From Deltaproteobacteria bacterium (GTDB lineage: Bacteria > Desulfobacterota > WTBG01 > CAIYCZ01 > CAIRTM01), in NCBI GenBank assembly GCA_024276465.1, contig JAJRXD010000119.1, forward strand, positions 1 through 64,000: a DNA stretch of 64,000 bases, in the 5' to 3' direction. The position numbers and the translations under genes were made by a program. This document shows, one piece after another, positions 1 to 64,000 of this stretch; positions within the stretch are counted from its first letter, which is position 1, and each line of letters begins with the position of its first letter. Below the pieces are notes generated by a model that was not told where the DNA came from, ran no database searches, and worked only from the letters and a program-made list of their open reading frames with translations.

Positions 1-433
1 ATGTGAAGCTCCCCGCCTATCCCGAAAGGATTCGGGACGGGGCTTCCCGGTAAATAATATTTATATTTTGATCTGTGCCGCTTTTCCCCGCTTATCCCGA
101 AAGCATTCGGGACGGGGCTTGCGCGGCACGTTCCGGTCAAAGTTCAAATGAATGTCAAATGACTAAAGGACAGGGACAAAGGATTAGAGTATTGAAGGAT
201 TAAAGCAAAACAGATGTAGGAACGTATTCATGCACGAAAGGAATTGGGCAAAGGCTTACGCCTTAACACCGGAAGAGATAAAAAGGGGTTTTTGACATTT
301 GGATTTTGGACTTTGACATTATCTCTGACATATTACTTTTTACAAGAAAAGTCTTTAGAACAACAAATACAGGCGCTGCAATTTTTTTGTACCCCGAAGG
401 AGACAATAAAAATTTATTATTCAGGAGGAAAAA
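1..433. repeat. Upstream intergenic region with palindromic and dispersed repeats
   Basis: No convincing gene lies here. A 34-bp direct repeat occurs at 12-45 and 87-120. Each copy contains the hairpin-forming core CCCGAAAG/GATTCGGGA, typical of small mobile palindromes. From 151 to 250 a second, roughly 100-bp repeat begins with AATGTCAAATGACTAAAGG and ends near GAATTGGGCA; it recurs in inverted orientation at 48956-49048. A 69-codon open frame at 244-453 overlaps the start of pal and looks fortuitous. The pal promoter should lie in 300-420. Confidence 0.6.
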
Positions 434-991
434 ATGAACAATTCTTATTTTAAAGCACTCATAGCCACTACCTTTATATTTGTATTAATGCTAAGCTTCT
501 CATGCGCTAAAAAACAGGTAAGGGATAACAAACAGTCTTTAACGTCAACCAGCATTGGAGATATGGGAGAGAAGGGAACCGAAGAACCCCGTCTTATAGA
601 CTCTGATCTGACATCACCAAAGGCGTTTAAGGAAATTTCAGAATCAGAAACAGGGTTAAAAGCCATTTTTAAAGACATTCATTTTGATTATGATGATTTT
701 TCCATACGCCCTGATGCAAAAGAAATACTTAACAACATAGCAGAATGGATGCTGCAAAACACTTCTTCATACGTGCTTGTTGAAGGCCATTGTGATGACA
801 GGGGAACAAATGAATACAACCTGGCCCTGGGTGAAAGAAGAGCAAAAAGCGCTAAAAAATATCTTGTTCAGTTAGGAGTTTCTCAAAAAAGAATTTCCAC
901 AATCAGCTATGGGGAGGAAAAGCCCCTTGATCCGGCACAAAATGAAGCAGCATGGGCAAAAAACAGAAGGGATCATTTCCTGATCAGATAA
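434..991 (+). CDS. pal: Peptidoglycan-associated lipoprotein Pal (OmpA family)
   Basis: The product is the outer-membrane lipoprotein of the Tol-Pal system, which tethers the outer membrane to peptidoglycan and helps constrict it at division. The 185-residue protein has a signal peptide ending in the lipobox SFSC (lipidated Cys24). A variable linker follows, then an OmpA-like peptidoglycan-binding domain from about residue 72 to the end. That domain shows IHFDYDDFSIRPDA, VEGHCDDRGTNEYN and the conserved GERRA and NRRDHFLI stretches. AGGAGG at 423-428 fixes the ATG start. The next gene is a CpoB-like protein, the usual partner; tolQRAB probably lies upstream of the window. Confidence 0.95.
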   Translation: MNNSYFKALIATTFIFVLMLSFSCAKKQVRDNKQSLTSTSIGDMGEKGTEEPRLIDSDLTSPKAFKEISESETGLKAIFKDIHFDYDDFSIRPDAKEILNNIAEWMLQNTSSYVLVEGHCDDRGTNEYNLALGERRAKSAKKYLVQLGVSQKRISTISYGEEKPLDPAQNEAAWAKNRRDHFLIR

Positions 992-1115
992 AATCAGAAA
1001 AAGACTCCCTTGACTCAACGTAAACTAAAGTCTGATTACGTTGGCTGCTGTTTTTCTACTATGGGTTTCCGTACCATAGAAGGTTCGAAAAAAGAATTTT
1101 TGTAATTAAGTTATT

Positions 1116-1892
1116 ATGATCCAGTTGCTAAAAAGGTGCAGAATTGTTTTTCTTCCAATAGCTTTATCCCTTTCCTGCTGCACGTACCAGCTCCAGCAGC
1201 AGTTAGATGACCAGAAACAGGCCATATCCATCCTTGAGCAAAAAATCCGTGAGACAGACAGGACACTTGCGGGTTATCAAAACGATCTTGACAAAATAAG
1301 GATTGAATTTCAGGCCATAAATGGCAAAATTGAAGAAAACTCTCATTTTTCCAAAAATGAAATAGCCTCACTCCAAAACAGAATGGATCAGCTGCTTGCA
1401 GAATCAAGAAAAAAGCAGGAAAAGATTGAACAGCTCCAGCAGCAATTCAGCTCTGCAACCACTGGACCCCGGAAAAAACAAGGTACTCCTGCTGCATCAG
1501 TGTCCAGTGAACAGCAACTTTATAACCTTGCTTACAATCTCTTTAAAAAAGGTGAATTTAAAAATGCCCGCCAGCTTTTTGAAAAGTTCCTGCGGGATTA
1601 CCCCAACAGCAAACTGACTGATAATGCAATGTACTGGATAGGCAACTGCTATTTTAAAGAAAAGAATTTTGAAAAAGCTATTTCAGTTTTTGACGATGTA
1701 ATAAAGAATTTTCCTGGGGGCAACAAGGTTCCTGATGCTTACTACCTCCAGGCACTTTCCTTTTGTGGAATAGAAGACACACTGTCAGCTCAATTAATAT
1801 TAGAAACATTAATACAGAATTTCCCTTCTTCAAAAGCAGCTTCTCTTGCAAAAAAAAAGCATAACGAGTTAAAAGCTCTGACAACCCCCTAA
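1116..1892 (+). CDS. cpoB: Tol-Pal system TPR protein, CpoB/YbgF family
   Basis: This 258-residue envelope protein of the YbgF/CpoB family coordinates Tol-Pal function with peptidoglycan synthesis in the species where it has been studied. The N terminus is hydrophobic and ends in a possible lipobox (SLSC, Cys21), so it may be a lipoprotein rather than a free periplasmic protein. Residues of about 25-105 form a Gln-rich coiled coil, the trimerisation region of the family. About 133-255 holds three TPR-like helical hairpins (LAYNLFKKGEFKNARQLF and similar). It lies 124 bp after pal on the same strand, which supports the assignment. Confidence 0.88.
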   Translation: MIQLLKRCRIVFLPIALSLSCCTYQLQQQLDDQKQAISILEQKIRETDRTLAGYQNDLDKIRIEFQAINGKIEENSHFSKNEIASLQNRMDQLLAESRKKQEKIEQLQQQFSSATTGPRKKQGTPAASVSSEQQLYNLAYNLFKKGEFKNARQLFEKFLRDYPNSKLTDNAMYWIGNCYFKEKNFEKAISVFDDVIKNFPGGNKVPDAYYLQALSFCGIEDTLSAQLILETLIQNFPSSKAASLAKKKHNELKALTTP

Positions 1893-1905
1893 CATTGTTC
1901 AGAAA

Positions 1906-3066
1906 ATGCCAACGATGAAAGTTCCACTGCTGGACCTTAAACCCCAATATCAGTCTATCAGGGAAGAGATTTTTCCTGTAATTAATGAAGTAATGGAAAA
2001 GCAGCAATTTATCCTGGGTCCGAATGTTGCTGAAATTGAAGAAAAAATTGCACAGTACTGCGGCTCCAAACATGCCATAGGTGTTAATTCAGGTTCGGAT
2101 GCACTTTTACTGTCCCTGATGGCAATAAACATAAAGCCGGGGGATATAGTTATTACAACACCCTACACCTTTTTTGCAACTGTGGGCTCAATATGCCGAC
2201 TGGGAGCTGCCCCCCTTTTTGTAGACATTAACCCCGACACATTCAACATTGACCCTGAAAAGCTATCTGGCATTCTGAATTCACTGCCGGGAAAAATAAA
2301 AAGTAAAATTAAAGCAATCATTCCCGTACATCTTTTCGGGCAGTGTGCTGATATGGAGCCTATCCTCTGTTTAGCCATGAAAAACAATTTAAAGGTTATA
2401 GAAGATGCTGCCCAGTCACTTGGGGCTTCCTGCACACTGAATGGGCAGGCAAAAAAAGCAGGTTCAATGGGTGACTTCGCATGCCTCTCCTTTTTCCCAT
2501 CTAAAAACCTTGGGTGTTTTGGAGATGGCGGGATGATAACAACCGATATTGATGAAGCTGCACTGAAACTCCGAAGTCTGAGGATGCACGGTGAAACCGA
2601 AAAGTATTATCACAGGTATATAGGAATTAACGGGCGACTTGATGCAATTCAGGCAGCTGTTGCGCTTGTAAAACTTCCACACCTTGATTCCTGGGCAGAG
2701 AAAAGGCTGGAAAACGCAAATTACTACAAAAAACTTTTCAACAATTCCGGCCTGGAGGAAAATATTATCCTGCCTTATACAAAAAAAGGTTCCTGTCATG
2801 TTTTCAATCAGTTTATCATCAGGGCTCAGAGGCGGGATGCTTTAAAAAATTATCTGGAACAAAACAATGTGGGCTGTGCCATATACTATCCTCTGTCTCT
2901 TCATCAGCAGGAATGCTTTTCATATCTGGGATATTCAGAAGGGGATTTCCCTGAATCAGAAAAAGCTGCAAATGAAACCCTTGCCCTGCCAATTTTCCCT
3001 GAGCTTACAAAAAAACAGATTGAATATGTTGTTGAAAAGATCAGTGATTTTTACAGAATGGAATAA
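1906..3066 (+). CDS. DegT/DnrJ/EryC1/StrS family PLP aminotransferase
   Basis: The family is PLP-dependent and transfers amino groups to keto-sugar nucleotides or related substrates for surface polysaccharide or antibiotic sugars. The 386-residue protein has NSGSDALLLSL for cofactor phosphate binding, EDAAQSLGA with the pyridine-ring Asp167, and the Schiff-base Lys200 in FFPSKNLGCFGDGG. The start at 1906 gives MPTMKVPLLDLK; the internal ATG at 1915 (MKVPLLDLK) matches the usual family N terminus equally well. It follows cpoB by only 13 bp. No sugar-modification gene is adjacent, so the substrate cannot be read from context. Confidence 0.93.
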   Translation: MPTMKVPLLDLKPQYQSIREEIFPVINEVMEKQQFILGPNVAEIEEKIAQYCGSKHAIGVNSGSDALLLSLMAINIKPGDIVITTPYTFFATVGSICRLGAAPLFVDINPDTFNIDPEKLSGILNSLPGKIKSKIKAIIPVHLFGQCADMEPILCLAMKNNLKVIEDAAQSLGASCTLNGQAKKAGSMGDFACLSFFPSKNLGCFGDGGMITTDIDEAALKLRSLRMHGETEKYYHRYIGINGRLDAIQAAVALVKLPHLDSWAEKRLENANYYKKLFNNSGLEENIILPYTKKGSCHVFNQFIIRAQRRDALKNYLEQNNVGCAIYYPLSLHQQECFSYLGYSEGDFPESEKAANETLALPIFPELTKKQIEYVVEKISDFYRME

Positions 3067-3234
3067 TCCACTGCTATGGCTGTCAAATCGTTGAATTAAT
3101 TTATTCAGATTTTTTCATTAGTGTCCGACCAAACCACCTGTTTTGTGTCATTTCAGCCTGTATAAAACAGATACGGTACAAAAGCTCCTGCCGTCCCAAT
3201 TTCAAGTGTATCTGATGGTTATAATTTCAAAACC

Positions 3235-3402
3235 TTAAGTTTTAAAGTCTTTTTCGTTCTGAAAGCCCTGAAGTATTTCAGCCAGAATTATATCCCCCAT
3301 TATAATTGGTTCGATTCCCAATGATTCCTCTATCCAATCCGTCTCATTACTTATAGTACCGTTGAAATAATCAATCCAGATGGATGAGTCAACTACAATC
3401 AT
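3235..3402 (-). pseudogene. vapC: Truncated VapC-type PIN-domain toxin
   Basis: The frame starts with ATG overlapping the vapB stop by 4 bp and reads MIVVDSSIWIDYF, the N-terminal PIN motif with the first catalytic Asp. It continues to a second acidic patch (GDIILAEILQGF). It stops after 55 residues, whereas intact VapC proteins are about 130 residues, so the C-terminal acidic residues needed for RNase activity are missing. Downstream bases to about 3170 still give short out-of-frame pieces resembling a PIN remainder. I infer a decayed toxin with its antitoxin retained. Confidence 0.72.
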
Positions 3403-3593
3403 TTGTCTATCCGCATATCATTCAGATTTCCTGACCATTTAAGTTTCCCTCTGTATTTTCTGATCTTTGACATCTGTTTGAATTTAACCAGCAGCTTAAG
3501 CCCTGCCTCTATAGCATCCTTTTTTGTCTTGAGTCCTGAAGCTTTTAGTGCCCCATTCATAAGTTCATCATCGATAACTACATTTGTTCTCAT
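3399..3593 (-). CDS. vapB: VapB-family antitoxin
   Basis: This is a small type II antitoxin of the VapB/DUF2191 class: the N terminus (MRTNVVIDDELM) is a ribbon-helix-helix-like DNA-binding segment and the C terminus wraps the cognate PIN toxin. The start at 3593 is chosen because a clear GGAGG lies at 3599-3603; a frame extension to 3605 lacks such a site. The protein has 64 residues. The ATGA overlap with the downstream vapC remnant is the classic antitoxin-toxin arrangement. With the toxin truncated, it may act only as an orphan or anti-addiction antitoxin. Confidence 0.82.
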   Translation of the reverse strand: MRTNVVIDDELMNGALKASGLKTKKDAIEAGLKLLVKFKQMSKIRKYRGKLKWSGNLNDMRIDK

Positions 3594-3804
3594 TTTTACC
3601 TCCAATGTGTATATCTAACTATACTTGTACACATTTATGGTTTGTCCGTACAGTTTATTTGTACCAGTTCAATCCCCTTTTTTTGAAGCCGGATAGAAAT
3701 CATGCTAATGCCCTTGACATATGCAGATAATTTCAAGTCATTACCTCAATTGCAAGAGTCAAGACCCCAGAGGATTCTTGAAAGCAGATTGTAATATAAA
3801 CCCA

Positions 3805-6084
3805 TTATCCCCTGCTCAAAACATCCTTGACAGTCTGTGCAATGCTGCGCCATTTATAAGGCTTCATAACAAGTCCTTTAACACCTATCTCTTTTATTTT
3901 TTCCCCGGTCAGATGACTGCTGTATCCGGTAGAAATAATAATCGGGATATCTTTCCTGATTTTCAGCAGCTCTTTTGACAGCATTTCTCCTGTCATGGCA
4001 GGCATGGTCTGGTCTGTTATTACAAGGTCAAATCTGTCAGGCTGCCTGCGAAAAGTTTCCAGTGCCTCAATACTGTTTGTATGCACCACAACCGTATAAC
4101 CTGCATGCTCCAGCATCTGTTTTAACATTTCTGCAACCACCTGTTCATCATCAACCACAAGAATATTCCCCTTTCCAGAAGGGATATTTTCTGTTGTTTC
4201 AGCACTTTCTTCTGCTTTTGTCTCTTCTTCAGCAACAGGTAATAATATCTGAAATGTTGATCCTCTTCCTCTTTGGCTCTCTACCTTTATATCTCCTCCA
4301 TGCTGTTTCACTATCCCATGAACTACAGAAAGACCCAACCCTGTTCCCTTGTCCCTGTCCTTGGTGGTAAAAAAGGGGTCAAATATCCGATCAATGTTTT
4401 CTGCTTCTATGCCCTCTCCAGTATCTCCTATGCTCAATTTTATGTATCTGCCAGGTTTCATGTCATGACACTGAGAAGTTTCATCTTCTCCATGTCCTGC
4501 ATTTTTTAAATTTATTTCCAGTATCCCGCCAGAAGCTTCCATGGCTTGATAAGCATTTGTGCATAGATTCATAATAACCTGATTTATTTGCGTAACATCC
4601 CCGATAATGGTATCTGATTCACATTCCAAATCATGACGGATTTCTATGGTAGAGGGAATTGCTGAACGAAGCAATTTTATGGTTTCATTGATCAGGGTTT
4701 TTAGATGGAGAGGTTTCTTCTCGTTTTTCGTATCACTGCTGAAGAAAAGAATCTGTCTTGTCAGATCTTGTGCTCTGTTGCAGGCATCAGATATTTGTTC
4801 AAGACTCAATCTCGCCGGATTTGCTTCGGGGATTTTTTTAAAAGCCATCTCAGCATTTCCTGAAATTATGGCAAGGATATTGTTGAAATCGTGCGCAATC
4901 CCTCTTGCCATTGTTCCAATGGCTTCCATTTTTTGCGCCTGGTTTAACTGTTCTTTCATTTTTTTTCGCTCAGTAACATCCCTTATAATGGCAACTCCGC
5001 CGGTGTAATTTTCTTTATCGTCTTTAATCATTGACAGGGTACCTTCCACATCGATAGTCCTGCCATTCCTGGTTTTGTGATTCGCCTCAAAAGAGATAAA
5101 ACCCTTCTCAAACAGCTCTTCCATTTTTTCTCTGGATTTTTCCCTGAACTCTTCTCCAGTATTTGAAAGCATTGAAACATGACTTCCGATTATTTCCTGC
5201 CTGCTTACCCCATAAATCCTTTCTATGGCAGGATTAGAATACAGAATTTTCCCCTCTACATCGTTAAATATTATTATGTCCCCACTGTTTTCTAAAACAC
5301 TCTCTAAAAAGTCTCTGGCCTCTCTGATCTCCTTTTCCACTTTTTTTCTCTCGGTGATATCCTTTGCAATATGAACACTGCCAGCAAATTCGTTTTCTTC
5401 ATTAAATACTGGTGAGGTACTCACCTCAAGATATTTCCCAAGATTAGACTCAAAAAATTCTTCAGTACATTTTATTTTATTCTCAATAGTCTTTCTGTGC
5501 GGACAATCAGGCCAGGGTTCTTTAGTTCCATGAACTACTTCATAACAGGTTTTGCCAATAAGTTCTTTGGGATGCACATTGAAAGTTTCAGCAAAAAAAT
5601 TATTTACCCTGAGGATCTTGTAATCTTTGTCAATAATAGAAACCATCTCTTCAATTGCATCAAATGTTTTCCTCCACTCTTCGGCTGCAGACTCCAGCTT
5701 TTTTTCTGTCTTCTTCCGATCGGTAATATCCTGCAAGATACAATGTGTCTGAATGAAAGCTCCATTTTCATCATAGGCAATTCTGCCATCAATTGATACG
5801 ATTATGTGCGAACCGTCTTTCCGGACCATATGCAGTTCAGCATTATGCATCTCACCTGCAGCTTTAAAACGAGGAAAGCTTTTTTTGAAATGGTCAACAT
5901 AATCAGGCACAAGAAAATCACCAAACCATCGGCCTATTACTTCCTCATAACCATATCCAAGGGTATTAAGCCATGTCTGGTTTACGTGTATAAAACATCC
6001 GTTTTTATCCAGAGATTGATATCCGAGCGGAGCTATTTCATAAAAATGCCTGAACAGGTCAACATTATCTTTGGGATCTTTCAA
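3805..6084 (-). CDS. PAS-rich hybrid sensor histidine kinase with C-terminal receiver
   Basis: This 759-residue protein has no evident membrane segment and is probably cytoplasmic. It has three PAS modules (about 10-122, 135-245, 258-372). A HisKA domain follows with the phospho-accepting His398 in GIAHDFNNILAI, then a HATPase domain with N box (NLCTNAYQAM), G1 (GDTGEGI), F box (DPFFTT) and G2 (GTGLGLS). A receiver domain covers about 640-759 with the acidic pair VVDDE, phospho-acceptor ITDQTMP and the conserved Lys in MKPY. The second PAS contains HGTKEPWPDC and CPH cysteines that could bind a ligand. No response regulator or output gene is adjacent. Confidence 0.93.
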   Translation of the reverse strand: MKDPKDNVDLFRHFYEIAPLGYQSLDKNGCFIHVNQTWLNTLGYGYEEVIGRWFGDFLVPDYVDHFKKSFPRFKAAGEMHNAELHMVRKDGSHIIVSIDGRIAYDENGAFIQTHCILQDITDRKKTEKKLESAAEEWRKTFDAIEEMVSIIDKDYKILRVNNFFAETFNVHPKELIGKTCYEVVHGTKEPWPDCPHRKTIENKIKCTEEFFESNLGKYLEVSTSPVFNEENEFAGSVHIAKDITERKKVEKEIREARDFLESVLENSGDIIIFNDVEGKILYSNPAIERIYGVSRQEIIGSHVSMLSNTGEEFREKSREKMEELFEKGFISFEANHKTRNGRTIDVEGTLSMIKDDKENYTGGVAIIRDVTERKKMKEQLNQAQKMEAIGTMARGIAHDFNNILAIISGNAEMAFKKIPEANPARLSLEQISDACNRAQDLTRQILFFSSDTKNEKKPLHLKTLINETIKLLRSAIPSTIEIRHDLECESDTIIGDVTQINQVIMNLCTNAYQAMEASGGILEINLKNAGHGEDETSQCHDMKPGRYIKLSIGDTGEGIEAENIDRIFDPFFTTKDRDKGTGLGLSVVHGIVKQHGGDIKVESQRGRGSTFQILLPVAEEETKAEESAETTENIPSGKGNILVVDDEQVVAEMLKQMLEHAGYTVVVHTNSIEALETFRRQPDRFDLVITDQTMPAMTGEMLSKELLKIRKDIPIIISTGYSSHLTGEKIKEIGVKGLVMKPYKWRSIAQTVKDVLSRG

Positions 6085-6610
6085 GGTTTAACCTCCATAG
6101 GTTTTGCAGTGACTTCACACTTGGAATTGACTGGGGTTTTTATGGGCTTATAATCGTAAATAATGACTTAATTCTTTAACTGTTTTTTTACTACTATAGA
6201 TATTTTTGAATAAATATAAACAACATTAAAATTCTATGGGGATTTCCCCCGGTTTTTTAGGAGATTCCCTTAGATTCACTTAAATATAGAATTTTATTAA
6301 AAAAACTGAATACATGTTCTTTTTATCTATATTTTACGATTTATTTCAATGCTTATATGCCTTTCTGCTTTATTACGAATACAACTTCATTTAACAGGAA
6401 AATTTACAGACCTTTTAAAAACAAAGGAAAGGCAAATTGATCCTGATTAGCCTGAACTAAAACCCTGTTTTTGTCTTTTGCAACACAGTCTGTAAAGGAA
6501 AAAATCTTTACCCAACTTCTTTTCAACCCAGAATTTATCCTTATCAGGCTCCTTAAAATGACAGCTTTTTATAGTTTTTGGCCAGGCACTGATAACGGAC
6601 ATGAGACACT
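6085..6610. other. AT-rich intergenic stretch
   Basis: This 526-bp stretch separates the histidine kinase start from the end of queF. It is AT-rich, with no open frame resembling a protein and no obvious terminator. It should contain the kinase promoter. A weak resemblance to one end of the dispersed inverted-repeat element (AGTTTTTGGCCAGGCACT near 6573) is the only structure noticed. Confidence 0.5.
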
Positions 6611-7006
6611 TTATTTTTTCCGTAGTGCTTTGTTTTTATAAACAGCTGTTACATTTGTCCTGATCCCTCCCCTTGGAGTCCATTTTGTAACAAGCTTCAT
6701 ATACTGTGGGGAACAGGCTGCAACCAGATCATCAAGGATCTTATTTGTTACATCTTCATAGAAGATTCCTTCATTGCGGTATTGCTGCAGGTAAAACTTC
6801 AAACTTTTCAGCTCAATGCATGATCTGGATGGGATATAGGTTATAAGGACGGTTCCAAAATCGGGCTGGCCGGTCTTTGGACAAACAGAGGTGAACTCAG
6901 AGGCTTCAATCTCAATTTCATAACCGCGTTTTGGATGAGGGTTGGGGAAGACCTCAAGAATGGAAATTTTTGTCTTTAAAATAACGGGCTTTTTTTGCTT
7001 TGTCAT
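6611..7006 (-). CDS. queF: NADPH-dependent 7-cyano-7-deazaguanine reductase QueF
   Basis: QueF reduces the nitrile of preQ0 to the aminomethyl group of preQ1 in queuosine tRNA modification, in the cytoplasm. The 131-residue length fits the short unimodular class. The catalytic Cys42 lies in [12 protein letters not shown], Asp49 follows at the usual spacing, and the family NADPH motif appears as [13 protein letters not shown] at about 65-77. It starts 2 bp after the CBS-domain gene stop, so the two are co-transcribed, although no functional link between them is evident. Other queuosine genes are not in the window. Confidence 0.95.
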
Positions 7007-7008
7007 GA

Positions 7009-7620
7009 TTACTCAATTACTGAAATCACTTCATAACCGTTAACGGTTATCGATTCGGCTATACGGCCCACATCACACTTTTTAAGCCGGAAAAAATAAA
7101 ATTTTTTGTCATTTTCTTCGGAATTTCCCATACCAACACTAATTATTTCCCCTCCTTCTTCCTTAATAATACCTGAGACACTCTCAAATGCTTTCGGGTT
7201 TTCTCCAAGAACAACATCAATCCTTGAACTTGCCTGGAGAACTCCCATAATTTCGATAAATGCTGCCAGGATGTCTCCAACTGTAATTATTCCAACCAGC
7301 TTGTCATGCTCTATTACAGGAAGTCCGCCAATTTTGTAGTGATTAATAAGCTTTGCTGCTTCTTCCAGGTTCTCCTCAGGACCTATGGTTACTGGTTCCC
7401 TGTTCATCACTTCTTCAATTTTCATTTCATTTCCTCCAGGCAGTAGAAGCACCTGCCTGATATCAGACTCTGAAACAAACCCTGTAAAATTATCACCATC
7501 CACAACCGGAAGATGACGAATAGAATTATGATGAAGAAGGTTCAAAGCATCCAGGACATTTGCACCAGGACTTATGGTAACAGGTTTTCTCACCATTCTT
7601 TTATATATCTTCACGACCAT
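7009..7620 (-). CDS. Tandem CBS-domain protein with C-terminal ACT-like domain
   Basis: This 203-residue cytoplasmic protein has a Bateman module of two CBS domains (about 7-60 and 70-125), marked by [18 protein letters not shown] and [18 protein letters not shown]. An ACT-like fold follows in residues 137-203. The layout matches AcuB-like or orphan CBS-ACT proteins that sense adenosine nucleotides and sometimes amino acids. The effector and target cannot be read from the sequence. It is the first gene of the two-gene operon with queF. Confidence 0.85.
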
Positions 7621-7982
7621 ACTCCTTTTTGCAGTATTCAGATATTAATCACAAACCACTGAACATGTGAATTTGAAATCAATACAAAACAGCAATAATA
7701 TTATATCCATTTCAGATCAAAGTCAAATTTTTCCAATCGCAGGGGGTTTTTTAAAAATCAATCTGTACATCCTTATATAAGTGTATGAACAGAAGAAGCA
7801 CGGGTCTTTAAACCCGGATTTTGCAGCAGGGGCGTATGCTGATTCCAATTCTTAAAAAACCTTATGGTGTGCAGTTGAAAAACCTTGACTTACGGATAAA
7901 AAATAATAGAATTGACTCAAAATTTTATGAAGCTGTCATATGTTTTTTAAACCCTTCTAACTTTATCTGTAATTTAATCTAT
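7621..7982. other. Divergent intergenic region upstream of the cytochrome module
   Basis: This separates the CBS-ACT gene (minus) from the tetraheme cytochrome gene (plus), so it should hold promoters for both. A TTG-initiated frame extension of the cytochrome begins at 7821 but would place an implausible hydrophilic stretch before the signal peptide. A right half-site GTCAA occurs at 7722-7726 with a poor left arm. I do not count it as a regulator site. Confidence 0.5.
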
Positions 7983-8597
7983 ATGAAACCCTGCCTTTAT
8001 TATTACCGCATGCTGCTCCTGCCGGCAGCACTTCTTTTTCTTTTACATTTCTCTCCTGTCAGTGCTGAAACAAAAGAATCCGGAAAAGAAATTAAGGACA
8101 GAATAGTACCAGTACCGGAAGACTGGATAGACACGACGCCTGTTCGTGGAGAATCACGTCCTTTGATCTATGAACGGACCGGATTTACCTATAAATGTAA
8201 CGAATGCCACGAAGACTTCAAAACACCTGTTAAATCCAATGATCCAAAGGGTGAGCACAAAAACCTGATGTTTGATCACGGCATGAACCTTAACTGCCTC
8301 AGCTGCCACCATCCTGACAACAGGAACTCATTTGTGGACCACGATGGAAGTGAAATCCCCAGGGATAAGCCGACTCAACTTTGCAGCAAATGTCACGGTC
8401 CGGTCTATAAGGACTGGAAGTCAGGGGTTCACGGACGATTGAATGGCTACTGGAATCTCAGTTTTGGTTCACGGACAAAATTAGCCTGCAACCAGTGCCA
8501 CGACCCCCATCGACCGGCATTCCAGAAAATGGCCCCCATGCCTCCACCTGCTGTTTCCAGGATAAATCATTTAAAGAAGGGACTGAAACATGAGTGA
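7983..8597 (+). CDS. Periplasmic tetraheme c-type cytochrome
   Basis: This secreted electron carrier has four CxxCH motifs (CNECH, CLSCH, CSKCH, CNQCH), each followed by His-rich segments that could supply distal ligands. The start at 7983 gives a charged N terminus and a hydrophobic signal peptide ending around VSAET; 8010 (MLLLPAALLFLL) is an alternative. Neither has a strong ribosome site. The last 8 bp overlap the iron-sulfur gene, indicating a tight operon. By context it probably passes electrons between the FeS/NrfD membrane module and the octaheme enzyme encoded downstream. It is not a NapC/NrfH type, as no membrane anchor remains after cleavage. Confidence 0.85.
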   Translation: MKPCLYYYRMLLLPAALLFLLHFSPVSAETKESGKEIKDRIVPVPEDWIDTTPVRGESRPLIYERTGFTYKCNECHEDFKTPVKSNDPKGEHKNLMFDHGMNLNCLSCHHPDNRNSFVDHDGSEIPRDKPTQLCSKCHGPVYKDWKSGVHGRLNGYWNLSFGSRTKLACNQCHDPHRPAFQKMAPMPPPAVSRINHLKKGLKHE

Positions 8598-9561
8598 GTT
8601 GTGCCGGAATGGACAAAAAAAGACGGGCAGCTGTTCATCCGGTAAAAAGCCCCGCCAGGCGTTCAACCGCCGCAGTTTCCTGAAAGCCGGTGTCGGAACA
8701 ATAGCATCCTGTGCTGCTGTTGGCTGGGCTTTGTCACCCCTGAGAAAAATGAACAATGATTTAAGCCTTGATGAGTTCCTGCAGAACCATTATTCACGTT
8801 TGACCCCTGAGATGATGGATAAAATCCTTGTTCGCATTCAAAAAGAAATCAAACGTGACTATGGCGTGGAAGCAAACATCCGTGACATAAAACCATTAAA
8901 CAATGTTGAGTATGCTTATGCTCTTAACATTGGCAGATGCATAGGCTGCAGACGGTGTGTTTATGCGTGCATGAAGGAAAACAACAATTCTCGCGATCCT
9001 GCAATCCAGTATATACGGGTTTTGCAGATGGACAACGGCTCTCTTGACCTTGAAAAGTCAGAACATTATTATAATCCCGAATCAGTCCCCCAACAAGGCA
9101 AGTATTATATGCCGGTGCAGTGCCAGCAGTGTAAAAAGCCTCCCTGCACCAAGGTATGTCCGATCAAAGCTACATGGAAGGAGCCTGACGGTATTGTTGT
9201 TGTGGACTATAACTGGTGCATAGGATGCCGTTATTGTATGGCTGCATGTCCATACTGGGCCAGGCGATTCAATTTCAGCAAACCGGCAATACCGAAGGAT
9301 GAAATTATTAGTGAAATGGCCTATCTTGGTAACCGCATCCGGCCACGCGGTGTAGTGGAAAAATGTACCTTTTGCCTGCGGAGGACCAGACAGGGTCAAT
9401 ATCCGGTATGCATGGAGGTTTGCCCGACAGGCTCAAGAATATTCGGGAATATTACTGATCAGGAAAGCCCGATTAACTACATCCTGAGGGAACACCGGGT
9501 TTACGTGCTCAAGGAGGAAGCCGGCACAGTTCCCCGTTTTTATTATTTTTTTGATAAGTAA
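8590..9561 (+). CDS. TAT-exported 4x[4Fe-4S] electron-transfer subunit (DsrO/HmeA/NrfC-like)
   Basis: This 323-residue periplasmic iron-sulfur subunit carries the twin-arginine signal NRRSFLKAGVG at about residues 25-35. Four ferredoxin-type cysteine groups follow: CIGCRRCVYAC, CQQCKKPPCTKVCP, CIGCRYCMAACP, and a final split group with CTFCLRR and CMEVCP. This pattern is that of DsrO, HmeA, NrfC and PhsB-like subunits, which connect an NrfD-type quinone-reactive protein to periplasmic partners. The neighbours, a tetraheme cytochrome and an NrfD-like gene, fit. A hairpin and repeat element separate it from the NrfD gene. Confidence 0.92.
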   Translation: MSELCRNGQKKTGSCSSGKKPRQAFNRRSFLKAGVGTIASCAAVGWALSPLRKMNNDLSLDEFLQNHYSRLTPEMMDKILVRIQKEIKRDYGVEANIRDIKPLNNVEYAYALNIGRCIGCRRCVYACMKENNNSRDPAIQYIRVLQMDNGSLDLEKSEHYYNPESVPQQGKYYMPVQCQQCKKPPCTKVCPIKATWKEPDGIVVVDYNWCIGCRYCMAACPYWARRFNFSKPAIPKDEIISEMAYLGNRIRPRGVVEKCTFCLRRTRQGQYPVCMEVCPTGSRIFGNITDQESPINYILREHRVYVLKEEAGTVPRFYYFFDK

Positions 9562-9920
9562 AAATCCGGGTCCAGAGGACCCGGCATTGATAAGCCTGGA
9601 AGGGCGTGCTTTTTGTTTTTCAAATCCCATGCAACGCAGCCGAGCTTGTCGTATTTGAATGCGGATGAAGGGTCCAAACTGTCTGAGCAAAGCGAGTTTT
9701 TGGACCCGCCGCAGGCAAATACACAAGCGAGGGCAGCCGAAGGCCAAAGTTGCGGGCGGCCTTTCTTTTGTTTCGTTTTCTTTGGCCGTCAAAGAAAATG
9801 AAAGTTAGCTTTTGGCCATTCATTTCTTCTTATGGCTTAGCCTATGATCTGTGACCTTGCCATCAGGACAAGGTTTTTACTGATAGAATAAATATAGACA
9901 ATTTTTAAAAAAATATTTTT
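9562..9920. repeat. Hairpin plus dispersed mosaic repeat inside the operon
   Basis: A perfect 8-bp stem (CCGGGTCC/GGACCCGG) at 9566-9584 follows the FeS gene but has no T-tract. From about 9610 to 9800 there is a long element with the stem GGGTCCAAA (9670-9678)/TTTGGACCC (9699-9707) and a segment around GCGGGCGGCCTTTC. It resembles a common non-coding dispersed repeat whose chance translations end in a Phe-rich GRPFFCFVFFG-like string. It creates an unusually long gap within an otherwise compact operon and may set subunit ratios. No gene is likely here. Confidence 0.6.
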
Positions 9921-11138
9921 ATGAGCGATTATCTGGTTTTTCTTTGGAGATCATACAAACTCAGCTTCTCAGGCAGCCCGAAATACTATGCCTGGATGAC
10001 CTTTCTGACAATTCTCTGTATAATAGGCCTGCATGCTTTTACCAGGCAGATGGCAGAGGGCCTGGCCATTACAGGAATGATGGATCAGGTCTCATGGGGG
10101 GTTTATATTGCAAACTTTACCTTTATCGTCGGTCTTGCGGCAGCCGCTGTTATGCTGGTCATACCTGCTTATATCTACAACAACAAACATCTCCATGACG
10201 TCGTAATACTGGGAGAACTGTTAGCTATTGCAGCCATAATAATGTGTCTTATGTTTGTCACTGCAGATCTTGGCCGATGGGACAGGTTCTGGCACCTCAT
10301 ACCTTTAATAGGCATTTTCAACTTTCCTGTTTCAATGCTTTCCTGGGATGTTGTTGTCCTTATGGGATACTTACTTCTGAACATGCACATTTGCGGTTAC
10401 CTCCTGTATATGAAATATCTTAACAAAAAGCCAAGCATGCTTTTTTACATTCCCTTCGTTCTGATAGCCATCTTCTGGGCAATCAGCATCCATACTGTTA
10501 CTGCCTTTCTCTACGTAGGGCTGGTTGGCCGCCCGTTCTGGAACGCTGCTATTGTGGCACCCCGGTTTATAGGGTCGGCTTTTACTGCTGGTCCGGGGCT
10601 GATGATTATTGCATTTCAGGTCATCCGCCGTAACACACGTTATCATATCTCTGACGAAGCACTTCATATTCTCCGCCAGATAGTAACCATAGCACTGCTT
10701 GTAAACCTTTTTCTGCTGGGATGTGAGGTCTTTAAGGAGTTTTATTCCGATTCTCTGCATACAAGTTCAGCAAGATACCTGTTCTTCGGCCTTCACGGCC
10801 ATGACGCGCTGGTACCATGGATATGGCTGGCTATTGTTATGGAAATCATTGCAGGCATTATTTTAATCATCCCGAATATGGCCAGAAATTTGACATTATT
10901 GAACATTGCCTGCATTCTTTCTTTTGCAGGTATCTGGATCGAGAAGGGAATGGGTATGATTATCCCCGGGTTTCTGCCAACCCCTCTTGGAGAGATTGTG
11001 GAATATTTTCCAACAGCTAATGAAACCTGGATCTGCATTGGCATCTGGTCTTTTGGCCTTTTAGTTTATTCCTGGTTGATACACCTGGCCATTCCAATTC
11101 TGTCGGGGACCTTTCACCATCAAAAGAAAAGTTTATAA
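9921..11138 (+). CDS. NrfD/DsrP-family quinone-interacting integral membrane subunit
   Basis: This 405-residue polytopic protein has about ten hydrophobic segments and the NrfD/polysulfide reductase pattern: GVYIANFTFIVGLAAAAV in the second segment, TADLGRWDRFWHL, and FPVSMLSWDVVV. In DsrMKJOP, Hme and Qrc complexes such subunits exchange electrons and protons with the menaquinone pool and pass electrons to a periplasmic FeS subunit, here the upstream gene. The ATG at 9921 has only an AT-rich leader, with no strong ribosome site. The octaheme gene follows 36 bp later. Direction of electron flow is not set by sequence; menaquinol oxidation is the simplest reading. Confidence 0.92.
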   Translation: MSDYLVFLWRSYKLSFSGSPKYYAWMTFLTILCIIGLHAFTRQMAEGLAITGMMDQVSWGVYIANFTFIVGLAAAAVMLVIPAYIYNNKHLHDVVILGELLAIAAIIMCLMFVTADLGRWDRFWHLIPLIGIFNFPVSMLSWDVVVLMGYLLLNMHICGYLLYMKYLNKKPSMLFYIPFVLIAIFWAISIHTVTAFLYVGLVGRPFWNAAIVAPRFIGSAFTAGPGLMIIAFQVIRRNTRYHISDEALHILRQIVTIALLVNLFLLGCEVFKEFYSDSLHTSSARYLFFGLHGHDALVPWIWLAIVMEIIAGIILIIPNMARNLTLLNIACILSFAGIWIEKGMGMIIPGFLPTPLGEIVEYFPTANETWICIGIWSFGLLVYSWLIHLAIPILSGTFHHQKKSL

Positions 11139-11174
11139 ATTTGAAAATACTAAATCAAGGTACAGGAGGAAACC

Positions 11175-12560
11175 ATGAAAATCAGTTGCAGTAAAGTGTC
11201 AGTTGTAACCCTTTTTGCTTTTGCAGCCATGTTAGGCACAGCATTTGCCGGCTATACACTTGCCGAAATTTCCAGGGAATCAAAAAAGTGTATTGACTGC
11301 CACAAAAAAGAATCCCTGTCAATTTATGAGCAGTGGGGAAGCAGCAAGCATTATGTGGCAAATGTAGGCTGCTATGAATGCCATAAGGCTGAGGCTGATG
11401 ACAGGGATGCTTTAAAGCATGAGGGGCAGATCATTGCAACAATTGTCAGCCCGAAAGACTGCGCAAGATGTCATGAAAAGGAAGTTAAGGAATTTACCGG
11501 GTCCCACCATGCAAAAGGGGGAAAGATCCTGGGCTCGCTTGACAATATCCTTGCAGAGGTTGTTGAGGGAAACCGTGCTTTTAAAACACCCGCATTCCCT
11601 GAAGGAAACTCTGCTGCAGCTGTAAGCGGATGCTGGCAATGTCATGGCAGTGAGGTGAAAGTACTCAAAGACGGCAGTCTTGATCCTGCAACCTGGCCCA
11701 ATACCGGAATCGGCAGGATTAATCCTGACGGCTCGGAGGGATCATGTTCCGCATGTCATTCGCGCCACATTTTTTCCGCAGCCCAGGCCCGCCATCCTGA
11801 CAACTGCGGGAAGTGCCATCTGGGCCCTGACCACCCGCAGCTTGAAATCTACAAAGAATCAAAACACGGAATCTCTTTCAGCTCCAATATCGACAGGATT
11901 AATCTTGACAGCCCGAAATGGATTGTCGGAGAGGACTACGATACCGGCCCCACATGTGCTACCTGTCATATGAGCGCTACCCCCAGGCAGCCTGTAACCC
12001 ATGATGTAGGCATGAGAATAAGCTGGAACAACAGGCCGATTCTTTCCATAAGGCCTGAGAAATCCGATGCCAGAATGGGCCTGCCAGGTGCTGAAATTAA
12101 CTGGGAGGTCAGACGTAAAAACATGCAGGACGTATGCATCAACTGTCATAATGAAAAATATGTTAATTCTTTTTATCAGCAGTATGATGCGCTGATTGAT
12201 CTGTACAACAACAAGTTTGCAAAACCCGGCAAGGAACTTATGGCACTGACTAAACCGCTTCTAAAGCCTGCCAAATTTTCAAATAAAATTGATTTCACAT
12301 GGTTTGAGCTGTGGCATCATGAAGGACGGCGCGCGCGCCATGGAGCATCCATGATGGGGCCTGACTACACACACTGGCACGGAACCTATGATATTGCCAA
12401 AAACTTCTATCACGAACTGCTTCCTGAGCTTGAGGAACTGGTTGAAAAGGGACTTCATTCAAAAAATAAGGTCAGGAGGGAAGCTGCTGAAAAACTGCAG
12501 CAAAAAATAAAAGAAGTTCTTAACAGCCCTGATCACAGGTGGTATTTGAACAAAAAATGA
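11175..12560 (+). CDS. Octaheme c-type cytochrome of the hydroxylamine oxidoreductase (HAO) family
   Basis: This 461-residue secreted protein has a signal peptide (cleavage near AFAG) and exactly eight CxxCH motifs, starting at Cys39, 66, 96, 153, 191, 211, 261 and 321. The segment MMGPDYTHWHGTYD (about 393-406) and the preceding WHHEGRRARHGA are HAO-family hallmarks. HAO enzymes oxidise hydroxylamine through a P460 heme cross-linked to Tyr. Epsilonproteobacterial-type relatives lack the cross-link and reduce nitrite or hydroxylamine. Coupling here to a tetraheme cytochrome and FeS/NrfD quinone module in an anaerobe favours a reductive role, which is inference. A strong ribosome site (AGGAGG) precedes ATG 11175. 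Confidence 0.9.
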   Translation: MKISCSKVSVVTLFAFAAMLGTAFAGYTLAEISRESKKCIDCHKKESLSIYEQWGSSKHYVANVGCYECHKAEADDRDALKHEGQIIATIVSPKDCARCHEKEVKEFTGSHHAKGGKILGSLDNILAEVVEGNRAFKTPAFPEGNSAAAVSGCWQCHGSEVKVLKDGSLDPATWPNTGIGRINPDGSEGSCSACHSRHIFSAAQARHPDNCGKCHLGPDHPQLEIYKESKHGISFSSNIDRINLDSPKWIVGEDYDTGPTCATCHMSATPRQPVTHDVGMRISWNNRPILSIRPEKSDARMGLPGAEINWEVRRKNMQDVCINCHNEKYVNSFYQQYDALIDLYNNKFAKPGKELMALTKPLLKPAKFSNKIDFTWFELWHHEGRRARHGASMMGPDYTHWHGTYDIAKNFYHELLPELEELVEKGLHSKNKVRREAAEKLQQKIKEVLNSPDHRWYLNKK

Positions 12561-13021
12561 GTCTCCAGGATAAAACTGCCGAACAGAATTATAAGAACGC
12601 TCTTGGTGAGCATGCCCGTTTTGCAGCTTCACGTGCCAAAGCCAGATTAGGGGGGGCTTTAAGCACGGATAATTTAAATATATTTTTGTCTGATTCCCAG
12701 TGTTTACGCTTTCCCACGGAAATTGTTTATTCCCGTGAAGGGCTTGAGGCTCATCAGTTCGCCCAGCCTTTCATTGTCCACGGAGATAATGGACAAAAAT
12801 GCCGTCTCCATGTCGATCCCCTGCTGCAGGAACACCCTGAAGAAATTTATCTGATTGTTGCATACATGGCAGCTATTATAAATTATGGTGAAGCAGCAAC
12901 AACAGATATAGCTGAACTTCAGGGAAGCCTGCTGACCGAAATGCCAAAACAGGAATTCTACAATGAAATTTGCAGGGTGGCTGACTCCATAGCATTACAG
13001 CACTATTCCCAACATCCATGA
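12557..13021 (+). CDS. Protein of unknown function coupled to the octaheme cytochrome gene
   Basis: This 154-residue soluble protein has no signal peptide or membrane segment. I choose ATG 12557 because it overlaps the octaheme gene stop as ATGA, implying translational coupling; a GTG six codons upstream is possible. The N-terminal third is basic and helical, the middle has TEIVYSREGLEAHQFAQPFIVHG, and the C-terminal half is helical and acidic (LQEHPEEIYLIVAYMAAI). His residues cluster in the middle, with only two Cys, far apart. I do not recognise the family. Its position suggests a maturation, assembly or regulatory role for the respiratory module. Confidence 0.75.
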   Translation: MSLQDKTAEQNYKNALGEHARFAASRAKARLGGALSTDNLNIFLSDSQCLRFPTEIVYSREGLEAHQFAQPFIVHGDNGQKCRLHVDPLLQEHPEEIYLIVAYMAAIINYGEAATTDIAELQGSLLTEMPKQEFYNEICRVADSIALQHYSQHP

Positions 13022-13037
13022 TCGTTTTTGGCGATCA
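13019..13037. terminator. Possible hairpin at the end of the cytochrome operon
   Basis: TGATCG/CGATCA forms a 6-bp stem around a 7-base T-rich loop, overlapping the stop codon of the last gene. There is no T-tract after it, so it is a weak terminator candidate at best. Confidence 0.3.
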
Positions 13038-13081
13038 ATCCGGAAACACCAGGTTACAGACAACCACCCGGCACCTTGCAC

Positions 13082-13744
13082 TCAAATTCCAAGGCAATTA
13101 CCTTCACGATAAAAAATCGTAGTTCTTTCTACCTGTGTTTCCGTAGGCTTTAATCCTTCCAGATTTAAAGCTCTAAATCCATTTTCTTTGATAAAGTCAA
13201 TGCCATCCTGATAACTATCTCTCTGAGAGTCATCAAGCAATATGACTCCCCTTGATGATAAAGCTGAAATACTTTGCATTATGCAATTCACTCTGTCTCT
13301 ACCATCAACTATGACCACATCATATTGTTCTTCCGTTGACTTAATGACACGACAGTAATCACCATCAATATCTTTTTCCTTGAAAATAAGTTTTACGTTT
13401 TCCGGCGCCTGTGATTTGACAACACTAAACCACTTTTCATCATATTCTATGGAGGTAACAGATCTTACTTTACTGGCATAAAAATATGTGGAGTAACCAC
13501 TTCCATATTCAAACAGATTTAAATCATGAGTCAGTCTCTCTTCCAGCAACCTGACAATGGAAAAGTTCATCCATGGAATTGGGTTTCCATTGTTGTCAGT
13601 CGGTTTTCGCTCCTTCAAGCTTTGCATCCATCCTGTTAAATACAGATAGGAATTTTGATTCTTTATCAGATTTTTATAAGCCTTATAATGCAAAGCCTGT
13701 GCTGGAAACAGCCTTTTTAGAGTTTGCTTGATGATTGACTTCAT
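13082..13744 (-). CDS. Class I SAM-dependent methyltransferase-like protein
   Basis: This 220-residue protein has a Rossmann-like core. The motif I-like glycine loop is LFEYGSGYSTYFYA (about residues 77-90), then SIEYDEKW holds the acidic ribose-binding position, and VVIVDGRDRVNCI holds motif IV. The layout matches small uncharacterised methyltransferases found in glycan and island regions. The substrate is unknown. A second, similarly built gene lies at 16194-16844 with the same VDGR(D/F)RV motif, so the two may be diverged relatives. The gene is on the minus strand, convergent with the cytochrome operon, and marks the left edge of an accessory island. Confidence 0.7.
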   Translation of the reverse strand: MKSIIKQTLKRLFPAQALHYKAYKNLIKNQNSYLYLTGWMQSLKERKPTDNNGNPIPWMNFSIVRLLEERLTHDLNLFEYGSGYSTYFYASKVRSVTSIEYDEKWFSVVKSQAPENVKLIFKEKDIDGDYCRVIKSTEEQYDVVIVDGRDRVNCIMQSISALSSRGVILLDDSQRDSYQDGIDFIKENGFRALNLEGLKPTETQVERTTIFYREGNCLGI

Positions 13745-13804
13745 ATATTCCCCTTGATGTGCTTAACAAGTGTGGAAACAAAGAATATAAACAAAGGGTA
13801 CATA

Positions 13805-13880
13805 CTGCTGCCTTATTATCAGTCCCCATATCCCGTGTCAACTATTAATCACTAATCAAGATGTGACACCATTTTCACCC
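13805..13880. repeat. 76-bp direct repeat, left copy
   Basis: This segment from CTGCTGCCTTATTATCAG to ATTTTCACCC is repeated at 15514-15589 with a single mismatch (CCCGTG versus CCAGTG). It ends exactly where the MNT antitoxin stop codon begins. The two copies frame the HEPN/MNT pair and the abortive-infection relic. Confidence 0.9.
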
Positions 13881-14192
13881 TTAGTTCTCAGCACTATAAA
13901 TAACCTTCCCCTCTTTAATAACCCGATCAAGAAATCCGCTTTTATTGTTTTTCATACTGAGAAGCACAGGTTCTATTTTTTTATCCACACGCCGCACTAT
14001 GTTAAACAGTTCAGAGCTTGCCTTTAAATAATCACCGGAAAACTTGTCTACTACCACTGCAATATCTATATCGCTTGATTTTCCAGCCTTCCCTTTTGCC
14101 CAGGAGCCAAAGAGTATAACCATTTTCACCGGCAGATACTTTTTTACCTCCTGAGCATAAAGCCCGGCTATTTCAGCAACTTTTTTATCCAT
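13881..14192 (-). CDS. MNT-type nucleotidyltransferase antitoxin
   Basis: This 103-residue minimal nucleotidyltransferase has GSWAKGKAGKSSDIDIAV (about 29-46), the GSx10DxD active-site pattern, with a third acidic residue plausible at EPVLLS. In HEPN/MNT systems such proteins neutralise the HEPN toxin, in characterised cases by adenylylating it. The gene overlaps the upstream HEPN gene by 25 bp on the same strand, so the pair is translationally linked. Stop codon TTA (plus-strand reading) is at 13881, directly beside the 76-bp repeat. Confidence 0.88.
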   Translation of the reverse strand: MDKKVAEIAGLYAQEVKKYLPVKMVILFGSWAKGKAGKSSDIDIAVVVDKFSGDYLKASSELFNIVRRVDKKIEPVLLSMKNNKSGFLDRVIKEGKVIYSAEN

Positions 14193-14563
14193 GAGTAAAA
14201 TTCCTTTGTCCTTTTTAAAATATCTTTACATCTTTCCTCATTTAACGATTTGAGCAAAAGTGTTTTGTCATCAGGATACCTTGCCTGAATATTTAGAGGC
14301 ATAAGTTCATTGAATAAAACGAAATGTTTTTCATCCGCTTGCTTATCCAGCTCAGACTTTTCAGAAAGCAAAAGCAGGTTATGGGTAAAGGGTGGATCAT
14401 TTTTCTGTGTATGCCAATAATAGGCTTTAAGGCTCTTTTCCACTGTCTGATGACATAAAAACCCTACATATAAATATCTTTTGGTCTCAAGCATGGCTTT
14501 AGCAGATATCAAATCATAGTGGGCTATATCCAGCCAATAGTTGATTCTTTCTTTGATCTCCAT
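14168..14563 (-). CDS. HEPN-domain protein, toxin partner of MNT
   Basis: This 131-residue protein of the HEPN superfamily has RINYWLDIAHYDLISAKAML and GFLCHQTVEKSLKAYYW, the family signature helix, followed by HNLLLLSEKSEL. Many HEPN proteins are RNases and act as toxins in toxin-antitoxin or abortive infection systems. The canonical RxxxxxH motif is not unambiguous here, so RNase activity is not certain. ATG 14563 (MEIKERINYW) is chosen with GGAAG upstream; the longer frame would need TTG. It precedes and overlaps the MNT gene. Confidence 0.85.
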   Translation of the reverse strand: MEIKERINYWLDIAHYDLISAKAMLETKRYLYVGFLCHQTVEKSLKAYYWHTQKNDPPFTHNLLLLSEKSELDKQADEKHFVLFNELMPLNIQARYPDDKTLLLKSLNEERCKDILKRTKEFYSWIKKLLK

Positions 14564-14681
14564 AATCAGTTCTTCCAAAAACTTAACTGTTCATTTTTTG
14601 CAAACTCGATAAATGCCTCTGCTATTCCATCTGGCAGTTCTCCATCATGATTATGCAGGTCGACGGAGTAAATTTGCCTTA

Positions 14682-15277
14682 TTATACGCTTTTTTCATTA
14701 TGCGTTTCAATTAAAAATATTGCCAATGTTGAGGCCGCACCAACTGCAAGCTTTGAGTGCCTCAAACCTAATCCTTTAGTATTTGCCGTTTTCCCATGTC
14801 CTGTGCCATAGCTGTTTCTTAGCTCAGCAACTCCATTTGTAATTGTAGCCAAATTGCTTAGAAGCCTTTTAATGGTAGTTGCTGCTTTTGCTTGATCAGG
14901 TATATCAGAAGGTGTCAGTTTTAATTCTTTAGCAATCTGTTTCACCAACTTTGGCAAATCAGGTGACCCTTGTGGTGTCTTTCCTCTTGCCTCTAATATT
15001 GTTTTACAGACCGTCTCTACTAATTCTTTTGCGGTTCCAATTAGCAAGCCCAGGGTCATTCTCAATGGCACTCTCCATTCTTGTAATTTGCTCTAAAACA
15101 TAATTTGCATCTGTGCCAGTAAATTTCTGCTTTAGGGTGCCCACATGAAGTTCTGCTGACAATGCTATTTGGCGAGCTGCATAGATTGAACGACCCCCCA
15201 TTTTTGTCTTTGGGGGGAAATCCGGGGACACCATACTGGTTTTTTATTTCTTCTGCAAAATCCTGTTGACCAAACAA
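14682..15277 (-). pseudogene. Frameshifted abortive-infection C-terminal (Abi-C) family gene
   Basis: The long piece 14682-15071 encodes LIGTAKELVETVCKTIL, then SDIPDQAKAATTIKRLLSNL and a terminal RNSYGTGHGK motif. These are features of the Abi-C domain (PF14355-like). The upstream part (IYAARQIALSAELHV through MESAIENDPGLA) lies in a second frame and joins the first near 15050. An N-terminal piece (FGQQDFAEEIKNQYG) is in a third, with a switch around the C6/G6 runs at 15195-15225. At least two frameshifts and no good start indicate a decayed gene, unless homopolymer sequencing errors are responsible. Confidence 0.7.
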
Positions 15278-15513
15278 AAACCCATATTTAACATCTTCCC
15301 ATATTCACCCGAAGTGTTCTTAGGAGCAAGTAATAACAATGGTTATTCATCAAAGCATAAGCGTGAACCTCTACACCATGACACTGGCTCATATCTCCCA
15401 ATATTTCAAGAGAAATCGCTCACGGTCATCCCGTACAATATCCCGTTGCTTATTTCATTGCCACGTGACAGCAAATGATGCAGTTCATTCATCATACTCA
15501 ATCTGCCATTGTC

Positions 15514-15617
15514 CTGCTGCCTTATTATCAGTCCCCATATCCAGTGTCAACTATTAATCACTAATCAAGATGTGACACCATTTTCACCCTAATCAAGATG
15601 TGACACCATTTTCACCA
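15514..15617. repeat. 76-bp direct repeat, right copy with partial tandem duplication
   Basis: Positions 15514-15589 match 13805-13880 with one mismatch. The last 28 bases (from TAATCAAGATGTGACACC) are then repeated immediately at 15590-15617. The pair brackets 1.63 kb of defence-type genes. Confidence 0.9.
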
Positions 15618-15930
15618 TTTTCATATGCTCATTATATTTATAAAGAACACTTGATAACATTTAAGCAAAAAGGAGTAGAGGGCACGCCAGGAGATACTCG
15701 GCAGGCACTATGTTGGAGGGCTTTTGCCCTATCCACGATATTAGATCGAGTGTCCTCCGGACGGATTACTGAATAATGTTGGTAACCAACCCACGAATAA
15801 CAGTTTGATTCATCGTCGAAGAAGCCCTTTGTACCTTTTGCTTATTTTGAACTTATGAGGACATATCTCATGATTTGAAAAAGATTTTATTTTATTAGTT
15901 TTATCTCTTGACAACACCCGTTTCATAACA

Positions 15931-16103
15931 GTGCCTGAACGAAAAGTCCTGATTCCGGGTTGTCATTGCGAGGAGTGAGGAACCCCGATAAAATCGGGGC
16001 AGGCCCCGACGAAGCAATCCCTTTGTTTCCAGGAGATTGCTTCGGTCGTGCCTCCCTCGCAATGACAGGAAAAGTGTGATTAATGAACTTTCCGTTCAGC
16101 CAC
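15931..16103. mobile_element. MITE-like palindromic element with about 15-bp terminal inverted repeats
   Basis: The left end GTGCCTGAACGAAAAGT and right end ACTTTCCGTTCAGCCAC are near-perfect inverted repeats. The interior holds another inverted repeat: TGTCATTGCGAGGAG near the left pairs with CCCTCGCAATGACA near the right, and GAAGCAATC pairs with GATTGCTTC. There is no coding capacity. Related ends occur at 28329-28480, 39782-39826 and 58834-58850. Confidence 0.75.
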
Positions 16104-16193
16104 TAACTACATTTAATCACTTTGTATTCTTTGTAATACAATATAATACATAAATTCAAGTTTTACAAATTATTTAAAAATATAACATTCAAA

Positions 16194-16844
16194 TCAAGCT
16201 GGATTGAATTTATAAGTTTCATAATCTGTATTCACTGGTTTTAAATCAATATTATTTTTTATAGAAAATACACCGAGCGAATCAACCCTGTCTATAACAT
16301 CAAGATATTTAAGCACTAAATGATATTCTTCCCTATTCCAAAAATCATGAATTATGATCTCGAGCTTATTATTTGCATGACATTCTAAAATTATTTTTAA
16401 GGTACATGCGACTCTGAAACGCCCGTCAACTATGGCCAAATCAATAGCACTGCTATCTATTGCATTAAAAACAGTTGATGAATAATCAGGAAAAAGCTTT
16501 TTAAAATCATTTGATTCTGGATATCCCCACTCACGAGTGGGACCAATATCTACATGATGAATATTTAATCTTTTGTTTTCTAAATATCTGATAATAAAAT
16601 ATTTTCTCATATAGTTTATCCATTCACAGCTTGATTCAACTGTATGAATTTTTGCCCTGGACTTCTGTAATGCACGTATTGTGCTGCCCCCTAAACCAAA
16701 CTCAAGATAACTTGTTGAATTTTTAATCTTTTCATTGAAAATATTTTTCTCTTCTTCAGTCATTGCAAAAGGATAGAATAGCGGCCATGGAGAGTATTGG
16801 TCCAGTTTTTTTACAAATCTTTTAATGGGTAGCATTAACCTCAT
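16194..16844 (-). CDS. Methyltransferase-like protein, low-GC island gene
   Basis: This 216-residue protein has a class I methyltransferase-like nucleotide loop SYLEFGLGGSTIRAL (about residues 44-58), an acidic strand end in HTVESSCEW, and LAIVDGRFRVACTL as motif IV. The same architecture appears in the gene at 13082-13744. Base composition is clearly more AT-rich than neighbouring housekeeping genes, which suggests horizontal acquisition. Substrate and pathway are unknown. It is a single gene, with repeats on both sides. Confidence 0.62.
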   Translation of the reverse strand: MRLMLPIKRFVKKLDQYSPWPLFYPFAMTEEEKNIFNEKIKNSTSYLEFGLGGSTIRALQKSRAKIHTVESSCEWINYMRKYFIIRYLENKRLNIHHVDIGPTREWGYPESNDFKKLFPDYSSTVFNAIDSSAIDLAIVDGRFRVACTLKIILECHANNKLEIIIHDFWNREEYHLVLKYLDVIDRVDSLGVFSIKNNIDLKPVNTDYETYKFNPA

Positions 16845-17485
16845 TTTGTCCCTCCATATTTTAAGACATAACAGCCGGGGACAAGGTCGGCACCCGGCAT
16901 TGTTATAAGGCGGAGCCTGGTGGCAATCAGTCGGACGGGGAACCGGTCACTGCGGTGTTGATCTGGCGGCGCCAGATCAATATAGAATTACACAACAGTT
17001 AGATCAAAACATTATGATATTGGTACAATATTGTCAACTCAAGCTCCCATGTGCCCCTTGATTCTCACCTGCTATAATACTTGACAGCAACTGTAGTGAT
17101 TAATACTATATATATTTGCTATGAATAATAAATACTAAGACTCACAATCAGGGTTACACCAAACACTCTACGCCACTGCTTTGCAACTCACCTGCCTGAG
17201 GCAGGACTTTTACACCCGAACCGTGCAGAAATTACTTGGACACTGCTATTAAAACAACACTGATTTACACACATGTCTTAAACAAAGGTCCGATGAGGGT
17301 TGTAATCCCGAGGAACACCCTGTGATACAGATCAACAAAACGTCTGTTTGAAAAAAATATTGCGATTTTGACTTAGGTCAAAGCATATAACTCTATTGCG
17401 TGTTATATTTTTAACTGTTAAAAGACAAAGCAGATAACTACCTGCACAGAACAATAAAAAACACTTTAACCAGGAGGAAAACACA
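16845..17485. other. Intergenic region with hairpins and the hcp promoter
   Basis: At 16864-16904 an imperfect hairpin pairs ATAACAGCCGGG with CCCGGCATTGTTAT, with a 2-base bulge. At 16958-16980 there is a perfect 10-bp stem, TTGATCTGGC/GCCAGATCAA, with a 3-base loop. The segment around 17160-17230 looks like a decayed mobile-element remnant but carries no frame. The regulatory region of hcp occupies the last 120 bp. Confidence 0.6.
17367..17382 (+). promoter_or_regulatory. HcpR-type operator upstream of hcp
   Basis: TTGACTTAGGTCAA at 17368-17381, flanked by T and A, exactly matches the known HcpR pattern wTTGAC-N4-GTCAAw described for anaerobic proteobacteria. The site centre is 17374.5. 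A TATATT hexamer at 17404-17409 predicts a start point near 17416, placing the site at about -41.5, the class II activator position of CRP/FNR proteins. The start point is inferred. Confidence 0.85.
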
Positions 17486-19129
17486 ATGGGTGAATTAAAC
17501 ATGTTTTGTTACCAGTGTGAACAGACAGCTCAGGGTCAGGGCTGCACAAAGGGAGGAGTTTGCGGAAAATCACCTCAAGTTTCAGACCTGCAGGATCTGT
17601 TGATCTATGCACTGCGGGGACTTTCACAGTATGTCCTTGAAGGACTTAAAAAGGGTGAAAAAGATGATGAGGTTAATAATTTTACCTGTGAAGCGCTCTT
17701 TGCCACACTTACAAACGTAAACTTTGATCCTGAACGGATTATCTCTCTTATCAACAGGACTGTTGAGATCAGGGAAGCCCTTAAAGAAAAAATTGCTGCT
17801 GCAGGGGGCAGCGTGGAAACAACAGAGGATGCCGCAACATTTACACCTGCTTCTGATATTGACGGTCTGATTAATCAGGCTTCACCAGCCGGACTTAAGG
17901 CAGATCCAGGGGTTGACCCGGACATACTTTCCCTTCAGCACACGCTTCTTTTCGGCATAAAAGGTGTGGCTGCCTATGCTTATCATGCACAGACCCTTGG
18001 CCAGCAGGACGAAGCAGTATTTAATTTTATTTATGAAGCTCTTGTTGCTCCTTTTAACAAAAATTTAAGCCTTGATGACTGGGTAAAGCTGGTACTTAAA
18101 TGCGGTGAGATCAATCTGCGGGCAATGGAACTTTTAGATGCAGCCAATACAGGCACTTATGGTCACCCGGTTCCTACCAAAGTACCCCTTGGAGTGAAAA
18201 AAGGCAAAGCAATCCTTGTGTCAGGTCATGATCTGAAGGATCTAGCTGAACTCCTGAAGCAAACCGAGGGCAAAGGCATTAACATCTATACTCATGGTGA
18301 GATGCTTCCATGCCACGGTTATCCTGAGCTTAAAAAATACAATCACTTCTACGGCCACTATGGTACAGCGTGGCAGAACCAGAAAAAGGAATTTGCTGAG
18401 TTTCCAGGCGCCATCCTCATGACCACAAACTGCATTCAGAAGCCTGCAGACACATATAAAGACAATATTTTCACTACAGGGCTTGTGGGATTTCCGGGAG
18501 TTACCCATATCAAGAACAGCAACTATTCCCCTGTTATTGAAAAAGCCCTTGAACTGCCTGGATTTCCTGAAGACATAGAGGGAAAAACAGTCATGGTTGG
18601 CTTTGCCCGCAATGCAGTAATGGGAGTTGCCGGCAAGGTAATAGAGGCTGTGAAAGATAAAGCAATCCGCCATTTTTTCCTGGTTGCAGGATGTGATGGC
18701 GCAAAGCCGGGCAGAAACTACTATACTGAATTTGTTGAAAAGGTTCCCAAGGATTGTGTTGTCCTGACACTTGCGTGCGGAAAGTTCCGTTTCTTTGACA
18801 AGGATCTGGGTGATATTGGCGGCATACCACGCCTTCTTGATATAGGACAGTGCAATGATGCTTATTCAGCAGTACAGATTGCAGTTGCACTGGCAGATGC
18901 ATTTAAATGTGGTGTTAATGATTTACCCCTGTCTATGATTATTTCATGGTATGAGCAGAAAGCTGTTTCCATTCTTCTGTCACTGCTTCATCTTGGCATC
19001 AAGGATATAAGGCTTGGGCCTTCACTTCCGGCATTTATTACACCCAATGTGCTTGATGTTCTCGTGAAGAATTTTGATATTAAACCAATCAGCAGTCCGG
19101 ATGAAGATCTTAAGACCATTTTAGGTTGA
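17486..19129 (+). CDS. hcp: Hydroxylamine reductase / hybrid-cluster protein
   Basis: Hcp is a cytoplasmic iron-sulfur-oxo protein that reduces hydroxylamine in vitro and is considered a nitric-oxide reductase protecting against nitrosative stress. The 547-residue protein begins with the proximal cluster motif CX2CX8CX5C (Cys8, 11, 20, 26), the pattern of class I proteins from strict anaerobes. Hybrid-cluster segments such as HGEMLPCHGYPEL and the later CDGAKPGRNYY follow. AGGAGG upstream supports ATG 17486. It is the first gene of an apparent operon with an HD-domain protein and a ferredoxin, behind an HcpR-type site. Confidence 0.97.
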   Translation: MGELNMFCYQCEQTAQGQGCTKGGVCGKSPQVSDLQDLLIYALRGLSQYVLEGLKKGEKDDEVNNFTCEALFATLTNVNFDPERIISLINRTVEIREALKEKIAAAGGSVETTEDAATFTPASDIDGLINQASPAGLKADPGVDPDILSLQHTLLFGIKGVAAYAYHAQTLGQQDEAVFNFIYEALVAPFNKNLSLDDWVKLVLKCGEINLRAMELLDAANTGTYGHPVPTKVPLGVKKGKAILVSGHDLKDLAELLKQTEGKGINIYTHGEMLPCHGYPELKKYNHFYGHYGTAWQNQKKEFAEFPGAILMTTNCIQKPADTYKDNIFTTGLVGFPGVTHIKNSNYSPVIEKALELPGFPEDIEGKTVMVGFARNAVMGVAGKVIEAVKDKAIRHFFLVAGCDGAKPGRNYYTEFVEKVPKDCVVLTLACGKFRFFDKDLGDIGGIPRLLDIGQCNDAYSAVQIAVALADAFKCGVNDLPLSMIISWYEQKAVSILLSLLHLGIKDIRLGPSLPAFITPNVLDVLVKNFDIKPISSPDEDLKTILG

Positions 19130-19143
19130 AAAAATAGCTGTAT

Positions 19144-19348
19144 GCTAAGGCGGACAAGTTTCCATAAGACTGGAATTTAATTATTTTAAACATCAGAATA
19201 TCGAACACGGAATGAAGAATGTTGAACGGGAAAAATCATCATTCGAAATTCCTTGTTCGGTATTCGATATTCAAATTGCAGCATGCTAATACAGAAAAGT
19301 TTCTACAGGACTGGGATTTAATTATTTTGAACAGCAGAATACCGAACA
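19144..19348. repeat. 64-bp direct repeats with an internal inverted repeat
   Basis: Positions 19144-19207 and 19285-19348 align without gaps over 64 bp with about 11 mismatches (core ATTTAATTATTTT). Between them, GAATATCGAAC is mirrored by GTTCGGTATTCGATATTC, giving a hairpin. The array lies between hcp and the HD-domain gene. Confidence 0.75.
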
Positions 19349-19409
19349 TAAATAATGAATTAATTAATTCTTGGTATCCATTGCTAACTTCGTCTCTGGA
19401 GGTAATCAA

Positions 19410-20141
19410 ATGAAATGCCCGGGTCAGGATACACGTTACTGGAGATCAGGAGATATTTATGAAGAGAAATGTCCTGAATGTGGTAATGTTATCGAATTTT
19501 TCAAGGATGATTCCACACGTAAGTGCAAAAAATGCGGCACAAGGGTCCTTAACCCGAAAATTGACTTTGGCTGTGCCACGTACTGCCAATATGCCGAACA
19601 ATGTCTGAAAGAGCTGCCTCCTGAAATTCTTGCTGAAAAAAAGAATCTTTTGAAAGACCGTGTTGCTATTGAAATGAAACGCTATTTTGAAAAAGATTTT
19701 AAACGCATAGGGCATGCTACAAGCGTAGCCCGGTATGCTGAACAGATTGTTAAAAAAGAAAAAGGGGATCTGGCAGTGGTTTTAATAGCTTCCTATCTCC
19801 ATGATATTGGCATCAGGGAAGCTGAGAAAAAATACCAGAGCTCTGCTGCAAGGTATCAGGAAGAGCTTGGTCCTCCAACAGCACGCAAAATCCTTGAAAC
19901 CATTGGAGCAGCTTCAGGACTGACAGATGAAGTATGTGATATTATCGGCCACCATCACCATCCCCGGTCAGAGGAAACAGATAATTTCAAAGCACTGTCT
20001 GATGCAGATCTGATAGTAAACCTTGAAGATGCCCAGAAAGACAAACCGCTTGATAAGGAAAAATTAAAGCATATTATTAACAGTAAGTTTTTTACTGAAA
20101 CAGGAAAAAAAATAGCCTGTACTGTGTTTGAACTTAATTAG
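19410..20141 (+). CDS. HD-domain hydrolase with N-terminal zinc-ribbon, hcp-linked
   Basis: This 243-residue cytoplasmic protein has an N-terminal zinc-ribbon: CPECGNVIEFF then CKKCGTRV, plus extra Cys in CATYCQYAEQC. The HD phosphohydrolase domain follows from about 100, with HATSVARYAEQI, YLHDIGI for the HD pair, and HHHHPRSEE. HD domains hydrolyse nucleotide or other phosphoesters; the substrate is unknown. ATG 19410 is fixed by GGAGG at 19398-19402; an in-frame extension upstream lacks one. The same gene often accompanies hcp and a ferredoxin in anaerobes, as I recall, and the order here supports a role in nitrosative stress. Confidence 0.85.
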   Translation: MKCPGQDTRYWRSGDIYEEKCPECGNVIEFFKDDSTRKCKKCGTRVLNPKIDFGCATYCQYAEQCLKELPPEILAEKKNLLKDRVAIEMKRYFEKDFKRIGHATSVARYAEQIVKKEKGDLAVVLIASYLHDIGIREAEKKYQSSAARYQEELGPPTARKILETIGAASGLTDEVCDIIGHHHHPRSEETDNFKALSDADLIVNLEDAQKDKPLDKEKLKHIINSKFFTETGKKIACTVFELN

Positions 20142-20196
20142 TGATTTGTGATGGGCCATAACATGCAACTCGCAATTCAAATTTGAGGTATAAAGA

Positions 20197-20952
20197 ATGA
20201 AAATAAAACGAAAAATCATTGAAATTGATGAAAAACTCTGCAATGGCTGCGGTCAGTGTGTCCCCTCGTGTGCTGAAGGAGCTATTTCAATAATAGATGG
20301 CAAAGCAAAAGTCATTTCGGATAAATACTGTGATGGCCTGGGAGCATGCATTGGTGAGTGCCCTGAACGCGCCTTGCGCATTGTTGAACGCGAAGTAGAA
20401 GAATTCGACGAAAAAGCTGTTGCAGAACATCTGGCCATTAAAGAAAAAAAGGAGTCCCCCCGGGAAGAAGGCCTGCCCTGCCAGTGCCCGTCTTCCTGGA
20501 CAGGATCCTTCTCCTCCGGGTCTGAGTGCAAACCTGACGATGAATCTGAACCATGTCATGCTGAACAGTCTGCTCTTACTCACTGGCCAATACAGATCAA
20601 GTTAATTCCACCACATGCTTCATTTTTGAAAAATTCAGATCTGCTTGTTGCATCAGACTGCACCTCGTTTTCCTGTCCAGGCTTCCACCGCGATTTTATC
20701 AAAGGCAGGGTTCTGCTGATTGGATGCCCCAAATTTGATGAGCAGGAACTTTACAGGGAAAAATTTCGCGATATTTTCTCACAGTCTGACATTAAAAGCG
20801 TAACTGTTGTGGTAATGGAAGTTCCATGCTGTCACGGAATGCCCCGCATCGTACAGGCAGGAATGGATGAAGCAGGCAAAAATATTCCTCTGGAAGTTGT
20901 CACAATCAGTGTTCAGGGAAAAATCATCAGCAGGGAAAAAATGGGGGGGTAA
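20197..20952 (+). CDS. 2x[4Fe-4S] ferredoxin-like protein, probable Hcp electron donor
   Basis: This 251-residue protein has two clusters near the N terminus: CNGCGQCVPSC then CDGLGACIGECP. A long C-terminal domain of about 170 residues follows, with SDCTSFSCPGFH, LIGCPKFDE and VPCCHGMPR, whose Cys residues could bind another cofactor. Proteins of this shape are regularly encoded with hcp and probably reduce it. It starts 55 bp after the HD gene. A run of seven G at 20942-20948 sits at the stop; a -1 slip there would extend the protein by about 57 residues into 21113. Confidence 0.85.
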   Translation: MKIKRKIIEIDEKLCNGCGQCVPSCAEGAISIIDGKAKVISDKYCDGLGACIGECPERALRIVEREVEEFDEKAVAEHLAIKEKKESPREEGLPCQCPSSWTGSFSSGSECKPDDESEPCHAEQSALTHWPIQIKLIPPHASFLKNSDLLVASDCTSFSCPGFHRDFIKGRVLLIGCPKFDEQELYREKFRDIFSQSDIKSVTVVVMEVPCCHGMPRIVQAGMDEAGKNIPLEVVTISVQGKIISREKMGG

Positions 20953-21335
20953 TAAACCTGACCATATGTTTCAGCTCAGTGGTTGATCAAAAATACTCAA
21001 TGATTGAGAAATGTTTGTACACTCAAAAAAATGCACTGCCCTTCATCATAGGCGGAAACAGCATGCCCCCTGAAGAATTTTTTACGACAGACCCAAAAGA
21101 TATTTTTTTATAACCTTTGAACCCCAGGTCAATCTATTCACCTCATGCCATACCATTATCATTGCGAACAGGGGGAGAAATCTCCTGCCCTAACAGCAAG
21201 ATTTCTCGTCACTGCGTTTCTCGAAATGACAGGGGAGGGTATGTGGGAAATTAGGAAATTAGGGACAGCGACCATTATTTATACATGTCAACAATCAGGA
21301 AATTAAACAGTAAATGGGCGATATCACTGGTATCC
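20953..21335. other. Intergenic stretch with possible gene tail and palindromic repeat
   Basis: From 20953 to 21113 one frame stays open in phase -1 to the ferredoxin gene (see the separate small candidate). From about 21160 to 21232 a palindromic repeat pairs TCATTGCGAA / GAAATGACA ends around AGAAATCT/AGATTTCT, the same family as at 38352-38415 and 47331-47365. Nothing else is evident. Confidence 0.5.
20979..21113 (+). CDS. Small candidate ORF or frameshifted tail of the ferredoxin gene
   Basis: A GTG-started frame of 44 codons (VVDQKYSMIEKC, then LPFIIGGNSMPPEEFF) ends at TAA 21111-21113. The frame is open upstream as well and joins the ferredoxin gene in the -1 phase through its G7 run. 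Its residue composition is protein-like, but there is no ribosome site and I recognise no family. It could be a small gene, a gene tail separated by a homopolymer error, or chance. Confidence 0.3.
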   Translation: MVDQKYSMIEKCLYTQKNALPFIIGGNSMPPEEFFTTDPKDIFL

Positions 21336-21806
21336 TCAGGAACGCAGTGTTGCGATGAGACGAAGCGGATGGGAGAGTAGATTTAAGGCAGATGCAATAT
21401 CAGGGCTTAATATGTCTGCTGCATTAATAGTTTCAACTGCCGCACCTTCTTCCTGCAGTACTGCAATGCCAAGGGCAGCTCTTTTGAGCATCAGGCAATC
21501 ATTTCTGCCGTTTCCGATTGCAGCAGCTGCATTTGCATCAAGTTTTTCGATATATTTAAGTTTGTTTTCAGCCTGACTGTCTTTTGAAAGTATTTCAAGC
21601 CTGCAGCAGACTTCCTTCAACTCCCTGCGGGCTTTTCCAAAAGTATCTGCAGTCAGGACAAGTATGTCAAGCTGTTTTGAAAGATCGTTCAGTCTGTCTT
21701 TAACACCTTCAAGAAGTTTACCATCACAGGCAAGTGTGCCATTATAATCCAGGACAAGATGGCTGAGCTGAAGGGTTTTAAATCCAGGCACATCTATGGT
21801 AATCAT
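21336..21806 (-). CDS. HAD-superfamily phosphatase-like protein
   Basis: This 156-residue soluble HAD protein resembles the cytosolic P-type ATPase-like HAD group. Motif I is LVLDYNGTL (nucleophile Asp), motif II is VLTADTFG, and motif IV is AAIGNGRNDCLML. There is no cap domain, so a small substrate or a protein partner is likely. The start at 21806 (MITIDVPGFK) has GGAGG at 21811-21815; the longer frame to 21875 is less likely. It is divergent from the radical SAM gene, 101 bp away. The substrate is unknown. Confidence 0.82.
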   Translation of the reverse strand: MITIDVPGFKTLQLSHLVLDYNGTLACDGKLLEGVKDRLNDLSKQLDILVLTADTFGKARRELKEVCCRLEILSKDSQAENKLKYIEKLDANAAAAIGNGRNDCLMLKRAALGIAVLQEEGAAVETINAADILSPDIASALNLLSHPLRLIATLRS

Positions 21807-21907
21807 GATCCCTCCTGTAAAAAAAAGAATGGGTTGCTGTAGTTTGATAAATAATATAAAATTTCGGCTTTTCATTCAATTAAAATATTATTCCGGGATA
21901 ACAACAG

Positions 21908-24436
21908 GTGAAAAAAGCAGATTTTATTGATAACATATTGCCCTTTGTTTCAAAGGCAAGCAGATACCTTGGCAATGAAATAAATGCTGTAAAAAAAGAT
22001 CTTTCAAAGGTTGACCTGAAGTTTGCACTGGCCTTTCCTGATGCCTATGAGATTGGAATGTCTCATTTAGGGCTCCATATTCTTTATAATATTCTAAATT
22101 CACAGAAAGAAGTTGCATGTGAAAGGGTCTTTACACCCTGGCCTGACATGGAAGCCATCATGAGGGATAAAAACATCAGGCTTTCAACACTCGAATCACA
22201 TGTGCCTGTGAAGGATTTTGATGTTCTCGGATTTTCACTGGAATATGAGCTCTCATATGCAAACATTCTGAAAATGCTCAGCCTTGCGGGGATTCCACTT
22301 TTATCAAAAAAGCGGGATGAGTCATACCCTCTTGTAATTGCCGGTGGACCCTGCACTTATAACCCTGAACCGATTGCAGATTTTTTTGATGCAATCGTAA
22401 TAGGAGAGGCAGAGGAACTTATCATTGATTTCTGCAAAATCTTTATTACATGGAAAAACAGCAAAGCACCAAAAAAAGAGCTGCTTGATGCGCTGTCAGA
22501 AATTGATGGGATATACATACCGTCATTTTTTGATCCTGTCTGTAATGAAGACGGAACCATAAAAAAAATAATTCCACTTAAAAAAGGTTATGAATTAATT
22601 AATAAAAGAGTTATCTCTGATTTCAATAATGTTGCGTTCTGCACATCTCCCATTGTTCCTTACATGCAAATAATCCATGACCGTGCAGGTATTGAAATAG
22701 CGCGGGGCTGCACACGCGGATGCCGGTTCTGCATGGCCGGCATGATCTACCGTCCTGTACGTGAAAAAAACATTGCAAAAATAAAACAGCTCTCAGATGA
22801 AGCCCTCTCAAATACAGGATATGAGGATCTGTCCCTTGCCTCACTGAGTTCAGGGGATTTTTCAGGAATTCAGGAAATACTGGAACTTCTTATCACGGCT
22901 CACAAGCACAACAGGGTTTCCATATCCCTGCCCTCCATGCGTGTTGAAACACTTACGCGGGCACTGATGGATGAAATAAAACAGATTCGGAAAACAGGTT
23001 TTACCATTGCCCCTGAAGCCGGAACCCAGAGACTGAGAGATGTCATAAACAAGGGGATAACTGAACCTGAAATAATCAGCACTGCCACGCAGATTTTTTC
23101 AGCTGGATGGACACTTATAAAACTCTATTTCATGATAGGGCTACCCACTGAGACAGCAGATGACCTGAAGGGAATAATAGATTTGAGCAGAAAAATTGCT
23201 TCCACAGATCGCAGAAAACAGCTGAATGTAAGTGTTTCAACATTTGTGCCCAAGCCCCACACCCCTTTCCAGTGGGAACAACAGGATACATCAAGGACAA
23301 TACTTGAAAAACAGCATTTTTTAAAAGACAGGCTGCAAAGGGGCAAAATCCGCATAAAATGGCACAATCATAATCTGAGCATTCTTGAAGGTGTTTTTTC
23401 CCGCGGGGACAGAAGTCTGCATAAGGTTATCATAAAGGCTCACGAAATGGGTGCGGGCTTTGAAGCATGGACAGAACATTTTCAGCCGGAACTCTGGGAC
23501 AAAGCTTTCCTTGAGTGTGGGATTGATAAATTATTCTACCTCAGGAAAAGAAGCCTTGATGAGTGTCTTCCCTGGTCACACATATCCTGCGGCATAAATG
23601 ATGATTTTTTAAAAAATGAACTGATAAAATCTCAAAAAGAACAGATCACCCGGGACTGCAGAACAAATGGCTGCAGCAACTGCGGGGTCTGTAGAAAAGC
23701 CGGCAGCAAGGGCCTAACCTGTTCTTTCGGCAGTTATACAGCGAAAGACTCTGCTACCCATTATAGTACGCCTTCCCAGACTGCCCCTGACAACTCTTCT
23801 TTCTGCTACAGGCTCAGGTTTACAAAAACCGGTTCTGCCCGGTTTTTGAGCCATCTTGAGCTGAGCAGGTGCTTTGCCCGCTGCATGAGAAGGGCAAAGC
23901 TACCCTTGAAATATTCCAGCGGCTTTCATCCCCATCCACGGATCATATTCAATGAAGCCCTGCCGGTTGGTCTTGAAAGCAGAGAAGAATTTTTAGATAT
24001 ATTACTTGCTCAAAAACTTGATAAAGACGAAATACCCCTGAAGATAAACTGCTGCCTGCCGGAAGGAATTAAGGTTTTATCTGCAGATGAAATTCCTTTG
24101 AAAAACAAACCTGTAATTGACAGAATAAATAAATACGCAATTTGTTTTCCTGAAAAGACAACATCTGATTTTGCTCCTCAAATGGAAATTGAACGTTTTA
24201 TTGAAGCATTCAAAAAACAAAAGAAATTTATTCTGGAAAGCATTAAAAAAGGCAAGTCATTTCAAACAGACTTGAAACAGATTGTCCGGGAAATTTCTTT
24301 AACTGCCAACAAAACTTTAGAGCTTGAACTGAATCCAGGGGAGATAAAAACTCCCAGGATAACGGATATTGCAGGCAGAATACTTCATCTTGGGGACAAA
24401 GAAAAAAAAGCATTAAAAATTATAAAATATAGTTAG
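21908..24436 (+). CDS. TIGR03960-type radical SAM protein fused to a DUF2344 domain
   Basis: This 842-residue fusion has an N-terminal B12-binding-like domain (about 20-200). The radical SAM core carries ARGCTRGCRFCMAG with the CxxxCxxC cluster motif, and a Cys-rich connector holds CRTNGCSNCGVC. The C-terminal TIGR03936/DUF2344 domain (about 635-842) starts YRLRFTKTGSARFLSHLE. The N-terminal family is B12-binding-domain radical SAM by homology, but its reaction is unknown. The start codon is GTG 21908. It is followed by an RNase G gene; this pairing is widespread and suggests a role linked to RNA or ribosome biology. Confidence 0.93.
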   Translation: MKKADFIDNILPFVSKASRYLGNEINAVKKDLSKVDLKFALAFPDAYEIGMSHLGLHILYNILNSQKEVACERVFTPWPDMEAIMRDKNIRLSTLESHVPVKDFDVLGFSLEYELSYANILKMLSLAGIPLLSKKRDESYPLVIAGGPCTYNPEPIADFFDAIVIGEAEELIIDFCKIFITWKNSKAPKKELLDALSEIDGIYIPSFFDPVCNEDGTIKKIIPLKKGYELINKRVISDFNNVAFCTSPIVPYMQIIHDRAGIEIARGCTRGCRFCMAGMIYRPVREKNIAKIKQLSDEALSNTGYEDLSLASLSSGDFSGIQEILELLITAHKHNRVSISLPSMRVETLTRALMDEIKQIRKTGFTIAPEAGTQRLRDVINKGITEPEIISTATQIFSAGWTLIKLYFMIGLPTETADDLKGIIDLSRKIASTDRRKQLNVSVSTFVPKPHTPFQWEQQDTSRTILEKQHFLKDRLQRGKIRIKWHNHNLSILEGVFSRGDRSLHKVIIKAHEMGAGFEAWTEHFQPELWDKAFLECGIDKLFYLRKRSLDECLPWSHISCGINDDFLKNELIKSQKEQITRDCRTNGCSNCGVCRKAGSKGLTCSFGSYTAKDSATHYSTPSQTAPDNSSFCYRLRFTKTGSARFLSHLELSRCFARCMRRAKLPLKYSSGFHPHPRIIFNEALPVGLESREEFLDILLAQKLDKDEIPLKINCCLPEGIKVLSADEIPLKNKPVIDRINKYAICFPEKTTSDFAPQMEIERFIEAFKKQKKFILESIKKGKSFQTDLKQIVREISLTANKTLELELNPGEIKTPRITDIAGRILHLGDKEKKALKIIKYS

Positions 24437-24533
24437 TTTAGTTTGACGCAGCGCTTGTATCTGTTATTATATGTTATGTAATAATTTGAGCAACACGACT
24501 AATAAAGATGAACACGTAAAAACTCAAAATTCA

Positions 24534-26053
24534 ATGGCCTCAGAACTGATCATAAATGTCACATCTATGGAAACAAGGATTGCCCTTCTTGAAAACGGCA
24601 TTATCGTTGAGCTTCACATAGACAGGGAATCTGACAAGGGTATTGTTGGAAACATCTTCAAGGGCAAAGTACAAAGAGTTCTTCCGGGCATGCAATCTGC
24701 ATTTGTTGATATAGGACTTGAACGCGCTGCATTTCTTTATGTTGATGATGTGTACAATGATAAAAAAGAGTTTAAATCAATGCTGAATGCCTTCAGTGAC
24801 AACAATGATGCTGCAGACACAGCAAATGGTGAAACCTGCTATCATCCGGCGCCTCCGCTAATAGAAGACCTCCTGACAGAAGGCAAGGAGATTCTTGTAC
24901 AGGTAATAAAGGATCCAATAGGGTCCAAGGGTGCCAGAATCTCATCTCACATTTCGCTTCCAGGCCACCACCTTGTTTTTCTTCCGACATTAAACAACAT
25001 TGGAATATCCCGCAGGATTACAGATGAGGAAGAAAGGGAGAGGCTTAGAGATATTATTGAGAAAATAAAACCTCCTGATACAGGCTTTATCATCAGGACA
25101 GCAAGCGAAGGTTCAAATGAAGGAGAACTTGTCACTGACATGGATTTCCTTATTAAGCTCTGGAATAATATTCAGAAAAGAATGGAGAAAGCCCCTACAC
25201 CAAGCCTTTTACACGAAGACTTGAGCATCTCGCTTAGGGCAATCCGTGATTTGTACAGCAAAAATGTCAGAAAAGTTGTAGTGGATTCACAAAGCACATA
25301 TGAAAACATTATTTATTTTATTGAAACTTTTCTGCCGCAGTTGAAGTATTCAGTCGAACTGTATGAAGGGCCTGAGCCTGTCTTTGATACATACGGGATC
25401 GAACTTGAAATCAGCCGGGCATTAGGGAAACGAATATGGTTAAAGTCGGGCGGCTATATAGTAATAGAAGAAACTGAAGCCCTGATAGTTATAGATGTTA
25501 ATACAGGAAGATATGTTGGCAAAGGCAACCAGGGGGATACGATCCTTAAAACCAACCTCGAGGCAGTTAAAGAAATCGCTTATCAGATCAGACTCAGAAA
25601 TCTTGGCGGAATTATCATAATGGATTTTATAGACATGGAAAAAAACAGCGACCAGGAAATGGTTCTGAATTCTCTTAATGAAGAACTCAAGAAAGACCGT
25701 GCCAAGACAAATGTGGTTGACATGTCAGATCTTGGGCTTGTTCAAATGACCAGAAAAGAGTACGGGAAAATCTGAGTGGTCATTTATGTGAGTCCTGCCC
25801 GTATTGTGAGGGAAGAGGAATAATTAAGTCAATACCATCCATATCATATGAGATGCTTCGTTCAATCAGGAGAGAAGCCTGCACCACCACAGAAGACCGT
25901 ATTTTTGTTGCAGCACATCCCGATGTGGTAGCATTTCTCTATGATGAGGAGCAATTTGCCATCGATGAACTTGAAAAATGTCTAAAGAAAAAAATCATGG
26001 TTAAAGCAGACAGCACCTTTCACCACGAAAAGTTTATCATCTATTCTCATTAG
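24534..26053 (+). pseudogene. rng: Ribonuclease G (RNase E/G family) interrupted by a frameshift
   Basis: RNase G is a 5'-end-sensing endoribonuclease for rRNA and mRNA processing. The N terminus (ELIINVTSMETRIALLENG) and S1 domain (GNIFKGKVQRVLPGMQSAFVDIG) are clear, as are the DNase I-like catalytic segment (LIVIDVNTG, MDFIDM) and VQMTRK. The reading frame then hits TGA at 25773. In the -1 frame the protein continues with RVRENLSGHLCESCPYCEG, which holds the CPxC zinc-link, and ends at 26053 with KFIIYSH. Restoring one A in the A4 run at 25757-25760 gives about 506 residues, the usual length. The start is ATG 24534 by homology; 24471 is an in-frame alternative. Confidence 0.9.
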
Positions 26054-26161
26054 CACAGCAGCTTATATTCACCATAAAATCACAGAGTAATATTTGTGGT
26101 ACTGTCAAAAGTTTTATAAAAAACGTGGACAAGCTATTAAAAACAAATAAGCAGCTAACGA

Positions 26162-26241
26162 CTGTCATTCCCGCGAAAGCGGGAATCCAGGAAAACATAG
26201 TAAACTCCAACAAACAGATTCCCGCTTTCGCGGGAATGACA
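26162..26241. repeat. Palindromic repeat of the CCCGCGAAAGCGGGAAT type
   Basis: Outer arms TGTCATTCCCGCGAAAGCGG and its inverse CCGCTTTCGCGGGAATGACA surround a short spacer. Each arm also folds on itself (CCCGC/GCGGG). It is a common dispersed intergenic palindrome in proteobacteria, without coding content. Confidence 0.85.
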
Positions 26242-26292
26242 AGTGGTCTTTTTGAGAATGAACAGTGTCTGGCTAAACTGTTCATCGATACT

Positions 26293-26325
26293 AAAAAAGG
26301 GGGCTGCAGGCAGCCCCCTTTTTTT
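26293..26325. terminator. Bidirectional rho-independent terminator
   Basis: An A6 run, stem GGGGGCTG/CAGCCCCC with loop CAGG, and a T-tract form a strong terminator readable on both strands. It separates convergent transcription from RNase G (plus) and the lipoprotein gene ending at 26344 (minus). Confidence 0.92.
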
Positions 26326-26343
26326 CGCTGTTAATACATTACA

Positions 26344-28116
26344 TCAGGTGGAAATATTGAACAGTAAATCCGACAGGGTCAATTTCTTTTTTCGTATTTC
26401 AGGGTCGTCATCAGAGCTCAATTCGAATTCTTCAGCTACAATAGCCCTGAAAGCAGTATTAAAGTTTTTGTAGGCAGCCTTAATCTCTTCAGGGTTATCG
26501 GCAGCCATAATATCTTCGTTCAGCTGATTCTCTGCTTTCCTGATTCTACGAACAACATTTCTTATGGCATCATCGGATACCAGATCATCATCTACTGCTG
26601 CCTTGACATGGTTTAAAATACTTTTGTAAAATTCCCTTATAGCACTTCTGATCTCCTGACGGTTGTCTTCATCTTTGTCAAAAGCACGGATTGTTTCCCG
26701 GAGCATGTTAAACTCAGAGTCCATTGCGCTGGCATTGTCATAATCAAAAGTATTTTTAAGGATATGTTTTGTTTGAATTATGTCTTCCAGAACCTTTCGC
26801 AGGAGTGCCCGGCGTATAATCCTGTTGCGCAGTCCAGACGGAAAACTACAATCTGATGCTGATTTCATAATAGCCTTTTCAAAAGCTTCTGTGGCCATAT
26901 GCCTGGCTTTCAGGTACAGCGCAGGAGGGATTCCGACCTGGCTTATTATTTCCATGACTTTTTCGCGATGTGCCTGAACCGCTGCTTCAATTTGTAAAAG
27001 TTTATCCTCAGCATCAGACTGCAGAATGTCATAGATTGTTTTGCGCAGCTCTTTCCTCAACGGACGTACCTGTTCATGAGCATCTTTCAGTTTACCCTCA
27101 ATATCATCAATTTCTTCCTGACTGAAGTCCCTGTCCTTAAGCACCCCAACAAATAACTCACGGGCAATCTTGCGTGCTTTTCTGATATGTCGTATAACAC
27201 AGTCCCGGATAGTTTCATTATCCTGTACTGCCTCGGCAATATCACCATCAATTATTTCGTCTATGTCCTCAGTGTCAATATCTTCCAGGTCTGTGCCCTC
27301 TTCTGCGATTTCATCAATTATCACTTCAGCTTCCACATCTGATTCAGCATCAACAATAATATATTCAGCATTATCCCCATTAGTTCCATTGTCAGTATCA
27401 GAAACATCATCACTGTCTTCAGTGGTCTCATTGTCCGCGCTTCCGCTGCTGGTACCATTATCATTGCTTTCGCTGTCATCAATACTGTTATCGTCGGAAA
27501 CATCATCAGAGTCACCGGTTGAATTGTCTGTGCTTTCGCTGTCAACACTGGTATCATCACCGGAGTTTCCGGTTTCATTGTCTATGCCCCCACTTCCGGC
27601 ATCGTCATCAGTACTTTTGCTGTCATCAGCACTGTTATCGTCAGAAACATCATCAGAGCCACCGGTTGAGTTGTCTGTGCTGTTATCAAAGATAAGTTTT
27701 TTAAATATCCTGTAACGGGCAAGGCTGTTGCTTGAACCACTACCAGCATCCAGTATGATAAATTTCTTTTTTACACCATTTTTAGTGACTTCAACCAAAA
27801 TGTTCTTAGCACTAACAGGAACATCAATGGTGAAGGTTCCATCATAATCAGTCAGGACTGAACCATCCTGTCCTGCAACAATACGCTCATTCCCGTCACC
27901 CTCAAACTGATAAACACGCACGACAGCACCTGAAACATCATCATTCTGAGTTTTTGATGAGATCTTCAATTCAGCCGGGGTTGCTTCGGCACGATACACA
28001 CCAACAACTCTATAGGTCTTTCCCTGATCCGGCCCTGGATCACTGGGCTCACAACCAAATGTTACGGCAAGAAACAAAAAGAGTGCCAGCGAAGTAATGA
28101 TTTTTTTTAGCGGCAT
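26344..28116 (-). CDS. Lipoprotein with Ser/Asp/Asn-rich repeat linker and helical C-terminal domain
   Basis: This 590-residue predicted lipoprotein has the lipobox TFGC (Cys22). Residues of about 33-125 look like a carboxypeptidase-regulatory or CNA-B-like beta sandwich (GAVVRVYQF, DYDGTFTIDVP). Residues 144-250 are a highly acidic low-complexity linker built of a 49-residue tandem duplication (147-195 and 196-243), each unit starting TDNSTG(G/D)SDDVSDDNS. The remaining 300 residues are predominantly helical and charged, without a recognised domain. AAGGAGG lies before ATG 28116. Function is unknown: a surface stalk carrying a helical domain is one reading, and calcium binding by the acidic linker is another. 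Confidence 0.82.
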   Translation of the reverse strand: MPLKKIITSLALFLFLAVTFGCEPSDPGPDQGKTYRVVGVYRAEATPAELKISSKTQNDDVSGAVVRVYQFEGDGNERIVAGQDGSVLTDYDGTFTIDVPVSAKNILVEVTKNGVKKKFIILDAGSGSSNSLARYRIFKKLIFDNSTDNSTGGSDDVSDDNSADDSKSTDDDAGSGGIDNETGNSGDDTSVDSESTDNSTGDSDDVSDDNSIDDSESNDNGTSSGSADNETTEDSDDVSDTDNGTNGDNAEYIIVDAESDVEAEVIIDEIAEEGTDLEDIDTEDIDEIIDGDIAEAVQDNETIRDCVIRHIRKARKIARELFVGVLKDRDFSQEEIDDIEGKLKDAHEQVRPLRKELRKTIYDILQSDAEDKLLQIEAAVQAHREKVMEIISQVGIPPALYLKARHMATEAFEKAIMKSASDCSFPSGLRNRIIRRALLRKVLEDIIQTKHILKNTFDYDNASAMDSEFNMLRETIRAFDKDEDNRQEIRSAIREFYKSILNHVKAAVDDDLVSDDAIRNVVRRIRKAENQLNEDIMAADNPEEIKAAYKNFNTAFRAIVAEEFELSSDDDPEIRKKKLTLSDLLFNIST

Positions 28117-28503
28117 ACAATGTATCCTCCTTAATTAAAATATTATTATAGAAATCCATAAGTTTTTAGACACCAGACCCTTATTCGGGATTTTTTTTAA
28201 AAAACTTTAAACAGATTTGCAAAAAAATTGATTCGTCAAAAAAAACTGTGTTTTAAAAGGCATGTTATGAAAAACCCAGGGTTTTTGTGGCTGGGCAGGT
28301 GGACGGGAAGGCGAAATTGAAATAAATAGTGTCTGAACAGAAAGTCCTGATTCTATGCTGTAGGAGCGTCTTCAGGTGCGAAAAACAGATAAGAGATAGC
28401 ACCTAATATCGCGCCTGAAGGCGCTCCTGCAGAAAATTATTTTTCGGTTTCCAACCTGAATCCGGGTTTCCGTTCAGCCAAACATACTTGAATCTGCACG
28501 GTG
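28117..28503. other. Intergenic region with lipoprotein promoter and an inverted-repeat element
   Basis: The first 60 bp hold the ribosome site and probable promoter of the minus-strand lipoprotein gene. An A-rich stretch follows. Most of the rest is a MITE-like element (28329-28480). No gene is visible. Confidence 0.55.
28329..28480. mobile_element. MITE-like element, second copy with a different interior
   Basis: The ends GTGTCTGAACAGAAAGTCC and GGTTTCCGTTCAGCCA are inverted repeats matching those of 15931-16103. The interior differs: a separate palindrome TAGGAGCGTCTTCAGGTGCG pairs with CGCGCCTGAAGGCGCTCCTG. There is no coding content. Confidence 0.7.
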
Positions 28504-29820
28504 TCAGGAGATAATATCTGTTTTCCACTGCCTGATGTCATTAAGGGCTCTTTCTGAAAGAAGTGTTCTCCTCTTCTTTTTAGGAACTTTGCGTTCAAGC
28601 GGGGATATGATTCCAAAATTAGCATTCATAGGCTGGAAATCCTGGACACATGGCCCTGTAATATAAGACAGCAATCCGCCAATAACAGTTGTTTGAGGAG
28701 GGTGGACAAAAGGCAACCCCATTGCCAACCGGCTTGTCTGAATCCCTGCAATAAGGCCCATTGCAGCAGACTCCATGTAGCCCTCCACTCCTGCTATCTG
28801 TCCTGCAAAAAAAATCCGTGGCTGTTTTTTAAACTGCAGATTTTCTGTAAGTAGCAGTGGCGAATTAATATATGTATTTCTATGCATACTGCCAAAGCGG
28901 ACAAACCGGGCATTTTCAAGTCCGGGTATCATTGAGAATATTCTTTTCTGCTCCGGCCATTTCAGCCTTGTTTGAAATCCAACCATATTATGAAGGGTTC
29001 CATCCCTGTTTTCCTGCCTCAACTGCACCACTGCATACGGTTCCCGGCCAGTAAGGGGATTCAGAAGACCTACCGGCTTCATAGGCCCGTAGGCAAGGGT
29101 TTCAATTCCTCGTTCTGCCATCACTTCAACAGGCATACATCCTTCATAAGGTATCAATTTTTCAAAATCCTTTAGTGGTGCCTTCTCAGACACAAGCAGC
29201 TGCTCAATAAACGCATAATATTCACTTTTGGAAAGAGGGCAGTTAATATAGTCTGCAGAACCCTTGTTGTACCTTGATGCCCTGAATGTTCTCTCAAAGT
29301 TAATTGATTCAGTTTCAACAACCGGCGAAATGGCATCATGAAAATAGAGAAAATTTTCGCCTACCAGTCTGCTGATGCAGGATGAAAAGGAAGGTGAGGT
29401 AAGGGGGCCTGTTGCAATGATTACAATACCTTTTTCAGGAATTTCCCTTATTTCTTCTCTGATAACGGTAATGTTGGGATTGTTTGCAACAGCTTTGGTA
29501 ATTTCGGAAGAAAACACTTCTCTGTCAACAGCAAGCGCACCCCCTGCCGGAAGTTTGTGCTCATCAGCTTTGGCAATTAGAAGCGAGCCAAGGACCCGTA
29601 TCTCCTCTTTAAGAAGCCCTGCTGCATTTTCAAGGCTGATTGATTTTAAAGAATTACTGCATACAAGTTCAGCCAAGTCAGGATTGTGATGGGCAGGAGA
29701 AAAAACACCCGGCTTCATTTCAAACAGAACAGCTTCACACCCATGCTCTGCTGCCTGCCAGGCTGCCTCGCATCCGGCAAGTCCGCCACCTATTACAACA
29801 ATCTTTTCCCTGGGAACCAA
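28504..29820 (-). CDS. trmFO: tRNA (uracil-5-)-methyltransferase TrmFO
   Basis: TrmFO methylates U54 of tRNA to ribothymidine, using methylenetetrahydrofolate and FAD. The 438-residue length is standard. The N-terminal FAD-binding motif is VVIGGGLAGCEAAWQAA; ELVCSNSLKS, GPLTSPSF, FFAGQIAGVEGYMESAAMG and NANFG are conserved family segments. It lies directly downstream of topA on the same strand, an arrangement common in Firmicutes and deltaproteobacteria. The topA terminator hairpin lies between, so an own promoter may exist. The start at 29820 gives MVPREKIVVIGGG. Confidence 0.96.
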   Translation of the reverse strand: MVPREKIVVIGGGLAGCEAAWQAAEHGCEAVLFEMKPGVFSPAHHNPDLAELVCSNSLKSISLENAAGLLKEEIRVLGSLLIAKADEHKLPAGGALAVDREVFSSEITKAVANNPNITVIREEIREIPEKGIVIIATGPLTSPSFSSCISRLVGENFLYFHDAISPVVETESINFERTFRASRYNKGSADYINCPLSKSEYYAFIEQLLVSEKAPLKDFEKLIPYEGCMPVEVMAERGIETLAYGPMKPVGLLNPLTGREPYAVVQLRQENRDGTLHNMVGFQTRLKWPEQKRIFSMIPGLENARFVRFGSMHRNTYINSPLLLTENLQFKKQPRIFFAGQIAGVEGYMESAAMGLIAGIQTSRLAMGLPFVHPPQTTVIGGLLSYITGPCVQDFQPMNANFGIISPLERKVPKKKRRTLLSERALNDIRQWKTDIIS

Positions 29821-29843
29821 ATGTTAGACCTTAATATATTAGT

Positions 29844-29874
29844 AAAGATCCGGGCCCGAAGGACCCGGATCTTT
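29844..29874 (-). terminator. Strong hairpin at the end of topA
   Basis: AAAGATCCGGG / a matching arm CCCGGATCTTT form an 11-bp stem that overlaps the topA stop codon. The following bases are AT-rich rather than a clean T-tract. It may attenuate transcription into trmFO. Confidence 0.75.
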
Positions 29875-32188
29875 ATTCAGCTGTTTCCCTGTTTTCCTCT
29901 TCTGCAACAGTTCTTTTATATTTACATTCTTTGACAGGACATTTAATAACATGTCCTGCACGCTTTGTAATCTTTTCCACAAGAAAGGCTGAGTTACACT
30001 CAGGACATGCTTCCTTAACAGGCTTGTCCCATGAAGCAAATTTGCATTTTGGATAATTCGAACAACTGTAAAATATTTTACCTCTTCTGGATTTCTTCTC
30101 CTGAATCTCGCCGTCAGAACAGTCAGGGCAGTCTATCCCCAGAGAAACCGGTTTGTTAAGTGGCCGAATAAACTTACAGTCAGGATAAGCCGAGCATCCC
30201 AGGAATGGCCCATAACGACCATGCCTCATCATCAACGGACTGCCACACTTTTCACATTCCTCCTCTGTAAGCTGTTTTTCCCCCGGGTCATCCCCGTTTT
30301 CATTCTTTAGAGACTTTACATGCCTGCATTGGGGGAATCCGCTGCAGGCATAAAAACGACCATATTTCCCAAGCTTTATTACCAGAGGCTTACTGCATTC
30401 AGGACAAATTTCTTCAGTTTTTTCTGTGGTCACATCAGACTTCTGTACCTCTTCTTCTTTCTGTTTGATAAGGGAGATAAACGGGGTCCAGAATTCTTTT
30501 ACTGTTGGCTTCCATTTTGTTTCACCTCTGGCAATCTCATCAAGCCTGTCTTCCAGAAGGGAGGTAAACTCATAATCTACGTAGTTGGAAAAGTGCTTAA
30601 CAAGAAGATCACTGACAACAAGCCCGATATCTTCAGGGTGAAAACGTTTTTTAATGAGCTTTACATATTCCCTGTCCTGCAAAATACTTATAATGCTTGC
30701 ATAGGTTGACGGCCTGCCAATGCCATGCTCCTCCATGGCCTTCACCAGTGACGCCTCTGTATACCTGGGTGGAGGCTGGGTAAAATGCTGGTCAGGTGTG
30801 AGTTGAAGAAGCATAAGGATCTGACCCACTGAAAGAGCAGGGAGCAATCCATCCTCCTTTTTATTATTATTGTCATCCTCGCTCTCGATGTATAATTTCA
30901 TAAATCCAGGAAACCTTATGGTGGATCCGGTTGCCCTGAATATAAATTCATCCTTTGCCTGTATGTCAATAGAAACAGAGTCGAGTATTGCGCGTGCCAT
31001 CTGGCTTGCAACTGCCCTTCTCCAGATAAGGTTGTAGAGCTTGAACTGGTCCTGCGTTAAAGCATTCTTTATTTCATCAGGAACCAGATAAGCATCTGTA
31101 GGGCGGATTGCTTCATGGGCCTCCTGAACATTTTTTGATTTAGCTACAAAGTTTCTTGGTTTGTTCAGCGCATATTCTGCCCCATACTGTTTAACAATAA
31201 GATCACGAATATTTTCAAGAGCGCTGTTTGCAAGGTTAACACTGTCTGTTCTCATGTAGGTAATAAGACCCATTGTGCCCTTGCCGGCGTCAATACCTTC
31301 ATAAAGTTTCTGAGCAATGCTCATTGTCTTTTTTGCGGAAAACCCAAGCTTGCGGGATGCCTCCTGCTGCAATGTGCTTGTTATAAAGGGTGGAGGGGGT
31401 GTCCTTTTTAATTCCCGTTTTTGAACTTTTCGAACAGTATAGGCAGCTCCTTTAAGCTTGTCCATGATTGCCAGGGCATGGTCCTCATCCCTGATGGCCA
31501 TTTTTTCAAGCTTCTCTCCTGCAATCTGTATGAGCTGAGCATCAAAGGGGTCGTTGTTTTCAGTCGGGGAAAGCCTTGCCTTAATACTCCAGAACTCTTC
31601 CTGTTTAAAAGCCCTTATTTCCAGTTCACGCTCACAGATCAGACGAAGAGCCACTGACTGAACCCGTCCTGCAGAAAGACCATAGCGGATTTTCTTCCAA
31701 AGAAAAGGACTCAGGTTAAACCCCACAAGATAATCAAGAACAACCCTGGCCTGCTGTGCGTCAACAAGATTAGTTGAAATATTGCCCGGATTTTGCAATG
31801 CATCGTTGATTGCTTCTTTCGTTATTTCATGGAAAGTTATTCTTTTAATGTCAAATCCAGGTCTGTTTGATGATGGACTTTCAGGCCTGAGATCCAGGGC
31901 AGTCACAAGGTGCCAGGCAATTGCCTCTCCTTCCCTGTCAAGGTCAGTTGCTAGATAGACGGTCCTGCAGCCCTTAAGTGATTTTTTAATCTCCCTGAGA
32001 TATTTTTTGCTTGAGGGGATAATTTCGTACTTGGGCAAAATGTCATCTGACACATCTACAGAACCCTGTTTGCTTGGCAGCGCCCTTACATGTCCCAGAC
32101 AGGCTAACACCTTGAAGTCTTTACCAAGAAACTTTGATATTGTTTTTGCCTTTGCAGGAGACTCTACAATAACCAGTGACTTTTCCAT
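29873..32188 (-). CDS. topA: DNA topoisomerase I
   Basis: TopA is a type IA topoisomerase that relaxes negative supercoils. The 771-residue protein starts with a Toprim domain (LVIVESPAKAKTISKFLG; acidic triad region TDLDREGEAIAWHL). The catalytic Tyr lies in GLITYMRTDS at about residue 310. The C terminus has four zinc ribbons, visible as CPECSKP/CSGFPQC, CEKCGSP/CSAYPDC, CPDCSDG/CSNYPKC and CPECNSA/CPVKEC. dprA ends 22 bp upstream on the same strand; dprA-topA is a common operon order. Confidence 0.97.
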   Translation of the reverse strand: MEKSLVIVESPAKAKTISKFLGKDFKVLACLGHVRALPSKQGSVDVSDDILPKYEIIPSSKKYLREIKKSLKGCRTVYLATDLDREGEAIAWHLVTALDLRPESPSSNRPGFDIKRITFHEITKEAINDALQNPGNISTNLVDAQQARVVLDYLVGFNLSPFLWKKIRYGLSAGRVQSVALRLICERELEIRAFKQEEFWSIKARLSPTENNDPFDAQLIQIAGEKLEKMAIRDEDHALAIMDKLKGAAYTVRKVQKRELKRTPPPPFITSTLQQEASRKLGFSAKKTMSIAQKLYEGIDAGKGTMGLITYMRTDSVNLANSALENIRDLIVKQYGAEYALNKPRNFVAKSKNVQEAHEAIRPTDAYLVPDEIKNALTQDQFKLYNLIWRRAVASQMARAILDSVSIDIQAKDEFIFRATGSTIRFPGFMKLYIESEDDNNNKKEDGLLPALSVGQILMLLQLTPDQHFTQPPPRYTEASLVKAMEEHGIGRPSTYASIISILQDREYVKLIKKRFHPEDIGLVVSDLLVKHFSNYVDYEFTSLLEDRLDEIARGETKWKPTVKEFWTPFISLIKQKEEEVQKSDVTTEKTEEICPECSKPLVIKLGKYGRFYACSGFPQCRHVKSLKNENGDDPGEKQLTEEECEKCGSPLMMRHGRYGPFLGCSAYPDCKFIRPLNKPVSLGIDCPDCSDGEIQEKKSRRGKIFYSCSNYPKCKFASWDKPVKEACPECNSAFLVEKITKRAGHVIKCPVKECKYKRTVAEEENRETAE

Positions 32189-32210
32189 AAAATTAATTAC
32201 CTCTTGTAAT

Positions 32211-33305
32211 TTAATACGTACAGAACCTTTTACCAGGCAGTTGTTTAATAAATCCGTTCAGTTCAAGCTCAAGCAGTACAGATGAGACCTGACTGCTTGA
32301 AAGCCGGGATTTTAATATGATTTCATCTATTTGCGCAGACTCTTTCTGGAGCAGTTTATAAATCGTCTGTGCTTCCATGCTCAGATTGCCTGCTTTTTCA
32401 TTTTCCTCCTCCTCAGCCTTTTTGTATGCGTTTACTTTAAAGTGCATAGACTCAATAATATCATCTGCACCTTCAACAAGCTGTGCTCCACTTTTCAGCA
32501 GGCTGTTTGATCCTTTGCTTTTGAGGGAAAATATATTCCCCGGAACTGCAAAAACATCCCTGCCCTGATCAAGGGCAAGTCTGGCCGTTATAAGAGACCC
32601 GCTTTTCAGGCTTGCCTCGGCAACCAGAACACCAATAGAAAGGCCGCTAATGATTCTGTTTCTTGCCGGAAAGTTGTAACTGTTGGGCTCAGTACCCATT
32701 GGATATTCTGAAATAACTGCACCGTTTGACACAATAGCACCATAAAGTTTTCTGTTTTCGGGCGGATAAACAACATCAACACCACAACCCAGCACTGCTA
32801 TGGTTCTCCCTCCACAGGCAAGCGCAGCTTCATGAGCCTGAGAATCTATGCCCCTTGCCATGCCGCTTATGATGGTAATATCACGCAAAGCCAGGGCCCT
32901 GCTGATCTCTTCAGTTACCTTTATTCCATATTCAGAAGCACGCCTTGAACCTACAACAGCTATTGCGTTGCAGTCCTGCTTGTTTAATTTCCCTTTGACA
33001 TAAAGAAAAGGGGGTGGGTCATAAATATTTTTAAGGTTTTCAGGGTAGTTCGGGGAATTAAGAGTAACTATTTCTATTTTTTCTGCTGTGATAAGATCCA
33101 GTTCCATGTCTATCACATGGCTGTGCTTAAATTTGAGGACAGACTCTCTTGCCCTTGCGGATATTCCCTCTACTTTCCTGAGTTCAGCAGCATCTGCATG
33201 AAATATCTTTTCAGGAGTACCAAAATGATTGATCAGGTTTTTATAGTTAACATTTCCAATACCACATGTCAGCCGAAGTGCAATCCAATAGTAGAGTTCA
33301 TGCAC
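32211..33305 (-). CDS. dprA: DNA processing protein DprA/Smf
   Basis: DprA binds single-stranded DNA and loads RecA during natural transformation; in non-competent species its role is less clear. The 364-residue protein has an N-terminal helix-hairpin-helix/SAM-like region (LTCGIGNVNYKNLI, VEGISARA). The Rossmann-like core follows with VVGSRRASEYG, ISGMARGIDSQAHEAAL and SGSLITARLALDQGRDVFAVPG. A C-terminal winged-helix segment ends at TY. It is the first gene of the dprA-topA unit. The promoter should lie just upstream of 33305. Confidence 0.95.
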   Translation of the reverse strand: MHELYYWIALRLTCGIGNVNYKNLINHFGTPEKIFHADAAELRKVEGISARARESVLKFKHSHVIDMELDLITAEKIEIVTLNSPNYPENLKNIYDPPPFLYVKGKLNKQDCNAIAVVGSRRASEYGIKVTEEISRALALRDITIISGMARGIDSQAHEAALACGGRTIAVLGCGVDVVYPPENRKLYGAIVSNGAVISEYPMGTEPNSYNFPARNRIISGLSIGVLVAEASLKSGSLITARLALDQGRDVFAVPGNIFSLKSKGSNSLLKSGAQLVEGADDIIESMHFKVNAYKKAEEEENEKAGNLSMEAQTIYKLLQKESAQIDEIILKSRLSSSQVSSVLLELELNGFIKQLPGKRFCTY

Positions 33306-33725
33306 AAAATGTAACCCTTTTATAATTAGAAATTAACGACTTTAGCAATATTAAAGGTAAATTGATAGCTCTCAAACAATTAAAAGTCAAGGATTTATTC
33401 TCCAATGCATGCATTACATGGGTTCCCCCCCAAATCATATCAAATTTTTTGCCCGCACATTATCCCGGCAGATATGGAAGTTATGGTAAAATTATTGGCT
33501 CCTTCGGTGTTTAAAACCTCCTTTGAATTAAATCTCCGAACAATAAGAGGTTCAGAGAATGGCTTCAGGTGTGCACTTTTAATTTGCAAATAACATTGTC
33601 CAATTATTTCTTGACATGTTAATTTTATTCTAATAATATGCTTTTATTTGTTTTATTACGTTATATTATGTTTTTTGTCTTTACCTTTAGTTTAACATGT
33701 TTCTCAATAAGTCTAAGAGGGTTTT
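33306..33725. other. Divergent AT-rich intergenic region
   Basis: No gene is visible in these 420 bp between dprA (minus) and the dockerin-like gene (plus). It holds a consensus promoter for the rightward gene at 33611-33639. Several stop-rich AT tracts precede it. Confidence 0.6.
33611..33639 (+). promoter_or_regulatory. Consensus sigma-70 promoter
   Basis: TTGACA at 33611-33616 and TAATAT at 33634-33639 are separated by exactly 17 bp. This would drive the secreted protein gene at 33726 with a leader of about 80 bases. Confidence 0.75.
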
Positions 33726-34430
33726 TTGATGATATTTGTCATGTTTAGGTGCTGTATTGTGGCTGTTACACTTTTCCTTTTTTCTTTTTTTACACTTAGT
33801 CCCCTCTGTTATGGAGCAAAATTAATATGGGATAGCAATACAGGGTTAAATTACGCTGGGTACAAAGTTTATTACGGAACTTCATCAGAAAATTATGATA
33901 ATGTTGTTAATGTCGGTAATGTTACAGAATATAACCTTGGTTTTCTGAATCGTGAAACAACATATTATATAGCTGTAACTGCTTATGACTGGCTTGGAAA
34001 TGAAAGTTCCTATTCAGTTGAAGTAACCTATACTGTAAATGATGGTGTGCCGGATAATGAAGACAACTGCCCGGAAACACCAAATGGTCCTGATTTTGGC
34101 TCTTGCACACAGGTTGTCAACGGCCTGGTTATAACTTCCGGTGTTGCCTGCATAAACGAGAATGGCTGCAAATATTATGAAGACTGCCAGATGGGGCAGG
34201 AGGACAGTGATGGCAACGGCACAGGGGATGCTTGTGAATGTTATTCCGACCTTAACGACGACATGAGAGTTAACATTTTTGACCTGGCCATAATAAAAAA
34301 TGAGCTTCCTAAAAGTAACTGCGCTTCAGGTTCATGCCAGGCAGATATAAACAGAGACGGACAAATTGATATTTTTGACTTATCAATACTGAAATCTGAA
34401 TTCAACAGAATTTGTCAGTCTGTCCTGTAA
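33726..34430 (+). CDS. Secreted protein with FN3-like, Ca-binding and dockerin-like domains
   Basis: This 234-residue exported protein has a signal peptide ending near CYGAK. A fibronectin-III-like domain follows at about 32-105 (YAGYKVYYGTSSENY, TTYYIAVTAYDWLGNES). A thrombospondin-type-3-like segment has the DNCPETPNG and DSDGNGTGDACE calcium motifs. The C terminus holds two dockerin-like EF-hand repeats (DLNDDMRVNIFDLAIIKN and DINRDGQIDIFDLSILKS) with flanking Cys. It is probably surface-associated or secreted and calcium-stabilised. Whether a cohesin partner exists is unknown, and no cohesin-like gene was noticed in the window. A strong promoter precedes it. Confidence 0.85.
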   Translation: MMIFVMFRCCIVAVTLFLFSFFTLSPLCYGAKLIWDSNTGLNYAGYKVYYGTSSENYDNVVNVGNVTEYNLGFLNRETTYYIAVTAYDWLGNESSYSVEVTYTVNDGVPDNEDNCPETPNGPDFGSCTQVVNGLVITSGVACINENGCKYYEDCQMGQEDSDGNGTGDACECYSDLNDDMRVNIFDLAIIKNELPKSNCASGSCQADINRDGQIDIFDLSILKSEFNRICQSVL

Positions 34431-34620
34431 ATGAACATCAGCCCTGATTTTGTACTTGCCCTTTTTTGAAAATATCCTAAAATGTTTGAACCATGTTAAA
34501 CATAACAACTAAATGCCGGCAAAATATTCAAAAAGTTCGGCATTATGGTCAACAATGCTCTTCAGACATTGTAATGCCAGTCTGTTCTGTATAAAAATTT
34601 GACAATTTCATCATATAATA

Positions 34621-35289
34621 ATGGGACAGCAAGAAAAAAAACTCTGTATACTGATTTTCTCTTCTCTCGCTATCCAGTTTTTATGCCGTTATTATTCAAA
34701 ATACTTTGTTTATGGAAACAGCTTTCACGCACTTATTTTTGTTCTCAGATTTTGCGTTCCAATACTGACTGTTAAGTTTTTTTTGAAAATTTCCTGGAAA
34801 AATATGGGAATTGCTCTGCCAAAAATTTCCAGGACCAGCCTGTTATGGCTCACCAGTATACTGATCCTTGTTCCGGTGTGCCTTTATATAATAAAACTGA
34901 ATATATCCTATCAGGGCTATTATAACCATTACGCCCGCCTGTCAGATGCAACCTACCTCAGGTTTGCAACATTCACCTTTTCCACGCTTTTTGGATGGGA
35001 ATTCATGCACCGGGGATATCTTCTGTTTGGCCTTAAGGAGCTTCTGACTCAGGGGGGAACTGAAGGCTCGTCAAACCAGGTTTCCAAACAGACAGCATCT
35101 GTGCTTGCCATACTGATTGTTACATGTTTTGAAACTCTCTACCATTTTCTCAAGCCGGATCTGGAAGCATTCGGAATGCTGATAGGGTCGCCTTTTCTCA
35201 GCCTTATTGCACTGAAAACCAGAAGCATTCTCATACCATTAATGATTCATCTTTATGTGGAAGTGTGGTTTATTATCTATGTTACTTGA
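34621..35289 (+). CDS. CPBP-family intramembrane metalloprotease-like protein
   Basis: This 222-residue polytopic protein has about six hydrophobic segments. The CPBP/Abi motif region reads FGWEFMHRGYLLFGL, where the usual EExxxR appears as WExxHR with one Glu retained. A later ETLYHFLKPDLEAF and a C-terminal NN/H-like motif around LMIHLY follow. The divergence of the first Glu makes proteolytic activity uncertain. It overlaps the convergent PKD lipoprotein gene by 8 bp. No bacteriocin genes are nearby. Confidence 0.75.
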   Translation: MGQQEKKLCILIFSSLAIQFLCRYYSKYFVYGNSFHALIFVLRFCVPILTVKFFLKISWKNMGIALPKISRTSLLWLTSILILVPVCLYIIKLNISYQGYYNHYARLSDATYLRFATFTFSTLFGWEFMHRGYLLFGLKELLTQGGTEGSSNQVSKQTASVLAILIVTCFETLYHFLKPDLEAFGMLIGSPFLSLIALKTRSILIPLMIHLYVEVWFIIYVT

Positions 35290-35683
35290 TCTCAACAGCA
35301 ACTGATTTTTCAGATGTCCTGTTTCTCCTGTCAAAAACCCGAACCTTGATTTCATATCGACCAGGATTTTTGTAGGTATGACTTGCAGGAAAAAAATGAT
35401 GTTTTACAATCTGCCCATCACCCCAATCCCACTCAATCCTTTCAACCGGAGCTGCCACCCCCCCGTTGAGGATAACTTCTCTTCCATTGACTTCCGGCTT
35501 GTTCAAATTCAGACTGAAAAAATTGGTGTCATTTGTCTTTTGATCGCCCGTACATCCGGAAGAAACAAAACACAGTGCCGTGCAAATAAAAACAATAAAA
35601 CAGCTTGCCAACCGATTGTCTTTCCCGGAGCCATGACTTATACCTGAAAACAATAATTTTTTTAATCTCTGTGATAATGTCAT
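35282..35683 (-). CDS. PKD-domain lipoprotein
   Basis: This 133-residue protein has a hydrophobic N-terminal signal ending in the lipobox SSGC (about Cys44). The start may therefore be later than 35683, which gives an unusually long n-region. The rest is a single PKD-like domain with ERIEWDWGDGQIV and ASHTYKNPGRYEIKVRVFD, the family signature. PKD domains mediate protein or polysaccharide contacts on the cell surface. It is convergent with the CPBP gene, and the function is otherwise unknown. Confidence 0.8.
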   Translation of the reverse strand: MTLSQRLKKLLFSGISHGSGKDNRLASCFIVFICTALCFVSSGCTGDQKTNDTNFFSLNLNKPEVNGREVILNGGVAAPVERIEWDWGDGQIVKHHFFPASHTYKNPGRYEIKVRVFDRRNRTSEKSVAVEIK

Positions 35684-35806
35684 ACATTAACCTCCCAGCC
35701 TAATTGCTTTTCCCAGGTTTTACATTCACCCCTGCTATTGCAGCAGATACCAGCTGCAGTAGCCTCATAGTACTTACATTATAATATTTGACGTTAAAAA
35801 ACACCA

Positions 35807-35930
35807 CTTTTTTGTCCCCTGAAACCGCGAACATACTGTCAAAAAACAACTACAAAATTCGCAGAGTTTTTCTCTGAGTGTTCTGTGGTTCATGTTCCCT
35901 CTTTTTTGTCTCTTGAAACAACGAACAGCA
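35807..35930. repeat. Short imperfect direct repeat
   Basis: CTTTTTTGTCCCCTGAAACC at 35807 recurs as CTTTTTTGTCTCTTGAAACA at 35901, each followed by a CGAACA hexamer a few bases later. The stretch between the PKD gene and the RND gene is otherwise empty. Confidence 0.5.
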
Positions 35931-35952
35931 ATATTTCAAGAACATTTTTTAT

Positions 35953-38313
35953 TCATATTTTTGTTTCTGTTCTGAAAAGAAATTTCGGTTTAAACAGAGA
36001 CAGAAGGGAAGAAAGGACAAACAGACTGCTTAACATGTTTGCCATCATAATAACTCCAAGCATAATACCCAGAATTGCCTGAAAGCGCATCTCGGAAAAG
36101 CAGAGAGTTGTTACTCCTGCGGTTACGGTCAGTGCAGTAAAAAGAACTGCCCTTCCTGAAGTTTTAAATGTTTCAACAAAAGCATCTTCGGTGTTTTTTA
36201 ATGATACTTCCTTTCTTAGCCGCGTAAGTATATAAAGAGAATAGTCAACCCCTACGCCAATCCCAAGTGCTGAAACAGGAAGAGTATAGATAAACAACCC
36301 AACTCCAGTCAGAGCCATGACTGCAAAGGTAATAATATTTCCGAACACCAGTGGTATTATAACTAACAAACCTGCAGTAAAAGACCGGAAGGCAATAGCA
36401 CTGCACAGGAAAACAGCTGTTAACATGAACAATAAATTGGAAATCTGTGACCGGCTGATCACGTCAAGGACTGCCTCATATATGCCTATGAGACCTGCTG
36501 CCATTTTGATTTCCATGCCTGGTGGTGGATTTTCTTTCGTGTAGGCCCTGACATCCGCCATGATGTTTCGTATGGTATCTCCAGTGTGATCGCTTACAAA
36601 TGCCCTGATATTAGCCTGACGCAGATCAAGCTCAAAATAGTCCCTGCGTTCCTCAGGATCACCCATAATAAGTTCGAGGCACTCCCATGCTGCAATCTTA
36701 CTGACAGGCAGAATTTCCCAGCGTGGATCATTGTTGTGCAGTGCACAGTTTACTTTTTTCAGACAGTCAACATAGGACATGGTATAGTTAATTTCAGGAC
36801 GTTCCTCCAGGTGTCTCTGCAGTCTGTTAAAGTAAGAGATGACTTCGGGCTTCAACAGATCCTTCCTCTCCTCTCCTGCTAAATAAATCCAGAGAAGATT
36901 TGTACCGGAAAAATGCTCATTTAAGATTCGGTCACCTTTATTGTATTCAGAGTCCTGCCAGAAATTAGGGGAGCCGGGCTGCTGTTCACCTACCTGAAGC
37001 CTGGTTGAAGCCATAATTCCTATTACTAACAGGATTGAGGCAACAGCCAGCACAGATGTTCTTCGTCGGCCTCCTGATACAGCTCTGGCTGAAAGTTCGA
37101 GAAATTTCATAAGGGAACCTGACTTGCCACCACGTTCAAGTTCCTGAGCCGATGGAAGTGGAAGGTATGAAAGGGCAACAGGGATGAAGATAAAATTTGT
37201 TATCCAGATTGAAAGGATACCAGCACCGGCCACAACCGCCATTGTCTGAATAATGGGAAATGGCAGCAGAGCAAGGGAGACAAAACCAATGCTGTCTGTA
37301 AGGATGGATGTACTTGCAGGAAGCAGCAGGGTTGACAGGACGCGCATACTTGCCTTTTTAGGATCGCGGCATTTATACCCCTCTTCATAGTAGCGTTGCA
37401 TGATCTGGACAGAATGTCCCTGGGAGAGGGCCAGAACAAGAAATGGTACCGTAATACTCAAAACATCCATCTCAAATCCCAGAATATTAAGTATGCCCAA
37501 TCCCCAGATAACAGATAGAAGCCCTGCGGCAAGGGGCAGGATCACCGCACGTTTTCTTCTGAAATCACTATAGAGCAGAGCCACCATGACCAGAAGAGCC
37601 AGAATGAAGATGTATATAATTCCGGACATATACTGCTGTATATATCCTAACATAATGGGCCTGCCTGTCAGATAAAACTCAGTTGTTGCATCCTTTTCCT
37701 TTTCCACTACTTCCTTCAGGTGACTGAATATGTACTGATAGTGTTCCTCGTATTTAAAACTGACAATCAAAACAGTGCCTTTGAGGTCACGTGAAACAAG
37801 TGTGCCATATATATCATCATCGTTCAGGATATTTTTACGGTAGGTCTCAAGCATCTCCTTGTTACCCGCTATAATCTCACGGACCATGTCGTCAAAAGTT
37901 TCAACGCCAAGCATCATGATGCCGTCAGGGTCAGTGGAAGTTTTCAGGAATTTCATTTTGCGGGAAGCAATTGAATAGATGTTATATTTCACCACACCAT
38001 CCATGAGTTCCACAGCTTTCTGAATACGGTAGACTTTACCAAGAGTAACAGGATTGAAAATATCCTCCTTGTTTGTCCTCAGGGTAACAGCCACAAGGTT
38101 GCTTCCGCCAAAAACTTTACTCATTTGAATGTGGAGGTTAACATTAGGATGCCCCCACGGAAGGATGTGGCCTGCTTTATGGCTCAGTCTGATCGAGCGG
38201 GTCAGCCACAGGAACGGCAATGATACCAGTATAATCAGAATGAGAAACGGGAGTCGATATTTAATTACAAAATGTGCAAAATAATCAGACATTAGAATGT
38301 AGTATCCTGTCAC
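35953..38313 (-). CDS. RND/MMPL-superfamily exporter
   Basis: This 786-residue inner-membrane transporter has two homologous halves. Each half has one N-terminal transmembrane helix, a large periplasmic loop, and five further helices (conserved VPFLVLALSQGHSVQIM and GIGVGVDYSLYILTRL), giving twelve helices. It belongs to the branch of predicted exporters related to HpnN and MmpL, which move lipids or hydrophobic compounds by proton motive force. ATG 38292 (MSDYFAHFVIKYR) is an alternative start. It is the last gene of a minus-strand cluster with a DUF1329 protein, a YCF48-like lipoprotein and a DUF1302 barrel. Confidence 0.9.
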   Translation of the reverse strand: MTGYYILMSDYFAHFVIKYRLPFLILIILVSLPFLWLTRSIRLSHKAGHILPWGHPNVNLHIQMSKVFGGSNLVAVTLRTNKEDIFNPVTLGKVYRIQKAVELMDGVVKYNIYSIASRKMKFLKTSTDPDGIMMLGVETFDDMVREIIAGNKEMLETYRKNILNDDDIYGTLVSRDLKGTVLIVSFKYEEHYQYIFSHLKEVVEKEKDATTEFYLTGRPIMLGYIQQYMSGIIYIFILALLVMVALLYSDFRRKRAVILPLAAGLLSVIWGLGILNILGFEMDVLSITVPFLVLALSQGHSVQIMQRYYEEGYKCRDPKKASMRVLSTLLLPASTSILTDSIGFVSLALLPFPIIQTMAVVAGAGILSIWITNFIFIPVALSYLPLPSAQELERGGKSGSLMKFLELSARAVSGGRRRTSVLAVASILLVIGIMASTRLQVGEQQPGSPNFWQDSEYNKGDRILNEHFSGTNLLWIYLAGEERKDLLKPEVISYFNRLQRHLEERPEINYTMSYVDCLKKVNCALHNNDPRWEILPVSKIAAWECLELIMGDPEERRDYFELDLRQANIRAFVSDHTGDTIRNIMADVRAYTKENPPPGMEIKMAAGLIGIYEAVLDVISRSQISNLLFMLTAVFLCSAIAFRSFTAGLLVIIPLVFGNIITFAVMALTGVGLFIYTLPVSALGIGVGVDYSLYILTRLRKEVSLKNTEDAFVETFKTSGRAVLFTALTVTAGVTTLCFSEMRFQAILGIMLGVIMMANMLSSLFVLSSLLSLFKPKFLFRTETKI

Positions 38314-38351
38314 AGATCAAATAACTTGAAATATCATTTCTATCTCCCCCC

Positions 38352-38415
38352 TCATGTCATTTCGAGGCACAAAGCAACGAGAAATCTCATTCCCATACAG
38401 AAAGATTTCTCAATC
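38352..38415. repeat. Palindromic repeat of the GAGAAATCT/AGATTTCTC type
   Basis: TGTCATTTCGAGGCAC at the left, then GAGAAATCTCATT and AGAAAGATTTCTC, form a hairpin-capable intergenic repeat. Relatives occur at 21160-21232 and 47331-47365. Confidence 0.6.
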
Positions 38416-38477
38416 CAGGCCAGTCACAATTTATCGGGGTTCATTCGAAACAGCAGAAGTTAAAATGTTGTTTCTGT

Positions 38478-39743
38478 TTATCTCCATAGCCACCTGCTTC
38501 TTTTCTCTTTTGCAATCTTTGCTTTCAAATCATCGGGAATTACAACATTGCGGTATTTGGGAAACTTCTCCGGCCAAAGGGGTGGTTTGGACGGAAACTC
38601 TTCAGAATGTTTCAGCCGGGAAACATTGTTCAGGTCATTTCTCCATGATCGCTGGTTTTTCATATATCTGACAGTAAAAACATCATCAGGACAATCAACT
38701 TCGAACCTTGTTGGCGGAATTATACGCGCCCAGCTTTCATGGTCAAGATCCAGGTCCCAGGCATACCATTCTGTCATGACAAGCTGGTCCCTGTTGTCCC
38801 GGGGCTGTCTGGCCATTTTATCCCAGTTATCATAGCACTTTCCATGAATCTTAAAAAGGTTTCCCTTTTTGTCCCACTGCTCTATTCTGATTATAGCAAA
38901 GGTGTGACGGTCATACCATGTTACCCATTGGGAAAGATAGTAGTCTTTCCTGTCAGCCCACGGCGTACCAGGTTTCGAGAGAACCACATAGCACTCAACA
39001 CCCCCATCAGGGGTATAAGGACCATTTTCTCCCATAAACTTTTTCCTGCCGTTAATCTCATGGATTGTGTCAACACCTATTACTTTGTGGCTGTGCTCCC
39101 ATGTGTCCCTCATAAAGTCATCATCATAGCTGAAGTCGGTTTCAAGCAGATTGTCCTGCCCTGATCCTCCCTGGATTCGCCTTACTCTGCGCAGGGAATT
39201 ATAGTATATCCACCGCTCCTGCTCCCTGAAATCATCCGGAGTATCTTTTATATCCCACAAAAGCAGGCCCCTTCCCCTTTCCTCAGGCGGAAAATCATAA
39301 ACAATCAAATGCTTTGTCTCAACATCACCGGGCTTGAGCTTGTAGAGCTTTTCAGCAAAGCCTTCATAGAAAAACTTAGTCTTGAACATCCACGTGACCT
39401 GAAGCATATGTCCCCGCTTGTTAACAGTAGCAAGATGTGCGGCCTCATCTTTGCAGCTCCTTCCGGGAAAGACAATGTCTTCCCCCAGGAATGATATCTC
39501 TTCTCCGGTGAATGGGGGTTCAAAAGGGTATATTTCTTCGGGCAGGTACTTAAAATCCTTGTGGCGCGGAACTTCACTGGACCAGCGAATATCAATTTTC
39601 CATGCCTCCAGCTCCTGGCGGGTCATATCATTAACGGATTTCCAGGTTTTCTCCTGCTTTGCTCCGGATGTCCCTGAAACAAAAAACAGACAGGCAAGCA
39701 AAGCGAACGAAAAAATTATTTGTTTTCTTGTTCTGAAAAACAT
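38478..39743 (-). CDS. DUF1329-family outer-membrane-associated protein (LolA/LolB-like fold family)
   Basis: This 421-residue exported protein has a signal peptide ending near VSGTSGAKQ. Residues spread through the protein match DUF1329: WYAWDLDLDHESW, YYNSLRRVRRIQGG and the aromatic C-terminal KRSRWLWR. The family is thought to adopt a lipoprotein-sorting-like curved sheet that could bind lipids or hydrophobic cargo in the periplasm. It lies between the RND transporter gene and the YCF48-like gene, consistent with a periplasmic shuttle in an export chain. This function is inference. Confidence 0.85.
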   Translation of the reverse strand: MFFRTRKQIIFSFALLACLFFVSGTSGAKQEKTWKSVNDMTRQELEAWKIDIRWSSEVPRHKDFKYLPEEIYPFEPPFTGEEISFLGEDIVFPGRSCKDEAAHLATVNKRGHMLQVTWMFKTKFFYEGFAEKLYKLKPGDVETKHLIVYDFPPEERGRGLLLWDIKDTPDDFREQERWIYYNSLRRVRRIQGGSGQDNLLETDFSYDDDFMRDTWEHSHKVIGVDTIHEINGRKKFMGENGPYTPDGGVECYVVLSKPGTPWADRKDYYLSQWVTWYDRHTFAIIRIEQWDKKGNLFKIHGKCYDNWDKMARQPRDNRDQLVMTEWYAWDLDLDHESWARIIPPTRFEVDCPDDVFTVRYMKNQRSWRNDLNNVSRLKHSEEFPSKPPLWPEKFPKYRNVVIPDDLKAKIAKEKRSRWLWR

Positions 39744-39781
39744 ATGTTTTCCTCCATATAGGTCTTGTTTTCTGTAATTAA

Positions 39782-39826
39782 GTGGCTAAACGAAAAGTCC
39801 TTTTTTTGCAGTTTTCGGTCAGGCAT
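39782..39826. repeat. Minimal copy of the inverted-repeat element
   Basis: GTGGCTAAACGAAAAGTCC and GTTTTCGGTCAGGCAT are imperfect inverted ends like those at 15931 and 28329, here only about 10 bp apart. It has inserted between the DUF1329 and YCF48-like genes. Confidence 0.55.
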
Positions 39827-39846
39827 TAAATTAATATATCATGCTC

Positions 39847-40785
39847 TTATTCTCCAGCACTGTTTCTGAAGATCTTTCCCCCTTTGCCTGAGATCCATAA
39901 ATTACCCTTTCTGTCTGTTGCAGCAGCGTAGAGTGATTTTCGTGCCGGAGATGAGATTTTACACCACTGCCCGTTCCTGTATGAGAGAACAACACCTGAT
40001 GCCCCTACAATCCATCCTTGGCCTTTAGAGTCAAAATGAATATCCAGAAGATGATTTTCAACCGGGCTTGAAAATATCTGCCATCGTCCATTAAAAAAGT
40101 GCAGAATTGTTCCTGCAGCTCCTGCAGCCCACCCTTCATTTTCAGAACAAAAGTAAACTCCATAAAGATTTTCCTGAACAGGGGAAACAGTTTTAATCCA
40201 TTCAAGACCGTTATAATGAAGTATCAGACCGTTATTTCCCACTGCCCATCCGTTTACCGGACTGGTGAAAAAAACACGGGTAAGATAACCAACAACCGGT
40301 GCAGCCTGTTTTTTCCACACATTGTCTCTGTAATGAAAAATAATGCTGTTTTCTCCCACTGCCCATCCTTCGTTTTCATTGAGAAAAAACAGATCCATAA
40401 TGTCCCAGTCAATCCCAAGGTCATGCTGAGTCCATCCGGCTTTTTCAAATGAAAATACAGTACCTGCCGAACCAGCAGCAAATGCCTTTTCCCCGCCTGC
40501 AAAACAAAGGGAGAATATCTGTTGTGAGGTTGGAATTTTCTCTTTAGACCACCCTGAACCGTCAAAGGAGAACATGTTTCCGCCTTCCCCTGCTGCCAGG
40601 CCATTCCCGGATTCAGGAAAGGCAATTGTATAAATGCTGCAAAAATCAGGAATATTAAATCGCTGCCAACCCGCGTTAGGTTCTTCACTGCCTGGTACTG
40701 ACTGGGGTTGTTCCATGCGGCAAGCAATAAAACACAGAAAGACAAATACAATAAAAAGATAATTTAAAAACGCCTTGACAGACAC
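39847..40785 (-). CDS. YCF48/BNR-like beta-propeller lipoprotein
   Basis: This protein of about 312 residues has a lipobox CFIAC after the hydrophobic segment NYLFIVFVFL. I place the start at GTG 40785, since the frame upstream to 40914 would overlap the preceding gene by 89 bp and has no signal-like N terminus. The mature protein is a repeat array of about 40-residue blades with recurring GWAVG, GWAAG and GWIVG motifs, typical of YCF48/BNR propellers. Such proteins assist assembly in photosynthetic bacteria, but here it is part of the DUF1302/DUF1329/RND cluster. It probably anchors in a membrane and contacts its neighbours. Confidence 0.8.
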   Translation of the reverse strand: MSVKAFLNYLFIVFVFLCFIACRMEQPQSVPGSEEPNAGWQRFNIPDFCSIYTIAFPESGNGLAAGEGGNMFSFDGSGWSKEKIPTSQQIFSLCFAGGEKAFAAGSAGTVFSFEKAGWTQHDLGIDWDIMDLFFLNENEGWAVGENSIIFHYRDNVWKKQAAPVVGYLTRVFFTSPVNGWAVGNNGLILHYNGLEWIKTVSPVQENLYGVYFCSENEGWAAGAAGTILHFFNGRWQIFSSPVENHLLDIHFDSKGQGWIVGASGVVLSYRNGQWCKISSPARKSLYAAATDRKGNLWISGKGGKIFRNSAGE

Positions 40786-40825
40786 ATCTAATTCTCTCTT
40801 AAAATTGATGACTCGTAAAAAATCA

Positions 40826-42361
40826 TCAAAACTCGTACCTGATGTACAGCCCCACATTATCGTATTTATCATAACCACCGTACACACCCATGTAATCACC
40901 ATTAAACCACTCATAGTAAAGAATGGTTCTTATATAATCCGACACCTTCCACCTTACTTCAAAAAGCTGTCTCACCCCCTCATTTTCCGAAGGATGCGCA
41001 TTGAAAAATCCAAGCACGTAGTAGGTTGTGTTAAGCCGGTCACCGGTAAATTCATACGACTTGGAAAGAACGCCCAGAGCACCGTACAGCAGCTTCTGGT
41101 TTGTCCCGGGTGATGAAAAGTGACGGTTGAACCCTATAATATATTTTGCAAGAGGCTGAAATATTGCATTGAGCTCACCTCCGAAAAAGCTTGTCATCCA
41201 TCTGCTTCCGAAAAATATTTCGTCTCTTTTCTTAACACCATCTTCAAGCTTCCATGGCAGCAGAGATTCATCATCAACACTGTAATACCTGTTCGTGGTA
41301 TAGACAACCTCATTGCTTACTGCCCAGTGATTATCAAGCCAGTAAAAACTTGTTTCAGCCATTGCGCCGAACTGGTGCAGCCGGGTATGCTTTGGCTCCA
41401 GTTCCAGTTTTACAAAACCACTCCTGGGTGAAACCAGCTTGAATCGCCGCCTGAAGTTGGTAGGGCTGTCGCTCCAGGTATAAAAATAAACCAGGCTGAA
41501 TTCCCAGTTGCCTTTTTCCATATTGAAACGCAGTGCCCATTCATGGTCTTTAAAGGATGTGGAAGGTTTATCAGAATTTGTAAAACTTGCCACAGAAGGA
41601 ATATTAATAAATGGCGGGAAATATGCAGCCCCTGGTGTGGGTCCGTAATTCTCTTCAAAATCCGGTATCCAGAGTAACTGGAGAGAATAGTCTGACCAGT
41701 TATATGTAATATTTGCCATCCAGAGAGGAATGCGTCTGTATTCATAATCAGCCTGCCATTCGGACGGCGGGTATTCTCTGGAGTCAAAAGGGTTCACAAT
41801 GTCAAGGACCCGTCCTTCCATTTTTCCCCAGACCACCTGCTGTTTGCCAAGATAAAAATCAAAATTACCCCAGAATCCCTGCAAATAAAACTCCCGCAGT
41901 ATCTGCTCACCACGGTGGTAGTAGTGAGAAGTTGTGTCAACATCATCTGCATAGAGACCACGGCTGTGCTGCCAGTCATAGGCTGAATCGTACAGGAAAT
42001 TTGTAATGCCCACAAGTTTCCAGTTATCAGAAAGTCTGTAATGGGCTTCAAGCTCAAACAGCCATTCTATTTTCTGAGCACGCCAGTCTTTTTTTATTTT
42101 TCCGACACCTACTGAGTTATCATCTCCATGAACATTAAAGGTGCTATCCAGCCGCACGGCGCCTTTCAGATGAAGCCTTGGGACTGACTCATTTATCGGA
42201 TCAATAAGGTAATGCCCTATGGGGTTAAATTCACTCATTCCCGCATCCAGTTTGCCTAAAAATTCAAAAAAATCCGAGGCAGATGCAAACTGTGCACTGA
42301 AAAACAAAAAGCACAGCACAAAAGATACAAAGAGTCTTTTCTTCTTAAATTGTTTTTTCAT
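40826..42361 (-). CDS. DUF1302-family outer-membrane beta-barrel protein
   Basis: This 511-residue outer-membrane protein has a signal peptide cleaved around FASASDFFEF. Alternating aromatic strands run throughout, and it ends in the canonical barrel-terminal IRYEF (C-terminal Phe). The N-terminal part (LKGAVRLDSTFNVHG, AHYRLSDNWKLVG) and the QVVWGKMEGRVLDIVNPFD motif identify the DUF1302 family, predicted porin-like barrels. It is the first gene of a minus-strand cluster with the YCF48-like, DUF1329 and RND genes, and so supplies the likely outer-membrane exit or entry step. Confidence 0.87.
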   Translation of the reverse strand: MKKQFKKKRLFVSFVLCFLFFSAQFASASDFFEFLGKLDAGMSEFNPIGHYLIDPINESVPRLHLKGAVRLDSTFNVHGDDNSVGVGKIKKDWRAQKIEWLFELEAHYRLSDNWKLVGITNFLYDSAYDWQHSRGLYADDVDTTSHYYHRGEQILREFYLQGFWGNFDFYLGKQQVVWGKMEGRVLDIVNPFDSREYPPSEWQADYEYRRIPLWMANITYNWSDYSLQLLWIPDFEENYGPTPGAAYFPPFINIPSVASFTNSDKPSTSFKDHEWALRFNMEKGNWEFSLVYFYTWSDSPTNFRRRFKLVSPRSGFVKLELEPKHTRLHQFGAMAETSFYWLDNHWAVSNEVVYTTNRYYSVDDESLLPWKLEDGVKKRDEIFFGSRWMTSFFGGELNAIFQPLAKYIIGFNRHFSSPGTNQKLLYGALGVLSKSYEFTGDRLNTTYYVLGFFNAHPSENEGVRQLFEVRWKVSDYIRTILYYEWFNGDYMGVYGGYDKYDNVGLYIRYEF

Positions 42362-42672
42362 ATCTTTATCCCCCTGCTGAATAACAACAAATTTAAATAT
42401 ATGCTTGCTTTTAGATTCCTGTTCGATTTATTGTAAGAAAGAAACATGCAGAATCTGCCTGGATATCAACTTCTGCATCCGCATCATGCTAAAGTGCCAA
42501 ATGCAATGACCAGACAATCATGTTTCAGACATCCCTTCTTTGCAGGCACTTATCATACACGAAAAGATAAATCAGGAATGAAAATTTTTTATACAATAGT
42601 AGTGTAACATTGGTCAAGTCAAAATTCTTTTGACGGGTTTATCAGTTTTGACATAAACAGGCATCCTCAGGA
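42362..42672. other. Divergent promoter region
   Basis: These 311 bp separate the export cluster (minus) from the repeat lipoprotein (plus), so both promoters should be here. TATACAAT near 42591 could be a -10 element for the rightward gene. No gene is present. Confidence 0.5.
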
Positions 42673-45249
42673 ATGAAAAAATACTTTTTTGTCATTTTGT
42701 TACTTATAAGTTTGTCAGTTTTTTTCTCCGGCTGTGCAGGCTTCAGGGTTGGTTTTCCTGAAAAGCCTGAACAGCCAACTGCTATTGACCTTGTTCTGGA
42801 CAAAATATTTCTTGAAAGAGATGATCTTGCAATAAGCCTTGACACATATACAGGGGACCCTTTTCTTTTAAACAGCGTCCAGCAATTTTTAAACTCGCCA
42901 GTCCGTATGATTTCGTTTTCAGATAATGTTGAAAACAGATTCCAGAAATTTCAGGGACTGCATTCCATTGTAACCTTTTGTGCTGACATGCTTGGGGCAC
43001 CAGTGCATGACAGGGAGATGCCTGAGGGAATCGATGAGATTTTATACCCTGACTATGCGGCAATAGTTCAAAACCTGTATGATGCGATGGGCCGTGCGAT
43101 AGCTTTGTTTAATGAGGCTTTTTCTGAGCTTGACTATGATGAAACAGTCTTTATTAAAGACAAATTAGAACAGCTACTGTTCTACGGGAGAAACCAGGAA
43201 AGTCTCACCCGTAAGGAAAACCAGGATGCAACAAACATGGCATTCCTTCTTGCCGCAAAAATAGATCTGAAAAAAATTGTGGGGGCATGTTACCGTATTG
43301 CATCATCGCTGGACACTGCCATTCCCGGCCTGATAAAGGAAAGCATGTATCCTGACAATGGAATCCTGTTATCAACTCCTCTTGGAAATATTATTGTTGG
43401 CAGCAGGGCAGATGATATTTATGATGGTGTAATGCCCCTGATTCTGATTGAGCCTGGGGGAGATGACACCTATGCTTTTAAAACCCACTCAACATTCAGT
43501 GTTATTGTTGACCTTAACGGCAATGACACCTATAAAGCAACCAGCAATGTACCCCTTGCTTCCGGCATTATGGGAATGGGATTTCTTGTGGATATTGAAG
43601 GTGATGATCTTTACCAGGGTGAAAATTTTTCTTTTGGCTGCGGATTTTTAGGTTCAGGCCTGCTTGCGGACTTCAGTGGTAATGACCGGTATATTGCACA
43701 GGTTTTTTCTGAGGGGGCTGCAACACTTGGAATAGGAGTGCTGTATGATACAGGGGGCAATGATTTTTATCAGTGCGATCTGTATGGCCAGGGCATGGGC
43801 TACGTGGGGGGTACAGGGATCCTGGCAGACATTCTCGGGGATGATATAATCAAGGCAGGAAACGTTGTGCCTGATTCAAGGGAAGAAACAGGTGCTTTTC
43901 AGACCTATTCACAGGGCTTTGGCCTGGGTTGCAGGATGTTTGCATCAGGAGGGCTGGGCATACTTTATAATGGTAAAGGCAGTGACACCTACATGGGTAG
44001 TTACTTTTGCCAGGGATCAAGTTACTGGCATGCTCTGGGCGTGCTCATAGACACAGAGGGTGATGACACCTACCTTGCAAGAAGATACTCTCAGGGAGCA
44101 GGCATTCACAGTTCTGCAGGGATTCTGTCTGACCGGTCTGGAGATGATATTTACAGTTCATGGGGGGTGTCGCAGGGTTGCGGTCATGACCTCTCTGTCG
44201 GCATTCTGCATGACAAACAGGGCAATGACAGGTATGATGCAGAATGGCTCAGCCAGGGAGCCGGAAACAGTTCTGGAATAGGAATTCTGATAGATGACAA
44301 GGGTGATGACATTTACAGAACCGGCAGCAACAATACAATTCAGGGAAGCGGGGTATATGACAAGCGAAGGGATGCGGAAAGCATTGGAATTCTCGTTGAC
44401 AGAGACGGAGAAGATACTTTTTCAGGCAATACAGGAGAGATAGTGATCTGGACGCGGGGAGAAATCGGAGGAGGCATTGACCACGATGGAGAACTGGCTT
44501 CCGTATGGCATGACCCTGCAGAAAAATTTCTGTTTAACGGTTCAAATTTCTCATTCCGGGAAAATATAAAAACCGGGAATAATTCATGCAAAAACTGGCT
44601 GCTGCCTGAACTCGAGGCTCCGCTTTTCTCAGAAGCATCATGGGAAAGGGCCGCGGAATCACTTTCGGAAAAGGGTCCTGAAATCATCCCGCCACTTCTC
44701 AAATACCTGACAATAAAAGATGTTTTAGTTCAGAGAACTGTTGAGGAGACATTGAAAAAAATCGGCATTGAGTACCTTTCCGACATTCATGGTTATTTAC
44801 AGCAGGAAGAAACAGGGGTAATGGAAAAAAAATTTCTGCTGTATGTTCTTGGTGACATAAAAAACATTGGTTCAAAAGATATCTTTAAGGAATTTTTGAA
44901 CAACAAAAACAGCTCTGTCCAGGCCATGGCCCTTAGAGGTCTCTACAAACTTAACACCCCCCCACATATTGAAATGTCTGAAAAACTTTTCAAGACCGGA
45001 AACAGCGAGATAAAAAAATATTTATGCCTTTCGCTTCGTGCTTCAGAAGATCAAAAATCCCTAAAGCTTCTTTACAGGCTGCTGGCTGATGATGACTTCC
45101 AGGTACGGCACGCTGCATACAGGGTACTGAAAGAAAGGAAACAACAAGATATTGCTTTTCTGAAAAAACTTAAAAAAAAGCACGGCATACTTCCTTCAGT
45201 CAGCAGAATGGCAGATGATATTGAAGGATTGGGGTTAAACAATAATTGA
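42673..45249 (+). CDS. Large lipoprotein with a 26-27-residue GDD-Y repeat array and HEAT-like C terminus
   Basis: This 858-residue lipoprotein has lipobox FSGC (Cys21). Residues 40-225 are helical with no recognised domain. Residues 244-585 form about 13 repeats with the invariant core G(D/N)DxY at 246, 263, 283, 310, 336, 362, 389, 436, 463, 490, 517, 544 and 579. Spacing is 26 or 27 residues for most copies. Each core is followed by a SQGxG-type turn and a GxGILxD strand. This predicts a regular beta-solenoid. About 640-858 looks like HEAT-type alpha repeats (YLTIKDVLVQRTVEETLKKI). Acidic turns could bind calcium, though the pattern is not the RTX nonapeptide. I do not recognise a characterised homologue. 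Confidence 0.88.
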   Translation: MKKYFFVILLLISLSVFFSGCAGFRVGFPEKPEQPTAIDLVLDKIFLERDDLAISLDTYTGDPFLLNSVQQFLNSPVRMISFSDNVENRFQKFQGLHSIVTFCADMLGAPVHDREMPEGIDEILYPDYAAIVQNLYDAMGRAIALFNEAFSELDYDETVFIKDKLEQLLFYGRNQESLTRKENQDATNMAFLLAAKIDLKKIVGACYRIASSLDTAIPGLIKESMYPDNGILLSTPLGNIIVGSRADDIYDGVMPLILIEPGGDDTYAFKTHSTFSVIVDLNGNDTYKATSNVPLASGIMGMGFLVDIEGDDLYQGENFSFGCGFLGSGLLADFSGNDRYIAQVFSEGAATLGIGVLYDTGGNDFYQCDLYGQGMGYVGGTGILADILGDDIIKAGNVVPDSREETGAFQTYSQGFGLGCRMFASGGLGILYNGKGSDTYMGSYFCQGSSYWHALGVLIDTEGDDTYLARRYSQGAGIHSSAGILSDRSGDDIYSSWGVSQGCGHDLSVGILHDKQGNDRYDAEWLSQGAGNSSGIGILIDDKGDDIYRTGSNNTIQGSGVYDKRRDAESIGILVDRDGEDTFSGNTGEIVIWTRGEIGGGIDHDGELASVWHDPAEKFLFNGSNFSFRENIKTGNNSCKNWLLPELEAPLFSEASWERAAESLSEKGPEIIPPLLKYLTIKDVLVQRTVEETLKKIGIEYLSDIHGYLQQEETGVMEKKFLLYVLGDIKNIGSKDIFKEFLNNKNSSVQAMALRGLYKLNTPPHIEMSEKLFKTGNSEIKKYLCLSLRASEDQKSLKLLYRLLADDDFQVRHAAYRVLKERKQQDIAFLKKLKKKHGILPSVSRMADDIEGLGLNNN

Positions 45250-45275
45250 CGAGTTCATCATAATTGAGTTATGAA

Positions 45276-45488
45276 ATGAAAAAAGGGGATCAGCTTTATT
45301 TAAAAGGCATACAGATCAGCATGGTCATAAAAACTTTTATTATCATATGGTCATTCTACATTGCAGTAAAAAGCGAAACACTGTTTAAGGGTATTTTCTG
45401 CCTCATGCTCTCAATTATGTTCGTCGGTCTTCTTCTTTTTCAATGGAATTTTTACAAAAACAGCAGAAAAAGATCAGATTTGAACTAA
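45276..45488 (+). CDS. Small two-helix membrane protein of unknown function
   Basis: This 70-residue protein (from ATG 45276) has two hydrophobic segments (MVIKTFIIIWSFYIAV and GIFCLMLSIMFVGLLLF). The C-terminal tail is basic, so that end should face the cytoplasm. It begins 26 bp after the repeat lipoprotein, on the same strand, and could be co-transcribed with it. No strong ribosome site is visible. A TTG-started extension to 45264 is possible. Function unknown. Confidence 0.55.
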   Translation: MKKGDQLYLKGIQISMVIKTFIIIWSFYIAVKSETLFKGIFCLMLSIMFVGLLLFQWNFYKNSRKRSDLN

Positions 45489-45491
45489 AAT

Positions 45492-47084
45492 TTATTTCCG
45501 GTAGACCTTTGACATTATTTTATCTTTTATCTGCGTTACCTCTTTGATACCCAAAACACTCATAACCATTCCATAAAAAACTATTCCAGCTCCAATAGCT
45601 GCAAAAAGGGCAATAAGGTTGGCAAAAGCCATGTCACCGCAGATGTGCAAACACCATCCGTTTACCCAGTATACACCTGCACCCATGACAAAAGAAACCG
45701 GAACTATTTTCACGAGGCACTGCAGAAGATATCCTGCCTCGTACCCGTCAACCTGCCTGTAAAGCATAAAACTGAGAAAAAGAAAGTTGACAATAATACA
45801 CAGGGATGTGGAAAGAGCTATGGCCCTGTGCTGATAAGTCTTAATCGTCAGCATGACGATACAGACATTCAGAAAAATGGTAATAAAGGACCCCATCACA
45901 GGGTATTTGGTTTTATTCAGCGAGTAGAAGACAGGCACTATGATTTTCAATGATGCATAGGCAAAGAGTCCTATGGAATAAAGCGTCAGGGCACTGGCAG
46001 TATTTAAGGTGTCAACTGCATTAAAATTTCCATGCTCAAAAATTACACGAATGATAGGGCGTGAAAGGAAAATAAGCCCGAAGGTGGCAGGGATAGAGAC
46101 TAAAAAAGAAAGTACAGTGGAGGAAACATAAGCCTTCTTAAGCAGGTGTATATCGCCTTTTGCTGCATGGCGGGAAACAACAGGCATGGTTGCTATTGAA
46201 AGGGAAACTCCAACAAGGCCTATCGGAAACATCATGATACGGAATGCATAATTAAGCCATGACACACTGCCCTGGGCACAGCTTGATGCAAAAAAAGTGT
46301 TTATAAAAACATTTACCTGCGTAGCAGAAAGACCTATAACAGCCGGCACCATAAGCTTGAAAATTCTGCGCAGCCCATTGTCAGAAAAATTAACATAAGG
46401 CTTAAACTTAAATCCCTTATTTTTCAAAGAAGGGATCTGTATCACAAGCTGGAGAAAGCCACCGATCACAACACCAAAGGCCATGCCCACTATGGGATGC
46501 ATGCCAAACTCAGGTGCAACAAATGAAAGCAGTACACCTGACACTATAGAACCAAGGTTGAAAAAACTCGAGGCAATGGAGGGAACAAAAAATTTACCCA
46601 TAGTGTTCAGCATTCCCATTGCCACTGCAGACAAAGATACAAGAAGCAGAAAGGGAAACATTATGGATGTCATAAAAGTGGTTAGATCCTGTTTGCCGGG
46701 AACAAGATGGAAATCAGGGGCAATGATTGAAACAATGTCCTCTGAAAAAAATGCTCCTATGATTGTAATACTCCCGACAATCAGGATGGTTGCAGTTATA
46801 ACATTATTTGCAAGTTTCCATGTGGCATCAGGCCCCTTTCTGGTTTTATAGTCTGTAAATACTGCAACAAACGCCGAGCTTAGCGCTCCTTCTGCAAACA
46901 GGTCACGAAGAAGATTGGGAATTCGGTAGGCAACAACAAATGCATCATAGGCAAAGCCTGCTCCAAAAAAGGCGGCAAAAACCTGTTCCCGGATAAGGCC
47001 GAGTATCCGGCTTGCAAAAACTGCAATGCTTACAGTTCCTGCAGAACGTACAATGGTTTTTGTTTGAGAATCATCAGAGGTCAT
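45492..47084 (-). CDS. murJ: Lipid II flippase MurJ
   Basis: MurJ flips lipid II across the inner membrane for peptidoglycan assembly. The 530-residue protein has about fourteen hydrophobic segments and family motifs: SRILGLIREQVFAAFFGAG, FRIPNLLRDLFAEGALSSAF near the N terminus, and FYSLNKTKYPV in the middle. The gene stands alone, convergent with the small membrane protein, with only 3 bp between their 3' ends. Nothing about it is unusual. Confidence 0.96.
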   Translation of the reverse strand: MTSDDSQTKTIVRSAGTVSIAVFASRILGLIREQVFAAFFGAGFAYDAFVVAYRIPNLLRDLFAEGALSSAFVAVFTDYKTRKGPDATWKLANNVITATILIVGSITIIGAFFSEDIVSIIAPDFHLVPGKQDLTTFMTSIMFPFLLLVSLSAVAMGMLNTMGKFFVPSIASSFFNLGSIVSGVLLSFVAPEFGMHPIVGMAFGVVIGGFLQLVIQIPSLKNKGFKFKPYVNFSDNGLRRIFKLMVPAVIGLSATQVNVFINTFFASSCAQGSVSWLNYAFRIMMFPIGLVGVSLSIATMPVVSRHAAKGDIHLLKKAYVSSTVLSFLVSIPATFGLIFLSRPIIRVIFEHGNFNAVDTLNTASALTLYSIGLFAYASLKIIVPVFYSLNKTKYPVMGSFITIFLNVCIVMLTIKTYQHRAIALSTSLCIIVNFLFLSFMLYRQVDGYEAGYLLQCLVKIVPVSFVMGAGVYWVNGWCLHICGDMAFANLIALFAAIGAGIVFYGMVMSVLGIKEVTQIKDKIMSKVYRK

Positions 47085-47397
47085 TTTATTACTTCTGTTG
47101 TCGTTATTTTGGTTAGTTAGTATTGTTTATTTCGTCTGGTTTGTAAAGAAGAACAAGCCTTGACTTCAGCTTGTGTATGGAAGCCTGGGGACAGGTTTAG
47201 AGGTCCGGACACAGAGAACCCGGCTTTGGTACGTCACTATATAGAGGGCTATCAGCATTCAGCTGTAAACTTTAATAATGATAATAAGCCTTATTTAGCA
47301 TTTGAACGGAAACTACAAAAAGCTGTCATTTCGAGGAAAGAGAAACGAACAACAAAGCAATCACCACAGGACGGGCATTTCTAAACTGTATTAAAAT
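47085..47397. other. Intergenic region with a degenerate palindromic repeat
   Basis: Between murJ (start, minus) and the end of the FGE-domain gene. TGTCATTTCGAGGAAAG at 47328 and a CAAAGCAATCACC stretch are a decayed copy of the GAGAAATC-type repeat. No gene is visible; the murJ promoter should lie in the first 100 bp. Confidence 0.5.
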
Positions 47398-48285
47398 TTA
47401 CTTTATCCTGACAAGGCGAAAGCCGAGGCTGAAATAACGGAAGCCTGGCTTGCTCCTTACAAGATCGGATGACCGGCAGAACCTGGCATTATTGTTCCAG
47501 CTGCCACCACAATAAACCCTGACTAAACCATGAGGGGGGCCCTCAGGATCTGTTGCACTGCCAGGGGAGTTATCTCCATGCCAGTTAGAGCACCACTCCC
47601 ATACATTTCCGTGCATATCATATAACCCCCAGATGTTTGGCTGTTTCTGCCCCACTTTATGGGCATACTTTTCCCCTATATTCCATGTGTTTTCAATATG
47701 CCAGCCATATTCTCCAAGAAGGCTGGCGCTTTCTCCAAAGCTATAAGCTGTTTTGCTCCCTGCCCTGCAGGCATACTCCCACTGAGCCTGTGTTGGAAGC
47801 CGATATTTGGCTGTCCCCTCCTTTTTGTTAAGCTTCTTTATGAATTCCTGTGTATCATTCCATGAAATATATGTTGCAGGATAATTATCTCCTTCACGGA
47901 CATAATCCTTCCCGGCCCATGGGCTTGATCCCATCACTGCCTTCCACTGCCCCTGTGTCACCTCCTTAGTCTGTATATAATATCCATGACTGAGTGTTAC
48001 ACTGCGCTGGATCTCATCATCATCCATGTAGCTGTCCGAGTAGGGGCTGCCCATCATGAAGCTGCCTGGCTCTATCCTCACAAACTCCTGCCCTATTGTA
48101 TTTTTAAACGTTTTGCCTTTAATCTTTTTCTCGGGTTTTGTGGCTGTTGATTTTTGAGGCTCTGCTAATATACTGACAGCTTTTGCCTTTTTAGCCTCAA
48201 ACCTGGGGGTCTCTTTTGCAAGTGAACGGTATGGCCCTGACAGAAAAAGGATAAATAAAACAATTAGATTTAAATACGTTCTCAT
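47398..48285 (-). CDS. FGE-sulfatase (SUMF1)-domain exported protein
   Basis: This 295-residue protein (ATG 48285; the frame to 48309 would need TTG) has a signal peptide ending near RSLAK. A Lys-rich spacer follows, then a formylglycine-generating-enzyme-like fold from about 70 to the end. Its marks are FVRIEPGSFMMGSP, TKEVTQGQWKAVMG, YRLPTQAQWEYACRAG, GNVWEWCSNW and GLRL-like SLGFRLVRIK. Many members have lost formylglycine activity and act as binding or other catalytic modules. No sulfatase gene is in the window, so this is more likely a non-FGE member. It follows the cyclophilin gene closely. Confidence 0.85.
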   Translation of the reverse strand: MRTYLNLIVLFILFLSGPYRSLAKETPRFEAKKAKAVSILAEPQKSTATKPEKKIKGKTFKNTIGQEFVRIEPGSFMMGSPYSDSYMDDDEIQRSVTLSHGYYIQTKEVTQGQWKAVMGSSPWAGKDYVREGDNYPATYISWNDTQEFIKKLNKKEGTAKYRLPTQAQWEYACRAGSKTAYSFGESASLLGEYGWHIENTWNIGEKYAHKVGQKQPNIWGLYDMHGNVWEWCSNWHGDNSPGSATDPEGPPHGLVRVYCGGSWNNNARFCRSSDLVRSKPGFRYFSLGFRLVRIK

Positions 48286-48311
48286 TATCTCATATCGCCT
48301 ATAATTCAATT

Positions 48312-48845
48312 TCAGGAAAGGTTGGGAAATTTTCGATCAATAGCAGAATTCCATTCTGCTATCTGTGTGTCTTTGCTTTTAATTAAGCCTGAGAAATCTC
48401 CCTCTATGCTCACCGCGGTAATTTTATCCCCCTGCCCAATACTGTTTACCACTTCCTGGTCATCATCACTCAGAACTTCACCAAAAATGCTGTGTTTGCC
48501 GTCTAACCATGTTGCAGGGACGTGGGTGATAAAAAACTGACTCCCGTTGGTTCCTGGTCCAGCATTGGCCATGGAAAGAATTCCGGGTTTGTCATGTTTG
48601 ATTTCAGGATCAAATTCATCTTCAAACTTATACCCAGGTCCTCCCATCCCCGTCCCGTCAGGACAGCCGCCCTGGATCATAAAATCAGGAATAACCCGGT
48701 GAAAATTGAGCCCATTGTAGTATCCCCTGCAGACAAGGTTAACAAAATTTGCAACAGTTAAAGGGACTTTATCACTGAAAAGTTTTAATCTTATGGTGCC
48801 TTTTTCCGTTTCAATGACTGCGATAAGATTATTCTGCTCGCTCAT
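48312..48845 (-). CDS. Cyclophilin-type peptidyl-prolyl cis-trans isomerase
   Basis: This 177-residue cytoplasmic cyclophilin assists protein folding. Family motifs are [43 protein letters not shown] and FKFEDEF-like YKFEDEFD. The start at 48845 ([12 protein letters not shown]) has GGAG at 48851-48854; an upstream in-frame ATG at 48878 is less likely. No signal peptide is present. The FGE-domain gene follows 26 bp later. Confidence 0.94.
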
Positions 48846-49205
48846 TTTTTCTCCTTTTTGATTTTTGCGTATTGTCATAACAAGCCACAGAGATCTCAGG
48901 CATCCTCATGTTTTCTCTCTTTCGCAATGGAAACCCGTAACCGTTTCTGCCTCTGTGCCCAATTCATTTCGCGCATGAATGCGCTCCTACATCTAATTTT
49001 TGCTTTAATCCTTCAATTCTTCTATCCCTGTCCTTTTGTCATTTGACATCCATCTGTAATCTGGGCTTTGACACTAAGTAATATCGTAACCAGTAAGAAG
49101 AATATACTCCTTCCCGACATTTTATGCAAGCCATAAACCCGGATATTACTTCCCTGCCTTAACGCACTCCTTTTTCTTAACATGTTTTTTATATCTTAAT
49201 TCCAT
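48846..49205. repeat. Intergenic region with an inverted copy of the 5-prime repeat
   Basis: 48956-49048 is the reverse complement of the repeat at 151-250 (about 93-100 bp, roughly 85 percent identical by eye), including GCGCATGAATGCGC, AGCAAAAATTAG-like and TGTCAAATGAC segments. The rest is AT-rich, with no gene. The cyclophilin promoter and double-uvrA 3' end lie at its two sides. Confidence 0.7.
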
Positions 49206-52200
49206 TTATAAACCACAGTGTCTTTTCAGATATTTTCTCAGGTGTTTTGCTGTAAGTGATTTTTTGCCCTGAGAAGCTGCAACCTCTTCCGGAGGACCGA
49301 CAGCAACTATTGCCCCTCCCTTCTCGCCTCCTCCAGGGCCAAGGTCTATTATATAGTCCGCCTGTCTAATAACCTCCAGATTGTGCTCAATAATTACAAT
49401 TGTGTTCCCCAAATCAATAAGGGACTGCAGGATTTCCATAAGCTTTTCAATGTCAGCAAAATGGAGTCCTGTTGTTGGCTCATCAAAAATATAGAGGGTT
49501 TTTCCATGGTCGCTTTTGCACAGTTCGGATGCTATTTTTATCCTCTGCGCTTCTCCCCCGGAAAGAGTAGGGCTCGGCTGCCCAAGAGAAACATATCCTA
49601 AACCCATTTTATTCAAAATACTCAGAGGCTTATATATTGCCGGAAGCCCCTTAAAAAAGTCACATCCTTCCTCAACCGTCATTGAAAGAACCTGGGAAAT
49701 ATCCTTTCCCTTAAAAAGTATCTGCAAAGTTTCTTCATTAAACCTTCTACCCTGACATACCTCACAGTCAACATACATGTCAGGAAGAAAGCTCATTACG
49801 ATTTTTGTTTTTCCCTGGCCTGAACATTTTTCACAGCGCCCCCCCCTCACATTAAAGGAAAACCGGCCCGGGGAGTATCCTCTTATTCTTGCGTCCGGCA
49901 AAAGCGAAAAAAGTGTTCGTATTTCATTGTAAAACCCCACATAGGTTGCAGGAATTGACCTTGGGGTTTTTACAATAGGTGACTGGTCTATCTCCACAAC
50001 ACGCTTGAACTGATCTGCTCCGATTATTTTTTCATGAGCCCCAACTCTGCCATAATAAGGGGTTATAATTTTTTTAAGACCTCTAAACAATGTTTCCCTC
50101 ACCAGAGTTGTTTTGCCCGAACCGGACACACCGGTAACAACGATAAGCCGCCCAACCGGAAACATGACTGTTATTTCCTTAAGGTTGTGTTCGCGGGCAC
50201 CGAAAATGGTTACAAATGAACAACCGTTAACCGGTCTGGAAATTACAGGGGTGTTATTCCTGTTTCTGCCTGAGAGATAAGACCCGGTAACAGATGATCT
50301 GTTCTGTATTAAATCCTGGAGTGTCCCGGATGCAACTATCTTTCCTCCACAGGTTCCACCTCCTGGCCCAAGATCAACTATATAATCCGCACTCCTTATT
50401 GTGTCCTCATCATGTTCAACAACTATGACGCTGTTGCCCTTTTGCTGAAGCTCTCTTATGATTTTTAAAAGATTTTCATTGTCATGGGGATGAAGGCCAA
50501 TGGTTGGCTCATCAAGCACATAGGCAACGCCCTTTAAATTGGACGCAACCTGAGAGACTAACCGTATGCGCTGGGCTTCTCCTCCGGAAAGGCTGTCAGC
50601 ACTTCTGTTAAGTGTAAGGTAAGAAAGACCGGCTTTTTCCAAAAGCGAAAGTTTTGGCAGAAGTTCCTGAAAAACAGGTCTGGCAATCTGTTTTTGTCTC
50701 TCTGTCAATGAAAGTGACGATAAAAAACTGAACAGTCGGCCGGGAGTCAAACTGGTAAGGTCCGCAATTGATTTGCCATTAATCGTTACGCAGCGTGCCG
50801 CAGCATTAAGACGTGTTCCTTTACAGTCAGGGCATGGCATCTCACTGTAAAACTGGGTCATATACTCATTCCAGCCGGGTTTTTTCTGCATTGCAGGGTC
50901 CTCAAAAAGCCTGACAAGTCCTGGGAAGGATTTGTTTCCGTAAAAAAGAGCTTTGTATTTTTTTTGTGAAATTTTTTCAACAGGGACTTCCATTGAAATT
51001 TTCAAGTCATTCTGCATCCGGATAAATATTTTCTTCTTTACGCCCTTCGATATCAAAGTTGCAGACAGGGGAGCTATTGCCCCCTGCCCTATGGTTTTTT
51101 TTCTGTCACACACAAGAAAGTCCGGTGAAATAGAGGTGAATGTCCCATATCCTGAACAGGTATGACAGGCGCCATGCCTGCTGTTAAAAGAAAAAAGGCG
51201 TGGATCTAACTCTTCCATACTGATTTTACATCTTGAACAGTGGGATTTCATACTGTAGAATTCTTCAGTTCCGTCTGAACAGACAAGAATCATTTCACCC
51301 TCTCCCAGAGCAAGGGCCTTTTTAACTTCTGAGTGCAAGTGTGGCAGCCCGGCATTACAGGGTGTCATCTCAGATGTGACTAACTCAATTTGATGTTCAT
51401 GATATCGTTTAACCGCAAAAATATTTTTGAGATATATGATTTTTCCATCAATCCGAATTTTTTCATATCCGTCTTTTTTTGCTTTACGGATAATATCCTT
51501 ATGGAACCCCTTCCTGCCCCTGACAAGTGGAGAAAGGATCATTACAGGATTATGTGCATGTGCTTTTAAAATATCTTCAGCAATATTTTTTGAGGAATGA
51601 AGTGTGAGGGTCTGCCCGCATGAGGTACAGTGCTGCTTGCCTGTCTTTGCAAACAGGAGCCTCAGATAGTGATAAATTTCAGTTGTTGTGGCAACTGTTG
51701 ACTTTCTCCCCCCACGTGAAAGGAGTTGCTCAATTGCAACACTCGGCGGCAGCCCCCTGACAGAATCAACTTCCGGACGATTCAGACGGGTAATATACTG
51801 TCGTGCAAAAGGGGAGAGGGTTTCCAGAAACCTCCTTTCTCCTTCCGCAAAAATAATATCAAATGCAAGCGTTGACTTTCCTGAACCTGAAAGCCCTGTA
51901 ATTACAACCATCTTTTGCCTTGGTATCTTCAGGGATATATTGTCCAGATTATGCTCGCGTGCTCCTTCAATTTCAATATGATTGTTGCAGCTAAGGACAT
52001 TGCTTTTGCAGAGTTCACTCCCCTTCCTTGACAAAACATCTGTATTCAGCCCCTGTTCTTCCGGCAAATGCCTCTTTTTTGGATCAAGATATTTCCCAAG
52101 AAAAGCGCCGGTATGGGAATTTGTTTTTTGCACAGTTTCTTCCGGAGTTCCCTGGACAAGCACATACCCTCCATCATCCCCTCCCTCAGGGCCAAGGTCA

Positions 52201-54845
52201 ATTATATGGTCCGCGCATTTAATTATCTCCATGTTATGCTCTACAATGATGATTGAATGCCCGTGATTAAGAAAAAAATTGAAAGTTTTAAGAAGTTTTT
52301 TTATATCGTCCTGATGCAGCCCTGTTGTAGGTTCGTCAAAAAGAAAAAGAGTCCTGCCTGTACTCCCCTGTCTTATAAAGGATGCTAACTTGAGCCTCTG
52401 TGATTCCCCTCCTGACAGCGTATTTGCAGGCTGCCCAAGCCTCAGATACCCTAACCCCACCATTTCAAGAAGCCGTAACGGGTATTCTATTTTTGGTTCT
52501 TTCGAAAAAAAATCCCGTGCTTCGGAAACAGTCATCTGCAGCACGTCATGGATGTTCCTGTCCTGATACGTAACATCAAGAACTTCCGATGTGTACCTTG
52601 TGCTGCGGCATGACAGACAGCTTACATATACGTCCGCTAAAAACTGCATTTCAATTTTCTCGAATCCTTCACCCTGGCACTGCTCACACCTTCCGCCGCT
52701 GGTATTAAAGGAGAAGGTTGAAGCAGTATAATGCCGTCCTTTTGCAAGTTCTGTCCGTGCAAAAATGTTACGGATTGCATCAAAGACTTTCATGTACGTA
52801 ATTGGGTTGGAACGTGGTGATTTTCCAATTGGGCTCTGGTCCATGAGGATTACATTGTCCGGAGAATTGTCACCATCAATGAAGCATTGATTTGATTTTT
52901 CACCCTTTTTCGCAAGATTCTTGTGTATTACCTCTTCAAGCAGAGTGCTCTTTCCTGATCCGGACACACCTGTTATGCACACAAAAATGCCAAGGGGGAT
53001 ATCAAGGCTGATGTTTTTAAGGTTGTGGATTGAAGCTCCCACAATTTTAATCCAATTTTTTTGATCAGGCTTTCTTCTCTGTTCCGGAACCGGAATGTTG
53101 AGGCTGCCGGATAAATACTGACCCGTAAGAGAGGATCTGCTTTTTACAAGGTCCAGGGGAGTTCCATGAAAAACAATGTTTCCTCCCCTTTCACCGGAAA
53201 AAGGGCCAAGATCAATCACTGTATCACTTTGCATGATAATGTCAGGATCATGCTCTACCATTACGATAGTATTTCCTGTATCCCTCAGCCCTCTTAAAAT
53301 ATTGATAAGCCTGGATGTATCTCTTGGATGAAGCCCAATGCTTGGCTCATCAAGAACATACAGGGTGTTAACGAGGGACGATCCCAGGGCAGTAGTAAGG
53401 CTTGCCCGCTCAATTTCCCCGCCTGAAAGGGTCCTTGACTGGCGGTACAGAGTAAGATAGCCCAGCCCGATTTTATCAAGATACTCAAGCCTGGAAATAA
53501 TATCATTAAGAAGAACATCTGCTGTTTTTTCCAGTCTGGTGCTGTTTTTTAATTTTTCAAAAAATCTGAAAGATTCATTTATGTTCATTGAATATATATC
53601 GGCAATGCTTTTGCCATCGATCCTGAACAGAAGCGTGTCGTCCTTGAAACGGGTACCATTGCATTCAGAGCAGGTTCTATATGCCCTGTATTTTGAAAGA
53701 AGGACCCTTATGTGCATTTTATAGGTCTTTGTTTCCAGCCAGTTAAAAAAACCTGTCACCCCGTAGAAGTCATCATTGCCGTAGACAATTGCATCCTTAT
53801 ATTTTTCCTGCAGACTCTTGAATGGCTTATCCGTTGGAATTTTTTTCTTTTTGCAATAGGATAGTAGATCATAATAGGCCTCTCTGTAGGATGGTGTTGA
53901 CCACGGCTTAATAGCATTATCTTTAACAGATAGTGTCTTATCCGGTATTACCGCATCAATATCAACCTCTATTGTCTTTCCAAATCCATTACAGTTTTTA
54001 CATGCCCCTAAAGGACTGTTAAATGAGAACAGATTTGGAGACGGCTTTCTGTAGCTGATATTGCAATTTGGACAATGCAGTAATGTGCTTAATTTAAGGG
54101 GAGGGGTCATGTCTTCCGGAAAAAAAAAGGTTAGGAGACCTTTTCCGAATTTTACTGCTGTCTCTATGGAATCCGTAAGTCTTTTTTTGTTTCTTCCTGA
54201 GATTACAATACGATCTGAAACTATGTCAATGCATGCATCGAGGTGATCAGAAATAAGCCCTGTGGAAATTTCTTTTACTTTTCCATGGTGGTATATTCTG
54301 AAAAACCCCTGACGCCTGAGACCTTTTTCTATTTCTTCGGGTGAAACAAGAGAAGAAGCAGTTACAAAAAAGGGAAAGGTTATAACTGACGTGACAGACT
54401 CAAATCTCTGTAACAGTTTTTTTGCTATGGTATCAGAAGAATCCTTTTCAACAAGGCGCCCGCATTGCCTGCAGAAAAGCCTGGCCATTCTTGAAAAGAG
54501 AAGTTTCATATAATCATTGATTTCTGTAAATGTTCCAAGGGTTGATCTGGAAGATTTTATGGGATTTGTCTGGCTAATGGCAATTGCAGGCAGTATGCCT
54601 TCAATGCTTCTGATATTGGGCTTGTCCATGCGGTCCATGAACTGGCGGGCATAAGCTGAAAAGCTTTCGATATAACGGCGCTGGCCTTCAGCATAAAGTG
54701 TATCAAAAGCCAGACTCGATTTTCCTGACCCGCTCACACCGGTTATGACTGTTATCCTGTTGCATTGCAGGTCAACATCAAGATTATTCAGATTGTTCTG
54801 GCTTGCGCCCCGTACAATTATCCTGTTATTTGCAGTTCTATTCAC
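49206..54845 (-). CDS. uvrA: Tandem double UvrA (excinuclease ABC subunit A, two-copy fusion)
   Basis: UvrA recognises bulky DNA lesions in nucleotide excision repair and hands DNA to UvrB. This protein has 1879 residues, about twice the normal 940, and contains two complete UvrA units joined at about residue 955-985. Four P-loops are visible (GVSGSGKSSL, GVSGSGKSTL, GLSGSGKSTL, GVSGSGKTTL), with four LSGGE signatures. Each unit has its zinc elements: CPNC..CKNC and CEQC..CLSC in the first, CSRC..CHTC and CEKC..CEVC in the second. Double UvrA is known in chlamydiae and some deltaproteobacteria. The intact fusion would mimic the UvrA dimer in one chain. Confidence 0.95.
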   Translation of the reverse strand: MNRTANNRIIVRGASQNNLNNLDVDLQCNRITVITGVSGSGKSSLAFDTLYAEGQRRYIESFSAYARQFMDRMDKPNIRSIEGILPAIAISQTNPIKSSRSTLGTFTEINDYMKLLFSRMARLFCRQCGRLVEKDSSDTIAKKLLQRFESVTSVITFPFFVTASSLVSPEEIEKGLRRQGFFRIYHHGKVKEISTGLISDHLDACIDIVSDRIVISGRNKKRLTDSIETAVKFGKGLLTFFFPEDMTPPLKLSTLLHCPNCNISYRKPSPNLFSFNSPLGACKNCNGFGKTIEVDIDAVIPDKTLSVKDNAIKPWSTPSYREAYYDLLSYCKKKKIPTDKPFKSLQEKYKDAIVYGNDDFYGVTGFFNWLETKTYKMHIRVLLSKYRAYRTCSECNGTRFKDDTLLFRIDGKSIADIYSMNINESFRFFEKLKNSTRLEKTADVLLNDIISRLEYLDKIGLGYLTLYRQSRTLSGGEIERASLTTALGSSLVNTLYVLDEPSIGLHPRDTSRLINILRGLRDTGNTIVMVEHDPDIIMQSDTVIDLGPFSGERGGNIVFHGTPLDLVKSRSSLTGQYLSGSLNIPVPEQRRKPDQKNWIKIVGASIHNLKNISLDIPLGIFVCITGVSGSGKSTLLEEVIHKNLAKKGEKSNQCFIDGDNSPDNVILMDQSPIGKSPRSNPITYMKVFDAIRNIFARTELAKGRHYTASTFSFNTSGGRCEQCQGEGFEKIEMQFLADVYVSCLSCRSTRYTSEVLDVTYQDRNIHDVLQMTVSEARDFFSKEPKIEYPLRLLEMVGLGYLRLGQPANTLSGGESQRLKLASFIRQGSTGRTLFLFDEPTTGLHQDDIKKLLKTFNFFLNHGHSIIIVEHNMEIIKCADHIIDLGPEGGDDGGYVLVQGTPEETVQKTNSHTGAFLGKYLDPKKRHLPEEQGLNTDVLSRKGSELCKSNVLSCNNHIEIEGAREHNLDNISLKIPRQKMVVITGLSGSGKSTLAFDIIFAEGERRFLETLSPFARQYITRLNRPEVDSVRGLPPSVAIEQLLSRGGRKSTVATTTEIYHYLRLLFAKTGKQHCTSCGQTLTLHSSKNIAEDILKAHAHNPVMILSPLVRGRKGFHKDIIRKAKKDGYEKIRIDGKIIYLKNIFAVKRYHEHQIELVTSEMTPCNAGLPHLHSEVKKALALGEGEMILVCSDGTEEFYSMKSHCSRCKISMEELDPRLFSFNSRHGACHTCSGYGTFTSISPDFLVCDRKKTIGQGAIAPLSATLISKGVKKKIFIRMQNDLKISMEVPVEKISQKKYKALFYGNKSFPGLVRLFEDPAMQKKPGWNEYMTQFYSEMPCPDCKGTRLNAAARCVTINGKSIADLTSLTPGRLFSFLSSLSLTERQKQIARPVFQELLPKLSLLEKAGLSYLTLNRSADSLSGGEAQRIRLVSQVASNLKGVAYVLDEPTIGLHPHDNENLLKIIRELQQKGNSVIVVEHDEDTIRSADYIVDLGPGGGTCGGKIVASGTLQDLIQNRSSVTGSYLSGRNRNNTPVISRPVNGCSFVTIFGAREHNLKEITVMFPVGRLIVVTGVSGSGKTTLVRETLFRGLKKIITPYYGRVGAHEKIIGADQFKRVVEIDQSPIVKTPRSIPATYVGFYNEIRTLFSLLPDARIRGYSPGRFSFNVRGGRCEKCSGQGKTKIVMSFLPDMYVDCEVCQGRRFNEETLQILFKGKDISQVLSMTVEEGCDFFKGLPAIYKPLSILNKMGLGYVSLGQPSPTLSGGEAQRIKIASELCKSDHGKTLYIFDEPTTGLHFADIEKLMEILQSLIDLGNTIVIIEHNLEVIRQADYIIDLGPGGGEKGGAIVAVGPPEEVAASQGKKSLTAKHLRKYLKRHCGL

Positions 54846-55054
54846 AGCATTGATGCAACTATTAAGTTTAAGGGAATTTTTCAGTATAACCTTTAAATAA
54901 GATCATTTCAAGGTTTTTCCAGAAAATTTGGATCCTCTAATCATTCCTCACACCACGGGAGGTTATCTGTTTTTTATTTACTTTTTATCCGATTCCGTAG
55001 TACTGTTCTGCAAACAGCAAAAAAGATATATTGTTTAAGCTGGGAGGCAACAGT

Positions 55055-55489
55055 ATGAGAGAAATGACAGAAAAAGAGATTCGGGATTTTATAAGTGAAT
55101 GGAGGTGGGGTACGATTTTAGCTGTTGACGGGAATAAACCTTATGCAGTAGAGGTTTCTTATGCCAGCGATGACGATTACATCTACTGCGGCTCACGACC
55201 AGGTGGCCGGATGGCAAAATCCATTAAATCAAACTCAAATGCTGCATTCAAAATATGCGACTCAGATCCAGAGCATAAAAAGTGGCGTGCAGTCATAGTA
55301 GAGGGAATTGCAGAGAGATTAGTTAAAAAAGAAGATATCCTGTTTTTTACAAGGATGCTGGCAAAAAAGATGGGTCGTTCTGAAAATTCCTTTGACGCAC
55401 TTGCTGAAAAAATAGCATCAAACCCTGATGAATCAAACTCTATACGAATCCCAATCAAGGTTATGAGCGGAAGGACAAACTGGCCGTAA
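55055..55489 (+). CDS. Pyridoxamine 5'-phosphate oxidase-family flavin-binding protein
   Basis: This 144-residue split-barrel protein (ATG 55055, with GGGAGG upstream; 55031 is an in-frame alternative) has RWGTILAVDGNKPYAVEVSYASDD at the N terminus and GGRMAKSIKSNSNAAFKI for cofactor phosphate binding. The family binds FMN or heme and includes NimA-like nitroreductases and F420 enzymes. The WGTI-plus-FxI pattern is close to the NimA-like group, but the substrate is not determined. It is convergent with the HcpR-like gene, 3 bp apart at their 3' ends. Confidence 0.85.
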   Translation: MREMTEKEIRDFISEWRWGTILAVDGNKPYAVEVSYASDDDYIYCGSRPGGRMAKSIKSNSNAAFKICDSDPEHKKWRAVIVEGIAERLVKKEDILFFTRMLAKKMGRSENSFDALAEKIASNPDESNSIRIPIKVMSGRTNWP

Positions 55490-55492
55490 AAC

Positions 55493-56182
55493 TCAGGCAA
55501 GTCGTATTTCACCATTTGCAAGTTTCTCCATACCCTGCCTGTCCTTAATTCTAATGGTTCGTTTTCCCTCTGTTTCAATAAAGCCGTTTTTTGAAAACCT
55601 TGCAAGAATCCTTGAAAGGGTTTCAGGAATTGTGCCTAAAATACTTGCCAGCTGACCTTTTGAAATCTCAAGGCTTAGATTGTTTGTGCTGTTGCTTTTT
55701 TCGCTGAGATAGAGAAAATAGGCAGCAAGTCTGCCTGGAACCTCTTTCAGGGAAAGATCCTCAATAAGAGATGTAAATCTCTTTAACCGCATGGATAATA
55801 CTGAAAGCATGTTAAGAGCAAGGGAGGGTTCTTCTTTTACCAGTTCTGTGAAAGCCCTGCTCGGAAACAAAAAAGTACGGGCCTGAGACATCGCTTCTGC
55901 ATAAGCTGGAAACGGCTGCCCTGTAAAAACAGCAGCCTCACCAAAAGGATCTCCAGGACCAAAAAAATGCAGTGTCTGCTCTTTTCCCTCAGGTGAAATC
56001 TTGTAAATTTTCACCTTCCCTGACAGAAGCACATAAAAACCCGTTGCATCATCACCCTCTGAAAATATCAGTTCACCACGCCTGTACAATCGCTCAAAAA
56101 CAATTCCAGCAAGACTTTTAATGTGCCCTGTTTCAAGACCTTTAAAAAGAGGAATTTCTGATAACTGTTTTTCTATTTTCAT
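55493..56182 (-). CDS. hcpR: CRP/FNR-family regulator, probable HcpR
   Basis: This 229-residue regulator has an N-terminal cyclic-nucleotide-like barrel (LIFSEGDDATGFYVLLSGKVKIYKISPEGKEQ) and dimer helix. The C-terminal winged helix has the recognition stretch KGQLASILGTIPETLSRILARF. The phrase SLALNMLSVLSMRLKRFTSLIEDLSLKEVPGRLAAY and the TIPETLSR helix are typical of Desulfovibrio-type HcpR, which controls hcp in response to NO or nitrite. FNR-type cluster cysteines are absent, in line with the heme-type HcpR group. A near-consensus HcpR site lies 24 bp upstream of its start, suggesting autoregulation. Family 0.95; HcpR identity is inference. Confidence 0.85.
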   Translation of the reverse strand: MKIEKQLSEIPLFKGLETGHIKSLAGIVFERLYRRGELIFSEGDDATGFYVLLSGKVKIYKISPEGKEQTLHFFGPGDPFGEAAVFTGQPFPAYAEAMSQARTFLFPSRAFTELVKEEPSLALNMLSVLSMRLKRFTSLIEDLSLKEVPGRLAAYFLYLSEKSNSTNNLSLEISKGQLASILGTIPETLSRILARFSKNGFIETEGKRTIRIKDRQGMEKLANGEIRLA

Positions 56183-56205
56183 GCCTGAAAAAATACCATT
56201 GCCAG

Positions 56206-56219
56206 TTGATATAAGTCAA
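56206..56219 (-). promoter_or_regulatory. Near-consensus HcpR-type site upstream of the regulator gene
   Basis: TTGATATAAGTCAA matches TTGAC-N4-GTCAA in nine of ten arm positions. It lies 24 bp upstream of the ATG at 56182, so a regulator bound there would sit close to or over the transcription start, which points to autoregulation. Confidence 0.6.
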
Positions 56220-56377
56220 GGCAAAGAAATGCATTTTGTGGTATACATGTAAACATACATTGCATTAATAAAATCGGGCAAACAGGCACATATCAGAGTT
56301 CATGGCATTAGCGTATGTTTTTCTTGTACAGATCCATCAGGGCATCAAAATTTCACCTAACAATGGGGAAACAAGCT

Positions 56378-58039
56378 ATGAGAATAACTGAAAAATGGTC
56401 AGTGCAAACAGCATGTTGCTCACTGATTCTGCTAATAATTGTACTGCTTTTAATAACCAGTACAGCATTAGCTAATGGCACTGAAAATTCAGCGGGCAGC
56501 GGCGTTTCGCTTGAACTGCGGTGTGGAACTCCTGATGTTACACAAACAGTGGCAGAACAAATTCAGAAAAAAATCGCACCACTCCTGCAAAACCGCAATA
56601 GCATAAGGGGTGGGGTTTTTCAGATAGAGGGCTTTCCTCTGGAGGGAGTCATTATACCAGTTGCATTCCATGTTATTCACAGCGGGCAGGAGGGAAAGCT
56701 CACAGAATTTGACATCGTGACACAGATTGATGTCCTGAATGATGCTTACTCTGGTACTGGCGTTCAGTTCATGCTGGCTGAAATTGACTATACTGACAAC
56801 CCTGAATGGTTTGGGATTGAAAGCAACAGTAAAGAAATGTCAGATGCAAAGGCATCGCTGACTGTTGATTCCAGCCGGTATTTGAACATATATACGACCT
56901 TGCTTGAAGAAGACCTGTTAGGTTTCGCCACCTTCCCTAATGAACAGCCGGAAAATCCGGAAAAAGATGGGCTTGTTTTGCTGTATCAAACCCTGCCGGG
57001 GGGAGAGTCTGATCCTTACAACAATGGTGATACCGCGGTCCATGAGATCGGTCACTGGCTTGGCCTCTACCATACATTCCAGACATTCATACAAAATATT
57101 ATTACGCCGCCAATCAGAACATCAGCAAATCTTATTTTTAAAAGCGGGTGTTTAGGGCCAGGTGACTATGTTGATGACACACCTGCCGAGCGCAGCCCTT
57201 CTGGAGGATGTAATGAGTTTCGCAACACTTGCGTTGCGCGGCCGGGAAGAGACCCGATCAAAAACTATATGGACTACTCTCCTGATTCATGCATGGATGA
57301 GTTTACCCCGGGGCAAGTGGAGCGTTTGCAGGCAATGATAGTTAAGTATAGACCAGGACTGATAGACACATCCACTGCAACCACATCCGTTCCGAACAAT
57401 CCATCCATCACTACTACTACTGTTATCGGGGCTCCTGGTATTACTACCACATCCATCATGGGAGGCAGTAGTACCTGCGATTTTAACGAAGGAGTCTCCA
57501 AGCTCTGGGACTGGTTCAACCATACTGTTCCATCCATGAATGAATATCCCATCCCTGCTGTAGGATGGGAGCTTTACATACATCCGGAATTTCCCTCTCT
57601 TTATTTTCTGCATCCACCCGACTGGGAGCCAACCAGCATTTCAGATCAAGCTAATACAGGTGTTATACTCATTAGAAATGATGGCTCTGCTATTTTTCAA
57701 ATCCTCATAACCAGTGACACCTCGGGGATCTTAGATATTGACCAGTGGCTGGATAACAATGTCGCTTATGTTTTGGGTCTGATAGGCGAGGACAGCCCTG
57801 TAAACCAGCGCTGTCTCCTTGAAGGCCAGTCATCGCAGGCCCAGGGCATTTTAACAAATGCCAAGGATATAGCAGTTACAGCTGGTGAAACAACACTTGT
57901 AGCAGCTATTGCGGTAACTTCCATTTCCGCATTACCTCTGACACAAATTTCTTTTGAAACCATGGCTGGTCCCAGCTCGGAATTTACGACACTAACAGAG
58001 GAGGTATTTTTTCCTATAATACTCCAAATGCTTTATTAA
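56378..58039 (+). CDS. Secreted M43 (pappalysin)-type zinc metalloprotease
   Basis: This 553-residue protein starts at 56378 (preceded by GGGGA; longer frames to 56315 are possible). The signal peptide is MRITEKWSVQTACC followed by a hydrophobic stretch ending near TSTALAN. The catalytic zinc site is HEIGHWLGLYHTF, the HExxHxxGxxH of metzincins, with the Met-turn region in KNYMDYSPDSCMDEFTPGQ. A Thr-rich linker (STATTSVPNNPSITTTT-like, about 340-375) leads to a C-terminal domain of about 170 residues without a recognised family. It is probably secreted and may process extracellular proteins. Confidence 0.88.
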   Translation: MRITEKWSVQTACCSLILLIIVLLLITSTALANGTENSAGSGVSLELRCGTPDVTQTVAEQIQKKIAPLLQNRNSIRGGVFQIEGFPLEGVIIPVAFHVIHSGQEGKLTEFDIVTQIDVLNDAYSGTGVQFMLAEIDYTDNPEWFGIESNSKEMSDAKASLTVDSSRYLNIYTTLLEEDLLGFATFPNEQPENPEKDGLVLLYQTLPGGESDPYNNGDTAVHEIGHWLGLYHTFQTFIQNIITPPIRTSANLIFKSGCLGPGDYVDDTPAERSPSGGCNEFRNTCVARPGRDPIKNYMDYSPDSCMDEFTPGQVERLQAMIVKYRPGLIDTSTATTSVPNNPSITTTTVIGAPGITTTSIMGGSSTCDFNEGVSKLWDWFNHTVPSMNEYPIPAVGWELYIHPEFPSLYFLHPPDWEPTSISDQANTGVILIRNDGSAIFQILITSDTSGILDIDQWLDNNVAYVLGLIGEDSPVNQRCLLEGQSSQAQGILTNAKDIAVTAGETTLVAAIAVTSISALPLTQISFETMAGPSSEFTTLTEEVFFPIILQMLY

Positions 58040-58072
58040 AGCTCTAATTATTGATTAGAAAGGAGTCAGCAA

Positions 58073-58126
58073 ATGACTAAGACAATCAGCATGGAATTTA
58101 TCATACGGTTAGAAAAAACATTATGA
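58073..58126 (+). CDS. 17-codon leader ORF coupled to the downstream secreted gene
   Basis: ATG 58073 is preceded by AGGAG at 58061-58065 with ideal 7-base spacing. It encodes MTKTISMEFIIRLEKTL and ends at TGA 58124-58126, which overlaps the ATG of the next gene as ATGA. The next gene itself lacks a good ribosome site, so initiation there probably depends on translation of this leader. It may be only a coupling device. Confidence 0.6.
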   Translation: MTKTISMEFIIRLEKTL

Positions 58127-58791
58127 AAAAAATACTCATCTGTTTACCGCTATTTATCATTTCCTTAATCCCTTCCCTTTCTGCGCAAACCATCAGTTTC
58201 GATTCAGACACACCACAAAAAAGTCCCACGGGCTTTACAACTGCTTTAACTGGTAAGGGTTCCCCCGAAATGTGGGTAACGGTTAAAGATGAAACAGCTC
58301 CCAGCAAACCAAATGTCCTGGCCCAGACCAGTATGGACCCAACCAACTATCGTTTTCCAATTTGTGTTTATGATAAAATCATTGCCTCTGATGTCGACAT
58401 ACGTGTCAGGTTCAAGCCGGTTAAAGGCAGGGTTGATCAGGCAGCTGGCATTGTATGGCGCTATCAGGATAAAAACAATTACTATGTTGTGCGTGCCAAT
58501 GCTCTTGAAAATAATGTGGTTCTGTACAAAGTCCACAATGGCAGGCGTAGTGATATTGATCCTGTCGGATCAGGACTTTTTCATTATGGAAAAAAATCAA
58601 ACATTCCGTCCGGCACATGGGGCAGCCTGCGCTGTGTGGCCAGAGGCAACCGTTTTACAGTCTATATCAACGGTGAGCATCTTTTTGAGGTCGAGGATAA
58701 TACGTTTCAGAAACCAGGCAAAACAGGTCTCTGGACCAAAGCCGATTCATATACACTATTTGATGATCTGCAAATAAAGGTGTTGCGTTAA
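58123..58791 (+). CDS. Secreted jelly-roll (DUF1080/LamG-like) protein
   Basis: This 222-residue exported protein has a signal peptide cleaved near LSAQTISF. The mature part is a concanavalin-like beta sandwich: SDVDIRVRFKPVKG, AAGIVWRYQDKNNYYVVRANALENN, and GNRFTVYINGEHLFEVEDN, close to the DUF1080 or 3-keto-disaccharide hydrolase fold. Catalytic residues for that hydrolase are not clearly conserved, so a carbohydrate-binding role is possible. It follows the metalloprotease gene by 83 bp, with a coupled leader ORF in between. Confidence 0.78.
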   Translation: MKKILICLPLFIISLIPSLSAQTISFDSDTPQKSPTGFTTALTGKGSPEMWVTVKDETAPSKPNVLAQTSMDPTNYRFPICVYDKIIASDVDIRVRFKPVKGRVDQAAGIVWRYQDKNNYYVVRANALENNVVLYKVHNGRRSDIDPVGSGLFHYGKKSNIPSGTWGSLRCVARGNRFTVYINGEHLFEVEDNTFQKPGKTGLWTKADSYTLFDDLQIKVLR

Positions 58792-58833
58792 AACAAATGT
58801 CACAACTTTTTCAAACCAACCACTGACATATTC

Positions 58834-58850
58834 AGTTTCCGTTCGGGCAC
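58834..58850. repeat. Solo end of the inverted-repeat element
   Basis: AGTTTCCGTTCGGGCAC matches the right terminal repeat of 15931-16103 with a two-base difference in the core. No partner end was found nearby, so this is a remnant. Confidence 0.5.
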
Positions 58851-58891
58851 TGATTAACCGCTGACATGTTCGGGTTGCTACAGGTATTGTT

Positions 58892-59908
58892 ATGAATATT
58901 TTCAAACTGCTTTTGCTTGCTAATATCTTTTGTATCGGCATTTCAGGCTGTTCAAAAAAAAGTCAGGATGAAGTTGTTGTTTATACAACTGTTGACCAGA
59001 TATTTTCAGAACCTGTTTTGAAGGATTTCGAGAAGCAAACAGGCATTACAGTCAAGGCAGTCTTTGATACTGAAGAAACCAAGTCAACTGGTGTATTAAA
59101 TCGTTTGATTGCAGAAAAGAACAACCCTCAGTGCGACGTGTTCTGGAGCGGTGATCCTGTTAGAGCAATAATCCTTAAAAACAGGGGAATTACAGCTCCT
59201 TACAATTCGGCAGCAGCTTCGGATATCGAGAGTCATTTTAGAGACAAAGAATTTCACTGGACAGGCTTTTCAGCCCGTGCAAGAGTGCTTGTCTACAATA
59301 CGGATTTAATAAAACCCGGGGATGCTCCCAAATCCATCCTTGACTTAACGCGCAAACAATACAAAGGGAAGGTTGCCATTGCAAATCCTCTGTTTGGCAC
59401 CACATCTTTTCAGTTTGCCGCCCTGTTTTTAACTCTCGGAGACCAAAAGGCAAAACAGTTCCTGACAGACCTGAAAAAAAACAGAGTTGTGATCGCCACA
59501 AGCAATGGGGATGTTAAAAGGCGGGTCGCAAGTGGAGAGGTCTGGTGCGGGTTAACAGATACGGACGATGCCTTCGAGGCTTTAAAAGAAGGTTCCCCAA
59601 TAAAAATTGTCTTTCTTGATCAGAATGGCCTTGGTGAGTTGATTAATCCCAACACTGTTTCTCTTATAAAAAATTCTCCTGATAATGTTAACGGCAAAAA
59701 GCTGATTGATTATCTGCTTTCCAGAGAAACAGAAAAAAAGCTTGCTGAATCATGTGCTCAAATGCCATTACATAAAAACGTGCGCACGCCTGCTGGCTTG
59801 AGATCTCTTGATAATATTAAAGCAATGAGCGTTGACTATGATAAAGCCGCACGGAAACTTGAAGAGATTCAGGTTTATCTCAAGCAGTGGGTTGAAGAAA
59901 ATCAGTGA
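58892..59908 (+). CDS. ABC transporter substrate-binding lipoprotein, ferric-iron-type family
   Basis: This 338-residue binding lipoprotein has lipobox ISGC (Cys20). Two-lobed family 1 (AfuA/FutA/FbpA-like) features are VVVYTTVDQIFSEPVLKDFEKQTGI, NPQCDVFWSGDPVRAI and KGKVAIANPLFGTTSFQFAAL. Members bind ferric iron, but relatives bind thiamine, phosphonates or sugar phosphates. The ligand residues cannot be confirmed by eye. It begins the three-gene ABC operon with the permease (4-bp overlap) and ATPase, ending with mobB. Confidence 0.9.
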   Translation: MNIFKLLLLANIFCIGISGCSKKSQDEVVVYTTVDQIFSEPVLKDFEKQTGITVKAVFDTEETKSTGVLNRLIAEKNNPQCDVFWSGDPVRAIILKNRGITAPYNSAAASDIESHFRDKEFHWTGFSARARVLVYNTDLIKPGDAPKSILDLTRKQYKGKVAIANPLFGTTSFQFAALFLTLGDQKAKQFLTDLKKNRVVIATSNGDVKRRVASGEVWCGLTDTDDAFEALKEGSPIKIVFLDQNGLGELINPNTVSLIKNSPDNVNGKKLIDYLLSRETEKKLAESCAQMPLHKNVRTPAGLRSLDNIKAMSVDYDKAARKLEEIQVYLKQWVEENQ

Positions 59909-61452
59909 AAAAATCACTTTATTTTTTAACAATTACTGCTTTTTTGTTTCTGGTAATTGTGCCACTTTTTTCTGTTGTTGTGGGGTCATTTGCCAATAAT
60001 GGTGATGTTTCATTTAAAAATTATTTTCAAATATTTAATTATAAAAATTTTTCTTTGCTTTTAAAAACCGTGGGCATTGCTTTTTGTGTCTCGATCATTT
60101 CCACCCTGAACGGTGGATTCTTTGCATTTGTTCTGACCAAAACTGATCTTCCTTTAAAAAATTTATTTAAGCTGGTGTTGCTGATTCCTCTGTTCCTCTC
60201 ACCATACATCCTTGCTGTATCCTGGGTAGACTTTTTTATCATTTCAGGGATTGAAAAAAATTTTATCTACAGTCCTGCAGGAGTTGTTTTTCTTTTAAGC
60301 ATAATTTTTTCACCACTTTCAATGATCATCGTTTCAAGCGGATTGTCAAATTTGAGCTCAAGATACGAAGAAGCCGGATTAATTGTTACAACACATCAAA
60401 AAGTAATTTTTAAAATCATACTTCCATTAATTAAACCAGCCCTGATTTCATCTTTTATCCTGGTCTTTATTCTATCCGTCTCTGAATTTTCAGTGCCTGC
60501 ATTTCTCTCTGTAAATGTTTTTACAACGGAAATTTTCACCCAGTTTTCCGCGTTTTACAATTACGGTTCAGCTGTGGCAAATTCAATGGTTTTAGTTCTG
60601 ATCTGTGTTTCGCTTTTAATGGCTGAGAGGTTTTATCTTGCTGAAGCGTCTTTTCTATCAATAGGCACTAAATCCCACACTGTAAAAATTGTTAATCTAA
60701 AAAATAATTTTAAATGTTTTTTTTTATTCATCACTACTGTTTACGTTTTTATCTCCGTTTTTATCCCGGTTATCGTTCTCTCTGCTCAAGCCTTTAAGGA
60801 AAGCACTGAAGCCTTCCGGCAAGCCACGGTTCTTCTGGTCCCAGCCATTTTTAATTCATTACTTTATGCTGCAATCGGTGCGCTTCTTCTGGTCTTTTTC
60901 GGCTTTGTCTTTGCATATATTTCTGAACGCGAGAAAATAAAATTCATCAATCTGATTTTACTCATTACTTTCGGCATCCCGTCAACAGTTTTAGGGATTG
61001 GCCTGATTAAATTTTTTAACACTCAAGCCCTGAATTTTATTTATTCCGGTTTCTGGATTATAATTTTTGGTTACCTTGGCAGATTCATTTTTATTGCAGA
61101 AAGGCTCATTGCAAATTCAATCAGACAGGTCCCTGTTTCCTTTGAAGAATCAGCAGAACTTATGGGTGCAGGGTTTTTCCTTCGAATCAGAAAAATACTT
61201 TCCCCTTTGATTTCAAATGGCCTGTTTGGCGCTTTTTTGATAAGCTTCATATTCTGTCTTGGCGAACTTGGCACAACAATTTTAGTTTATCCTCCAGGAA
61301 CTTCAGTTATGCCTATAAAAGTATTTACGATTATGGCAAATGCTCCCCAAAGTTTGACAAGCAGCATGTGCCTGTTTGTTCTGATAATTACCACACTCAG
61401 CCTATCCATTCTGTTTGCAGGACAGAAAGTGCTGTCAAAACAACAAGGGTAA
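59905..61452 (+). CDS. ABC transporter permease, AfuB/FbpB type (fused double permease)
   Basis: This 515-residue protein consists of two permease halves of about 250 residues, each with six hydrophobic segments and an EAA-like loop: EEAGLIVTTHQKVIFKIILPLIKPAL in the first and EESAELMGAGFFLRIRKILSPLI in the second. This double layout is standard for FbpB/ThiP-like permeases, which can function without a second subunit. It overlaps the binding-protein gene by 4 bp (ATGA-type, GTG start) and the ATPase follows after 5 bp, so all three are translationally linked. Confidence 0.92.
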   Translation: MKKSLYFLTITAFLFLVIVPLFSVVVGSFANNGDVSFKNYFQIFNYKNFSLLLKTVGIAFCVSIISTLNGGFFAFVLTKTDLPLKNLFKLVLLIPLFLSPYILAVSWVDFFIISGIEKNFIYSPAGVVFLLSIIFSPLSMIIVSSGLSNLSSRYEEAGLIVTTHQKVIFKIILPLIKPALISSFILVFILSVSEFSVPAFLSVNVFTTEIFTQFSAFYNYGSAVANSMVLVLICVSLLMAERFYLAEASFLSIGTKSHTVKIVNLKNNFKCFFLFITTVYVFISVFIPVIVLSAQAFKESTEAFRQATVLLVPAIFNSLLYAAIGALLLVFFGFVFAYISEREKIKFINLILLITFGIPSTVLGIGLIKFFNTQALNFIYSGFWIIIFGYLGRFIFIAERLIANSIRQVPVSFEESAELMGAGFFLRIRKILSPLISNGLFGAFLISFIFCLGELGTTILVYPPGTSVMPIKVFTIMANAPQSLTSSMCLFVLIITTLSLSILFAGQKVLSKQQG

Positions 61453-61457
61453 ATCAA

Positions 61458-62174
61458 ATGCTGTCAGTTTCAATACAATGCATTACTAAACACTACGGGC
61501 AAACCCGTATTATTAATAATTTGTCTCTTGATGTTGAGGAGTCAACCTTTGTCTGTCTTCTCGGAAGTTCAGGAAGTGGTAAAACAACAATATTGCGATT
61601 GATAGCAGGGCTGGAACCTCTTGACAGAGGGGAAATTATACTGAACGGGAAATCAGCAAGTGAAAACAGTAAAATATTAATCCCGCCATTTCAAAGGCAA
61701 ATTGGTTTAATTTTTCAGGACCTTGCCCTTTGGCCGCATTTTACTGTTTTTGAAAATATTGCCTTTGGGCTGAAACTGAAAAAGGAGAAAAACATTAATT
61801 CAAAGATCAGCAACATGCTTGATTTTTTTGATATCAGCGGGCATTTAAAAAAATACCCCTGTCAGCTTTCGGGCGGACAGCAACAGATGGTAGCCATCGC
61901 CAGAAGCCTTGTTTTAAACCCCAGGCTTCTCCTAATGGACGAACCACTTGCTAATTTAGATGTAAAGCTGAAAGTTAAAATTCGGAACCAGATTAAAAAA
62001 TTAATTATTGAATTTCCTTTGACCATAATTTATGTTACCCATGATCATAACGAGGCATTCAAGTTAGCGGACAAAATTGTTATCATAAACAGCGGTACTG
62101 TTGAGGCAACAGGAACAACTCAGGAAATTCAAAATTCTGAAAATAAATTTGTGAGGGCTTTTGTGGAAATATAG
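61458..62174 (+). CDS. ABC transporter ATP-binding protein
   Basis: This 238-residue ATPase (ATG 61458, as the longer frame overlaps the permease) has Walker A GSSGSGKTT, Q-loop segment IGLIFQDLALWPH, the LSGGQQQM signature, Walker B LLLMDEP and the switch VTHDHNE. It is short, with little or no C-terminal TOBE domain, which is usual for FbpC-like proteins that lack ligand regulation. It powers import by the upstream permease. The permease gene ends 5 bp upstream and mobB begins 15 bp downstream. Confidence 0.94.
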   Translation: MLSVSIQCITKHYGQTRIINNLSLDVEESTFVCLLGSSGSGKTTILRLIAGLEPLDRGEIILNGKSASENSKILIPPFQRQIGLIFQDLALWPHFTVFENIAFGLKLKKEKNINSKISNMLDFFDISGHLKKYPCQLSGGQQQMVAIARSLVLNPRLLLMDEPLANLDVKLKVKIRNQIKKLIIEFPLTIIYVTHDHNEAFKLADKIVIINSGTVEATGTTQEIQNSENKFVRAFVEI

Positions 62175-62189
62175 TGAGGTAAACAGTCC

Positions 62190-62699
62190 ATGTCATGCAA
62201 GATGGTAGCATTTGTAGGCAGATCAGGTTCAGGGAAAACAACCCTGATCACCCGTATTATTCCTGAACTTAAAAAAATAAATCTCAGGGTCGGCACAATA
62301 AAGCATACTCACCATGATGTGACTTTTGACCAGCCGGGGAAGGATTCATGGCAGCACAGGCAGGCTGGAGCAAAGCAGGTTATGCTCTTATCAGATATTG
62401 AAATGGCTTTTTTTTCCGAAAGGAATAAAAAGTTAAGCTTAAACGAAATAAAAGAAAAATGGTTTTCAGATTATGACCTGCTGATAATAGAAGGGTTTAA
62501 AAATGCTCCTGTTTTAAAAGTGGAGGTTTGCCGGCAGGAAAACTCGAAAAGTCCTCTATACCTTGACCCATCTTTTTCCATAGATGCTCTTGTTACTGAT
62601 GCCGCTCCCCCTTTTCCTGCACCACATTTTTCGTTTGACCAGATTGATGCCCTGATTGAATGGCTGTGCAAAAAGCTGGATTTAAATACAGAACAGTAA
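62190..62699 (+). CDS. mobB: Molybdopterin-guanine dinucleotide biosynthesis protein MobB
   Basis: MobB is a GTP-binding accessory protein that assists MobA in attaching GMP to molybdopterin. The 169-residue protein has the P-loop GRSGSGKTTL (residues 9-18), KHTHHDVTFDQPGKDSWQHRQAGA with conserved His and Asp, and DLLIIEGFKNAPVLKVEV, all family marks. It is the last gene of the ABC operon, an arrangement suggesting that the transporter serves a molybdenum- or tungsten-related need. mobA is not in the window. Confidence 0.93.
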   Translation: MSCKMVAFVGRSGSGKTTLITRIIPELKKINLRVGTIKHTHHDVTFDQPGKDSWQHRQAGAKQVMLLSDIEMAFFSERNKKLSLNEIKEKWFSDYDLLIIEGFKNAPVLKVEVCRQENSKSPLYLDPSFSIDALVTDAAPPFPAPHFSFDQIDALIEWLCKKLDLNTEQ

Positions 62700-63616
62700 G
62701 AAGAATTTTCTTTAGCCACAGACAAGCATGCGAACAGAGTAGTTTTGCCGCATGATAAAACAAGTCAAGATAACCTGAACAAATATCTCCTTTTCATGTT
62801 GCCCCAGATAATGTAAAATCTTTTTGCAGCTGTGGCATTTACGTATATTATCGCTAATCTGTATTTTTGTGGGATGCTTATAGGGTAGAGTAACCAGGAG
62901 TAATATTTGATTCGTGTTCAGTATGTGTACCGTAAAAGGTATAAATCTGTTTAATTTATAAAGTTGAGCGTGATATTTATATTTCATCCCTTATTTTGAA
63001 GCGAGATTGAATTCGCGGCAAAACAAGGCCGGGACAAATCAGGGGAAACCTTACTAGTTTTAGAGAGGAAACAGGGGCAACGCCCATTAAATACAATTTT
63101 GAATTAGGAAAGAGGGAATTAATAGTGGGAACTTGCTTAAGGATTACTTTTGATTAAGTTAACTCCTTGCTATGTTTTTATTTAATGTAGTTATCGCCAA
63201 TACGTAACAAGTATAATTTTTACAGTGCAGTGACAGGTAAATGACATGGATATTTGTTTAGATTTAGACACAATGAAGAATGTTATTAAATTGATAGTGC
63301 CTGCAATAACAACAGTTCTTGCGGCATTCTTTGGTGCTTGGTATGCATATAGCTCCGACAAGGAATATGTAGCCTTCGGTTTCGCTAGTGGATTGCTCAG
63401 TATTTCTGACAGGGAAGATAATCATACGCAACATTAACTGATTACAAATTTCAGGTTGCGTGCCATTGGCTTGATTGACCTTCCGCAGAAATCTATTCTA
63501 AATTACTCCTGATTATGTTAAGAATTTTTGAGGAAACTATTTCAGTAAATTATCGCTTCTATGGACTTTTTAGGTATGCTGATTTGATAATGTTAAGCTT
63601 TTGAAGGGAGGCCACG
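62700..63616. other. Long intergenic region with at most one dubious small ORF
   Basis: These 917 bp contain no repeat or terminator that I could assign. A 63-codon frame at 63246-63437 has one hydrophobic segment (IKLIVPAITTVLAAFFGAWYAYS) but no clear ribosome site, and I treat it as doubtful. A GC-mixed stretch near 63000-63090 resembles decayed sequence. The Yip1-family promoter should be in the last 100 bp. Confidence 0.5.
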
Positions 63617-64000
63617 ATGAATCAATTTTTAGATGGTATGATACGGGCTGCCAAGTTGGATGTAAATTTTTATGAACAGGTCGAAGCCGACAAGGGAGCG
63701 TTTGGTCAGGCAATGGCGGTGGTTGTGCTGTCAAGCATGGCAGCCGGGATAGGCAGCGTCGGGCAAGCCGGTGTGGTCGGCATCTTTACAGGGACCATCA
63801 TGGCCCTTGTCGGGTGGTATGTCTGGGCTTATCTGACCTACTTCATCGGCACCAAGTTTTTGGCAGAACCCCAGACCAAGGCTGATCATGGCGAGTTGTT
63901 GAGGACCATCGGTTTTTCAAGTTCACCCGGGGTAATCCGCATTTTGGGCATCATCCCGGGATTGAATGCAATTGTCAATATAGTTGCCGGAATATGGATG
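63617..64000 (+). CDS. Yip1-family membrane protein, truncated by the window edge
   Basis: The visible 128 residues start at ATG 63617, with a strong GGGAGG at 63605-63610. The protein begins MNQFLDGMIRAAKLDVNFYEQ, followed by hydrophobic segments (AMAVVVLSSMAAGIG, VVGIFTGTIMALVGWYVWAYL) and LLRTIGFSSSPGVIRILGIIPG, typical of Yip1-domain proteins. Their bacterial function is unknown. The frame is still open at base 64000, so the C terminus lies outside the window. Confidence 0.8.
   Translation, partial: MNQFLDGMIRAAKLDVNFYEQVEADKGAFGQAMAVVVLSSMAAGIGSVGQAGVVGIFTGTIMALVGWYVWAYLTYFIGTKFLAEPQTKADHGELLRTIGFSSSPGVIRILGIIPGLNAIVNIVAGIWM

Follow-up and report, generated by a model that had tools for sequence, protein, structure and literature searches.

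The first four genes of a five-gene cluster, designated A to E here, probably encode a membrane-bound menaquinol:nitrite oxidoreductase that resembles NrfABCD but in which a reductive enzyme of the HAO superfamily takes the place of NrfA. The assignment is built on gene families, on a conserved gene order and on linkage to nap and hcp genes, and it is from these that we infer the electron-transfer steps, the substrate, the direction and the product. The cluster is located in a window of 64,000 nucleotides (the whole stretch of DNA that was analyzed), which is part of contig C88 of a 95%-complete draft genome of 4.1 Mb (G000). All five genes that the initial annotation had placed at 7983-13021 are present there on the same strand in the window's list of open reading frames. 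The features of the locus and of its downstream neighborhood are as follows.

7983..8597, plus strand: gene A, a periplasmic tetraheme c-type cytochrome of 204 aa with four CXXCH motifs and an N-terminal hydrophobic signal segment
8590..9561, plus strand: gene B, a TAT-exported ferredoxin-like protein of the DsrO/NrfC type, with an RRSFLK motif and four 4-Cys motifs
9640..9825, no strand assigned: an interspersed structured repeat of 186 bp between B and C, with 30 matches in its own genome
9921..11138, plus strand: gene C, an NrfD-family integral membrane subunit, DsrP-like, with many hydrophobic segments
11175..12560, plus strand: gene D, an IhOCC-like octaheme cytochrome c of the HAO superfamily with eight CXXCH motifs, predicted to be a reductive (nitrite) enzyme
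12557..13021, plus strand: gene E, ATGA-coupled to D; a 154-aa protein with no family assignment
17486..19129, plus strand: Hcp, hybrid cluster protein/hydroxylamine reductase (NCBIfam 847 bits, cut-off 367; Pfam Prismane)
19371-20141, plus strand: an HD-domain protein (Pfam HD)
20197-20952, plus strand: a ferredoxin (Pfam Fer4)

The start of B overlaps the end of A, and the ATG of E overlaps the TGA of D as ATGA. This coupling of E to D, to which the initial annotation had drawn attention, is present in the window but is not conserved: in G004, the nearest relative, some 117 nt separate D from E. Between B and C lie 360 nt that hold the interspersed, strongly structured repeat (RNA fold z-score of -6.3 for 9560-9920). 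An Rfam search of the window gave no match, and the repeat is outside the conserved module. Given this repeat-bearing gap, A-B may be transcribed separately from C-D-E in this genome.

The product of A, whose CXXCH motifs are at residues 72, 105, 134 and 169, scored over the cut-off for the Pfam families Cytochrom_c3_2 and Cytochrome_C7, and its orthologues hold the same place in related genomes. Its score against the NapC/NirT N-terminal family was 21.4 bits, under the cut-off of 24.1, which rules out a NapC/NrfH-type cytochrome and agrees with the proposal that the platform is DsrOP-like rather than NapC-like. B, with its 4-Cys motifs (4Fe-4S) at residues 117, 178, 210 and 259, is grouped by Pfam and NCBIfam with DsrO/QrcC-type ferredoxins, and C matched PF03916 at 121 bits. 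B is similar to DsrO, and C to DsrP, of the DsrMKJOP complex, C passing the NCBIfam cut-off for DsrP (408.7 against 350) and B remaining under that for DsrO (167.4 bits against 200). The DsrOP comparison thus holds as far as the similarity of two subunits goes, but NrfBCD is the nearer functional template. No dsrA match above the cut-off was found in the genome of origin, where all absences are those of a 95%-complete draft, and no DsrM, DsrK or DsrJ genes were seen in the flanks of the locus; with the DsrO score of B and the missing partners, a true DsrMKJOP complex is ruled out.

Like A, gene D specifies an N-terminal hydrophobic segment, and Pfam and NCBIfam place its product with the multiheme cytochromes. 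A sequence search of the PDB returned as best solved relative 4qo5 (E=4e-49), which we take to be IhOCC of Ignicoccus hospitalis, followed by chains of HAO, HAO-like proteins and hydrazine dehydrogenase, the HAOs at about 1e-18; a profile comparison with HAO structures gave 4e-37. A structural model of D (pLDDT 89.7), built without hemes, had in a Foldseek search a query TM-score of 0.71 to 4qo5 and of 0.51-0.58 to HAO-like structures, with a high rmsd (6-9 A) to the matched structures. With its eight heme motifs, its homology and its HAO fold, D belongs to the HAO superfamily, as had been proposed, and IhOCC is its closest solved relative in both sequence and fold. The two proteins differ in that IhOCC has longer insertions (a chain of 521 residues against 461 for D) and, in alignments, a Phe at the position of Trp401 of D and a Trp at that of Tyr398. 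D carries a CHLGPDHP motif (Asp219, His220). Against Cytochrom_C552, the NrfA family, it scored 15.2 bits, under the cut-off of 24.1, and a search of the genome of origin revealed no NrfA family match. Thus, of the components of NrfABCD, the FeS protein and the NrfD-type subunit have counterparts in B and C, and a catalytic subunit of the NrfA family is not among the four proteins.

The genes stay together in relatives, as the initial annotation had anticipated. Three further genera of the family (G004, G005 and G008) have A-B-C-D in the same order, with D 66-77% identical, and G004 also carries E. We then scanned a named genome collection for D and counted the neighbors of the best 80 loci by tblastn. 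The D homologues of these 80 loci are 58-77% identical and come from many phyla. Sixty-eight of the loci were informative, with 3.3 kb or more of sequence upstream of D, and in 36 of these, from several phyla, A-B-C-D stood on one strand; a further arrangement, D-A-B-C, was found in six of the best 80. B and C were both present in 46 of the 80 loci and were not both found in 34, some of which are short of flanking sequence. The A-B-C-D arrangement is far beyond chance, and the two conserved orders argue that the genes act together.

Twenty of the 80 loci encode NapA at no more than about 10 kb from D. By our estimate, in which the loci are not independent of one another, the chance that 20 kb taken at random from a genome of 3-4 Mb would include a single napA is about 0.6%. 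Among three representatives whose identity we checked, two passed both NapA models and one passed one. Within the phylum of the window, 74 of 375 sampled genomes had a D-like match at E<=1e-80; one (G312) has NapA, a NapM-like gene and A-B-C-D-E in a row, and in four others (G370, G114, G302 and G092) D, A, B and C lie close together with NapA.

Not all relatives of D are wired in this way. In five loci a tetraheme cytochrome of the NapC/NrfH family adjoins D homologues that are more distant, at about 40% identity; one such cytochrome (L045) scored 128.6 bits against the NapC/NirT family, compared to the score for A given above. The NrfD platform would therefore be one of at least two quinol wirings, and these partners, together with a second copy of A-B-C in the genome of origin (contig C44), beside proteins with 11 and 8 CXXCH motifs, support modularity. 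In a maximum-likelihood tree built by a quick search from 94 octahemes, D of the window grouped with sequences of the same family and with G004, near a group from Verrucomicrobiota, and the homologues beside NrfH-like genes formed a separate supported clade. The presence of A-B-C and of E was clustered on the tree, yet several changes were needed, which implies repeated gains or losses; the mixing of phyla in the tree suggests transfer.

We propose that C, as a member of the NrfD family, would oxidize menaquinol and hand the electrons to B, in the periplasm, at its 4Fe-4S clusters. From B they would travel to the octaheme protein D by way of the tetraheme protein A, which is presumed to act as the relay between the two, and D would reduce nitrite at its active-site heme. 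The product would be ammonium, or else hydroxylamine or NO handed to Hcp. Nitrite, which the initial annotation had suggested beside hydroxylamine, is a plausible substrate in light of the NapA linkage. Because no NapA over the cut-off was found in the genome of origin, nitrite would here come from outside or from a divergent Nap-like enzyme at contig C169, where a Nap-like molybdoprotein (300 bits against a NapA cut-off of 904) is encoded with two NapG-like proteins.

Downstream of E, at a distance of 4.5-8 kb, come the genes for Hcp, the HD-domain protein and the ferredoxin. G004 and G008 also have this trio near D, and in all three genomes Hcp is over the NCBIfam cut-off; the order Hcp-HD-ferredoxin is shared by L035/L058 and L037, with HD-ferredoxin in L041. 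Across the 80 loci counted by tblastn, Hcp was found in two. In G008 a flavodiiron gene of the anaerobic NO reductase type, over the NCBIfam cut-off, directly follows D. These neighbors, together with the absence of a NapA over the cut-off from the genome of origin, would suit a complex whose main task is to detoxify nitrite, NO or hydroxylamine without energy-conserving respiration. We consider such a role unlikely, as it would not call for a four-subunit quinol complex, and the NrfD-linked quinol route and the linkage to NapA in other phyla fit respiration.

Whether D is reductive or oxidative bears on the tyrosine that forms the P460 cross-link of HAO, a role that the initial annotation had offered to Tyr398. 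The relevant Tyr of NeHAO is at chain position 491 of 6m0p, which presumably corresponds to mature position 467 after subtraction of a 24-residue signal. In a HMMER alignment of a mixed profile with 6m0p this Tyr fell on the Trp401 column of D. MAFFT likewise placed it on Trp401 with localpair, and on His400 with globalpair and genafpair. In the hhalign result, by contrast, Tyr398 stood opposite the Tyr of a Scalindua HAO-like protein. Trp401 was invariant in all 94 D homologues, whereas Tyr398 was replaced by I, F, W or H in 13 of them, and Tyr398 is thus not favored as the cross-link residue. In HAO the cross-link is, as far as is known, formed between subunits, so that no alignment method is decisive and a monomer model cannot settle the site. 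Since most alignments put Trp401 or His400 at the cross-link position, D is most likely reductive; the balance favors an uncross-linked enzyme, and the oxidative HAO reading of D is disfavored.

The same evidence bears on the idea that the complex runs in reverse, as a HURM-like module that oxidizes hydroxylamine or another nitrogen compound and feeds the quinone pool. D does have an HAO fold and retains Asp and His of the CHxGPDH motif, hhalign does place a Tyr near the cross-link position, and quinone reduction by NrfD-type subunits has a precedent in Qrc (PMC8076601). We nevertheless regard reverse operation as distinctly improbable, given the Trp or His at the cross-link position in most alignments, IhOCC as the best structural relative of D, and a linkage to NapA that suggests a role in consuming nitrite during nitrate respiration.

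The arrangement is not new. Mardanov et al. 2016 and Slobodkina et al. 2017 described a core of four genes next to nap (PMC4911364, PMC5276818), TDIS_0606-0609 of Thermosulfurimonas dismutans; like A-D, these genes and DBT_2326-2329 of Dissulfuribacter thermophilus are described as specifying a cytochrome, a 4Fe-4S protein, an NrfD subunit and a HaoA-like multiheme cytochrome. The likeness is one of gene descriptions, and the passages on these loci include no E gene; both published loci adjoin nap, whereas the locus in the window does not. Slobodkina et al. 2017 proposed nitrite reduction for TDIS_0606-0609, with metabolism of sulfur compounds (tetrathionate or polysulfide) as an alternative. 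A sulfur substrate such as sulfite, tetrathionate or polysulfide, which would recall the multiheme cytochrome, FeS and NrfD-like subunits of the sulfite reductase MccACD (PMC8076601), has very little probability here, because D matched HAO-superfamily structures exclusively, with no MccA or tetrathionate reductase chain among the matches in sequence, profile or fold searches of the PDB, and because it is nap and hcp to which the locus is linked. The four-gene core is therefore already published as a hypothesis; the present additions are its breadth, the counts of linked genes, the analysis of the cross-link position and E.

Returning to a quinol-driven nitrite reductase, the putative complex has parallels in other systems. 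NrfABCD of E. coli likewise combines a periplasmic FeS protein, an NrfD quinol subunit, a soluble multiheme relay and a multiheme reductase, but its reductase and relay are the pentaheme proteins NrfA and NrfB, in place of which we find octaheme D and tetraheme A. The epsilonproteobacterial Hao/HaoC system (reverse HURM; Nautilia profundicola, PMC3701875) also feeds a reductive HAO-superfamily enzyme from the quinone pool but does so through a NapC-type anchor rather than through FeS, NrfD and soluble tetraheme proteins. Octaheme Hao-like proteins of Phycisphaerae have been proposed as nitrite reductases (PMC11266412), and in Desulfurivibrio dismutans an octaheme gene in a multiheme locus, RS02855, was the most upregulated of its cluster in nitrate ammonification (PMC12142623). 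A review of NrfD complexes contains none of the terms octaheme, HAO and hydroxylamine in its text and hence includes no complex that has a subunit of the HAO type (PMC8076601).

Nitrate ammonification determines if a system retains its nitrogen, and surveys of this process use nrfA and onr as markers (PMC10716430). We tentatively suggest, as a possibility short of an even chance, that a reductive HAO on an NrfBCD-like platform, often accompanied by NapA, constitutes a distinct and widely transferred class of quinol:nitrite reductase, spread over at least six phyla, served by E as a dedicated accessory protein whose fold is not seen in the PDB, and missed by nrfA-based surveys. If so, an overlooked route of nitrate ammonification would exist in Planctomycetota, Verrucomicrobiota, Thermodesulfobacteriota and others, A-B-C-D would be a simple genomic marker for it, and E would be an uncharacterized conserved protein to test.

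Gene E, as the initial annotation had noted, belongs to no recognized family. Its product in the window has no hemes, hydrophobic segments or signal peptide, and had no match in Pfam, in NCBIfam or, by sequence, in the PDB; weak Pfam matches appeared in only one or two of its homologues (best E 0.007). An AF2 model (pLDDT 95.8) gave no match better than E=0.59 in a fold search of the PDB. In 25 of the 80 D loci E was found by tblastn; C is present in every one of these 25, and in 22 of them E immediately follows D. In the phylum of the window, five of the 375 sampled genomes carry E. It directly follows D in three of the five (G000, G004 and G312), G010 has only a 36-residue piece, and in G093 it lies in a 12-kb stretch in which the family comparison labeled no D, A, B or C, which excludes a strict tie to D as a full rule. 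The lack of a signal points to a cytoplasmic location, and E is probably a cytoplasmic accessory factor. One might speculate that it acts in maturation or in export checking (quality control) of a subunit and, as it is present in a genome with no NapA over the cut-off, that its client is more likely to lie within A-B-C-D than to be NapA. Twenty-six E homologues align with ten invariant positions, and several of them have a Cys-rich C-terminal tail.

The second A-B-C set and the other features considered here are as follows:

G000:C44:5000-20000 (L053, the window's own genome): second A-B-C set (tetraheme cytochrome, TAT ferredoxin, DsrP/NrfD-type membrane subunit), 45%, 66% and 73% identical to A, B and C, respectively.
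G000:C169:35500-41500 (L146, same genome): divergent NapA-like TAT molybdoprotein, then two NapG-like proteins.
L037 9176-10378 (G008, another genus of the family): flavodiiron protein of the anaerobic NO reductase type, scoring 732 bits against a cut-off of 635.
G093:C56:1-12000 (L193, phylum sample): homologue of E, the 154-aa protein without known family, neighboring a queD-type gene.
Window 9640-9825: interspersed repeat between B and C, with 30 matches in the own genome.
Window 49206-54845: 1879-aa ORF, two UvrA halves in tandem in a single chain, matched by NCBIfam UvrA in two stretches.

The second A-B-C set adjoins two proteins with 11 and 8 CXXCH motifs, respectively, as though a different terminal cytochrome were fed by the same quinol platform. 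The NapA-like molybdoprotein scores under the NapA cut-offs.

In G008 the flavodiiron gene lies immediately 3' of D (the octaheme HAO-superfamily gene), the slot that E would otherwise occupy. Across the 12-kb stretch holding the E homologue in G093, none of A, B, C or D was labeled.

Two homologues of D (L161 and L162) are present in a genome of the anammox bacterium Candidatus Scalindua. The L161 protein, which appears in the tree as the identical D of L071, has Trp in place of Tyr398 of the window's D.

Finally, the repeat between B and C folds strongly as RNA; the corresponding gap is short in all three family relatives examined.
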